From a bacterium (lineage in GTDB: Bacteria; Sumerlaeota; Sumerlaeia; MVZB01), in NCBI GenBank assembly GCA_021372575.1, contig JAJFUE010000037.1, forward strand, positions 1-42,461: a stretch of DNA of 42,461 bases, written 5' to 3'. Shown here piece by piece: positions 1 to 42,461 of this stretch. The first letter of the stretch is position 1. Every line of letters begins with the position of its first letter. Below the pieces are notes generated by a model. That model was not told where the DNA came from and searched no databases. It was given only the letters and a program-made list of their open reading frames with translations. Both the position numbers and the translations under genes were made by a program.

Positions 1-1526
1 CGGGGTTGCTGAACCGGCGGGATTTTGGGGCCGATCGATTCGGCGAGATCCATCGCGTCCAGCACGAGGATGTCCTCAAGCTCGGGGCTGTAGGGCCGGC
101 GGTGCGGGTTGGTGAAGACCTCGTAGCCGCCGGCGGTGATCTGGCCCTGGCCGGGGACGTAACCGTGCATCGGGCCGGTGTAGCCGGTGACCATGACGTT
201 GTTGCCGCGGAGCTGGTCCTTGATGCGCAGGCCGATGGGGGCGCAGATTTCGCCGCTCAGGCCGACGTGGATGAACTTGTCGCCGATGCGCACGCAATAG
301 ATGTCGGCCGGCTGCGTGACCTTGTATTGGCCGTTCTCGTCCATGGAGGCCAGGATGTATTTCGCCATGCGCGCCATGCGGCGGCGCGGCCCGGACAGCG
401 GCTTGGCCGGGTCGAGCCTGGAATCCTTGTCGATCCACCGGCCGCCGCTTTCCCATGCCGACAGGACGGGCAGCTCGATGACCGCGCTTTTGCAGCGGAT
501 CGGGCCGGTGATCTCGTCCATCGGGGCGGCCAGGACCTTGCAGACGGAGTCGGCGAGGCGCTTGCCGACGCCTGAGGTTTCCTCGATCGTGGTTTTCAGC
601 TTGTCCTTGAACAGGAAACGGTTTTGGGGCGAAGGGGTGTCGGGCTTGGCGTCGCCGGCGGTCCCTTGGAGGAAGAGCGCCGTGACGCCGAGGCGTTTCT
701 TGAGCTCGGCCTGGGCAAAGCCCGCGTAATCGCCGCCGAGCATCGTCAGGTCCATGGCGCTCGGGTGGCAGCCGTAATTGAAGGTGAGCGCGATGGGGCG
801 GCCGTTGCGGCCGACCGCCTTGAGGACGACGACTTCGTGGTCGTGCGTACCGTAGGGATTGATCTGCCAGACATCCTCGCCGGTGATGTCGCGGCCGCGC
901 CGGCTGATGCCGGCATTGGTGCAGCCGCGGCCGAAGAACAGGCGGGCTGGTTGGGCGTTCGTGAGGGCCTCGCCGACGACCTTGATTGTTTGGGCGATCA
1001 GGATGGCCTTGAATTTTTCGTCATTGACGGCGGGGCCGGAATGGGTGTGCGAGGCAACGAAGATGACCTGGTCGGGAGCCAGGCCGTGGCGCCGGCTGAG
1101 CTCGGCCTGGATGGCCCCGATGATGCTGTCCGGATCGCTGGAGCGGCCGAAGGTGATGATGTCGCCCATGACATAGACAATTTTATTTTTGCCATCGTCG
1201 ATCGTCATGGCGCGAACGAGCAGTGGCTGGTAGGCGCCCTTGGATTTGGCGTGCTTGCGGGAGGACCAGCCGGCCAGCTCGATCGGCCAGGTTGGGGTGA
1301 TGTCGGCTTCGGCCGCGCCGATGCGATACGGCAGCGCGGCGCCGACGGCAACGGCCGGCTCCTTGCCGAGCGGCTTGCCGGCGACGGCCTTGAGGCTCGC
1401 GCAGCCCGTGAGCCGGGTCAGAATCGATCCGGCCAGAATGGCCCCGAGGCTTCCCTGAAGGAAGCGGCGGCGGCTGGGGGTGCATTCGCGCATATCGTCG
1501 GAGGGGGGATTTTCCTGCGATACCAT
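1..1526 (-). CDS. Neutral/alkaline ceramidase-family exported protein, Tat lipoprotein (3' end off window)
   Basis: The minus strand is open from an ATG at 1526 to base 1, giving 508 codons, and the C-terminus lies outside the window. The N-terminus has a twin-arginine motif (RRRFLQ, residues about 19-24), a hydrophobic stretch and a lipobox-like LTGC with Cys42, so export by Tat and lipid anchoring are likely. The mature start reads IGAAEADITPTWP, the typical opening of neutral ceramidase N-terminal domains. SHTHSGP near residue 160 and NYGCHPS near residue 250 match the family's zinc-binding histidine motifs. Family members hydrolyse ceramide or related amides, but many environmental paralogues have unknown substrates. 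The start is supported by AAAGGA about 12 bases upstream. The class is fairly sure; the substrate is not. Confidence 0.85.
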   Translation of the reverse strand, partial: MVSQENPPSDDMRECTPSRRRFLQGSLGAILAGSILTRLTGCASLKAVAGKPLGKEPAVAVGAALPYRIGAAEADITPTWPIELAGWSSRKHAKSKGAYQPLLVRAMTIDDGKNKIVYVMGDIITFGRSSDPDSIIGAIQAELSRRHGLAPDQVIFVASHTHSGPAVNDEKFKAILIAQTIKVVGEALTNAQPARLFFGRGCTNAGISRRGRDITGEDVWQINPYGTHDHEVVVLKAVGRNGRPIALTFNYGCHPSAMDLTMLGGDYAGFAQAELKKRLGVTALFLQGTAGDAKPDTPSPQNRFLFKDKLKTTIEETSGVGKRLADSVCKVLAAPMDEITGPIRCKSAVIELPVLSAWESGGRWIDKDSRLDPAKPLSGPRRRMARMAKYILASMDENGQYKVTQPADIYCVRIGDKFIHVGLSGEICAPIGLRIKDQLRGNNVMVTGYTGPMHGYVPGQGQITAGGYEVFTNPHRRPYSPELEDILVLDAMDLAESIGPKIPPVQQP

Positions 1527-1731
1527 AGGTCTTGAAATCCTTTAAATGATCGACATGTGAGAAATTGACTCGCCATGTCCTTTGCTAACAAGAGGTTGAA
1601 TAGAACCAGTTCTTCGCGAGCAACAATGTGGTCGGATAATCTGTGCAGCCTCGTCCAGATAGGTAATCTGAACCCGAATGGAAGAAGTGTCAATGGCGGA
1701 AGTGGGGATGGGGACATAACGATAGAGAGGG

Positions 1732-1782
1732 TTCGATTACGATTACGATTACGATTACGAGCACGAGTACGGGGACGTGGAC
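1732..1782. repeat. Period-6 array (GATTAC-type hexamers)
   Basis: Four perfect GATTAC hexamers are followed by decaying units GAGCAC, GAGTAC, GGGGAC and GTGGAC. The same GATTAC-then-GAGCAC order occurs inside the two MITE-like elements at 8181-8320 and 12513-12658, but the element ends are absent here. This is either a degraded copy or an independent array. Confidence 0.8.
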
Positions 1783-1805
1783 GATTCCCGATCCACGATC
1801 CGCAA

Positions 1806-1835
1806 TTGACAGTTGCCGGGGCGGGATGCTAGACA
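1806..1835 (+). promoter_or_regulatory. Possible promoter for yajC-secDF
   Basis: A perfect TTGACA -35 box lies at 1806-1811. A weak -10 candidate TAGACA lies 18 bases further on at 1830-1835, about 60 bases before the yajC start. The -10 match is poor, so this is tentative. Confidence 0.35.
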
Positions 1836-1897
1836 TGTAAGGTTTATTGTGTCCGCTGGATAGCGTTGCACGGGACGCCCGCTGAAAGGATCTGACG

Positions 1898-2296
1898 ATG
1901 TTGAGCATATGGCCCCAGGCGATGATTTTGGCCGCGACGACCGCCCCGACGGCGGGGCAAGGCACTGCCCAGGGAGATCAGGGCAAAGTCATGTTGTTTG
2001 CCTTCGCCTTGATCGCGGTGGTGTTTTGGCTGCTGATCCTGCGGCCGCAGAAGAAGGAACAGGTCAAGCGCGAGCAGATGATGGACAGCCTGGGCAAGGG
2101 CGACAAGGTCATGACCAACGGGGGGATGCTCGGGACGATCGAGAGCGTCGATAAGGCCAAGGGGACGGTGATGATCACGGTTGCGCCGAAGGTATCGATC
2201 GAGTTCAACCGGGCGGCCGTGGCCAATATCGTGCAGAAGAAGGGCAAGCCGGCCGGCGAAAAGGCCGAGGCCGAAGAGAAGAAGAGCGAGAAGTAA
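1898..2296 (+). CDS. yajC: YajC, preprotein translocase accessory subunit
   Basis: This 132-residue inner-membrane protein is part of the SecDF-YajC complex that assists SecYEG translocation. It has one membrane segment (residues about 28-46) followed by the family hallmark LRPQKKEQ and the GDKVMTNGG loop, then a charged Lys/Glu-rich tail. Length and layout are normal, although the N-terminus before the membrane segment is longer than usual and rich in Ala, Thr and Gly. AAAGGA lies 8 bases before the ATG. secDF follows 170 bases downstream on the same strand, the standard arrangement, so co-transcription is likely. Confidence 0.95.
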   Translation: MLSIWPQAMILAATTAPTAGQGTAQGDQGKVMLFAFALIAVVFWLLILRPQKKEQVKREQMMDSLGKGDKVMTNGGMLGTIESVDKAKGTVMITVAPKVSIEFNRAAVANIVQKKGKPAGEKAEAEEKKSEK

Positions 2297-2466
2297 TTCG
2301 GTCGCGGACGGCATTTCGTCGTTGTGATTTGCCTTGTTTCATCCATAATGGGTAACCAGTGGGATCGCGTGAAGCCCCGGGGATGGGGGCATCGCCGGTC
2401 CGTTTTCGAATGTCAACACGACCAGCGCCAAACAGGGCGCCATTTCAGGGGGATTGAAGTCCAAAC

Positions 2467-5283
2467 ATGAAACCGGTCACCAACCTGCGTATTCTGCTGA
2501 TCGCTGCAGTCGCACTCGTTTCGATTATTCTGACGATCCCGACGGTGCGCTACTACTCGCACCTGAGCGAGCAGAATCTCTACAACCCAATCCTGCAGAA
2601 GAAGCCGGACGCGCCGGCGCCCCCCGAAGCCACCGACACCGTCAAATACACCCAGTGGGCGACGAAATACCCGGAAGCCGCGGCGTGGTACAAGAAGAAC
2701 ACCGCCGCGCTGGAGTGGGAAAAGAAGGATGAGGCGCTGCGCGAGAAGGCGATTCCGCTGGGCTTGGACCTGCTCGGCGGCGTCGATGTCGTGCTCAGGG
2801 TCGATCCGAACAAGGCGATCCAGGGCGACGTGGATCGGCTGCGCATGAGCGTCATCGACAGCCTCGAGAAGCAGAAAATCCAGGCGACGGCCGACATGGT
2901 CAAGGATCAGCCGGCGTTTACGCTGAAGCTCGCCAACAAGGCCGACTCCCGCAAGGCCGCCAATATCCTCCAGGACTACAAGAATTCGCTGACGGGTGAC
3001 TTTACCGACGCGGCGCTTGCCGCCGGGGCGGTGACCTTCACGATGCCGACCGATCAGGCGCAACAGAAGCTGAGCGGGACGATGGACGGCGTGCGCAAGG
3101 CGATCTCCGAACGCGTCAACGCGCTCGGCGTGACCCAGCCGCGCATCTCGCGCGTCGGCGACACCCAGATCCGCGTCCAGGTCCCCGGCGTGAAGGACCC
3201 GATCAAGCTGATCAACACGGTGATCAAGCCGGCGGCCCTCGAGTTCCGGCTCGTCAACCCGCGCAACAGCGAGCTGATCGATTCGAGCACGGGCAAGCTC
3301 AAGCCGGGCGCCACGCTGCCGCCCGGAACCGAACTGTTCACGGCGCGCGACACGCGGACCGACAAGAAGACCGGCGAGCTGGTCTCCAAAACCTATGACA
3401 TCATCCTGGCCGACAAGCCCGTGCTGACGGGGCGCGACATCCGCAGCGCCACGGTCGATTACGATTCACAGAAGATGGACATCGTGGTCGATCTCGTCCT
3501 CGGGCCGGAAGGGGCGAGGATTTTCGGCGACGTGACGGCCAAGAACCAGGGCCATCAGCTGGCGATCGTTCTGGACAACATCGTGCGCTCGCACCCGAAC
3601 ATCAACGAGGCGATCCGCGGCGGGCGCGCCCAGATCAGCGGCGGCTTCACGAACGAGGAAGCCACTGAGCTGAGCCAGGTGTTGAAAGCCGGCGCGCTGC
3701 CGGCGGACCTGGAGATCGAAAGCAACCAGACGGTCGGCGCGAGCCTCGGCGGCGACTCGATCGCGTCGGGCGTGAAGGCGCTCGTCATCGGCACCATCGT
3801 CGTCAGCGCGTTCATGATCGTCTATTACAGCACGGCCGGCGTGATCTCGATTATCGCGCTGATCCTGAATGTCCTGATCATTCTGGCCATCATGGCGCTG
3901 TCGCGGGCGACGCTGACGCTGTCCGGCATTGGCGGCATCCTGCTGACGATCGGCATGGCGGTCGATGCCAACGTGCTGATTTACGAACGCATCCGCGAGG
4001 AACTGCGCAACGGGCGGCCGATGCGCCAGGCGATCGGCCTGGGCTTCAACCGCGCCTTCGCCGTCATCCTCGACTCGAACCTGACCACCTTGTTGACGGC
4101 GCTCGTCCTGTTGCAGTTCACCGAGGGCTCGGTGTTCGGCTTCGCGCTGACGACGACGTTCGGCCTGATCGCGAACCTGTTCACCGGCCTGACCGTGACC
4201 TACACGATCTGCGCGCTGTGGTTCAGCTGGCGCGGCCACCTGAGCCTCGGCAAGATGTCGATCTTCCACAGCCCGAACTTTGATTTCATCAAGGCGCGCC
4301 TGGTTACGATCCCGGGCTCGTGGATCGTGATCATGGTGTGCCTGGTGCTTGTGTGGAGCCAGGGCGGCCTGAAGATGGGCGTCGATTTCGCCGGCGGCAT
4401 GCGTCAGGAAATCGCGTTCGAGCCCGATAAGCCGGTCAAGATCGAGGACCTGCGCAAGACGGTCGAGGAAGCCAAGCTGCCCGACGTGCGCGTCCAGGAG
4501 ATCCTCGGCAAGAAAAACACGTATCTGATCGACGTCGGCCTGCTCAAGACGACCGACCCGAAGATCAGCGACCTGACCTACACGGGCCAGGTGCTTGACG
4601 GCCAGCTTGCGGCCAAGTATTCGAACCCGGACAAGACGGCGCAATACAAGGTTTCCGCGGCGCAGGGCTTCGGTTCCGAGACCGCCAGCGGATTCACGTG
4701 GCTGGCGTTGACGGTCATCATCCTGTCGGCCATCGCGGAAGGCATTTACCTGTGGTTCCGGTTTGAGCTGGCATTCGGCGTCGCGGCGGTTATCGCGCTC
4801 GTTCACGACCTGCTGATGGTCGCGCTGATCTGCACGCTGTGGAAGGTGCAGATTTCGCTCGACGCCGTGGCCGCGTTCATGGTCCTCATGGGCTTCTCGG
4901 TCAATGACACGATCGTGATCTTCGACCGGATCCGCGAGAACACGCGCACGGTGTTCGGCAAGGATTTCGGCGAGCTGTGCAACATGTCGATGAACCAGTC
5001 GCTGAGCCGGACGATCATCACGTCGGGCACGGTGTTCCTGGCGTCGCTCGTGCTGCTGCTGGTCGGTGGCGAGGGCCTGAGCACGTTCGCCAAGATCATC
5101 ACCGTCGGCGCGATCGTCGGCACGTATTCGTCGGACTTCATTGCCGCCCCGCTCGTTTATGAATGGAACCGCTTCAAGGGCAACCGGCTCGCGGTCGCGC
5201 TGGCTTCCAAGAAGAAACGGGTCGAGGCCGCCAAGCCGATCGGTCGGCCGACGACGACGCAGCGGCCCGGGACGGCCAAGTAA
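2467..5283 (+). CDS. secDF: SecDF, fused protein translocase subunit
   Basis: A single 938-residue chain joins SecD and SecF, which use the proton-motive force to pull exported proteins out of the Sec channel. The SecD half starts with a membrane segment (residues about 8-25), has the GLDLLGGVD motif, a large periplasmic region, and then the TM block with DANVLIYERIREE (Asp500). The SecF half begins near residue 600, carries GVDFAGG, and ends with the TM motif VNDTIVIFDRIREN (Asp814). Both transport aspartates are present. The fusion is the form found in Bacillus and many other phyla, while E. coli has separate genes. AGGGGG lies about 12 bases before the ATG. The gene ends just before a heptamer repeat and a terminator. 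Confidence 0.96.
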   Translation: MKPVTNLRILLIAAVALVSIILTIPTVRYYSHLSEQNLYNPILQKKPDAPAPPEATDTVKYTQWATKYPEAAAWYKKNTAALEWEKKDEALREKAIPLGLDLLGGVDVVLRVDPNKAIQGDVDRLRMSVIDSLEKQKIQATADMVKDQPAFTLKLANKADSRKAANILQDYKNSLTGDFTDAALAAGAVTFTMPTDQAQQKLSGTMDGVRKAISERVNALGVTQPRISRVGDTQIRVQVPGVKDPIKLINTVIKPAALEFRLVNPRNSELIDSSTGKLKPGATLPPGTELFTARDTRTDKKTGELVSKTYDIILADKPVLTGRDIRSATVDYDSQKMDIVVDLVLGPEGARIFGDVTAKNQGHQLAIVLDNIVRSHPNINEAIRGGRAQISGGFTNEEATELSQVLKAGALPADLEIESNQTVGASLGGDSIASGVKALVIGTIVVSAFMIVYYSTAGVISIIALILNVLIILAIMALSRATLTLSGIGGILLTIGMAVDANVLIYERIREELRNGRPMRQAIGLGFNRAFAVILDSNLTTLLTALVLLQFTEGSVFGFALTTTFGLIANLFTGLTVTYTICALWFSWRGHLSLGKMSIFHSPNFDFIKARLVTIPGSWIVIMVCLVLVWSQGGLKMGVDFAGGMRQEIAFEPDKPVKIEDLRKTVEEAKLPDVRVQEILGKKNTYLIDVGLLKTTDPKISDLTYTGQVLDGQLAAKYSNPDKTAQYKVSAAQGFGSETASGFTWLALTVIILSAIAEGIYLWFRFELAFGVAAVIALVHDLLMVALICTLWKVQISLDAVAAFMVLMGFSVNDTIVIFDRIRENTRTVFGKDFGELCNMSMNQSLSRTIITSGTVFLASLVLLLVGGEGLSTFAKIITVGAIVGTYSSDFIAAPLVYEWNRFKGNRLAVALASKKKRVEAAKPIGRPTTTQRPGTAK

Positions 5284-5305
5284 GTGCTGAGTGCTGAGTG
5301 CTGAG
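5284..5305. repeat. Heptamer array, AGTGCTG x3
   Basis: Three tandem AGTGCTG units begin immediately after the secDF stop codon. The same heptamer, with a CCTG variant, recurs in direct and inverted orientation at 40526-40715. Confidence 0.85.
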
Positions 5306-5313
5306 AGAAAACG

Positions 5314-5353
5314 AATGAGGCACGGCTCGATCGCTGTGCCTCATTTGTTATTT
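5314..5353 (+). terminator. Terminator of the yajC-secDF unit
   Basis: A perfect 10-bp inverted repeat (AATGAGGCAC at 5314-5323, GTGCCTCATT at 5336-5345) is followed by the T-rich TGTTATTTCT. It sits 30 bases after the secDF stop, so it is a probable intrinsic terminator. Confidence 0.7.
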
Positions 5354-5451
5354 CTATCAAGTGATTTGCCGGGCAATATACGCTTCACTTTGACAATGAA
5401 AGCCGCATTATTTAAATTGCCAAGTCATTCCTTGATCCAGAGGTGGGGTCC

Positions 5452-6324
5452 ATGTTTTTCTTTTACGTCGATGAGTCAGGCACTCTCGATCCCGACTGTA
5501 ATCCGATTGTCGGTTTGAATGGATCATCACGATCCAAGGAACATCTATATGTTTTGACCGCGGTTTCGTTATTTGATCATCGATGGCATGGTTTTGAAAA
5601 AACAATCAATCGGCAGAAACGCGCGTTGATCGATCTGATTCAAGAACGGACCGGAATGAGATTGGATTTGTCCGATTGCGAAATAAAATCAACATGGGTG
5701 CGGATCCCAAAAGAACGCGCGAGGCATCGATTTCTTTCACAATTGGCGAATCAGGAATTAACGGACTTGTGCGATTTATTCTATCGGCAGCTTGCATATC
5801 ATCGGATGCAGGTATTTTGTGTGGTGCTCGATAAAAGGTATCTGGCTGATCATATGGATCAGGCGAAGATACATAGAAAAGCATGGGAATTATTGCTCGA
5901 GAGAATTGAAGAATTCATGAGGATTCACAATCCCAGCCATCAGGCGCTCTTGATTTGCGATGATGTTTCGATTCAGGCGAATCGATCCCTGGCACTGAAA
6001 CATGCGTATCTTTTGGAGAATGGAACAAAGCGTGATTTATGGTTGAAGCATATTTGTGAGATGCCGCATTTTGTCAGAAGCGAATTATGTAATGGCGTCC
6101 AATTAGCCGATCTTGTGGGTTACAATTTTTATCGAACTTTCAGGGATCAGAATACATCTTACCCGTTCATGTTGAAGGTTTTGAAATATCTTTGGTCCCC
6201 TTCGAGCAATCAAGTCAACGATCCAAAAGGATTATATGTATTTCCTGGAGAGAGCCCGTTGCGCGAACTCAGGGAAGAACTTGGTAGAAAAAGGGCTCAA
6301 TCTCAAATTGAGACGAGCCCTTAA
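5452..6324 (+). CDS. DUF3800 domain protein
   Basis: This 290-residue protein opens with FFFYVDESGTLDPD, the signature of DUF3800 proteins, an RNase H-fold-like family often found near mobile elements and defence genes; its biochemical role is not established. Further acidic residues that could complete a metal site include the CDDVS stretch and the late QLADLVGYN segment. GAGG at 5440-5443 precedes the ATG at 5452 by about 8 bases, so this start is preferred to the upstream GTG at 5443. Base composition is clearly more AT-rich than that of its neighbours, which suggests horizontal acquisition. The last codons overlap a hairpin that looks like a minus-strand terminator (see the candidate RNA at 6285-6384). 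Confidence 0.85.
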   Translation: MFFFYVDESGTLDPDCNPIVGLNGSSRSKEHLYVLTAVSLFDHRWHGFEKTINRQKRALIDLIQERTGMRLDLSDCEIKSTWVRIPKERARHRFLSQLANQELTDLCDLFYRQLAYHRMQVFCVVLDKRYLADHMDQAKIHRKAWELLLERIEEFMRIHNPSHQALLICDDVSIQANRSLALKHAYLLENGTKRDLWLKHICEMPHFVRSELCNGVQLADLVGYNFYRTFRDQNTSYPFMLKVLKYLWSPSSNQVNDPKGLYVFPGESPLRELREELGRKRAQSQIETSP

Positions 6325-6384
6325 AAATGAAGTCCGGCGGGGCGAACCCTATCCAGCCGACAAGCGGCACCGGACACAAACCTA
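6285..6384 (-). ncRNA. Candidate structured small RNA of unknown class
   Basis: Read on the minus strand, 6375-6332 folds as an outer stem GUCCGG/CCGGAC enclosing two hairpins. One is GCCG-CUUGU-CGGC; the other is GGG-UUCG-CCC with a UUCG tetraloop, so the whole forms a three-way junction. About 10 bases later comes a long near-perfect hairpin (AAGGGCTC at 6322-6315 pairing with GAGCCCTT at 6298-6291) ending in five Ts, a good intrinsic terminator. A sigma70-like promoter lies just upstream on the same strand. Together these give a transcript of about 100 nt, antisense to the 3' end of the DUF3800 gene. It does not match the SRP, tmRNA, 6S or RNase P motifs that I can recall. A plus-strand leader for mnmE is the alternative. 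Confidence 0.45.
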
Positions 6385-6390
6385 TATTTA

Positions 6391-6419
6391 ATCATCGGTC
6401 AAGACCGGGAATCTGTCAA
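6391..6419 (-). promoter_or_regulatory. Possible sigma70-type promoter for the candidate small RNA
   Basis: On the minus strand a perfect TTGACA (6419-6414) is followed after 17 bases by GATGAT (6396-6391), which matches four of six -10 positions. The predicted transcript start is near 6384. Confidence 0.4.
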
Positions 6420-6484
6420 TACCTTGTTAGCATATTGTTCGCATATTATGATCAGATTCATATCTATACGTTGGCAGTGTAAAA

Positions 6485-7891
6485 ATGGCAGCGACAGAAT
6501 TTATTGAAAACGACGATTTGATTGTTGCGCGGGCGACGGCGGCGGGGGCGGGCGCGGTGGCGATCGTGCGCATCGATGGCAATGGGGCGGGCGAGCTGAC
6601 GCGGCAATTGTTCCGGCCGCGGGCGGGGCGCGGTCCGGTCGAGCGGCCGCGGCGGATGGTGTTTGGGCAGTGGGTGGAACCGGTGGGCGGCGAAGTTCTG
6701 GACGAGGGGCTGTGCGCGTTTTTCGCCGGGCCGAATTCATACACGGGAAACGATTTGGCGGAGTTTTATTGCCACGGCGGGCCGGTGCCGTCGCGGCGGC
6801 TGATCGAAGCCGCGCTGGCCGGCGGCGCGCGCATGGCCGAGCCGGGCGAGTTCACGCGGCGTGCATTTTTGAATGGCCGCATGGACCTGGCGCAGGCCGA
6901 GGCCGTTGCCGACATCGTCGCCGCGCAGACCGACGAGGCGGCGCGGCTGGCCCGCGCGCAACTTTGCGGGGCGCTTTCCGGGCGCATCGGCAGGCTCATC
7001 GACCAACTGGTCAACGTCGCGGCCGAGATCGAGGCGCGGATCGATTTCCCCGAGGAGGACATCGGCGAGGCCGATCACGATCGGCTGGCGAGCGCGATGG
7101 ACGAAGCCGCCTTGGAGATCGACGGGCTTTTGGCGACCGGCCGGCGCGGAAGGTTGCTGCGCGAGGGGGCGCGCGTGGCGCTTGTCGGGCCGCCCAACGC
7201 CGGGAAATCGAGCCTGCTGAACGCGCTTGCGCGCCGCGAGCGCGCGATCGTCACGCCGCACCCCGGCACGACGCGTGACGTGATCGAATGCACGATCGAC
7301 CTGATGGGGCTGCCGGTGACGCTGATCGACACGGCGGGGCTGCGCGACAGCTCGGATCCCGTGGAGCGGATCGGCATCGAGCGCGCGCGGGGAGAGGTCG
7401 CGTCGGCCGACGTGGTGATTCTGGTTCAGGATTTGACCGATCCCAATCGCGGTGAATGGACGGACGAATCGATCGTCGATCGAACGCCCGACTTGGTTGC
7501 GATGAACAAGGTTGATGCGATTGAATGCGGAATGCGGAGTGCGGAGTGCGGAGTGGAAAATTCATCATTCATCACTCATCATTCATCATTCATTTCGGCT
7601 GTTCGCGGCGACGGCCTGCCGGAGCTTGAGCGGGCGCTTCACGAAAAATTGCTGGCCGGCTCCGGCGGAGGCGACGCGAATCTCGCGGTCAACCTGCGCC
7701 AGGCCGGCCAGCTTTCAAGTGCCGCGGCCGCGCTGGGCCAAGCCCGCGCGTCGTTTGCGGCCGGGGCCGCGAGCGAGCTCGTGATGGTCGATCTGCGCGA
7801 GGGGCTCGAGAGCCTCGGCGCGATTCTCGGCCGCGACACGGGCGAGGCGATTTTGAATCAGATATTCAGCACCTTCTGTCTGGGGAAATAG
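6485..7891 (+). CDS. mnmE: MnmE, tRNA uridine-5-carboxymethylaminomethyl modification GTPase
   Basis: MnmE works with MnmG to modify U34 in the wobble position of several tRNAs. The 468-residue protein has the N-terminal folate-binding domain, a helical domain, an inserted G domain with GPPNAGKSS (235-243), GTTRD, DTAGLRD and NKVD (341-344), and the C-terminal FCLGK with the invariant Cys. Residues 347-369, between NKVD and the G5 SAVRG motif, are encoded by two heptamer repeat arrays (7529-7594) and have no counterpart in ordinary MnmE proteins. The frame stays open across the arrays, so the protein is probably functional. No clear Shine-Dalgarno sequence is visible before the ATG. Confidence 0.95.
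   Translation: MAATEFIENDDLIVARATAAGAGAVAIVRIDGNGAGELTRQLFRPRAGRGPVERPRRMVFGQWVEPVGGEVLDEGLCAFFAGPNSYTGNDLAEFYCHGGPVPSRRLIEAALAGGARMAEPGEFTRRAFLNGRMDLAQAEAVADIVAAQTDEAARLARAQLCGALSGRIGRLIDQLVNVAAEIEARIDFPEEDIGEADHDRLASAMDEAALEIDGLLATGRRGRLLREGARVALVGPPNAGKSSLLNALARRERAIVTPHPGTTRDVIECTIDLMGLPVTLIDTAGLRDSSDPVERIGIERARGEVASADVVILVQDLTDPNRGEWTDESIVDRTPDLVAMNKVDAIECGMRSAECGVENSSFITHHSSFISAVRGDGLPELERALHEKLLAGSGGGDANLAVNLRQAGQLSSAAAALGQARASFAAGAASELVMVDLREGLESLGAILGRDTGEAILNQIFSTFCLGK
7529..7594. repeat. Two adjacent heptamer arrays inside mnmE
   Basis: GGAATGC, GGAGTGC, GGAGTGC and GGAGTGG (7529-7556) are followed by ATTCATC, ATTCATC, ACTCATC, ATTCATC and ATTCATT (7560-7594). The second array is the reverse complement, with one base changed, of the intergenic array at 21251-21284. 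Its total length keeps the mnmE reading frame. Confidence 0.9.
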
Positions 7892-7894
7892 CGC

Positions 7895-8053
7895 TTACTG
7901 TTCTTCCTCTTCCTCTTCTTCCTCTTCCAGGTCGGCAAGATCCTCGTAATCCTCGGATTCTTCCTCCTCCTCTTCTTCTTCCTCGAGTTCCTCTTCTTCT
8001 TCGTCCTCGAACTCCTCTTCCGGCTCCTCGTCCTCGTCTCGTTTGCGTGCCAT
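7895..8053 (-). CDS. Small, extremely acidic protein
   Basis: The minus strand encodes 52 residues starting MARKRDEDEE. More than half of the residues are Glu, broken by a central SEDYEDLADL segment, and the gene ends with TAA three bases from the mnmE stop. The start has GAGGT about 6 bases upstream. No family is recognised. The composition suggests a disordered, highly charged protein that could bind basic partners, but that is inference. The purine-rich tract could alternatively be a non-coding low-complexity sequence; the good ribosome-binding site and the non-repetitive ends favour a gene. Confidence 0.55.
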   Translation of the reverse strand: MARKRDEDEEPEEEFEDEEEEELEEEEEEEEESEDYEDLADLEEEEEEEEEQ

Positions 8054-8123
8054 AGTTCTACCTCGGCAGAATTTTGAATCTTGGATCGCGATAACCCAAT
8101 TATACCCTTGGCCTCCCCAGAAC

Positions 8124-8147
8124 CAAAAAAAATCACATTGGGTGATT
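8124..8147 (-). terminator. Intrinsic terminator, minus strand
   Basis: On the minus strand AATCAC (8147-8142) pairs with GTGATT (8136-8131) around a five-base loop, followed by a run of eight Ts. It lies downstream of the toxin-antitoxin remnant and the MITE-like element and probably ends that transcript. Confidence 0.6.
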
Positions 8148-8180
8148 TAGGCGTGAGCGAGTGACGTGGTTTTCAATTAT

Positions 8181-8320
8181 TAGAGCGAGTGCCAAAAGTC
8201 TTGCGGCAATCGCCGTAATCGAGACGGGGCTCGGTTTCGAAGTTCGGTGCTGATTCGATTACGATTACGATTACGAGCACGAGCACGAGCACGAACCGAT
8301 AACTTTCGTCAAGCGCTCTA
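8181..8320. mobile_element. MITE-like element, copy 1 (136 bp plus TA target duplication)
   Basis: The element runs between TA dinucleotides at 8181-8182 and 8319-8320. Its ends form an imperfect inverted repeat: GAGCGAGTGCCAAAAGT on the left and, reverse-complemented, GAGCGCTTGACGAAAGT on the right. Inside are three GATTAC and three GAGCAC hexamers. It aligns end to end with copy 2 (12513-12658), differing by about five substitutions in the left part and one hexamer. It has no transposase, so it would be mobilised in trans, if at all. TA duplication is typical of IS630/Tc1-mariner-type transposition. Confidence 0.75.
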
Positions 8321-8332
8321 ATCAGTTCGGGA

Positions 8333-8464
8333 TCACCGAAGACGTTTTGGATCCAATAGGCGTGCGGCGTGCAGAATGGTAAGGATTTCAACGAGATTTG
8401 ATTTAAACCGATAGATGATTCGGTACTTTCCGAGAATCAGTTCGCGGTAAGCGGGTTCAGCCAT
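8333..8464 (-). pseudogene. C-terminal fragment of a RelE/ParE-family toxin
   Basis: The minus strand encodes 43 residues, including AYRELILGKYRIIYRF and EILTILHAARLLDP. This is the pattern of the last 40-45 residues of RelE/ParE toxins, which normally have about 90-100 residues. The N-terminal half is missing: the reading begins inside the 3' end of the antitoxin gene in another frame (28-base overlap). A deletion has probably removed the toxin's start, leaving the antitoxin intact. The MITE-like element begins 13 bases past the stop. Confidence 0.6.
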
Positions 8465-8634
8465 TTGTTCATCCTGTCCTTAACCTCTTGATGAGAGACC
8501 GTTTCACCGCGATCAGCCTGTGCAATCCCCTTTTCGATCTTTGCCAGCATTAAAAGACGCTCCATGGCATCTTCGATGGTGGCGTCGTCGGGGAGTTGCT
8601 GGACGGTTTTGAGGACTTTTTCTTTTGCAGTCAT
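8437..8634 (-). CDS. Antitoxin-like protein of a RelE/ParE-type toxin-antitoxin pair
   Basis: This 65-residue protein starts MTAKEKVLKTVQQLP and contains ATIEDAMERLLMLAKIEKG followed by ADRGETVSHQEVKDRMNKWL. Short helical proteins of this form are commonly encoded directly upstream of RelE/ParE toxins and neutralise them. The length appears complete. The partner toxin here is only a fragment (8333-8464), so the antitoxin is either a relic or serves a paralogous toxin elsewhere. Confidence 0.65.
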   Translation of the reverse strand: MTAKEKVLKTVQQLPDDATIEDAMERLLMLAKIEKGIAQADRGETVSHQEVKDRMNKWLNPLTAN

Positions 8635-8774
8635 GGCTGCGACCTCTTGGAACCTAATGGTTTATTACATCAGTAATTCGGGGAGATATCAAGATGGGAG
8701 GGAAGAGGCGTAAACAGGCTTGATCGCGTCTATCGGTTGAACCATCATTGGTTTTGACGAAAAAGGATCAGCCG

Positions 8775-9611
8775 ATGAGGAATTTGCTGAAAGGTTTAAG
8801 TTTTCGGGGGAAATGGCGGAAGCTCGCCTTAATTATCGCGGTGATCGGCCTGTTCGAATGTGGCCGGCAAGCCTATGTATTCGTCAGCACCACAATTGAG
8901 CTTCGATCATACCTACGAACCCATCGCATCACGCAATGCCCCAACGGCCACGCGACGCTGAGCTGGCGACCGATGGAAACGTGGGGTAAATTTTATTTCA
9001 GAAGCTACGAGTTTGGCGTCATACCACGCTTCGAATCCTGGGCGTATATTTCGTCGAAAACGCCGGCGTATTACCTCGAATGCGACGCGTGCGGATTCGT
9101 TTATTTTCTGGACAGCCGCCAATGGGCACGCGAATCCAAAAAAAACACGGGGTTTCCTTTTCCCTGGAGCGGGCCTATTGCCAAACCACCTTTTCCAGCA
9201 ACCGGCGGCGAAGGGTTTGCGATGATCTGCACGTCCGGCACGGTCATCAGAGAAGAGGCAGACATAGAATTCCAGTATCCCAGCGACCGGTGGAATGAGG
9301 TTCTTAGACCTTACAAGGATTGGGTGACGAGTGCCGGATTGCCAATTGGACCAACAGGATTTGAGAGAAAGGGAAACGCCGCGAGATTTTATTCAAATAC
9401 CCCAAAGCAGCATGTATCGATCAAACTGATCAACAAGCCTGAAGGCTCGGAGAATTTTATTTTCGTCATGGTTGTCGATCATCAGCCTTTGGTGCCCTAT
9501 TCCCAAATCGAAGTGTCCAAACCCGATTACCCCACTTATTACCAAGTGCATCCCATTGGGGCCGCGTGGATCGAACTGCGCTGGAAATGGGACAAATGGA
9601 CGACCCACTGA
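8775..9611 (+). CDS. Membrane-anchored protein with a zinc-ribbon-like Cys/His pattern, unknown function
   Basis: This 278-residue protein is not recognised. It has basic N-terminal residues, then one membrane segment (residues about 17-38), then CPNGH (Cys55, His59) and CDACG (Cys103, Cys106). That spacing suggests a split zinc ribbon whose two halves are separated by a loop rich in aromatic residues. The remainder is beta-rich, with no repeats. ATG 8775 is chosen because AAGGA lies about 7 bases upstream; an in-frame TTG at 8748 would only add nine residues. pyrC follows 104 bases later on the same strand. Composition is less GC-rich than in the housekeeping neighbours. Confidence 0.7.
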   Translation: MRNLLKGLSFRGKWRKLALIIAVIGLFECGRQAYVFVSTTIELRSYLRTHRITQCPNGHATLSWRPMETWGKFYFRSYEFGVIPRFESWAYISSKTPAYYLECDACGFVYFLDSRQWARESKKNTGFPFPWSGPIAKPPFPATGGEGFAMICTSGTVIREEADIEFQYPSDRWNEVLRPYKDWVTSAGLPIGPTGFERKGNAARFYSNTPKQHVSIKLINKPEGSENFIFVMVVDHQPLVPYSQIEVSKPDYPTYYQVHPIGAAWIELRWKWDKWTTH

Positions 9612-9715
9612 ACCGGCCTGACAACCGAAATCACCTTGAACCTATCTTTGGCTTGGGCCATCATCAAAAACCGTATCCAGCTTACGCCGCCGACGGCGGT
9701 ATGAGAGGCAGTGCG

Positions 9716-11002
9716 ATGGCGATTTATCATTTGAAGGGCGGCCGGGTGATCGATCCGGCCAGCCGGCGCGACGAGAAGGCCGACCTGTGGCTGGTCGATG
9801 GCAAGGTCGCGACGAAGGACCCCGGCCGCAAGGCCGACAAGGTTTTGAACTGCAAGGGCAAGCTCGTCACGCCGGGGCTGATCGACATGCACGTGCACCT
9901 GCGCGAGCCGGGCCGCGAGGACCGCGAAACGATCGCCACCGGAACGCGCGCGGCCGCCGCGGGCGGCGTGACCAGCGTCTGCGCCGTCCCCAACACGGAT
10001 CCGATCATTGACACGCAGACGGGCGTGAAGTTCATCCTGTCGCGCGCACTGTCGGACGCCGTCGTGAACGTCTATCCCTACGCGGCGCTCACGCGGGGCC
10101 AAAGGGGCGAGGAACTGGCCGAGCTCGGCGACCTGCTCCAGGCCGGGGCCGTCGCGTTCACCGACGACGGCCATCCGATCATGAACAACCGCGTGATGCG
10201 GCAGGGGCTCGATTACGCACGGACGTTCGGCGCGCTGATCCTCGACCATTGCGAAGATTTGAACCTCGCCGAGGGCGGCGTGATCCGCGAGGGTGAACTC
10301 GCGACGCGGCTCGGGCTGCCGGGCTGGCCGGCGGCGGCGGAGACGATCCAGGTTGCGCGCGACGCCGCGCTGGCCGAATCGACCGGCGGCCGGATCCATA
10401 TCTGCCACGTCAGCACGCGCGAGTCGGTGCGCATGATCCGCGAGGCCAAAAGCCGCGGCGTCAAGATTTCCGGCGAGGCCACGCCGCATCACCTCGCGCT
10501 GACGGTGGATGCGTGCGCGACGTATTCGACGAACGCCAAGATGAGCCCGCCGCTCGGGACGGAGGAAGACCGGCAGGCGCTCATCGCCGGCCTGCTCGAC
10601 GGCACGATCGACGTGATCGCCACCGACCACGCGCCGCACACGACGATCGAGAAGGACTGGATGTTCATCGAGGCGCCCAACGGGATCATCGGCATGGAGA
10701 CCAGCTTCGCGGTGCTCAACACGGCGCTCGTCAAGACGGGGCTGGTCCCGATCGGATTGCTGATCGAGAAAATGACAATCGCCCCGGCGCGGCTGCTCGA
10801 CCTGCACAAGGGGACGCTCACCGACGGAGCCGACGCCGACGTGGCGGTGTTCGATCCGGAAATGACGTGGACGGTCGATCCGGACAAGTTCCAGTCCAAG
10901 GCGCGCAACTGCCCGTGGGCGGGCCAGGAACTGACCGGGCGGCCCGTGGCGACGTTTGTCGGCGGGCGGATCGCGTACGAGTTGGGGAAACCGGTCGGGT
11001 GA
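9716..11002 (+). CDS. pyrC: Dihydroorotase (type I)
   Basis: PyrC interconverts N-carbamoyl-aspartate and dihydroorotate, the third step of pyrimidine synthesis. The 428-residue length fits the long type I (multidomain-like) class rather than E. coli PyrC. Visible motifs are GLIDMHVHLREPG with the first metal ligands, TDDGHP, HICHVSTRES, GEATPHHL and ATDHAPH with the catalytic Asp. GAGAGG 7 bases before ATG 9716 favours this start; an ATG at 9701 in the same frame lacks such a site. No aspartate transcarbamoylase gene is adjacent, so it stands apart from other pyr genes in this window. Confidence 0.95.
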   Translation: MAIYHLKGGRVIDPASRRDEKADLWLVDGKVATKDPGRKADKVLNCKGKLVTPGLIDMHVHLREPGREDRETIATGTRAAAAGGVTSVCAVPNTDPIIDTQTGVKFILSRALSDAVVNVYPYAALTRGQRGEELAELGDLLQAGAVAFTDDGHPIMNNRVMRQGLDYARTFGALILDHCEDLNLAEGGVIREGELATRLGLPGWPAAAETIQVARDAALAESTGGRIHICHVSTRESVRMIREAKSRGVKISGEATPHHLALTVDACATYSTNAKMSPPLGTEEDRQALIAGLLDGTIDVIATDHAPHTTIEKDWMFIEAPNGIIGMETSFAVLNTALVKTGLVPIGLLIEKMTIAPARLLDLHKGTLTDGADADVAVFDPEMTWTVDPDKFQSKARNCPWAGQELTGRPVATFVGGRIAYELGKPVG

Positions 11003-11009
11003 GGGAATG

Positions 11010-11051
11010 GGTCCTATGGGTCTTATAGGTCTTATAAGTCCTATAGGATCC
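11010..11051. repeat. Nonamer array, GGTCTTATA type
   Basis: Period-9 units GGTCCTATG, GGTCTTATA, GGTCTTATA and AGTCCTATA, then GGATCC, lie 7 bases after the pyrC stop. The reverse complement of this family occurs at 12487-12513 and, disrupted, at 12659-12668. A shorter remnant lies near 34542-34562. Confidence 0.8.
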
Positions 11052-11126
11052 ATGACCTAACCTGAACAGACACATGATAGTCTGATGCATGGGCCCCAAG
11101 TGGGGCGATTCTGTTTCGTGGAGTCC

Positions 11127-12386
11127 ATGATGCGAGGCTTGGCCATTTATTTCGCCGTTGCGATTTTCGCGATGGGGTGCGTGCAGGTGAAGCCGTTGCG
11201 CGAGCGCGTCGCGCAGCAGGAAGCCGTCATCACCAAGCTGCGCGAGGACAACGCCCAGTTCCAGAAGAATTATTACCAGATCAAGGAAATGCTCGATTCC
11301 GAGAGCGCCGACAAGGAAAAGCAGCTGTCGGGATTGCAGCGCGAACTCGATAAATCGCAGAACCTCAAGACGCAGAAGGAACGCGAGCTGAGCGACGAGC
11401 TCAATGTCGTGCGGCTTCAGTTCAAGGCGTTCCGCGAAGAGACGGCCGAGCAGCAGAAGGCCAACGAGGCCGCCGCCGAGCGGCTGCGCCAGAATGTTTC
11501 GGAACTCACGGCCGAGCGCGACGCGGCGCTCAAGAAATTCGCCGAGCTCGACGCGCAGCACCGCGTTCAACAGCAGCGGCTGGATGAAATGACCAAAGAA
11601 ACGGCCGATTTGCGCGTCAATTTGAAGACCGTGCAGGCCCAGGCCGACAGCCTCGGCAAGGAGCGCGCCGCGCTTCAGCAGTCGCTTCAGGCCGAGCAGA
11701 AAACACGCGCCGACGCCGAGCAGAAGCTCAAGGCGTCGCAGGATGACAATGCGCAGGCACAGAAACAGCTTGCGGCGGCCGCGGCCGACCTGAAGGCCGC
11801 CCGCGCCGAAGGCGACCGGACCAGGCAGGAATCCAGAAAGCAGCTCGAGAAAATGAAGCGCGACCTCGACGCGTCATCAGCCGAGCGCAAAATGCTTGCG
11901 GAAAAAGCCGATTCACCGAAAATGCAGCCGCGCGCGAATGCCGCCGACGATCCTGAACTCAAGGCGGCCGCCGACAAGCTGCGCCAGCGGCTCAGCGGCG
12001 TCGAGGCGGCCAAGGGCGCCGACGTGCGCGTCGATGGCCGCGGGCTGCGGATCATCCTGCCGAGCGACCGCCTGTTCCAGGAAAAATCAATCATCCTCGC
12101 GAGCCAGGCCAAACCGGTTCTCGACCGCGTCGGCGAAGTGCTCGGCTCGTTGTCCGGCCACCCGATCAAGATCGAGGGGCACACCGACAGCGAGCCGGTT
12201 CAGGACCTGCCGTTCGTCGATAACTGGGGCCTGGGATTTGCGCGCGCCGACCGTGTTCGCGATTACCTGATGCGCTCGGCGAAGCTCAGCGCGAAGAACG
12301 TGACCGCGCTCAGCCGCGCCGACCTCGACCCGATCGGGACGACGGCCGCCGCCAACCGCCGGGTCGAGATCGTCGTCGGCAAATAA
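11127..12386 (+). CDS. OmpA-family lipoprotein with a long coiled coil
   Basis: This 419-residue protein starts with a lipoprotein signal ending FAMGC (Cys at about 16). It continues as a Lys/Glu/Gln-rich coiled coil over residues about 20-280 and ends with an OmpA/MotB-type peptidoglycan-binding domain, shown by IEGHTDSEPV, a central LGFARADRV segment and the terminal AAANRRVEIVV. It probably tethers an envelope structure to peptidoglycan across the periplasm, with the coiled coil as spacer. The start at 11127 or 11130 is supported by GTGGAG just upstream. The gene lies between a nonamer array and the MITE-bearing region, and no clear operon partner is visible. Confidence 0.88.
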   Translation: MMRGLAIYFAVAIFAMGCVQVKPLRERVAQQEAVITKLREDNAQFQKNYYQIKEMLDSESADKEKQLSGLQRELDKSQNLKTQKERELSDELNVVRLQFKAFREETAEQQKANEAAAERLRQNVSELTAERDAALKKFAELDAQHRVQQQRLDEMTKETADLRVNLKTVQAQADSLGKERAALQQSLQAEQKTRADAEQKLKASQDDNAQAQKQLAAAAADLKAARAEGDRTRQESRKQLEKMKRDLDASSAERKMLAEKADSPKMQPRANAADDPELKAAADKLRQRLSGVEAAKGADVRVDGRGLRIILPSDRLFQEKSIILASQAKPVLDRVGEVLGSLSGHPIKIEGHTDSEPVQDLPFVDNWGLGFARADRVRDYLMRSAKLSAKNVTALSRADLDPIGTTAAANRRVEIVVGK

Positions 12387-12486
12387 TTTCAAATTTGAAA
12401 ATCGACTTCCGTAAGCTGCGCGGCCGTCCATCGTTTAGCCCAGTGGCAGCTTTTGTTCGGTTTGCATGGGGCATTGGCGCAACAAT

Positions 12487-12668
12487 AGGACTCATAGGAC
12501 CTATAAGACTTATAGAGCGAGTGACAAAAGTCTTGAGGCAATCGCCGTAATCGAAATGGGGCTCGGTTTCGAAGTTCGGTGCTGATTCGATTACGATTAC
12601 GATTACGATTACGATTACGAGCACGAGCACGAACCGATAACTTTCGTCAAGCGCTCTAGGACCCATGG
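12487..12668. repeat. Nonamer array interrupted by the MITE-like element
   Basis: Units GGACTCATA, GGACCTATA and AGACTTATA (12487-12514) continue after the element with GGACCCATG (12659-12667). Removing the element and one TA restores an uninterrupted period-9 array. The units are the reverse complement of those at 11010-11051. Confidence 0.75.
12513..12658. mobile_element. MITE-like element, copy 2 (142 bp plus TA target duplication)
   Basis: The element is bounded by TA at 12513-12514 and 12657-12658. The ends are GAGCGAGTGACAAAAGT and the inverted match GAGCGCTTGACGAAAGT. It carries five GATTAC and two GAGCAC hexamers, against three and three in copy 1, which accounts exactly for the 6-bp size difference. 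It sits inside a nonamer array. Confidence 0.8.
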
Positions 12669-12723
12669 GAATAATGTTTTTTTGGGCACAAGCACACATT
12701 CAATGCTGGAGGGGAGGAGAGTC

Positions 12724-15639
12724 ATGGGCCGCAAACTGTTTGTTGCCGGCGCCTTGTTGATGTTGGTGATCGGGATGATTCAGCCGGTTTTTGCCAAGGC
12801 CGGCGTCGTGCACGTTGTTTTTTCCGAGGCGAACAAGGCGAAATACACGCTCGCCGCCGCCGAACGGATCGAGGCCCAGCTCAAGACGGGCGGCTTCAAC
12901 GTCGATCGGATCGGCGACGCGGATGTGGCCTCGCTCAACGGGATCACCCCGGACGACGTGATCGTGCTGAGCGGCATCTACGTGATCGGTGAAGACGGCA
13001 TTGCCGCGCTGACCCGGTTCGCGCAGCAGGGCGGCGGGGTCCTGTGGATTGACGCCCCGGTCGCGACCGTGCAGAACTCGGCCGCGTTGCGCAAACTGCT
13101 CGGGTGCTCGACGTTCACGGTGAGCGACTGGTCGGCCAACTACGCCGAAATCCAAACGCCCCGCCCGATCCTTTACAAGCACTTCATCAACGGCGATCAC
13201 GACTTCTTCGACGCCGTCCATTGCACGGGCAATTCCGTGTGGTCGCTTTCGACTGCGTACGAGCTCGGCCGGTTCCCGCCGGTGCCAAACCAGGAGTGGG
13301 ACGTGGTCAACCGCAGCCCGGTGAAGGGCCCCGGCCTGATCGACCGCATCCCCGTCGAGACGCTTAACATGGTTGGCAACGGCCGCGTGCTGCTGTTCAA
13401 CTTCAAGGCGACCGAGTCGGGCCTGGCGCAGATGCGGGACATTCTCCGCCGCGCGACGGCATGGCTGCTGGCCGATGGCGATGAAGCCGCCGCGATGGCC
13501 ATCCTGAACGGCAAGACAGGCGGGCCGAAATCGGCGGCGCCGAAGCGCATGGCCACGATCGAGGCCGTGGGCTCGCCGGTTGAAGAACCGCTCGGCAATC
13601 CGCAGGACTTCCGGTTGCAAATGGGCATCTTCGCGCGCACCGGCGACTATACCCCCGGCAAGACCCCGGGCATGGGCGCGTCGGCCCCGTCGATGCCGAA
13701 TCTTCCGGAGCCGTCCGAACCGATGCATGACTGGCCGCGGTTCAAGCAGTTCGTCGATAACCTCAAGATGATCGGCGCGCACAGTGTCTATCTGGCGGCG
13801 GGCGGCAGCCCGGTCCAGGGACGCGATTACCTGCAGGAGTTCTGTGACGCCATGCACGCCGAGGGTCTTGGCGTGCATACCTACTCCGGCGAAGGCGGCG
13901 GCGGTCCGCGTCCGGCAGCGGCCAGTGGCGCCACGACCACCACGAGGCAGCGCGGCCGGATGCGCGGAGCCGAGGCCGCCGCGGCCAACGCGCCGCGGCA
14001 GCGCGGCCGCCAGGATGGCACGCGCGAGGGCGCGGCCGTTACCGCCGGCAACGCCCGCGATATCACCTACCGTGACCGCGAACTCACGTCGGCGACGCAG
14101 GCGCAGGCCACCACCTCCGTATTGGGCGCGAACATCCGGACGCGGCAAATCCGCGACATCTGGGTGTTCCAGGACCAGTGGGCGCAGGCGATCGAGAACC
14201 TGATCAAGCGCGACCTTGACGGCATGTGCGTCCCGCCCGACGAGTATTCCCGCCCGGCGTTCAACGGCAAGCCGACCGACGACAGCCCCGCGCCGAAGAA
14301 GTTCCGCGAGCTGACCGGCTTCGACATGCCGGCGACGCTCGGTGACGACCCGGCGAGCCGCGCGTGGTTGAAATACGGCTACGATGCGACCGCTGAGGTC
14401 TATGCCGTGTGGAACAACCTGGTCAAAGAGAAAAAGCCCAACATGCAGCGGACCAACATCATCTTTGTCGGCGAGCTGTGCTGGAACACCCGGCCGCCGA
14501 TCAACTGGAGCATCATCGGCCACGCCTCCGACTGGAGCGCGTTCATGACCGATCCATACGTCGGCCTGCACCTGGACCTGCTCGACCACTGGTACGTGCC
14601 CGAGACGGTCAAGCGGCTCGCGGGTTCGACTCCCAACCATGTGGCGATGGTCACGCTGCAGAACAACCGCCTGCGCGAGTTCATGGAGCAGCTTCGGCCG
14701 CTGCATGTCTATGGCGAGGCGATCAGCTCCGTCGCGCACGGCGGCAAGGGCGTGCACTTCTTCCACTACTTCAAAATCTTCGACAACGACGGCAATCCTT
14801 ACTGGGGGCGCGTCGAGAATACGCAGATGGCGTTCAGCATGATGCGCACGCTCGACAAGTGGGGCGTGATGGATGCGCAGGTCCCGCAGCAGGTCGCCCT
14901 GCTGTTCAATGAAATGGGACAGAATTACGTCTCGCTCGTCAAGGATCGCTACGTGGGCAACGGGTTCGACTCGCAACAGGCCGCGATCGACCTGCTGCTG
15001 GCCAACGGCTATCCGTTCAACATCTATAGCCTCGATCACGAAGGCGACTGGGCGGCGCTTCCCGAGTCCACGCGCGTCGTGATCGTCCCGTTCGCCTACT
15101 CGATTTCCGACAAGGCCGTCGCGCAGCTCGAAAGCCACGCGAAGGCCGGCCGCAAGATCATCCTCATGGAGCGGATGGGCGATGCCGACGAGAACGGCAC
15201 GCCGCGCTCCACGCCGGCGCTCGACAACCTGCTGAAGACCTATCCGAACGTTGTCACGCGCGTGGGCGGAGAAATCATGACGGGCTACGTGACGCCCGAC
15301 TTCGAGGCGGGCTTCTGCAAGACCGTCGATCAGGCGCTCGGCGACGCCAAGCTGGTTCACCTGAACCGCTACGGCAACGACATCGAGGCCACGGCGCTCG
15401 ACCTCAAGGACGGCAGGAAGATCCTGTTCGCCATCAACTGGGAAAAGCAGCCCGTGCGCGTCGAGCTGGGCATCAACATGCCGAAGGGCAAATACCGCGT
15501 GACCGAGCGCAACCTCAAGGGAACGCAGCCGGCGGCGATCAAGGGCAAAGACACGGTCAGCGCCCGCGATCTGAGCAAATTCGCGGTGAACCTCGGGACC
15601 GAAGAGCTGAAGTTCTGGCTGGTCGAGCCGGCAAGCTGA
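12724..15639 (+). CDS. Large secreted protein with beta-galactosidase-like (GH42-like) architecture
   Basis: This 971-residue protein has a signal peptide (residues about 1-25, cut near FAKA). An alpha/beta flavodoxin- or amidotransferase-like domain follows (30-270), then a probable TIM barrel from about residue 330 to 690. A second alpha/beta region (about 720-860) recalls the trimerisation domain of GH42 beta-galactosidases, and a small beta domain closes the chain. An Ala/Arg/Gly-rich, low-complexity insertion lies at about 387-445 inside the barrel. Candidate acids are Glu584 (VGELCWN) and Glu730 (FNEMGQ), but no catalytic pair can be asserted. AGGAGAG before ATG 12724 fixes the start. 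A carbohydrate-active role is inferred from architecture only. A strong terminator follows. Confidence 0.7.
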   Translation: MGRKLFVAGALLMLVIGMIQPVFAKAGVVHVVFSEANKAKYTLAAAERIEAQLKTGGFNVDRIGDADVASLNGITPDDVIVLSGIYVIGEDGIAALTRFAQQGGGVLWIDAPVATVQNSAALRKLLGCSTFTVSDWSANYAEIQTPRPILYKHFINGDHDFFDAVHCTGNSVWSLSTAYELGRFPPVPNQEWDVVNRSPVKGPGLIDRIPVETLNMVGNGRVLLFNFKATESGLAQMRDILRRATAWLLADGDEAAAMAILNGKTGGPKSAAPKRMATIEAVGSPVEEPLGNPQDFRLQMGIFARTGDYTPGKTPGMGASAPSMPNLPEPSEPMHDWPRFKQFVDNLKMIGAHSVYLAAGGSPVQGRDYLQEFCDAMHAEGLGVHTYSGEGGGGPRPAAASGATTTTRQRGRMRGAEAAAANAPRQRGRQDGTREGAAVTAGNARDITYRDRELTSATQAQATTSVLGANIRTRQIRDIWVFQDQWAQAIENLIKRDLDGMCVPPDEYSRPAFNGKPTDDSPAPKKFRELTGFDMPATLGDDPASRAWLKYGYDATAEVYAVWNNLVKEKKPNMQRTNIIFVGELCWNTRPPINWSIIGHASDWSAFMTDPYVGLHLDLLDHWYVPETVKRLAGSTPNHVAMVTLQNNRLREFMEQLRPLHVYGEAISSVAHGGKGVHFFHYFKIFDNDGNPYWGRVENTQMAFSMMRTLDKWGVMDAQVPQQVALLFNEMGQNYVSLVKDRYVGNGFDSQQAAIDLLLANGYPFNIYSLDHEGDWAALPESTRVVIVPFAYSISDKAVAQLESHAKAGRKIILMERMGDADENGTPRSTPALDNLLKTYPNVVTRVGGEIMTGYVTPDFEAGFCKTVDQALGDAKLVHLNRYGNDIEATALDLKDGRKILFAINWEKQPVRVELGINMPKGKYRVTERNLKGTQPAAIKGKDTVSARDLSKFAVNLGTEELKFWLVEPAS

Positions 15640-15661
15640 GGTGAAGCCAATCCAAATGAAC

Positions 15662-15694
15662 GAGGCCCGGCACAAAAAACGCCGGGCCTCTTTG
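15662..15694 (+). terminator. Strong intrinsic terminator of the 12724 gene
   Basis: A perfect 10-bp stem GAGGCCCGGC (15662-15671) / GCCGGGCCTC (15681-15690) encloses an A-rich loop and is followed by TTT. It lies 23 bases past the stop codon. Confidence 0.85.
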
Positions 15695-16056
15695 CGGGCG
15701 ATTTTTAAGAATTTCTTGCCGCCGTCGGCGGTAAAAACGCGTGTGGGATGTGGTGGCTTGCATCTGTTTGGTGTGAGCAAGATGGTTTGCAAGCGAATGT
15801 TGGTTCGACCAGAGCGCCGAAGGCGCGAAAGAAATGGAAATCAGATGGATTTCTTCCGCTCTTTCAGAGCTCCCGGATGTTTTGCGTCCTGACCTGGGGC
15901 GTCGCTTCGCTTTGCCCCAGGCTATATTCTTGCTGCGCTTTCAGCGCGCGGGTCTCAACGAACGTTCGATTTACCCGACTTCAAAGTGCCAAGCACATAC
16001 GGGTTCATGTCACTCGGTTGGCGCTCATTCATTCGATTCGAGAATATAAGATTGAA
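15695..16056. other. Intergenic region with a hairpin cluster
   Basis: No coding sequence is supported between the terminator and the queE stop. The middle part (15814-15947) holds four short hairpins described separately. The rest shows no recognisable signal. Confidence 0.6.
15814..15947. repeat. REP-like cluster of four small hairpins
   Basis: In order: GCGCC-GAA-GGCGC (15814-15826), GCTCT-TTC-AGAGC (15858-15870), CCTGGGGC...GCCCCAGG (15893-15921) and GCGCT-TTC-AGCGC (15935-15947). The GAA/TTC triloops and their spacing suggest a dispersed palindromic repeat family rather than chance. No transposase is nearby. Confidence 0.6.
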
Positions 16057-16752
16057 TTACACGAGCCGCGTTTTGCCGGGCCACAAATACTTGTGCAGCT
16101 GAACCTGAAGGCGCGCGTTCAGGCGGTCGCCGAAAATCCATTCGCCAAGCGTGCCGGGGTCCATCTGGCCGTGCACGGGCGAGAACAGGACCGGACGGCC
16201 GTCGCGCAGGGCGTCATATCGCGCGATGATCGCGCGCGCCCACTCGTAGTCGGCGCGGTCGGCGATGACGAACTTGATTTCGTCGGCGGGCGCAAGGCGG
16301 CCGAGGTTCTCCCACATATTCTTGTCCGACATCCCGCTGCCGGGGCACTTGATGTCGATGATCTTGATCACGCGCGGATCGACGGCTGAAATATCAAGCG
16401 CGCCGCTCGTTTCGAGCAGAACCGTGAAGCCCTCGTCACACAGCCGCGCCAGCAGTTGGGGGCAGTTCGGATTGGCGAGCGGCTCGCCGCCGGTGACTTC
16501 GACGAGCGGCAGACCGAGTTTTTGCATCCCGTCGATAATGTCATCGAGCGACATGCGTTCGCCGCCGGCGAACGAGAATTCGCTGTCGCACCATGCGCAG
16601 CGCAGGGGGCAGCCGGCAAGCCGCACGAACGAGCACGGCCGGCCGGCGTAGGTCGATTCGCCCTGGATCGAGGCGTAAAGCTCGTTGACCAGGAACGCCG
16701 TGCCGCGCCGGGTGCCGCTGGATGTGTCGGTGGTGAGGCGAGGCGTCTCCAT
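16057..16752 (-). CDS. queE: 7-carboxy-7-deazaguanine synthase QueE
   Basis: QueE is a radical SAM enzyme that contracts 6-carboxytetrahydropterin to 7-carboxy-7-deazaguanine, a queuosine precursor. The 231-residue chain has ELYASIQGES, the cluster motif CPLRCAWC (Cys48, 52, 55) in the usual CX3CX2C spacing, and VTGGEP for SAM binding. ATG 16752 is preferred over a GTG six bases upstream, though neither has a strong ribosome site. The gene diverges from rlmD across 153 bases. No queC or queD lies nearby, so the rest of the pathway must be elsewhere. Confidence 0.93.
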   Translation of the reverse strand: METPRLTTDTSSGTRRGTAFLVNELYASIQGESTYAGRPCSFVRLAGCPLRCAWCDSEFSFAGGERMSLDDIIDGMQKLGLPLVEVTGGEPLANPNCPQLLARLCDEGFTVLLETSGALDISAVDPRVIKIIDIKCPGSGMSDKNMWENLGRLAPADEIKFVIADRADYEWARAIIARYDALRDGRPVLFSPVHGQMDPGTLGEWIFGDRLNARLQVQLHKYLWPGKTRLV

Positions 16753-16905
16753 GGCCACAATTTAGCACGTCCGGCCGCGAGATTGAACCGCAAAGACGCG
16801 CGCGCCGCGCGGGAAAGTCCTTATGTATTTCGTGCGGGCGGGGATCGTGTTAGGATACCCGTGGCTCGTTCGGGCCGCCAGCAGTCGAAGGGATTCCGCC
16901 GCGCG

Positions 16906-18294
16906 ATGAACACGAAACAAATCTGCAGGAATGACGTTGTCCATGTTGAGATCGAGGATCTGGCCTACGGCGGCCTTGGCGTCGGCAAGCTCGACGGGTT
17001 TGTCGTGTTCGTCGAGCAGGCGCTGCCCGGCGAGCTTGTCGCGGCGCGGATCATCAAGAAAAAAGCGAACCATGCCCAGGCGGTGGTCGAAAAGATCGAG
17101 CGTCCGTCGCCGTTTCGCGTGAGCGCGCCGCCGTGTCCGCTGTTCGGCTCGTGCGGCGGCTGCACGTGGCAGAACTTCACTTACGACCAGCAGCTCGTCT
17201 GGAAGCAGAAGCAGGTCATCGATACGATTGCGCACATCGGGCGCCAGCGCGACTTTGAGGTCATGCCGATCATCGGATCGCCGGTCCAGTGGCGCTACCG
17301 CAACAAGATGGAGTTCACGTTCGGCGTCGATGGAGACGGCCAGAGCGTGCTTGGATTCCACGTCCCCGGCCGCTACGACCGCGTGTTCGAAGTGCCGGCG
17401 TGCCTGCTTCAGCCGGAGCCGCTCGACATCATGCTCGCGGAGCTTCAGGCGTATGTGCGCGAGCACGGCCTCGAGGCCTACGACCCGCGCACGCACAAGA
17501 AATTCCTGCGCCATGCAATGATGCGGCACTCGCGCACGACCGGCGAATCGATCCTGATCCTCATCACCAACACCGGCGAGCTTCCGGAAAAAGAGCAGCT
17601 TGCCGAGCGCATGGCCGCGCGCGTGCCCGGATTCAAGGGCATGATGTGGGCGCTTTACACCGGCATGAGCGACGTGGCGCGCATCGAGAAGGAAATGTGG
17701 CGCTGGGGCGAGCCCGAGCTCATCGAAACGGTCAACGGCCTTACGTTCCGCATTTCCGCGCAGTCGTTTTTCCAGACCAACACCGAGGCCGCGGCGCTGC
17801 TTTACGCGCGCGTCGTCGAGATGGCGCAGATCGAGCCGGGCGAGCGCGTGCTCGACGCGTTCTGCGGCGCCGGATCGATCGCGCTGCACTGCGCGAAGCA
17901 GGGCGCTTGCATCGTCGGCGTCGAAATGATCCGCGAGGCGATCTGGGATGCGCGCGAAAACGCCAGGCGCAATGGCATCGACGGCGTCACGTTCCTCGCC
18001 GCGCCGATGGACGAAGGGCTGGCGCTTGCCAAGAACGCCGCCGGCGGCGAATTCTCGCGCATCATCATCGACCCGCCGCGCGGCGGCATGGACAAGCGCT
18101 CGCGCCGCGGCCTGATCGAGCTCGGCGCGCCCGTGTTCGTCTATGTTTCATGCAATCCGGCGACGCTTGCCCGCGACCTGCTCGAATTCGAGGACAACGG
18201 CTACAAGATCGAGGCCGTCCAGCCGGTCGATCTCTTCCCGCACACGTATCACATCGAGACGATCGTGCGCATGCGCAGGGCGCAAGAAGGTTGA
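16906..18294 (+). CDS. rlmD: RlmD-type 23S rRNA (uracil-5-)-methyltransferase (TrmA/RumA family)
   Basis: This 462-residue protein has an N-terminal TRAM domain (IEDLAYGGLGVGK), then an iron-sulfur site with Cys77, Cys83, Cys86 (CPLFGSCGGC) and Cys166. The SAM-binding motif is DAFCGAGSIAL (from Asp317), followed by DPPRGGMD and the catalytic Cys416 in VSCNPATL. Such enzymes methylate uracil C5 in 23S rRNA, and the exact uridine (1939 or 747 type) cannot be told from sequence alone. The ATG at 16906 is used because similarity starts there; AGGGA lies about 12 bases upstream. It converges on the glycosyltransferase gene with a 12-base gap. Confidence 0.9.
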   Translation: MNTKQICRNDVVHVEIEDLAYGGLGVGKLDGFVVFVEQALPGELVAARIIKKKANHAQAVVEKIERPSPFRVSAPPCPLFGSCGGCTWQNFTYDQQLVWKQKQVIDTIAHIGRQRDFEVMPIIGSPVQWRYRNKMEFTFGVDGDGQSVLGFHVPGRYDRVFEVPACLLQPEPLDIMLAELQAYVREHGLEAYDPRTHKKFLRHAMMRHSRTTGESILILITNTGELPEKEQLAERMAARVPGFKGMMWALYTGMSDVARIEKEMWRWGEPELIETVNGLTFRISAQSFFQTNTEAAALLYARVVEMAQIEPGERVLDAFCGAGSIALHCAKQGACIVGVEMIREAIWDARENARRNGIDGVTFLAAPMDEGLALAKNAAGGEFSRIIIDPPRGGMDKRSRRGLIELGAPVFVYVSCNPATLARDLLEFEDNGYKIEAVQPVDLFPHTYHIETIVRMRRAQEG

Positions 18295-18306
18295 TGGGAC
18301 CTCTAT

Positions 18307-21240
18307 TCAGCCGATCCTGCATTCGCGCAATGCGGTTTTCAATCCCGCGCGCGCGCTTGCGCTGATCTGTTCCGGCAGCAACAGCATCTTTAAATTCGGA
18401 AGGTCTCGCAGCTGCGTGACCCCGGCGTCGGTGATCTTGCTGTCCCGTAAATCCAGCGTGCGCAGGCCGGTCAGGCGGGCGAGGTGAGCAAGCTGATCGT
18501 CGCCGATCGCGGCCTGCCGCATGTGAATCGATTGAATGTCATCGGGTTTGAGTTTTGAGAGCGCCGATAAATCGGCCGCACATTTGCGGCTCACGACGAG
18601 CATCAATTCGCTTTTCGGCGGAACGGTCACCTCTCCGCGCGCGGGGCCAAGCTCGGTCCAGTTCCAAACATTCAATCCCCATGGGCGATACATGAGCAAC
18701 CCGATCGATTCGTTCGGGAACGTCACGACGCGCGCCGCGTTCGGTTGCGATTGGGCGACAACCGGCGCGCCCTCGGCTTTCGTGACATTGCATTTCGGCA
18801 ACGCCTGCTTGATTCGCGCAACGGCGGTGTCGCTGATTTGCGACGGCAGAACAAGCGACTTGAGCGCCGCGAGCTTCGCGAGGTGATCGGCGCAACGGTC
18901 GCTCAGCGCGGTTTCGCGGAGGTCGAGGGTCAGAAGTCCGCCCAATCGCGCGCCGTGCTCGAGTTGCACATCGTTCAACTGCGTCCGGCCGAGGAACATC
19001 GATTGAATATCGTTGCCGTCGAGCGCATCGAGGAACGAAAGGTCGCCGGCCGCATCGCGCTCGAGCATGAACAGGACTTCCTGGCCCTGCGGGATTTCGA
19101 CCTCGCCCGCGGCCGGCCCGAGATCCTTCCATGACCAGCCCTTTGCGCCGGCATCGCGGATCTGCAGCTTGCCGACGGCGCGGGGCGGGAACGCAAGCAT
19201 GCGCGAGGAACCATGCGCGTTATGCGGCCGGGCATCCACTCCAAAGCGTTCCTTCAAAATACCCGCGATTTGATTGGCGATCGGTTTCGTGTCGTAGTCG
19301 AGCGATGCTTTGCGCGCGTTTTCGCCAAGCCGCCGGCGCAGTTCGGGGTCGTGCACGAGCTCGAGGATTTTGCCGGCCATCGCCTCCGGATCGACATCGG
19401 GGATGCTGACGCCGCAATCGGTCCCGATGAATTCGCACGCGCCGCCGGCCGACGCGAACGCGCACACCGGGCAGCCGTGGAACGCCGCCTCCATGACGAC
19501 CAGCGGGAACGGATCATCGACCGACGTGACGAGTGCGATGTCCATCGAGTTGAAATATGGATACGGGTTTTCCTGCGGCCCGGGCGCGATGACGCGCTCG
19601 CTGATCCGGCGATGTTTCGCCTCGCCCAGCAGTTCCTCGCGGTTCGGCCCGTGGCCGATCCACATGAAATAAACCGGCCGGTCCTTTTCGTCCTGGATCA
19701 CGCGCTCGGCGATGTCGATGAAATGCCTCCACCCCTTGCGGTCGTCGATGCGGCCGCAGTTGCCGATCACGATCGCGTCCCGTGGAATGCCGAGCGTGCG
19801 GCGGATTTGTTCGCGCGAAACGAGATTGGTTTTCCCGCGCACGTCGTCGAAATCGATCGACTCGTACACGACCTCGATTTTTTCCGTCGGGATATGGTGA
19901 TTCTCGATCAGGTTGCGCCGGACGGCCTGCGAACACGCGATGTAAAGCGCGGGCCGGACGGTGAGCGCCTGATGCCGGGCCTCGTCGAGCGTCTTGAGAT
20001 ACCATTCGAGCTCGTGGACGTGAACGACGACCGGCGCGATCGAGTCGAGATAATCCGTCACGTCGCCGTTGACCGACGTGTTCGAATAAATGAGATCGGG
20101 CGACCAGGCGCGGATGGAATCGCGAAGCTTTTCCTGATGCGGACCCGGTTTCCTGGGCTCGTTCGCCGGCCAGAAAATCTCGGTCTCGCCGAGAGCCTTG
20201 AATTCATCGAGCAGCGTGCCGTTGGGCTCGCGGACGAGAATCCGGCAATCGATTCCATGGTCCGCGCGCAGCCGACGGATCAGTCCCAAGAGCGACATCT
20301 GCGCGCCGAGCCGGCCGACGTCATGCGTAATGAATAATATTTTCGATTTCTTATTGGATATGTTTGCGCGCGCCGGCTTCGCGAACAGCGAAACGAAATC
20401 AGCCTTCTCGAACACATCGAGCTTGCTGTCGAGGCCCGCGTTCAACACCCGCCGCCCGTCTTCTTCAAACGCCTCGCGCGCCTTGCGGTAGCCGGCTTCC
20501 ATGTAATCGACCGGCGGCACGCCGATCACGTCGCCGATCGTGTAATTGTCCTGCGGCACGTGGATGCCGCGAATGAGGTCGTAGTTGTCCCCGGTGATCG
20601 TGATCTTGCACGGCGGATACAGGCGCGGCAGTTCGCCGTAGTTGTGATCGACGCCGATCAGATAGACCGGGTCGCAGCCGAGGTGCCACGCCAGTTGCAG
20701 GCCGATGTACGTCACCGTGCTCGCCAGGTGGACGATGTGCCCGAAATCCTTGGAAAACTGCGGGAATTGCTCGTCCATGAACGCCGCGTCGAGGTTGCGC
20801 ACGTTCATGAAGAACGTGTTCGCGTCCGGCTTGATCGCGTAGGCGTTGTGCAGTCCGAGCAGCTTGACGGGCCCCTTGACATTCGGAATGTCCCTGCGCC
20901 GCAACTCCGTCTGCTCGATGTCTTCGAACAACAAATAATGGGTGTGCCAGCCCCACTGCGCGAAATTCTTGTAGATCGCGTTGCAGCCGATCGTGATTTC
21001 GTTCTTGAGCGGCGAGAGGTCCATGCGGTTGAGGCTCGGGCCGTTGCCGATCACGAAGCAGCGCCGGCCGCGATATTTGTTGCGCCAGCTTTTGATGATC
21101 GCCTTGTAACCGGGCACTTCGCGCAGGCCGCGCAGCGTTGGCACGATGCGGTTGTGATAGCGATACCGCGCCAGCAGCAACCGCAAATATCCAGCAACCC
21201 GTTCATTTTTTGGGAAATTCTTTGTCCAAACAATAGGCAT
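18307..21240 (-). CDS. DUF115-GT4 glycosyltransferase with two C-terminal beta/LRR-like modules
   Basis: This 977-residue fusion has four parts. Residues about 55-270 are a DUF115/MptE-like domain (GNGPSL at 65-70). Residues 298-668 are a GT4 glycosyltransferase (CGRIDDRKGW, and FPLVVMEAAFHGCPV for the donor site). Residues 680-820 and 837-977 are two copies of one module. Each begins with a Phe-Pro segment, a Trp-rich beta part (GWSWKDLGPA; NVWNWTELGPA) and a hydrophobic strand, then a short leucine-rich-like stretch (LTLDLRETALSD; LRTLDLRDSKITD). A single copy ends the Wzt-like ATPase at 24011-25828. It is the last gene of a four-gene glycan operon. The start is supported by TTAGGA, which borders a heptamer array. 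The role is inferred to be surface polysaccharide assembly; the sugar is unknown. Confidence 0.85.
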   Translation of the reverse strand: MPIVWTKNFPKNERVAGYLRLLLARYRYHNRIVPTLRGLREVPGYKAIIKSWRNKYRGRRCFVIGNGPSLNRMDLSPLKNEITIGCNAIYKNFAQWGWHTHYLLFEDIEQTELRRRDIPNVKGPVKLLGLHNAYAIKPDANTFFMNVRNLDAAFMDEQFPQFSKDFGHIVHLASTVTYIGLQLAWHLGCDPVYLIGVDHNYGELPRLYPPCKITITGDNYDLIRGIHVPQDNYTIGDVIGVPPVDYMEAGYRKAREAFEEDGRRVLNAGLDSKLDVFEKADFVSLFAKPARANISNKKSKILFITHDVGRLGAQMSLLGLIRRLRADHGIDCRILVREPNGTLLDEFKALGETEIFWPANEPRKPGPHQEKLRDSIRAWSPDLIYSNTSVNGDVTDYLDSIAPVVVHVHELEWYLKTLDEARHQALTVRPALYIACSQAVRRNLIENHHIPTEKIEVVYESIDFDDVRGKTNLVSREQIRRTLGIPRDAIVIGNCGRIDDRKGWRHFIDIAERVIQDEKDRPVYFMWIGHGPNREELLGEAKHRRISERVIAPGPQENPYPYFNSMDIALVTSVDDPFPLVVMEAAFHGCPVCAFASAGGACEFIGTDCGVSIPDVDPEAMAGKILELVHDPELRRRLGENARKASLDYDTKPIANQIAGILKERFGVDARPHNAHGSSRMLAFPPRAVGKLQIRDAGAKGWSWKDLGPAAGEVEIPQGQEVLFMLERDAAGDLSFLDALDGNDIQSMFLGRTQLNDVQLEHGARLGGLLTLDLRETALSDRCADHLAKLAALKSLVLPSQISDTAVARIKQALPKCNVTKAEGAPVVAQSQPNAARVVTFPNESIGLLMYRPWGLNVWNWTELGPARGEVTVPPKSELMLVVSRKCAADLSALSKLKPDDIQSIHMRQAAIGDDQLAHLARLTGLRTLDLRDSKITDAGVTQLRDLPNLKMLLLPEQISASARAGLKTALRECRIG

Positions 21241-21250
21241 GATGAATCCT

Positions 21251-21284
21251 AATGATGAATGATGAGTGATAAATGATGAATAAT
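21251..21284. repeat. Heptamer array, AATGATG type
   Basis: AATGATG, AATGATG, AGTGATA, AATGATG and AATAATA lie between two genes of the glycan operon, next to the ribosome site of the downstream gene. The array is the reverse complement, with one base changed, of the array inside mnmE (7560-7594). Confidence 0.85.
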
Positions 21285-21294
21285 ATTAAGTCTT

Positions 21295-23988
21295 TTAACC
21301 CTGCATCGGTTTTTTCTTCGCCCAAATGTTGAGGCTGAACGGCCGGCCGGAGTAGGTGAGCGCGCGGCGGCGCGTCTGCCGGCCGAAATGGAAAGACTTT
21401 CCGACCTGCCAGTCGAAGCCCGCACCGTCGAGTATCCTGAAGATGGCCTCGAGCCGGCCGTCGGGCATGCCGGCGCCATGATGATATTCGATGAACATGT
21501 TTTCGACCGCGCCGAGCTTGCCGGCGGCCTCGGCGAGCACGGCGTCCTCCGAGCCCTCGATGTCGAGCTTGAGGAATTGCACCGGTTCGTCAAGGAATCG
21601 GCTGAGCGGCCTGCAATCGACGCGAATCTCATGAAGCTTGTCGCCGAAACCGCGCCGGCGACCCGTGAGCGATCCGGCCATCGGGTAGCTCATCGATTCG
21701 TAGAACACGCTTTCGCCGGGTTCGGCCGCAAGGGCGCACGGCACAATTTCGACGCCGCTCATCCGGTTTTCGCGAACGTTCGACTCGATCAGCGCCTGCA
21801 GCGACGGCACCGGCTCAAACGCGATGATTTTCGAGGCGGGATGTAGCTTTTTGAAATAGTAAATCGCCATGCCGAAATTGGATCCGCAGTCAAGGATGCG
21901 CGGTTCGGCGGCGTCGGTTTCGAAATAATAATCCTCGTCGATCAAGATCTCATTCAACTCGGTCCAGAGCGAGAACCGATCTGTGAACGCGAGGGCGCCG
22001 CCGGCAAGGAACACCTTGTTGTCCTCGCAAATCACGTCGAGCAGGCGCTCGGGGATATCCTCGGTTTTCTTCAACGCCAGCATCGATTCGTGAAGGCGCT
22101 CGGCGAGGCCCGGCCGCGCTTTGTCGATGCAGGGCTCGAGCGCGCGCCAGATGCGGCGGAATTCGGCGTGCGCCTCCATGAGCGCGTCGATCGACTTGCT
22201 TTCGATGATGGCGGGATCGGCCATCAGGTTGCGTACGGCGCCCTCGTTGAGGACGATGCGCCCCATCAGTTTACCGTTTTGCCGAATGAGCCCGATGAGT
22301 TTCGGTTGTGCAAGGATCCGTGCCGAAATCGATTCGTCGGCCATCATGCTTTTTACGGCGCGGTCGTTTGCGAGCAGCTTCTCGAACAACTCCGGATTGC
22401 CGAGGATATGATCGATCGCGCGGTTGCTTGAGAGCAGCTTGCCGAACAGCGATCCGTCCGCGACGATTTTCTCGAGACCGCGGCCATTGGCGATGAATTT
22501 CGCCAGCAGGGCGTCGTTGGCAAGAATCTTGCCGAACGCGCGCTCATTGGATAGGACATGATTCAAGAGCTGATCGTCGCTCAATATTTTCTCGAGCGCG
22601 CGGCCGTTGGAGACGAGCTTCGTGAGCAACACGTCGTCGGCGAGAATTTTTCCCAGGACGCGCTTGTGCGGGATGATGCGCATGAGTAGCTGGTCGTCGG
22701 AAAGGATCTTCTCGAGCGCGCGGCCGTTGGAGACGAGTTTCGTGAGCAGCACGTCGTCGGCGAGAATTTTCCCGAAGACGCGCTCGTGCGAAATCACCCG
22801 CATGAGCAGCTGGTCGTCGGAAAGGATCTTCTCGAGCGTGCGGCCGTTCGTCACGAGTTTCGTGAGCAGTACTTCGTCGGCGATGATCTTGCCCCACACG
22901 CGCTCGTTGGAGATGAGGCGCGTGAGGAACTGGTCGTCGCCGATGATGCGCGTCCATGCGCGCTCGTTCGAAAGCACCTTGAACAGAAGCGATTCGTTCG
23001 CGAGCAGCCGGCCCAGGACCTTCTCGTTCCACAGCAGCTTCAGGACGAGTTCGCCGTCGGCAACCAGGCGTTCAAAAGCCGGTGCGCTTGCGAGAACCGG
23101 CCCGAGCAGTTTTTCGTTATGAATGATCTCGTCGATGCCCGACGTCATGATCCGTTCGAGCAATTGCTTGTCGGCGAGGATTGCGGCCAGTCCTTCATCG
23201 CTCGATGCCAGCTCGAGGAAGAGTTTATGATCGGCTTCAATCAGGCGGCGGATGGGCTTGCTTGCGTAGCAACGCTCGATGACACGCTCGTCGTTCAGGA
23301 TCTCATCGACGATGGCCGGATCCGCGCCGAGCCGCTTGAGCAGCTCGGTTCTCGCCAGCGCCGGCCAGTCGGGCCGGGCCAGCCAGCGATCCATGACGCG
23401 CGGATCGTCAAGCATGCGCTCAACGATGGATTCGTCGGCGAGGAACGATTCGAAGCACGCGGGATGGCAGATCAGACGGCTCAGCAGGTGATCGGCGCGG
23501 ACGATTTTCTCAACCACGCCGTTATGCTCGAAAATCAGCCTGAAAATGGCCTCGTTCCCGGCGGCCCAGGTTTTAAACGATTCCTCGTCGAGCAGCCATT
23601 CGCGCCACTGCGCGTTGGACGCGAGCCTCGCCGCGATGTCCCTGTTCTTCGAAATCACATCGACGACCTGCGAATCGGTGAGCAGGAACCGCTGGACGCG
23701 CGGATTGGTTTGCAGCTGCCGGCGCGCCGGCTCACTCAGGTAAATGCGCTCGCTCAGGAGCGGGTCGTCAAGGATCGCGCCGAGCAGCCGGTCGTCGCCG
23801 ACGAGCGCCATGAAATCGCGCATGAGGGACTGGTCGGCGTTGAGGCGCAGCGGCAGCCGCGGATCGGCGAACAGGTACGGGATGATGCGCTCGTCGATCG
23901 CGATGCGCGCGGTCGCGCGCGCCATCGCCGGATGGAACGAAAGCGCGCGGCCCGCGGTCTTGCGAAGGAAACTGGTGAGTTCGCTCAT
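21295..23988 (-). CDS. FkbM-family methyltransferase with a giant decapeptide-repeat N-terminus
   Basis: Of 897 residues, about 40-600 are tandem 10-residue units with consensus (N/D)(D/E)xxLLxK(I/L)L, such as ADDVLLTKLV, SNGRALEKIL and SDDQLLMRII. From residue 291 to about 595 some 30 units follow each other without a single insertion or deletion. Residues about 690-890 form an FkbM SAM-dependent methyltransferase (ILDCGSNFGMAIYYF, AFEPVPS, FLKLDIEGSED). FkbM enzymes O-methylate sugars or small molecules, and this one sits in a glycan operon. The repeat part is not recognised; it could be an alpha-solenoid measuring or binding the glycan, which is inference. GGAAG precedes the ATG by about 5 bases. 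Part of the repeat is recently duplicated at DNA level. Confidence 0.88.
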   Translation of the reverse strand: MSELTSFLRKTAGRALSFHPAMARATARIAIDERIIPYLFADPRLPLRLNADQSLMRDFMALVGDDRLLGAILDDPLLSERIYLSEPARRQLQTNPRVQRFLLTDSQVVDVISKNRDIAARLASNAQWREWLLDEESFKTWAAGNEAIFRLIFEHNGVVEKIVRADHLLSRLICHPACFESFLADESIVERMLDDPRVMDRWLARPDWPALARTELLKRLGADPAIVDEILNDERVIERCYASKPIRRLIEADHKLFLELASSDEGLAAILADKQLLERIMTSGIDEIIHNEKLLGPVLASAPAFERLVADGELVLKLLWNEKVLGRLLANESLLFKVLSNERAWTRIIGDDQFLTRLISNERVWGKIIADEVLLTKLVTNGRTLEKILSDDQLLMRVISHERVFGKILADDVLLTKLVSNGRALEKILSDDQLLMRIIPHKRVLGKILADDVLLTKLVSNGRALEKILSDDQLLNHVLSNERAFGKILANDALLAKFIANGRGLEKIVADGSLFGKLLSSNRAIDHILGNPELFEKLLANDRAVKSMMADESISARILAQPKLIGLIRQNGKLMGRIVLNEGAVRNLMADPAIIESKSIDALMEAHAEFRRIWRALEPCIDKARPGLAERLHESMLALKKTEDIPERLLDVICEDNKVFLAGGALAFTDRFSLWTELNEILIDEDYYFETDAAEPRILDCGSNFGMAIYYFKKLHPASKIIAFEPVPSLQALIESNVRENRMSGVEIVPCALAAEPGESVFYESMSYPMAGSLTGRRRGFGDKLHEIRVDCRPLSRFLDEPVQFLKLDIEGSEDAVLAEAAGKLGAVENMFIEYHHGAGMPDGRLEAIFRILDGAGFDWQVGKSFHFGRQTRRRALTYSGRPFSLNIWAKKKPMQG
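22471..22950. repeat. 120-bp tandem repeat inside the FkbM gene
   Basis: Four units start at 22471, 22591, 22711 and 22831, exactly 120 bases (40 codons, four decapeptides) apart. The units at 22591 and 22711 agree at about nine bases in ten; the outer ones are more diverged. This points to recent expansion by unequal recombination or slippage. Confidence 0.9.
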
Positions 23989-24010
23989 GTGGCGCTTCCT
24001 GCCCCCGGAA

Positions 24011-25828
24011 TCATTGAATCATCGTGCAGCCGGGCAACGCTTCTTGCAATCGTTTCATCGCGGCGGGCCCGATTGATTTCGGCAGCGCGAGGCTCTTGAG
24101 CCCGCTCAGCGCGCCCAGCGATTCGACGGCGATCTCGGTAATTTTCGTGTGCCGCAGCTCGAGCGCGCGCAGGCCCGTCAACCGCCGCAGGTGCGCAAGG
24201 TCCGAATCCGAAACCGGCGTGCGGGCAAGGTGAATCCCGAACAGGTCGTCCGCCGCGAGTTTATTCAAGCCGAACAGCCGGCCGGCCCCTTCGCTGCTGA
24301 CGACCAGCAACAGCTCCTTGCCCTTGGGCACGAACACGCGGCCGATCGCCTCGCCGGCGTCTTCCCATTCCCAGACCATTGACCCAGCGGCGCGCATGCG
24401 CAGGCTGCCCATCGAGAACTCCTGCGGGAAATGCAGCGGGCGCACGGAATCGGTCGGGCTCGTCGAGGAAGATTGACGATTGACGATTGACGATTGACGA
24501 TTCTGTTCAGAACTAGCCGCATCGGCCCTGACGCGCTCGGTGACCATCACGCTGTCGGCCGTGCCGTTCATGACCTCGTATGTGTAATCGAAATCGGTGA
24601 GGTGCCACGTGAAGCGCTCGCCGCTCACGACGACGAATTCCTTCACGATGTTGCGCCACAGGTAGCTCTTGCCCTCGTGTACCGGCATGACCAGCACGTA
24701 GTTGCCGGGGTTCAGGTGGCAGTCGGCGATGCGCACGCGGCAGTGCGCCTCGCCGTCGTGGATGTCCTTGACGAGGTCGCCGTTGAGCGTCGAGATCGCG
24801 GTCATCCACAGCCCGTCCTTGCGGATGAACACGAGCGAGACGTTGAGGTCGGTGACGGGCTGGTTGAGCCGGAAGCGGTATTCGATCTCGAGCTCGTCGT
24901 GCGTGCGGACGACATCGGTCTCGCCGCCGGCGGAGCGGAACGAAAACTCAAGATCGGAGATTTTGTCGAACTCGTCGTAGATCGGGCCGTAAAGGCCCTG
25001 TGTCGTGCGGCTTGCCGGCGCGGCCGGCGCGCCGTCCTGCGATTCGTTGAGGCGGCGGACCTCCTCGACCTGCAGGGACTCGAGGTGGTCCATGTAGGCC
25101 TTGGTGACATCGGCAGCCGCGCCGGTCTTGACCAATTTCCCCTTGTCGATCCAGATCGCCTGCTCGCAGACCTGGTTGACGTGCGTGAAGCTGTGCGAGA
25201 CGAGCACGATCGTCGCACCGCGCTTCTTGATCTCGTGCATCTTGACGAAGCACTTGTTCTGGAATGCGTAGTCGCCGACGGAGAGGATCTCGTCGATCAG
25301 CAGGATTTCCGGGTCTAGGTGCACGGCGACCGAAAACCCGAGCCGCGCATACATGCCGGAGCTGTAGGTTGAGACGGGACTGTCGATGAAGTCCTCGAGC
25401 TCGGCGAAGTCGATGATCTCATCGAGGACGGAGAGTGTGCGCGCGCGGCTCATGCCCATGAGCGCCGCGCCGTTCATGATGTTCTCGCGGCCCGAGAGCC
25501 GCGGGCTGAATCCCGCGCCGAGGTTGATCAGCCCCTGGACGCGCCCGTCGATCTGGATCACGCCGGCGTCGGGCTTGATAAGGCCCGCGAGCAGCTTGAG
25601 CATCGTGCTTTTGCCCGAGCCGTTGCGCCCGACCAGCGCGATCGAGTCGCCGGGATTCAGATAAAATGAGATGTCATCGACGGCCCAGAATTCGTCCGGG
25701 CGCAGGCGGTTGGGCGCGCGGCGGCCGGTCAGCTCGCGCATCAGGTCGGCCACCCCGTAATGCCGGTTCGTGTCGGCATGCATCGAATACTTCTTGCGGA
25801 TGTGATCAACAATGACGATTGGCTTCAT
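24011..25828 (-). CDS. Wzt-type polysaccharide ABC transporter ATPase with a beta/LRR-like C-terminal module
   Basis: This 605-residue protein has a nucleotide-binding domain (Walker A GRNGSGKST 67-75, signature YSSGM 155-159, Walker B ILLIDE 175-180) and a Wzt C-terminal carbohydrate-binding domain (about 278-420). A linker containing heptamer-encoded residues (about 441-456) leads to the module shared with the 18307 gene (465-605: MVWEWEDAGEA, LRALELRHTKITE). With a Wzm permease, Wzt proteins export O-antigen-like glycans and recognise the modified chain end. No permease gene lies in this operon; the nearest, at 40719, has its own ATPase. The shared module may link glycosyltransferase and exporter, which is inference. 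Confidence 0.9.
   Translation of the reverse strand: MKPIVIVDHIRKKYSMHADTNRHYGVADLMRELTGRRAPNRLRPDEFWAVDDISFYLNPGDSIALVGRNGSGKSTMLKLLAGLIKPDAGVIQIDGRVQGLINLGAGFSPRLSGRENIMNGAALMGMSRARTLSVLDEIIDFAELEDFIDSPVSTYSSGMYARLGFSVAVHLDPEILLIDEILSVGDYAFQNKCFVKMHEIKKRGATIVLVSHSFTHVNQVCEQAIWIDKGKLVKTGAAADVTKAYMDHLESLQVEEVRRLNESQDGAPAAPASRTTQGLYGPIYDEFDKISDLEFSFRSAGGETDVVRTHDELEIEYRFRLNQPVTDLNVSLVFIRKDGLWMTAISTLNGDLVKDIHDGEAHCRVRIADCHLNPGNYVLVMPVHEGKSYLWRNIVKEFVVVSGERFTWHLTDFDYTYEVMNGTADSVMVTERVRADAASSEQNRQSSIVNRQSSSTSPTDSVRPLHFPQEFSMGSLRMRAAGSMVWEWEDAGEAIGRVFVPKGKELLLVVSSEGAGRLFGLNKLAADDLFGIHLARTPVSDSDLAHLRRLTGLRALELRHTKITEIAVESLGALSGLKSLALPKSIGPAAMKRLQEALPGCTMIQ
24471..24505. repeat. Heptamer array, GATTGAC x4, inside the Wzt-like gene
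   Basis: Four perfect GATTGAC units and a GATTCTG variant fall in the linker between the Wzt glycan-binding domain and the C-terminal module. Read in frame on the coding strand they give the repetitive NRQSSIVNRQSS. Confidence 0.9.
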
Positions 25829-25944
25829 CAGGCGAGGCGGCCCTTGGTGGCATGACGTACCGCACAGAATTTATCATATCGAGGCGGTTTTGCACCCGCA
25901 AAAAGGACACATTGGCGGGTCCATGCGGCGGCCGGATTCGTCAA

Positions 25945-27753
25945 CTACCTGCGAATGGCCCGTTCATACTGCGCCATCGACCCGTCCAGCTCCCGCATCA
26001 CGTCGAAAAGTTCTTCTTTTTCGGCGAGTTCGCGCGCTTTTTTCGCGGCCTCGAGCGCCTCTGCGATCCGGCCGTCCGCCTCCAGCGCCAGCGACAGGCT
26101 CTGCCAGTATCGCGCGTGCTCGTCGCGGGGATTCCGAACGGCCCGTTGCGCCAGTTCGACCGCCTTTCTCGGATTCCTGAGCGTTGGGTCCCGCGTCGTC
26201 GCCAGCAGCCACGCATAGCTGCTCAGCACCGCGCTGTCGTTGCATCCCCGGCCGATCGCCCGCTCGCAGAGCTCGGCCGCGTCGTGTTCCTTTCCCTGCG
26301 AGAACAACGCCAGTCCCAGGTTGCACACCGTCTCCCAATCGTTCGGCTCGATGTCGAGCGCCTTGCGGTAGAGATCTTCGGCCTTGTCGAATTGCCGGCG
26401 TTTCAAATGGTCCGAGCCCAGCGCCTGTTTCATGTATGCCGAATGCGGAGCCGTCGCGATCCCGCGTTTGAACAGCGTTGCGGAATCGGAGTAATACGCG
26501 GCCTGCCGCCACGACAAAATCGCGAGGCCGGCCAACAGCGCCGCGACCGCGCACCGCCACCGGATTTTATTCGCCGCGCTGTTTTGAATCATGCGCCCGA
26601 TCGCCGCGCCGGCCAGCATGAGCGGCCCGATGCTCGCGAAGTATTGATAGCGGTCGGCCGCTGGTGAGATTTTCATGAAATTGAAGGGAATCACCCCGAC
26701 GACCGGCGCCAGCGACACGCCGTAGAACAACCAGCAGGCCAGCGGCGCCCGCCCGATTTTGCGCCGCGCCAGCCACAATCCGGCCGTCGCCACAAACACC
26801 AAAACGAGCGGCAGCCAGTTGATCGGCCGCGTCGCGTCCAACGCGAATTTCGGATAGGCGGGCCCCAACCCAAATGGCCATGCCAGCTTTTCGAGGTAAA
26901 GCCAGAGGATCCATCCCGATTGCATGACGCGATCGGTCACGTGTGGGATCGGCCACGGCCTGATGATTTCGCGATGGCTCACCATCCACGCGTCGGCCAG
27001 CCCGATCCCGAGCGTGACCGCGCCGAGCGTGCCGATCCACAACCAGTCGCGCCGCTCGATCCTTCCGCGCCGGTGCCACGCCAGGATGGCGATCGTCCCG
27101 GCAAGCGTCACGGGCGACGATTTGCAGAGCATCGCCGCCGCCGCGACGACGCCCGCCCACGCCGGCCTTTTCCAACCGCCTCGTTCGCCGTCCAAATAAA
27201 GTTCAACGCACACGAGCGACAGCAGAGCCGCAAGCAGGTCCTTGATCGAGATGATCCACGCTACCGCCTCGGCATGGACCGGATGCAGCGCGAACAGGGC
27301 CGCCCCGATTGCAGCCCCGGCCGCGCCGGGCGCCCCGATCCGTCGCGCCAATCTCCAGAGCTGAACCACGACCAGCCCGTGCAGGATGAAATTGAAGATA
27401 TGAAATCCGGCCGGATTGCCCGCCCAGGCGTTCCATTCGATCCACAAGACCGAATACGTCAGCGGCCAGTAATGCTCCTCCTCCGGAATCCCGCCGACGT
27501 TCGTCCAGATTTGCCGCAAGCCGTCAAAACTGTTAAACAGGAAATTCCGCTGAATCGCGAATTCGTCGTCCCAGACGAACTGCCCGTTCAGCGCCGGTGA
27601 ATAGGCCAGCGCCGCCAGCGCAAACAGCGCAGCCGGAACGAGCCATTCGCGCAACTCAAACCGGCGCGGCGGCAATGCGGCTTCGCCCCCGCGTCTGGTT
27701 CTTTCCCGTGAATCCCCGCGCCTTGTTCGTTGTCGTTTCCGTATCACGCTCAT
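25945..27753 (-). CDS. TMTC/GT-C-like membrane glycosyltransferase with C-terminal TPRs
   Basis: This 602-residue protein has a basic N-terminus and about ten or more membrane segments (residues about 37-420). An early loop FVWDDEFAIQRN carries the acidic pair typical of GT-C/TMTC enzymes, and LHPVHAEAVAWI is the TMTC-family hallmark. Soluble tetratricopeptide repeats follow (about 440-590: KALDIEPNDWETVCNLGLAL). GT-C enzymes transfer sugars from lipid-linked donors on the outer face of the membrane. It is the first gene of the minus-strand glycan operon, 116 bases upstream of the Wzt-like gene. The donor and acceptor are unknown. Confidence 0.82.
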   Translation of the reverse strand: MSVIRKRQRTRRGDSRERTRRGGEAALPPRRFELREWLVPAALFALAALAYSPALNGQFVWDDEFAIQRNFLFNSFDGLRQIWTNVGGIPEEEHYWPLTYSVLWIEWNAWAGNPAGFHIFNFILHGLVVVQLWRLARRIGAPGAAGAAIGAALFALHPVHAEAVAWIISIKDLLAALLSLVCVELYLDGERGGWKRPAWAGVVAAAAMLCKSSPVTLAGTIAILAWHRRGRIERRDWLWIGTLGAVTLGIGLADAWMVSHREIIRPWPIPHVTDRVMQSGWILWLYLEKLAWPFGLGPAYPKFALDATRPINWLPLVLVFVATAGLWLARRKIGRAPLACWLFYGVSLAPVVGVIPFNFMKISPAADRYQYFASIGPLMLAGAAIGRMIQNSAANKIRWRCAVAALLAGLAILSWRQAAYYSDSATLFKRGIATAPHSAYMKQALGSDHLKRRQFDKAEDLYRKALDIEPNDWETVCNLGLALFSQGKEHDAAELCERAIGRGCNDSAVLSSYAWLLATTRDPTLRNPRKAVELAQRAVRNPRDEHARYWQSLSLALEADGRIAEALEAAKKARELAEKEELFDVMRELDGSMAQYERAIRR

Positions 27754-28305
27754 TCAGGTCGTTTCTCCGTAATGCTGCTACGGCGATCCTGTTTTGTTTC
27801 TGCTGTATCTGCTGGAATCGGAACGTACGACCATATTTGAATTCGGGGATATTTGGCCATGTTTTTTTTTTTTTGCAAAAGAGCCAAAGCGGGCAACGAC
27901 GAGACGAGACGGGACCCTCTCCAAAAACGAACACCGCGCAGAATCGGGTCCGCCGGATTGGCAACTAACCTTGTGCATTCATCCACAGAATATCCATGGA
28001 ACGGCTGGCAATATTCACCAGTGAGTTGGATTTGATCGCCGTGAAAAGTTCCTTGCGGCCCGGATGAAATCCGTGCAATTCGTTCAAAGGGCAATATCGG
28101 CGTCCTGGACATTTTTCCGTTTCGATAAAAATCACCGGAATGAAGGCGAGTCCCTGTCGTGCTGAGCGGTCAACAACTGGAAACAACACATTTATATCAT
28201 AAAAACACGAAACCTTGTTTTTGTGAAAACAATCTCAAAAACGGTATTTACACACAAGCCGCCGAAATGTTATAAATCGTTCAATTCGGAAATTCGTTTT
28301 CATAG
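27754..28305. other. Intergenic region upstream of the glycan operon and the B12-like regulator
   Basis: These roughly 550 bases separate divergent genes and should hold both promoters. A 13-base T run lies at 27861-27873. Short open frames exist on the minus strand (for example 27965-28189) but match nothing I recognise and lack a convincing start, so they are not called. The right end (about 28190-28290) is AT-rich and promoter-like. No repeat array is visible. Confidence 0.5.
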
Positions 28306-28320
28306 GTGAGCAAAACTTCC

Positions 28321-29211
28321 ATGGTCAAACATCTAACCACGCGACAAGTGGCAATGGCGCTTGGCGTCAGCGATGCTTCGCTCAAGAGATGGTGCGACAA
28401 GGGGTTGATCCCCACGATCCGAACGGTTGGAGGTCATCGCCGCCTTCCCGTCAGCGGCGTCATCCAGTATCTGCTCAAGAGCGGCCACCCGCTTTTGCGG
28501 CCGGACCTGCTGGGCATGCCGCCGGCCAACGCCACGGGCAACATGGCCATCGAGCGCAGCCGCAATCTGAAGTTGCGCGCGCTCGCCGAGGGTGACGAGG
28601 AAGCGTTCCGCCGCGTCGGGCTCAACCTGTTCCTGGCCGGCATGCGCGCCCGAGACATTTTCGACAAGGCGTTCGCGATGATCCTGACCGAGCTCGAGCT
28701 GGCGTTCGCGCAGGGCCAGATCAAGCCCTACCAGCAGCAGCGCATCGTGCAGATGATCCAGCGCTGGCTTGGCGAGTTGCGCCTGAACCTGCCGCGCCCG
28801 GCCGACACGTCGGCCCTTGCGATGGGTTGCGCCATGAACGGCGATCCGCTCCTGGGCGTGATGACGTCGATGATCGACGTATCGCTGCGCGAGATCGGCT
28901 GGCGCACCGAATCGCTCGGCTACGACGTGCCGCTCGCGGAAATTTCCGACGTCATGCGCGACGTCCGGCCGCGCCTGTTCTGGATCGCGATCGGCGGGAT
29001 TTCCGATCCGCCCGCGTTCATCAAGGATTATGACCGCATGGCCGCGCAAGCCGAGGAACTCGGGGTGGCGCTCGTCGTCACCAGCCGCGTGCTGTCCCGC
29101 GAATTGCGCCAGCAGATGCGTTATTCGGCGTTTTGTGATACGCTGGGTCATCTGGTCGGATTTGCGAGAACGTTGCGCGCGTCGTCGGTTCCGGTTGAAA
29201 TGCAGCCGTGA
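28321..29211 (+). CDS. MerR/excisionase-type regulator with a degenerate B12-binding-like domain
   Basis: The first 50 residues are a winged helix-turn-helix of the MerR/excisionase type (TTRQVAMALGVSDASLKRW, then GGHRRL). After a linker come the helical cap and Rossmann-like halves seen in CarH/LitR-type B12 photoreceptor regulators (about 85-296). The expected DxHxxG cobalamin motif is absent: the matching stretch reads NGDPLLGVMTSM (from about 173), with no histidine. The 296-residue protein may therefore have lost cofactor binding or bind something else. ATG 28321 is preferred, with AGGTGAG about 12 bases upstream; a GTG at 28306 is possible. An SDR gene follows after 28 bases. Confidence 0.8.
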   Translation: MVKHLTTRQVAMALGVSDASLKRWCDKGLIPTIRTVGGHRRLPVSGVIQYLLKSGHPLLRPDLLGMPPANATGNMAIERSRNLKLRALAEGDEEAFRRVGLNLFLAGMRARDIFDKAFAMILTELELAFAQGQIKPYQQQRIVQMIQRWLGELRLNLPRPADTSALAMGCAMNGDPLLGVMTSMIDVSLREIGWRTESLGYDVPLAEISDVMRDVRPRLFWIAIGGISDPPAFIKDYDRMAAQAEELGVALVVTSRVLSRELRQQMRYSAFCDTLGHLVGFARTLRASSVPVEMQP

Positions 29212-29239
29212 AGCGGCGTTCGGGCGCGGAGAGCGCGCG

Positions 29240-30181
29240 ATGAAGATTCTGATTGGCGGCTCGAGCGGTTTTATCGGCAGCCGGCTGGTCGCGCATTTGC
29301 GCGCGGCGGGCCATGCCGTCGTTCGCCTCAAGCGCGCGCCGGCCTCGCCGGGCGATCCGTCCGTCGTCTGGCAGCCCGAGGCCGGCAAGCTCGATCCGCG
29401 CGAACTGGCCGGGATCGACGCCGTGATCAATCTTTCCGGTGAGAATTTAATGTCGGGGCGCTGGACGCCCGAGCGCAAGGCCGCGATCCGCGACAGCCGC
29501 GTCCTGAGCACGCGCCTGCTTGCGGACACGATCACCTCCATCCCCGAGCCCCCGCGCGTCATGATCAATGCGTCGGCGATCGGCATTTACGGCAACCGCG
29601 GGCCTGAGCCGCTCGACGAATCGAGCCCGCCCGGCACGGGCTTTCTCGCCGGCGTGTGCGGGCAATGGGAAGCCGCAACGGAGCCCGCCGAGCGCGCCGG
29701 CGTGCGCGTCGCGCGCGTCCGGTTCGGCATCGTTCTCGATCCCGAAGGCGGCGCGCTCGCCAGGATGCTCCCGCTGTTTCGCTCCGGCATCGGCGGCCCG
29801 ATCGGCAGTGGCCATCAATACGTCAGCTGGATCACGCTCGATGACGCCGTCGCGGCGATCGAATTCATCCTGATGCACGAAAATCTGGCCGGCCCGATCA
29901 ACCTCGTCGCGCCCAACCCGATCATGCAGACCGAATTCGCGCGCGAGCTGGCCCGCGCCGTTCACCGGCCGGCCGTGGTGCACACTCCGGCGTGGGCGGT
30001 CAAGCTCGCAATGGGCGAGATGGCCGACGAAACGCTGCTTGCAAGCGCGCGTGTTTTTCCGCGCGTTCTCCTGGCGAGCGGCTTCAATTTCCGCGATCCC
30101 GATCTCGAATCGGGGTTCGAACATCTTTTTCATCGCCCCCAGCCCCAAGAAGGTGAAGCAATCGATCACATGATCCACTAA
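29240..30181 (+). CDS. TIGR01777-type NAD(P)-binding epimerase (SDR family, DUF1731 C-terminus)
   Basis: This 313-residue protein begins MKILIGGSSGFIGSRL, the nucleotide-binding loop of extended SDR proteins. NLSGEN and INASAIGIYG are the catalytic-region motifs of the YfcH/SulA-like subfamily. The end, ASGFNFRDPDLESGFEHL, matches the DUF1731 tail. The physiological substrate of this subfamily is not known. GGAGAG lies 6 bases before the ATG. It stands between a regulator and a ThiE-like gene on the same strand, so the three could be one transcript. Confidence 0.88.
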   Translation: MKILIGGSSGFIGSRLVAHLRAAGHAVVRLKRAPASPGDPSVVWQPEAGKLDPRELAGIDAVINLSGENLMSGRWTPERKAAIRDSRVLSTRLLADTITSIPEPPRVMINASAIGIYGNRGPEPLDESSPPGTGFLAGVCGQWEAATEPAERAGVRVARVRFGIVLDPEGGALARMLPLFRSGIGGPIGSGHQYVSWITLDDAVAAIEFILMHENLAGPINLVAPNPIMQTEFARELARAVHRPAVVHTPAWAVKLAMGEMADETLLASARVFPRVLLASGFNFRDPDLESGFEHLFHRPQPQEGEAIDHMIH

Positions 30182-30234
30182 ACTCGGAATGGGCCGAAGC
30201 CGGCCGGGTGCAGCCACGATCACGTGAGAGCCTG

Positions 30235-30846
30235 ATGATGATTCCCCGCCTGATTGCCATTACACCGCCCGATTTCCTGGCGAAACCCGATGCTCCCGAT
30301 ATTCTCGATCGTGCGCTGGCCGCGGGCCTTCCGGCCGTCATGCTGCGCGACAAATCCGATACGGCCGATTCGGATCTCGCCGTGCTGGCCGCGTGGTTGC
30401 GGACGTTGACGCGTTCCCGCGGCGCACAGCTGATCGTCAACCGCCGCCTTGGGCTGGCGCGCGCGATCGATGCGGACGGGATTCATCTCGGCGCGGACGG
30501 GCCTTCGATCGCCGAAGTGCGCGCCGCCATGACAAACGCGATGATTGGTTGGTCGGCGCATTCGCCCACTGAGGCGATGCGCGCTTTCGATGAGGGCGCC
30601 GATTACGTGATGCTCAGCCCGATTTACGCGACGCCGGACAAGGGCCGTCCGCTCGGCCTGGCACCGCTGAGGCAATTGACGGGCATGACCACCCGCCCCG
30701 TGATCGCGCTCGGCGGCATCGGGCCTGAATCGGTCTCCGAAGTGATTGCCGCCGGCGCCTACGGCATTGCGGCCATCCGAAGCGTCTTCGGCCAGATCGA
30801 CCCCGCCCCTGTCGTAAAGCTAATGTTAAAGAATATGAATAGTTAG
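30235..30846 (+). CDS. ThiE/TenI-like protein
   Basis: This 203-residue TIM-barrel protein resembles thiamine phosphate synthase and the thiazole tautomerase TenI (DADGIHLGADG, WSAHSPTEAM, DYVMLSPIYATPDKGRPLG, ALGGIGPESV). The usual INDR of ThiE reads IVNRR here, so the aspartate of that motif is missing. A complete ThiE domain exists in the fusion at 34615, so this copy is probably a paralogue with another role, perhaps TenI-like, though the TenI catalytic histidine segment is not evident. GAGAG precedes tandem ATGs at 30235 and 30238. It converges on thiH with a 5-base gap. Confidence 0.75.
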   Translation: MMIPRLIAITPPDFLAKPDAPDILDRALAAGLPAVMLRDKSDTADSDLAVLAAWLRTLTRSRGAQLIVNRRLGLARAIDADGIHLGADGPSIAEVRAAMTNAMIGWSAHSPTEAMRAFDEGADYVMLSPIYATPDKGRPLGLAPLRQLTGMTTRPVIALGGIGPESVSEVIAAGAYGIAAIRSVFGQIDPAPVVKLMLKNMNS

Positions 30847-30851
30847 TCTCA

Positions 30852-31979
30852 TTAGCATTTCGCCAGCGTGCGGTCGAAGTCTTTCCACACCGGCTCGTAT
30901 CCCTTCGCCGCGATGGCCGCCGCGACTTCCGCGGGCTTTCTCGGATCGCTCACGGCGAATTGCTCGCCGCCCTTGGGTCCGGATGCCTCGTCCATTTCGT
31001 AGCCGCCGGGATTGGTTTTGCTGCCGGCGCTCGTGCGCGTGATCCCCAGTCCGATCAGCGAGTCGCGCAGCCGCGCGTTCTCGCGTGTTGACATGACAAG
31101 CTCGGCGTCGGGCAGGGCCAGCCGCATCGCGCAGATCATCTGGACGAGATCGGCGTCGGTGGGCAGGCTTTTGGGCTGGAACTTGTGCGCGCTGCCGCGG
31201 ATTCGCGGGAAACTCACCGCCACGCGACTGCGCCAGAATTTGCGGGCGAGGTAACGGCCGTGCATCGCGACCATGACGGCCTCGTTTCGCCAGTCGCCGA
31301 GGCCCAGCAGCGCGCCGATCCCGAGCGAGTGCATGCCGGCGCGGCCGCCGGCCTCGATCGCATCGAGCCGGTTCTTGTAATTGCGTTTGGGGCCGGCCGG
31401 GTGCAGTGTCTTGTAGAGCGCCTCGTCGTAGGTTTCCTGGTAAATCGCGAGGCCATCGACCCCGGCCGCGACCAGCTCGCGGTATTCGTCCTCGCTCATC
31501 GGCTGAATCTCAATGGAAATGGCCGCGAATTTGTTATTAAGATTACGGACAATTTCCGTGAGGTAGGGAACGGTCACATAACGGCGATCCTCGCCGCTCA
31601 CGAGCAGGATGTGCCGAAAGCCCAAGCTCGCGATTGCATCGGCTTCGGCAATTGCCTGTTCAATGGTGAGCGTCAGTCGCGGGATGCCGACTTCATGCGA
31701 GAACCCGCAATAGACGCACTTGTTCACGCATTCGTTCGACACGTAAAGCGGCGCGTAGAGCTGGATCACGCGGCCGAAGCGGCGCTCCGTAATCGCGGCG
31801 CTGCGTCGCGCGATTTCCTCGATGTAAGGCGCCGCCGCGGGCGAAACGAGCGCCGCAAAATCGGCGATCTCGAGATGCTCCCGGCCAAGTGCACGCTCGA
31901 CATCAGCAGCATTCGCATTTTTGACCCGCTCGCGAATTGCATTCGAATACATGCTGTGTATCTGTTCATAAAAATTCAT
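30852..31979 (-). CDS. thiH: ThiH, 2-iminoacetate synthase
   Basis: ThiH is a radical SAM enzyme that cleaves tyrosine to 2-iminoacetate (dehydroglycine) and p-cresol, feeding thiazole synthesis by ThiG. The 375-residue chain carries CVNKCVYC (Cys84, 88, 91) in the CX3CX2C spacing and LVSGEDRRYV after it. Length is normal. It is the last gene of the thiF-thiS-unknown-thiG-thiH unit, 70 bases after thiG. Using ThiH rather than the glycine oxidase ThiO fits an anaerobic or facultative lifestyle, which is inference. Confidence 0.94.
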   Translation of the reverse strand: MNFYEQIHSMYSNAIRERVKNANAADVERALGREHLEIADFAALVSPAAAPYIEEIARRSAAITERRFGRVIQLYAPLYVSNECVNKCVYCGFSHEVGIPRLTLTIEQAIAEADAIASLGFRHILLVSGEDRRYVTVPYLTEIVRNLNNKFAAISIEIQPMSEDEYRELVAAGVDGLAIYQETYDEALYKTLHPAGPKRNYKNRLDAIEAGGRAGMHSLGIGALLGLGDWRNEAVMVAMHGRYLARKFWRSRVAVSFPRIRGSAHKFQPKSLPTDADLVQMICAMRLALPDAELVMSTRENARLRDSLIGLGITRTSAGSKTNPGGYEMDEASGPKGGEQFAVSDPRKPAEVAAAIAAKGYEPVWKDFDRTLAKC

Positions 31980-32012
31980 TCTTCTCTACGCCCTCTGCTC
32001 AACTCCGCATCT

Positions 32013-32049
32013 CTGCGACAAATAAGAATTCCGTGTCTTCCGTGGTTGC
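32013..32049. repeat. Short degenerate nonamer repeat between thiG and thiH
   Basis: The region contains TTCCGTGTC TTCCGTGG, two near-nonamers of the same kind as the TTTCGTGxx units at 35640-35760. The 70-base gap between thiG and thiH holds nothing else recognisable. Confidence 0.4.
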
Positions 32050-32835
32050 TCATTGATTCTCTCTCAAAAATCCCGTCAGCGGGCTTGATGCGCGCGCGAG
32101 GCGGCTTTCGCCGCCCGGCCCCGCCGCGCGCGCTTTTTCGGCGGCGATCACCGCGAGCTTGAACGCCTCGGCCATTGCGACCGGGTCCTCGGCGATCGCG
32201 ATCGCAGTGTTGACCAGCACGGCGTCGGCGCCGAGTTCGATCGCCTCGGCCGCGTGGCTCGGCATCCCGAGGCCGGCATCGACGACGACCGGCACGTTGG
32301 CATTTTCAATAATGATGGCGATCTGGTCGCGCGTCTTGAGCCCTTTGTTCGAGCCGATCGGCGCGGCCAGCGGCATCACCGTCGCGCAACCCGCATCCTC
32401 CAATCGTTTCGCCAGCACCGGATCGGCGTTGATATACGGCAACACGACGAACCCGAGCTTCACGAGTTCCTCGGCCGCGCGCAGCGTCTCGATCGGGTCC
32501 GGCAACAGATAATACGGATCGGGCGTGACCTCGAGCTTGAGCCAATTGGTGCGCGTGGCCGCACGCGCGAGTTTTGCGAGCCGCACGGCCTCCTCGGCAT
32601 CGCGCGCCCCGGACGTGTTTGGCAACAGCCGGTATTTGCTGAAATCCAACGCGTCAAGCATCGGGTCATTGGGATTTTTCAAATCAACGCGCCGCAGTGC
32701 GACCGTGACGAGCTCCGTCCCCGAAGCCTCGCAGGCCGCGGCCATCTTCTCCGGCGAAGCAAACTTCCCCGTCCCGACAAACAACCGCGAATTAAATTCC
32801 ACTTCTGAAATGACAAGCTTCTTGTGCGATTTCAT
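32050..32835 (-). CDS. thiG: ThiG, thiazole synthase
   Basis: ThiG condenses deoxyxylulose phosphate, iminoacetate and sulfur from ThiS-thiocarboxylate into the thiazole ring of thiamine. The 261-residue TIM barrel has FVGTGKF, the Schiff-base lysine in NWLKLEV (Lys100), [13 protein letters not shown] and [10 protein letters not shown]. Its ATG overlaps the stop of the preceding unknown gene (ATGA), so translation is probably coupled. Confidence 0.96.
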
Positions 32836-33347
32836 AAAATTCCAACCTTATATCGTAAGCATTCGAGCCATATCATGCATGTCGTTACGTCGAGAGAGTT
32901 ATAGTCCCAGCGTATCTTTGTTCTACGGCGCAGATAGTTGTCGAAACTCCAGTCGCGCATCATTTCGTGAATTGCGTCGTGTGTGAGTTCATTCTCGGAA
33001 ACGGTACGTTTGTTGGCCCAGAGATCCTGATAAAACTCGCGGCTATGAAACGGTCGTTCTCCAAGAGTGATCGGGTTTCCGATAGTTTTTGTGATCAGCG
33101 AAATAGCCTCATCGCGATCAATGCTCGGCAGAAACGAACGGATTGGGGTGTAATATTCCGATTCGGGCTTATTTTCAATATCCGGATCCTTCGTGATTCG
33201 CCAGAGTACGAACAACTCGTAATCGCCTATTGCCTCGGTTGCCTTAATCGAGCCTTTTGCGGCCTTGTAAATAAAAACTTTCCATGAGGGTAAATACAAA
33301 TCGTTTTCGTTAAAAGCAAATCGTTCGTTGATAGGTTCATCTGTCAT
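32832..33347 (-). CDS. Unknown protein inserted in the thiamine operon
   Basis: This 171-residue protein is not recognised. It lies between thiS (two bases after its stop) and thiG (overlapping as ATGA), so it is fully integrated in the operon and probably co-translated. It is soluble, acidic to neutral, rich in aromatic residues and Arg in its C-terminal third ([18 protein letters not shown]), without cysteine pairs, signal peptide or membrane segment. Its composition is more AT-rich than thiS, thiG or thiF, suggesting recent insertion. A thiamine-related role is only positional inference. Confidence 0.8.
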
Positions 33348-33349
33348 GA

Positions 33350-33550
33350 TCAGCCTCCACCCACAAACCGAACAATCTCAAGCGAGTCGCCTTCTTTGAT
33401 CGTTTTGCCGCTGAATTCGGTTTCTTCAAGAATTTCTCCATTATGTTCTACGGCGACCTTGCGCGAGTCGAGGCCGAGCGACTGGATGAATTTCAGCACG
33501 CTCGTTTCCTGTTCGATCTGGCGCGGCTCACCGTTGACTTTAATTTCCAT
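33350..33550 (-). CDS. thiS: ThiS, sulfur carrier protein
   Basis: This 66-residue ubiquitin-like protein starts MEIKVNGEPRQI and ends FVGGG. The C-terminal Gly-Gly is adenylylated by ThiF and converted to thiocarboxylate to give sulfur to ThiG. The ATG at 33550 shares its A with the thiF TAA (TAATG overlap). A longer in-frame reading upstream lies within thiF and is rejected. Confidence 0.94.
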   Translation of the reverse strand: MEIKVNGEPRQIEQETSVLKFIQSLGLDSRKVAVEHNGEILEETEFSGKTIKEGDSLEIVRFVGGG

Positions 33551-34374
33551 TAGAATTCCTCGCCCAATAAAATACGCAAAATCACATTGGCCTGGTGGCC
33601 GGCGGCCACAGCCACGCGCGGTGCAAGCAGGCCCTGGCCCGGCGCGGCCTCGGTCTCGCCATCCCCAACCATCCAAATGTTATCAAAGATCTTGCGGATC
33701 CCGATTTTGTCCGACGGGCCAATCCCCGCGATGCCCGAGACCGTGACGAGCGGCACGTGCGGCAGATCGTGGCGCATCGCGACCGTCATGTCGCGCTTGG
33801 CGATGGGATCGTCGAAACATTCGGCCACCGCGTCGCAATCGGCAAACGTCGGCGCGATGTTCGCGCGGTTGAGCCGCATCTGGATCGATTCGGTCTTCAC
33901 ATACGGGTTGATGCGCGCGAGGTTTTCGGCGAGCGCGTCGGTTTTCATCCGGCCGATCTGGTCGATGAAGAACTGCTGGCGATTGAGGTTGCTCGGCTCG
34001 ACGATGTCGTAATCGACCAGTCGCAGCACGCCGACGCCGAGCCTCGCGAGCGCGATCGCCACCGCGCTTCCGAGTCCCCCGCAACCCGCAATCCCGACGC
34101 GCGCGCGCTTGACCTTCTCATGAATCCCCGGGCCGTGCCGCGCGACCATCAGCGCCTCGAGTTCGTCCGATGACGGCACTTCGCCGCGCTTGATCAGCAC
34201 GACGCGGTCGCTTTCGCCGACCGCGACATCCTCCGTGACCGGGTGGCCGTTATCGATCAGGATGTCGGCCGCGGGCTTGAACCGGTCGCGCAATTGCCGG
34301 ATCGAGCAGCCCGGCGCAACCCGGCGCGGCTCCTCGTTCACAAAAATCAGGATCGTATCGCTGTTTGCCGGCAA
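33550..34374 (-). CDS. thiF: ThiF with an N-terminal ThiS-like domain
   Basis: The 274-residue protein joins a ubiquitin-like domain (residues about 8-64, starting ILIFVNEEPRRV but lacking a terminal Gly-Gly) to an E1-like adenylyltransferase. The latter has the GCGGLG nucleotide loop (97-102), Asp121 and the NLNRQ arginine (132). ThiF adenylylates ThiS. The extra domain is known in some ThiF proteins; without a Gly-Gly it is probably structural or regulatory rather than a carrier. It is the first gene behind the TPP riboswitch. Confidence 0.92.
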   Translation of the reverse strand: MPANSDTILIFVNEEPRRVAPGCSIRQLRDRFKPAADILIDNGHPVTEDVAVGESDRVVLIKRGEVPSSDELEALMVARHGPGIHEKVKRARVGIAGCGGLGSAVAIALARLGVGVLRLVDYDIVEPSNLNRQQFFIDQIGRMKTDALAENLARINPYVKTESIQMRLNRANIAPTFADCDAVAECFDDPIAKRDMTVAMRHDLPHVPLVTVSGIAGIGPSDKIGIRKIFDNIWMVGDGETEAAPGQGLLAPRVAVAAGHQANVILRILLGEEF

Positions 34375-34377
34375 ACG

Positions 34378-34400
34378 AAAAACCTCCCGGCGCGGGGAGG
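34378..34400 (-). terminator. Riboswitch-controlled attenuator terminator
   Basis: On the minus strand CCTCCC (34400-34395) pairs with GGGAGG (34388-34383) around CGCGCC, followed by five Ts. It lies between the TPP aptamer and thiF, so ligand-controlled transcription attenuation is likely. The hairpin lies only a few bases before the thiF ATG. Confidence 0.85.
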
Positions 34401-34414
34401 CTTGCTGAATGCGA

Positions 34415-34505
34415 TCAAGCGGTGTCCCTACGCCGGCATTACCCGGATCAGGTTTTATGGGTCGGCGGCCTACCGCCCTCTCAGCCCCTGGTGGAACTCC
34501 CCGTC
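34415..34505 (-). ncRNA. TPP riboswitch (THI element)
   Basis: Read on the minus strand the segment holds the conserved GGGG, GGGGCTGAGAGG (near 34478-34489), ACCC, then ACCTGATCCGGGTAATGC and CGGCGTAGGGA, in the order and spacing of the TPP aptamer. It precedes thiF and should shut off the thiF-thiS-unknown-thiG-thiH operon when thiamine pyrophosphate is abundant. Confidence 0.95.
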
Positions 34506-34511
34506 AGCCAT

Positions 34512-34541
34512 ATGTTAGTTGGTTTTCATCGTAATCGTCAA
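34512..34541 (-). promoter_or_regulatory. Probable promoter of the thiamine operon
   Basis: On the minus strand TTGACG (34541-34536) is followed after 18 bases by TAACAT (34517-34512). The start would fall at the 5' edge of the TPP aptamer, which supports the assignment. Confidence 0.55.
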
Positions 34542-34614
34542 GGATCATGGGACTTATGGGAGAATTGAATGTTGTGCACATTTACGATTACAATCTGCGC
34601 GAGGTACAGGTGGC

Positions 34615-35637
34615 ATGATGGAATATCGGATGATCGATGCGAATCTGAACCGGCTTGGCGAAGGGCTGCGCGTGATCGAGGATTTCTGCCGGTTCGGGCT
34701 GAACGACACGGCGCTTTCGGCGCGCATCAAGCGGCTGCGCCACGATGCGGGCGCGCTGCGGCGCGTTTTCCCGCCCGAGGTGCTCGACAGGCGCGACAGC
34801 GCGGGCGACGTCGGCCGCATCCGCGTCAAGGAGCCGATGCAGCGCGCCGACCGGCTCGCGATTCTGGGCGCCTCGTTCGGCCGCGTCCAGGAAGCGATCC
34901 GCGTCCTCGAGGAAGTGGCGAAGCTCGATCGCCCGCAGGCCGCCGCGCAGGCCAAGGCGATGCGCTACGAGGCTTACGAGCTCGAGCGCATGGTGGTCCC
35001 GCTGTTCGACCGCGCCGAAAAAGCAGCGCGGCTCAAGGGGCTTTATTTAATTCTAACGGACCCCGTGGTCGGTTATGAAAAGCTTGCCGAGATCGCCGTC
35101 GCGCAGAAGGTGGGCGCGATCCAACTCCGTGCCAAGCGCATGGATGGCGGGCCGCTGCTCGAACTTGCGCGCCGCGTCCGCGAAATCACGCGCGGCTCGC
35201 AGACGCTTTTTTTCATCAACGACCGCCCCGACATCGCGCAACTCGTCGAGGCCGACGGCGTGCATCTGGGGCAAACCGATTTGAGCGTGACCGACGCGCG
35301 CGCGATCGTCGGCGGCCGGATGCTGATCGGCAAATCGACGCACAACCGGAAACAACTCGCCGCGGCGCTGAAGGAAAAGCCCGATTACGTCGGCATCGGC
35401 CCGGTGTTCGAGACCGGATCGAAGGCCGACCACGCGCCGGTGCTCGGGATCGAGAAAGCGTCAGCCATGCTCCGTGCGGCACGCGGCATTCCGGCTGTCG
35501 CGGTTGGCGGAATCAATGATCGCAATCTAATAGACTTGTTCGGCGCCGGATTCAATTGCTACGCGCTGATCGCGGCGGTCTGCGGCGCAGCCGATCCAAA
35601 AAAAGAGATCAGGAAATTTATGAGAAAACAGAAATAG
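34615..35637 (+). CDS. thiE: ThiD2-ThiE fusion: HMP-phosphate kinase-type domain plus thiamine phosphate synthase
   Basis: The 340-residue protein has an N-terminal domain (1-137) opening RMIDANLNRLGEGLRVIEDFCRF, matching the ThiD2 family proposed to replace ThiD as HMP-P kinase. It is followed by a complete ThiE barrel (142-340: LYLILTD, INDRPDIA, GVHLGQTD, IGKSTHN, YVGIGPVFETGSK, AVGGIND). ThiE joins HMP-PP to thiazole phosphate. Both activities on one chain would let it carry HMP-P to thiamine phosphate. It diverges from the riboswitch-controlled operon and has no riboswitch of its own that I can see. Tandem ATGs at 34615 and 34618 both have GAGG or AGGTGG upstream. Confidence 0.9.
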   Translation: MMEYRMIDANLNRLGEGLRVIEDFCRFGLNDTALSARIKRLRHDAGALRRVFPPEVLDRRDSAGDVGRIRVKEPMQRADRLAILGASFGRVQEAIRVLEEVAKLDRPQAAAQAKAMRYEAYELERMVVPLFDRAEKAARLKGLYLILTDPVVGYEKLAEIAVAQKVGAIQLRAKRMDGGPLLELARRVREITRGSQTLFFINDRPDIAQLVEADGVHLGQTDLSVTDARAIVGGRMLIGKSTHNRKQLAAALKEKPDYVGIGPVFETGSKADHAPVLGIEKASAMLRAARGIPAVAVGGINDRNLIDLFGAGFNCYALIAAVCGAADPKKEIRKFMRKQK

Positions 35638-35639
35638 AA

Positions 35640-35760
35640 TTCAGGTCACGAAAATCACGAAACAAGAACACGAAATTTCTCGAAAATGAACCAGCTTGTG
35701 GCCGCAAGTATTCATTTTCGTGTCTTTCGTGAATACGTTTTGTGTATTTCGTGTTTTGAT
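35640..35760. repeat. Facing CACGAAA-type arrays between convergent genes
   Basis: The left part has several CACGAAA words (CACGAAAAT, CACGAAACA, CACGAAATT) and the right part their complements (TTTTCGTGT, CTTTCGTGA, ATTTCGTGT). The halves could pair into a large hairpin around the central 35685-35710, which may serve as a bidirectional terminator. Confidence 0.6.
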
Positions 35761-35765
35761 CTGAA

Positions 35766-36152
35766 TTAAGAAATGTGCGTCAGGCTGAAGAGCAGGATCG
35801 TGAGCACGACGATCGTGATCGCGACATAGACGCGATCGTTTTCGAGTGCGAAGGCGAACACGGAGAAGAGCACGCGCGCCACCGGCGTCGCGATCAGCAA
35901 CAACAGCCCAAGCTGGATGATGCCGCGGCTGTGCAGCGTGAACGCCTGATGCACGATGCCGCCGAGCGTGCAGATTTCAGGCCGGATTCCGTGGAATTCA
36001 TGGAAATCGAAGCGGTCGGTGCCATGTTCGAACAGGAACATGATCGCGCCGACGATGACGACGGCGGCCGCCAGCAGAACGCCCGTCCGCAGCAGCGTGC
36101 CGACGACCCGCTCCACGTTCCGATCCGACCACTGGCCTCCCAAATCCCGCAT
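35766..36152 (-). CDS. DUF1634 membrane protein
   Basis: This 128-residue protein has three membrane segments (about 20-42, 70-92 and 100-124) and the ERVVGTLLRTGVLLA start typical of DUF1634 proteins, which are commonly encoded next to TauE/SafE exporters. Its ATG shares a base with the stop of the upstream gene (TGATG), so the two are translationally coupled. The protein's own function is unknown; a partner or regulator of the exporter is likely. Confidence 0.85.
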   Translation of the reverse strand: MRDLGGQWSDRNVERVVGTLLRTGVLLAAAVVIVGAIMFLFEHGTDRFDFHEFHGIRPEICTLGGIVHQAFTLHSRGIIQLGLLLLIATPVARVLFSVFAFALENDRVYVAITIVVLTILLFSLTHIS

Positions 36153-36988
36153 CAGATTCCCCCCATGATGCCTTTGTAGATGAGCTGCAGGCCGAGCAGC
36201 AAAATGATCACGGCAAATATTTTCCGCAACAGCTTCGTGCGGATCTTGAACAGGATTTTCGCGCCGGCCATTGACCCGACGAGCACCCCGAGCATGACGG
36301 GCATCGCCAGCGCGGGCTCGATGTAGCCGCGGCTCAGGTAAATCCCCGCGCTGGCCGCGGCGGTCACGCCGATCATGAAGTTGCTCGTCGCCGTCGAGAC
36401 CTTGAACGGCACGTGCATGACCTGGTCCATCGCCAGCACCTTGACCGCGCCCGAGCCGATCCCGAGCAGGCCCGACAGGATGCCCGCGAACCACATCAGC
36501 ACAAACCCGCCGAAAATATTGGCGATTTGATAGCTGCGCGGGCCTTCCGCCGTCGGATAGGAACCGTTGAGCCGCAGCCGCTCGGCCCATTTGTCCGGCG
36601 GCCCGGCGTAGGGGTGGTCGGCCTGCTTGCGCGACGACAGGTAAGCCGACTGAAGGAGCACCAGCCCGAAAATGATCCCGATGATTGAAGTCGGAACGAA
36701 AGGCGCGAGGCTCGCGGCGATGATCGCACCGGTCGTGGTTGCGATCTCGAGCAACATGCCGATGCGGATGTTCGAGAAGCCCTCGCGCACGAAAGCCGCT
36801 GCCGCGCCGCTCGAAGTGGCAATGACCGAGACGAGCGATGCGCCGATCGCGTAGCGGATATCGACGCCCAGCAGCAGCGTCAGCAGCGGAACGACGATGA
36901 ATCCGCCGCCGAGGCCGGTGAGCGCGCCGACAAACCCGGCGGCGACGGCGCCGGCCCAGATGATCAGGGTGGATTCGAATAAATTCAT
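36152..36988 (-). CDS. TauE/SafE-family membrane anion exporter
   Basis: This 278-residue protein has about eight membrane segments and two related halves, each with a glycine-rich motif (GALTGLGGGFIVVPLLTLLLG; GILSGLLGIGSGAVKVLAM). TauE/SafE proteins move sulfite, sulfonates or other organic anions across the inner membrane; the substrate here is unknown. It is coupled to a DUF1634 gene, the usual pairing. The central cytoplasmic loop (about 125-165) is longer than in small family members. Confidence 0.9.
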   Translation of the reverse strand: MNLFESTLIIWAGAVAAGFVGALTGLGGGFIVVPLLTLLLGVDIRYAIGASLVSVIATSSGAAAAFVREGFSNIRIGMLLEIATTTGAIIAASLAPFVPTSIIGIIFGLVLLQSAYLSSRKQADHPYAGPPDKWAERLRLNGSYPTAEGPRSYQIANIFGGFVLMWFAGILSGLLGIGSGAVKVLAMDQVMHVPFKVSTATSNFMIGVTAAASAGIYLSRGYIEPALAMPVMLGVLVGSMAGAKILFKIRTKLLRKIFAVIILLLGLQLIYKGIMGGI

Positions 36989-36994
36989 GTGCGT

Positions 36995-37969
36995 TTACGG
37001 GAGCGGGATGTTCGGCCTGTCGTAATTATAAATCGCGCGGCGCCGCAACGGGTAATATTGCACGTCCATCGAGATCTTGCCGGGCAGTTCGATGAACGAG
37101 TAGCGCCACAAGCTGCCGGGGGCCTTGCCCTTTTCGGCCGGCGCGGAGGTGCGCTCAGAAGTGATCGGCTCGAGCGTCTCGCCGTTGGGACCCTTGAACG
37201 TGAAGCCGCCGAACCTGGTCGTGTCGCCGATGACGGCGATGCTGATCGAGTCGTTGCCGACGTGGTCCAGCGCCAGGATCACGTCGGGGTATTGATCCGA
37301 CGGGAGCAGCGACGTGGCGGTTTTCTTTTGGCGCAGGTTGTCGATGTGGATCGGCTGCGGGATCCCGAGGGTAAGCGCGAACGATGCGTTGATGCCGCCG
37401 AGCCGGTCGTCCTCGCGCGACGGCAGTTCGCTGGTGAATTCAACGACCGCGTGGTCCGGCTTGACCTCGAGCGCGATCGCCTGGCCGCTCGTGGCGGCCT
37501 CGGCATTGACGGGCGCCTTGGGCATCAGCGCGCGGCCGCGGCGGTCCGTGACGGACTTGAGCGTGCCGTCATCGACGCTCATCAGCAGCCAGCCCTTCGG
37601 GATGTCGATGCGGAATTCGAGGAGCATGCGCGGCGTCCACACCGCGGGCTTCTCGGCCGGGTTCGCCGTGTAATACCGGCTGCGCAGCAGGCTCACGCGG
37701 TCGAGCGAAATCGTCACGTTCGGCGGCTGCGGCTCGGGCGTGGCGGTGGCCCGGGGCGTCGCCTGCATCGTCGGGAGCGGCAGCGGCCGCACCGTCCTGA
37801 CAGGCGTAGGGATCGGCGATTTGGCCGGCGTGGGGACAGGGGTCGGCGTCTTGAGGGACACGGCGCCTCGCTGCTGCCTGCCCAGGGGCACGGCCGGCGG
37901 CTTGGACGCGGCAAAAGTGATTGATCCGCACAGGGCGAACAGGGCAAGGCACGGGAAGATGCGATTCAT
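36995..37969 (-). CDS. Secreted protein with a Pro/Thr-rich linker, unknown function
   Basis: This 324-residue protein has a signal peptide (about 1-20), then a low-complexity Pro/Thr/Ala linker (35-85), then a beta-rich domain (about 86-324) with no family I recognise. The linker suggests a flexible tether in the envelope. Its ATG overlaps the trpF stop by four bases (ATGA), so it is co-translated with an amino-acid biosynthesis gene, an unusual partner. Periplasmic or extracellular location is inferred from the signal peptide only. Confidence 0.75.
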   Translation of the reverse strand: MNRIFPCLALFALCGSITFAASKPPAVPLGRQQRGAVSLKTPTPVPTPAKSPIPTPVRTVRPLPLPTMQATPRATATPEPQPPNVTISLDRVSLLRSRYYTANPAEKPAVWTPRMLLEFRIDIPKGWLLMSVDDGTLKSVTDRRGRALMPKAPVNAEAATSGQAIALEVKPDHAVVEFTSELPSREDDRLGGINASFALTLGIPQPIHIDNLRQKKTATSLLPSDQYPDVILALDHVGNDSISIAVIGDTTRFGGFTFKGPNGETLEPITSERTSAPAEKGKAPGSLWRYSFIELPGKISMDVQYYPLRRRAIYNYDRPNIPLP

Positions 37970-38619
37970 GATGATGCTCCGGCGGCGCCAGCGCGGGCCG
38001 CCTGAATGAATGAGATGATCCGGGCGTGATCCTTGACGCCCGGTTCGGATTCGACGCCGCTCGAAACATCGACCCCGAACGGCATGAGCGAGGCCACGAC
38101 CGCGCCGACGTTTTCCGGGGTCAGGCCGCCGGCGATGATGACGCGCCGGCGCGCCGCGAGCTCGCGCAGCAGCCCGTAATCATAGCCCCGGCCGGTTCCT
38201 CCCGGCAACGCCGGATCGAACGTGTCGGCGAGCAGGTCGATGCCCGGAAAATCGTCGGCGCGCCGCAGCGACTCGGCGTCGCGAACGCGAATCACCTTGA
38301 TCGCGGGCCGGCTCAGCGCGGCCGCGACCTCCGGCGATTCGTCGCCGTGCAGTTGAACGCGGTCGAGCCCGAGCCGCTCCGCGTCGCGTTCGATGTCATC
38401 GACCGGCGAATCCACATACACGCCCACGGCCTGAAACGGTTTCGGCGCGCGTTCGCGCAGTTCGCGAATGATCCGCGCCATCTCCTGATCGGCCCGCCAG
38501 CGCGGCGATTTCGGCCAGCGGATAAAGCCCAGCCAATCGGCGCCGGCGCCCAGCGCGGCCATGCCGTCTTCGACGCGCGTGATGCCGCAAATTTTAATGA
38601 TCAAATCGGCGCGGATCAT
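37966..38619 (-). CDS. trpF: Phosphoribosylanthranilate isomerase
   Basis: TrpF converts phosphoribosylanthranilate to the ribulose form in tryptophan synthesis. The 217-residue barrel has KICGITRVEDG with the catalytic Cys, VQLHGDESPE, DLLADTFDP with the catalytic Asp, and IIAGGLTPENV and FGVDVSSGVES for phosphate binding. No other trp gene is present in the window. It overlaps both neighbours by four bases. Confidence 0.95.
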   Translation of the reverse strand: MIRADLIIKICGITRVEDGMAALGAGADWLGFIRWPKSPRWRADQEMARIIRELRERAPKPFQAVGVYVDSPVDDIERDAERLGLDRVQLHGDESPEVAAALSRPAIKVIRVRDAESLRRADDFPGIDLLADTFDPALPGGTGRGYDYGLLRELAARRRVIIAGGLTPENVGAVVASLMPFGVDVSSGVESEPGVKDHARIISFIQAARAGAAGASS

Positions 38620-39683
38620 AGCTTGTCCAGCGGCGGGCGTTGCTCGGGCTGCTGCATCCGGATCGCCGGCGTTTTCCCGCGCTGCGTCTCGACCTGGTGG
38701 AACTGCTCGAGCTGGATCTGGTTCGAGTCGAGCCGGTCGGTGTGGATGACGAAGTCGGGCTTCTTGATGATTTCCTCGACGACGCGCTTGATCTGGACGC
38801 CGCTGAACGGCTTGGCGAGGAAATTCACGACGCCGAGCTTATCGACGTATTCGCGGTCGCGCGGAGTCGCCTTGCCCGAGATGAAGATGATCGGCGACTT
38901 GTAAAACTCGCGGTTTTTTTTGAGCATCACCGTCAATTGATAGCCCGTCAGCCGCGGCAGCATGCCGTCGATGATGAACAGGTCGGGCTTGTAACGGACG
39001 GCGTAGTCGATCGCGCTCACGCCGTCGGCCGCCTCGAGAATTTCGCAGTCGTCCTTGAGCGCCGTATAGACGAGCTGGCGCGAATCGGCGTCGTCCTCGA
39101 CGACCAGCACGCGCGGCGTGGCTTGCGGCGGGCGCGGCGTGGCGGCCGCGGCCCGTGGCGCGGTGGAAGCGTGCGGCGGGGGTGGCGGCGTCGCCGTCGC
39201 GGGGTGGTTGGGCGCGGGGGTCTTGTTGGCGTCGGCCGGCGTGCCGACCTGCGGGAACACGCTCAGTGCGCGCACGCGCTCGATGCTCAGCCGTTTCGGT
39301 TTCTCCTGGATGTCGTGGTCCTTGATGAACAGCTCGAGCAGCCGTTTGAAGCGCGGCGGGTCGATCGGCTTGGTCACGTAGAGCGCCGCCCCGAGCTGAT
39401 AGCCCTGCTGGATGTGCTCGCGCGACGTGAGCGCCGACAGGAAAATCACCGGCATCCACTCGTAGCCCTTCATGCCGCGCAGGCGCTTGATGAATTCCCA
39501 GCCGTCCATGAGCGGCATCATGATGTCGCAGATCACCACGTCGGGTTCGCCGCGGATCGCCTGCTGCAGGCCTTCCATGCCGTTGGCTGCGGTGAAGCAC
39601 TCGAACTGCGGTTCGAGGATCGATCGCAACAGGTCGATGATATCGACGTCGTCTTCAATGATCAGGATCCGGATGGGACCCAT
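38616..39683 (-). CDS. Response-regulator protein with two receiver domains
   Basis: This 355-residue protein has two CheY-like receiver domains (about 4-120 and 190-305) joined by a Pro/Ala/Thr-rich linker (150-188). Phosphoacceptor Asp53 (CDIMMPLMDG) and Lys105 mark the first; Asp239 (IDGMLPRLTG) and Lys291 mark the second. No output domain or kinase is visible, so it is probably a phosphorelay or protein-interaction module. The start at 39683 has GGAG 6 bases upstream; a TTG at 39695 is rejected. It is the first gene of a unit with trpF and a secreted protein, linked by ATGA overlaps. Confidence 0.88.
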   Translation of the reverse strand: MGPIRILIIEDDVDIIDLLRSILEPQFECFTAANGMEGLQQAIRGEPDVVICDIMMPLMDGWEFIKRLRGMKGYEWMPVIFLSALTSREHIQQGYQLGAALYVTKPIDPPRFKRLLELFIKDHDIQEKPKRLSIERVRALSVFPQVGTPADANKTPAPNHPATATPPPPPHASTAPRAAAATPRPPQATPRVLVVEDDADSRQLVYTALKDDCEILEAADGVSAIDYAVRYKPDLFIIDGMLPRLTGYQLTVMLKKNREFYKSPIIFISGKATPRDREYVDKLGVVNFLAKPFSGVQIKRVVEEIIKKPDFVIHTDRLDSNQIQLEQFHQVETQRGKTPAIRMQQPEQRPPLDKL

Positions 39684-40138
39684 GGTTCGCTCCAATCACA
39701 TCCGCCGAAACATGCCGTGCCGAGCCTGCAAGAGCTCACTTATCATTCTATTCCGCGATAACAACCGCGCAAGCTTATTTCGCCCCGCGTGCGTGTTTAT
39801 GCCCGTGTTCGTTATCGAACGCGCGATGCGCGCCGAACGCCGTGCCGTAAAACCTCGCGCCCATGCGGCTCGTCCGATCCGGTGCCGGTTTGCATCGCCG
39901 GAAATTTCATCCACAGATCGGGTTCCGCATCCATAGGCGGCCGCCGCGGGGGATTCCCCGAGCATGTCGGTTTTGTGCATTTCGCCCCCGGTTCAACCCC
40001 GTTTCGCCCGGTTTTGCGCCCCGATGCAAAAAAAAGTCACGCAAATGCTTTTAAACTATTGACTATTTTGAGTCCAATCACATAATGGCCGCTTGTATGC
40101 ATGTGATTTTACGAATGAATATGAAAGGGGATTGAAGT
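39684..40138. other. Divergent intergenic region before the HU gene
   Basis: About 455 bases separate the twin-receiver gene from the HU gene. A good promoter lies at its right end. The middle (about 39780-40020) is GC-rich and shows no gene, array or clear structure. Confidence 0.6.
40059..40086 (+). promoter_or_regulatory. Promoter of the HU gene
   Basis: TTGACT (40059-40064) is followed after 16 bases by CATAAT (40081-40086), each matching five of six consensus positions. It lies about 50 bases before the ATG, after an AT-rich upstream segment with an eight-base A run. Confidence 0.65.
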
Positions 40139-40438
40139 ATGCCGACAGCGAACAAGAAAGCGATGAGCAAGTCTCAGCTGATCGCTCACCTGGCCGAAAC
40201 GGTCGGAATCAGCAAGAAGGAAGCGGCCGCGTACCTGGCCGCCTTGACCGAGATCGCCTACAAGGAAGCCAAGCGCGGCTTCACCCTGCCGGGCATCGGC
40301 AAGCTCGTCGTTGCCAAGCGCAAGGCCCGCATCGGCCGCAACCCGGCCACCGGCGAATCGATCAAGATCCCGGCCAAGACCGTTGTTCGTTTCCGCGTCT
40401 CCAAGGCCTGCAAAGAGGCGGTTGCGCCTTCCAAGTAA
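40139..40438 (+). CDS. HU-family DNA-binding protein
   Basis: This 99-residue histone-like protein has the two N-terminal helices (SKSQLIAHLAETVGISKKEA) and the beta arm with FTLPGIGKLVVAKRKARIGRNPATGE, then VVRFRVSKACKEAV. The family bends and compacts DNA as a dimer. It has an eight-residue basic extension at the N-terminus, MPTANKKA, compared with classical HU. AAAGGGG lies 9 bases before the ATG. A consensus promoter and a very strong terminator make it a single-gene unit. Confidence 0.95.
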   Translation: MPTANKKAMSKSQLIAHLAETVGISKKEAAAYLAALTEIAYKEAKRGFTLPGIGKLVVAKRKARIGRNPATGESIKIPAKTVVRFRVSKACKEAVAPSK

Positions 40439-40473
40439 GGTCCTCGCCCGGCGCCCCCTGTGGGCGTAAGCAT

Positions 40474-40524
40474 GATCCGGAATGGGCCCGCCCCGCGCGG
40501 CAAACCCATTCCGGATCGTTTTTT
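40474..40524 (+). terminator. Strong intrinsic terminator after the HU gene
   Basis: A perfect 13-bp inverted repeat GATCCGGAATGGG (40474-40486) / CCCATTCCGGATC (40505-40517) is followed by GTTTTTTA. Confidence 0.95.
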
Positions 40525-40525
40525 A

Positions 40526-40715
40526 TAGTGCTGAGTGCTGAGTCCTGAGTGCCAAACGCGGAAATATTAGCGGCGTGCAGCATGAACTCAGGACTCAGCA
40601 CTCAGGACTCAGGACTCAGGACTCAAACAGTGGCGACCGATAAGTCATTTGGATAGAATGCACGCGTCTTGCTCGGGTTCAGGACTCAGCACTCAGGACC
40701 ACGGACTAAGGACTT
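40526..40715. repeat. Facing heptamer arrays, AGTGCTG/AGTCCTG family
   Basis: The left array (40526-40553) has AGTGCTG, AGTGCTG, AGTCCTG and AGTGCC. The complementary array lies at 40583-40624 (GGACTCA and GCACTCA units), and a third run at 40679-40715 decays into the AAGGA that serves as ribosome site of wzm. The left and middle arrays could form a long hairpin. The same family follows secDF at 5284. Confidence 0.85.
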
Positions 40716-40718
40716 CAT

Positions 40719-41615
40719 ATGGCCGAGGTGGCCACCCAGTTTAAGGAGCGAGTCATCCGGCACCGGCAGGGATTGATCGCGATCGATTTCGGCGAGCTCT
40801 GGCGTTACCGCGAGCTGTTCGGTTATCTCACCTGGCGCGACATCATGGTCCGCTACAAGCAGACCCTGATCGGCATCGCGTGGGCCATCCTGCAACCGCT
40901 GCTCACGATCCTGATTTTCACGTGGATTTTCAGCCATGCGTTGAAGGTCACCGTCCCCGGGCCGTATGCCATCATGGCGTTTGCCGGGCTGCTGCCGTGG
41001 TCGTTCTTCGCGAACGCGATGCAGGCCGGCAGCCAGTCCGTCGTGATGTCGGCGCAGATGATCAGCAAGATATATTTCCCGCGCCTGATCATCCCGACCT
41101 CGGCGACGCTCAGCGGCCTTGTCGATTTCTTCATCTCCGTCCTGATGGTCGTCGGTCTGATGTTCTATTACGACGTGACCTTCACGTGGCGTTTCCTCAC
41201 GCTGCCGATTTTCTTCCTGCTGGTATTTGCCGCCGCGCTCGGCGTCAGCCTGTGGCTGAGCGCGCTCAACGTGAAATACCGCGACATCAAGCACGTCGTG
41301 CCGTTCATCGTGCGCATCGGGATTTTCGTCTGCCCCGTGATGCTGACCAGCGCCCAGATGGCGGGCTCGCCCGACAAGGCGATCCATGTGTGGTGGGCGC
41401 CGGCGTGGCTCAGCTGGCGGCTGCTGTTCTATCTCAACCCGGTCGTCGGCCCGATCGACGGATTCCGCTGGGCGATCCTCGGGCCGCAAATCTCGGAGCA
41501 GTACGCGATCTTCTGGCCCGGCATGCTGCTCAGCGCGCTGGTCACGCTCGTCCTGCTTGTCACCGGCGCCTATTATTTCAAGGCTTTCGAGCGCTCGTTC
41601 GCTGATGTGATCTGA
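40719..41615 (+). CDS. wzm: Wzm-type polysaccharide ABC transporter permease
   Basis: This 298-residue inner-membrane protein has six membrane segments and family motifs WRDIMVRYKQTLIGIAWAI, AGLLPWSFFANAM and NVKYRDIKHVVPF. It forms the channel that exports a lipid-linked glycan with a Wzt ATPase, encoded 10 bases downstream. AAGGA lies 6 bases before the ATG and comes from the end of a heptamer array. Confidence 0.93.
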   Translation: MAEVATQFKERVIRHRQGLIAIDFGELWRYRELFGYLTWRDIMVRYKQTLIGIAWAILQPLLTILIFTWIFSHALKVTVPGPYAIMAFAGLLPWSFFANAMQAGSQSVVMSAQMISKIYFPRLIIPTSATLSGLVDFFISVLMVVGLMFYYDVTFTWRFLTLPIFFLLVFAAALGVSLWLSALNVKYRDIKHVVPFIVRIGIFVCPVMLTSAQMAGSPDKAIHVWWAPAWLSWRLLFYLNPVVGPIDGFRWAILGPQISEQYAIFWPGMLLSALVTLVLLVTGAYYFKAFERSFADVI

Positions 41616-41625
41616 CGGAGTCATC

Positions 41626-42461
41626 ATGATTCGGCCCGCAATCTCCATATCGAATCTCGGCAAGCTTTACCGGCTGGGCGGCGCCGCCCGGCACGACACG
41701 CTGCGCGACAAGCTCGCCGAGGGCATGCGCTCGCTGTTCAAGCGCGGCTCGAACCGGCGGCCGGAAAATGATTTCTGGGCGCTGCGCGATGTCGCGTTCG
41801 ACGTCGCCGAGGGCGAGGCCGTCGCGCTCATCGGCCGCAACGGCGCCGGCAAATCCACCTTGCTGAAACTCCTCAGCCAGATCACCGAGCCGACCGAGGG
41901 CGAGATCCGCCTGTGCGGCCGCGTGGCGAGCCTGCTCGAGGTCGGCACGGGATTCCACCCCGAGCTGACCGGCCGCGAAAACATCGCGCTCAACGGCGCG
42001 ATCCTCGGCATGAGCCGCCGCGAAATCAAGTCCAAGTTCGACGAGATCGTCGCATTCGCCGAAGTCGAGCGCTTCCTCGACACCCCCGTCAAGCGCTACA
42101 GCTCCGGCATGTACGTGCGCCTGGCATTTGCCGTCGCCGCGCACCTCGAGCCCGAGATCCTGCTCGTCGATGAAGTGCTGGCCGTCGGCGACGCCGCGTT
42201 CCAGAAGAAGTGCCTCGGCAAGATGGGGAGCGTCGCGCGCGAAGGCCGCACCGTCATCTTCGTCAGCCACAACATGGTCGCCGTGCGCAACCTGTGCAAG
42301 CGCGCCGTCATGCTCGAGGCCGGCCACGTCTCCGCCGACGGCGAGGTCAACCAGGTCGTCGCGAAATACCTCGGCGGCGACCTGCTCGAGAACCGCCCCG
42401 AGCGCGTCTGGAACGAGCCCGCGGCTGCCCCGGGCTGCCGCAGCATGCGTCTGCACAAGGT
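41626..42461 (+). CDS. wzt: Wzt-type polysaccharide ABC transporter ATPase (3' end off window)
   Basis: The frame is open for 278 codons to the window edge. Walker A is GRNGAGKST (about 70-78), the signature YSSGM (from 158) and Walker B ILLVDE near 180, followed by the SHNMVAV switch histidine. The C-terminal glycan-binding domain would begin beyond about residue 250 and is cut off. It pairs with wzm and is a paralogue of the ATPase at 24011. GGAG lies 5 bases before the ATG. Confidence 0.93.
   Translation, partial: MIRPAISISNLGKLYRLGGAARHDTLRDKLAEGMRSLFKRGSNRRPENDFWALRDVAFDVAEGEAVALIGRNGAGKSTLLKLLSQITEPTEGEIRLCGRVASLLEVGTGFHPELTGRENIALNGAILGMSRREIKSKFDEIVAFAEVERFLDTPVKRYSSGMYVRLAFAVAAHLEPEILLVDEVLAVGDAAFQKKCLGKMGSVAREGRTVIFVSHNMVAVRNLCKRAVMLEAGHVSADGEVNQVVAKYLGGDLLENRPERVWNEPAAAPGCRSMRLHK

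Follow-up and report, generated by a model that had tools for sequence, protein, structure and literature searches.

A decapeptide repeat array fused to an FkbM methyltransferase beside wzt: a tentative spacer for glycan capping

Results

A repeat-bearing methyltransferase gene directly follows wzt

The window, the whole 42,461-nucleotide stretch of DNA analysed here, carries on its minus strand a gene for a decapeptide-solenoid FkbM methyltransferase (21295..23988; an 897-aa ORF; TIGR01444; PF05050). The gene starts with an ATG at 23988, just 5' of which lies a ribosome-site-like stretch, GGCAGGAAG, and it is separated by 22 bp from the stop codon of wzt. This wzt gene (24011..25828, minus) encodes an ABC transporter ATPase with a Wzt_C domain (PF00005, 72.3 bits; PF14524, 42.7 bits) and an extra C-terminal LRR-like domain. 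Upstream of wzt is a gene for a membrane protein with PMT_2 and TPR domains (25945..27753, minus). On the other side, 54 bp downstream of the array gene, an MptE-like (DUF115) region is joined to a GT4 glycosyltransferase and two LRR-like domains in a single protein (18307..21240, minus).

The 897-aa protein can be divided into four parts, all encoded on the minus strand. Residues 1-30 (23899..23988) form a basic helical segment, as judged by predicted helices and net charge. The decapeptide array, delimited by the register profile and the structure models, occupies residues about 59-616 with 52 complete units (22139..23814). A linker of residues 601-664 (21998..22188), modelled as a long helix followed by further helices (598-620, 628-637 and 645-653 in the AlphaFold2 model) and alignable in relatives, leads from the array to the enzyme. 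The FkbM domain itself lies at residues about 698-858 (21415..21897) and scores above both curated cut-offs (TIGR01444, 82.6 bits with a cut-off of 37.7; PF05050, 49.1 bits with a cut-off of 22.7). Both of its motifs are intact, motif I as ILDCGSNFGMA and the FkbM (KxDIEG) motif as KLDIEGSE. Its probable activity is methylation of a sugar chain of the cell surface.

At the N-terminus, helices are predicted at residues 4-17 and 19-25 with low pLDDT. The best N-terminal 18-mer has a net charge of +4 in the window protein and of +4 to +6 across all five relatives described below. All five proteins have basic helical N-termini, with moderate hydrophobic moment and low model confidence, and membrane contact by this helix is possible.

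The repeat has a strict ten-residue period

The decapeptide repeat is real, and its combination with an FkbM domain is an unusual architecture. Over residues 31-600, the hydropathy autocorrelation at lag 10 was 0.56, compared with a maximum of 0.16 in 10,000 shuffles. A register-tracking profile, built from five related proteins, scored 502 on the window protein and at most 8 on 20 shuffles. This profile assigned 574 residues to the repeat and counted 52 complete units, in agreement with a preliminary description of the DNA, which had reported about fifty tandem decapeptides fused to an FkbM methyltransferase. The register breaks at residues 211, 285 and 598, so that residues 285-597 (~31 units) run without interruption; the ten-residue period with some 30 units in register noted earlier is thus borne out. 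Units in the N-terminal part (residues about 31-210) are more diverged than the central ones.

The unit consensus is [ND]-[EDP]-x-[LAV]-L-[EG]-[KR]-[IL]-L-[AS], with hydrophobic residues at positions 4, 5, 8 and 9, Asp or Asn at position 1 in 38 of the 52 units and Lys or Arg at position 7 in 33. The consensus first proposed, (N/D)(D/E)xxLLxK(I/L)L, agrees with ours at its start; after position 3, it is shifted by one residue. This is the residue pattern of a short amphipathic helix that carries a cap. The net charge of the array is close to zero. Alternate units resemble each other more closely than neighbours do (BLOSUM score of 10.2 at lag 2 versus 5.5 at lag 1), so that the structural unit is a 20-residue helix pair.

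Structure prediction points to an elongated solenoid

AlphaFold2, run on the full-length protein with a five-row alignment, gave a mean pLDDT of 72, with values of 71-85 over most of residues 250-570, and modelled every decapeptide as a single helix; model confidence was low in the first 240 residues. Since methyltransferases crowded the fold search with the full-length model, we also modelled the core alone (residues 291-590), using nine array segments as input. This core model reached a pLDDT of 82 and a pTM of 0.65, with 30 helices for 30 units. The elongated solenoid proposed previously is therefore what structure prediction returns. The predicted spacer is not a coiled coil: it consists of separate nine-residue helices with a break every ten residues, and Pro is frequent at position 2.

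The array is found in four genomes of one order

We searched for relatives using one genome per species. The array-FkbM family consists of five proteins in four genomes of one order: the array was present in 4 of the 39 genomes of the class and was not found in the other 35, and these four genomes are the order as sampled. A search of 386 genomes over a wider range gave one hit outside the order (in genome G166; see below).

The five proteins differ in length and completeness. The genes of the window protein (P0001, 52 units) and of P0013 (91 units; G001 contig C43, L030:2772-6680, minus) are both complete, the latter from start codon to stop. P0012 (96 units; G001 contig C277) and P0010 (71 units; G002) each meet a contig end inside the methyltransferase, after the array. 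For P0011 (G003), the contig ends within the array, so that the count of 42 units is a minimum and an enzyme domain would lie beyond the contig end. These numbers come from draft assemblies, in which repeats may collapse or break, and contig ends cut three of the five proteins.

In the paralogue P0013, the FkbM motif has decayed (DIEGSE to RVPAGE) while 91 units stay, and this protein may lack catalytic activity.

Unit sequence and number mostly vary within a constant fold and register

Between the window protein and its G002 relative, linker and methyltransferase are 44% identical. The order of their units, on the other hand, was not better than shuffled, with 222 of 300 unit-pair shuffles reaching the observed score. 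This test took the best ordered match over ten-unit stretches and compared it with shuffled unit pairs; pairs were used because shuffling single units destroys the odd-even alternation. Eight of the ten protein pairs were without strong order (at least 14 of 300 shuffles reached the observed score), and order was kept in two, P0001-P0011 (0/300) and P0001-P0012 (2/300). Given these two ordered pairs, part of the array centre may be under sequence constraint or may have been homogenised.

Array length also differs, with 52 versus 91 units in the two complete genes, and arrays lengthen block by block, by 40 to 60 residues at a time. In the window, a four-unit block is duplicated with a 120-bp period (22568..22940, minus; 3.1 copies, 83% match; identified by Tandem Repeats Finder and pairwise block differences), and in G002 a block of 180 bp is duplicated with 11 differences. 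The hydrophobic positions are kept across 352 units. In most comparisons, then, fold and register are kept while unit sequence and number change. As unit order is mostly unconserved, these results favour a spacer over a sequence-specific binding surface, although the two ordered pairs call for caution.

The closest likeness is to phage tail proteins

No Pfam model reached its cut-off on the array, and TPR, ARM, HEAT, PPR and pentapeptide models were not among the matches listed. The weak Pfam matches were UBQLN1 and STI1-HOP_DP (best E 7.7e-5), and on the 897-aa protein UBQLN1 fell below its cut-off (20.8-21.7 bits versus 27). Both of these domains likewise have short amphipathic helices that start with Asn/Asp-Pro; they are compact domains rather than long arrays, and wherever a cut-off was shown their matches lay under it.

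When compared with solved proteins, the array profile matched one at E=9e-10, namely 7qlr, the receptor-binding protein of C. difficile phage CDHS-1. A Foldseek search with the core model as query found the same protein at E=3.6e-5 and no other match below 0.001. The phage protein itself has a ten-residue period (autocorrelation 0.33-0.36), and it has in common with the array this period, helical units and a detectable sequence relation. It differs in being a phage tail protein with Asn/Ser/Thr-rich units, an interrupted array and no enzyme, and the fold match has a TM-score of only 0.45 of the query. In a viral library, the array best matched a repeat-containing phage phiH capsid protein, at E=3.9e-5, and a tail fiber protein, at E=3.3e-3, and PHROGs gave a weak tail-fibre match; a phage tblastn with the central array as query gave none. 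The likeness to phage proteins may reflect either descent or convergence on a short-helix solenoid.

Alpha-solenoids of the ARM, PUF and MO25 types, whose units have about 34-42 residues, have a similar superhelical stacking of helices and gave weak fold matches (E above 0.005) but no sequence match to the array. A literature search for an FkbM protein with a solenoid, or for a decapeptide alpha-solenoid, returned nothing relevant. The initial statement that no common repeat family with such a period and consensus is known therefore stands with respect to Pfam, where no family reached its cut-off, and is not quite accurate with respect to solved structures, because 7qlr has a helical decapeptide period. 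A ten-residue helical repeat common to phage tail proteins and a cellular enzyme constitutes a class unnamed in Pfam. The methyltransferase domain has a more ordinary relative: a stand-alone FkbM protein of 284 aa in the same genome is 38% identical to it and is without the repeat array.

Look-alikes arise in wrong reading frames

A plasmid tblastn with the central array as query returned 12 records, further Staphylococcus records and one Streptococcus record among them; those that we inspected, from S. lugdunensis, Mycoplasmopsis, Mycetohabitans, Sulfitobacter and Alloyangia, are not relatives. In S. lugdunensis, the match falls on an annotated hypothetical CDS of the plasmid (L071:3040-4842), which reads the opposite strand of a serine-rich repeat frame; that frame has 45% Ser and adjoins accessory-Sec genes. 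We rejected the match as an antisense artefact; the CDS looks antisense to a serine-rich repeat adhesin gene and is a probable mis-annotation. The Mycoplasmopsis match is a non-coding frame of a lipoprotein gene whose product repeats the decapeptide QKDPKAPQSG. For Mycetohabitans, the strand opposite the match carries an annotated autotransporter gene, which has a ten-residue repeat as well. The Sulfitobacter and Alloyangia proteins have Gly/Asp-rich repeats without the charged helix pattern. The Sulfitobacter plasmid genes (L069:5137-8277 and L070:4320-7262) are near type I secretion genes, and the L069 protein is built from the Gly-rich decapeptide GDDGLVGGLL. The G166 hit, from the genome search above, is a frame antisense to a Gln/Pro-rich decapeptide gene.

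Repeats of 30 bases thus often mimic a helix-like decapeptide in the wrong frame. We trust the frame of the window array because it is fused in-frame to a conserved methyltransferase in several genera.

Wzt accompanies the array

The array gene directly follows a wzt gene with Wzt_C in three genera (the window, G002 and G001 contig C277). In G002 the gene order is wzm, wzt, array gene, and G001 contig C277 carries, just ahead of the array gene, the end of a wzt that encodes this C-terminal domain too. Wzt is 60% identical between the window and G002, and the window Wzt_C domain has 54-62% identity in G001, G002 and G003. Among the 39 genomes of the class, this Wzt_C domain was found in exactly the four array genomes and, at E<=1e-5, in none of the other 35; since those four are the sampled order, this co-occurrence is confounded with phylogeny. 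In G003, neither Wzt_C nor wzm-wzt is on the contig of the array, where a related MptE-like gene runs divergently from the array gene.

In the window, a wzm partner is not adjacent to the array-linked wzt. A second, different wzm/wzt pair is located at the contig end (40719-41615 and 41626-42459, plus), where its wzt runs off the window.

Discussion

In ABC-transporter-dependent glycan systems, a coiled-coil ruler carries the terminator at its distal end and so keeps it apart from the polymerase, and the length of this ruler affects chain size (PMC11231755). Terminated chains are then recognised by a glycan-binding module of Wzt (PMC3482155). We tentatively favour the view that the window protein could be a glycan-capping methyltransferase coupled to an ABC transporter, with a solenoid that keeps the active site at a distance from the membrane, much like the coiled coil of WbdD. 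It is possible, if rather doubtful, that the solenoid is a new kind of chain-length ruler, an alpha-solenoid of ten-residue helices, adjustable by blocks, that replaces the WbdD coiled coil and times FkbM capping of an ABC-exported polysaccharide. The wzt adjacency, the varying array length and the mostly unconserved unit order point to such a ruler indirectly.

In this scheme, a surface glycan would be made in the cytoplasm and exported by Wzm/Wzt, the methyltransferase capping or marking it beforehand. The N-terminal basic helix would keep the protein close to the glycosyltransferases at the inner membrane, and the decapeptide solenoid would act as a rigid spacer with the FkbM domain at its far end. 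Only a chain that has grown as far as the FkbM domain would be methylated at its free end. The Wzt C-terminal domain would then read this methyl mark, and export of the chain would follow. Membrane contact, glycan substrate, chain capping, recognition by Wzt_C and ruler function are all steps that we infer.

The resemblance to WbdD-type terminators (E. coli O9a; K. pneumoniae O3, O5, O7) lies in a methyltransferase that ends a long extended helical region and in a gene that adjoins an ABC transporter whose Wzt has a glycan-binding domain. The window protein differs in having discrete ten-residue helices rather than a coiled coil, an FkbM-type domain, the enzyme at the C-terminus instead of the N-terminus, and no kinase domain that we could find.

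Several observations count against the capping-ruler reading. FkbM enzymes also methylate internal sugars and small molecules. The wzm gene is non-adjacent in the window, and in G003 wzm-wzt is on another contig. The Wzt_C co-occurrence is confounded with phylogeny, and two of ten protein pairs keep some unit order. The N-terminal model is of low confidence, and P0013 keeps its 91 units despite a decayed FkbM motif. If the ruler reading is true, bacteria are not limited to a single protein design for gauging the growth of a sugar chain, and the present design has units that can be counted (52 and 91 in the two complete genes), so that the relation of length to chain size could be tested unit by unit.

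A related idea, that the array is a scaffold holding the growing glycan, found no favour in our results: the array carries almost no net charge, the order of its units drifts for the most part, and there is no obvious conserved surface motif beyond the helix-forming positions and salt-bridge residues. Protein binding, which is the usual role of alpha-solenoids, is a stronger contender, although we regard it as somewhat unlikely. The solenoid would then be a docking platform whose surface binds the transporter or glycosyltransferases (for instance the adjacent MptE-like/GT4 protein) and draws the methyltransferase into a multi-enzyme complex, and its binding sites would matter more than its length. 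Consistent with this, the neighbours have an extra LRR-like domain in common (once in Wzt, twice in the MptE-like/GT4 protein), unit order is partly retained in the central region for two of the ten protein pairs, and the P0013 array has been kept although the methyltransferase motif decayed. However, unit order does not clearly outscore shuffled order for eight of the ten pairs, and we found no unit-specific surface residue beyond the helix-start and salt-bridge positions.

It is improbable that the enzyme instead decorates protein glycans, for example on flagellin, through an MptE-like (Maf-type) pathway, with the array as an arm reaching to an extended protein substrate. An MptE-like gene is indeed directly downstream in the window and divergent in G003, and the genome has four flagellin genes; yet the window genes that we examined included none identified as flagellar, and it is wzt, not a flagellin gene, that is the array's constant neighbour. 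Least credible is that a helix-forming repeat, perhaps taken over from a phage tail-fibre gene, expanded neutrally or selfishly and lacks any function of its own. By fold and by profile, the array is indeed nearest to phage receptor-binding and tail proteins, and blocks duplicate readily, but the array is present in all four genomes of the order, its reading frame and ten-residue register hold over hundreds of residues despite sequence divergence, and the hydrophobic positions are kept in 352 units.

Other features of the window

The extra domain on Wzt (24011-24448, minus) has ~145 residues and ends in LRR-like units. The same domain is found twice on the MptE-like/GT4 protein (18316-18732 and 18784-19203, minus) and recurs in a 3051-aa frame and elsewhere in the genome. 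Short tandem arrays with seven-base units are located at 7526-7593, 21239-21281, 24471-24502 and 40586-40625; one of these lies inside the coding sequence of wzt, and another in the interval from the array gene to the next one. Finally, two thiamine-phosphate-synthase-like genes (30208-30846 and 34519-35637, plus) lie near thiG and a radical-SAM/BATS gene.
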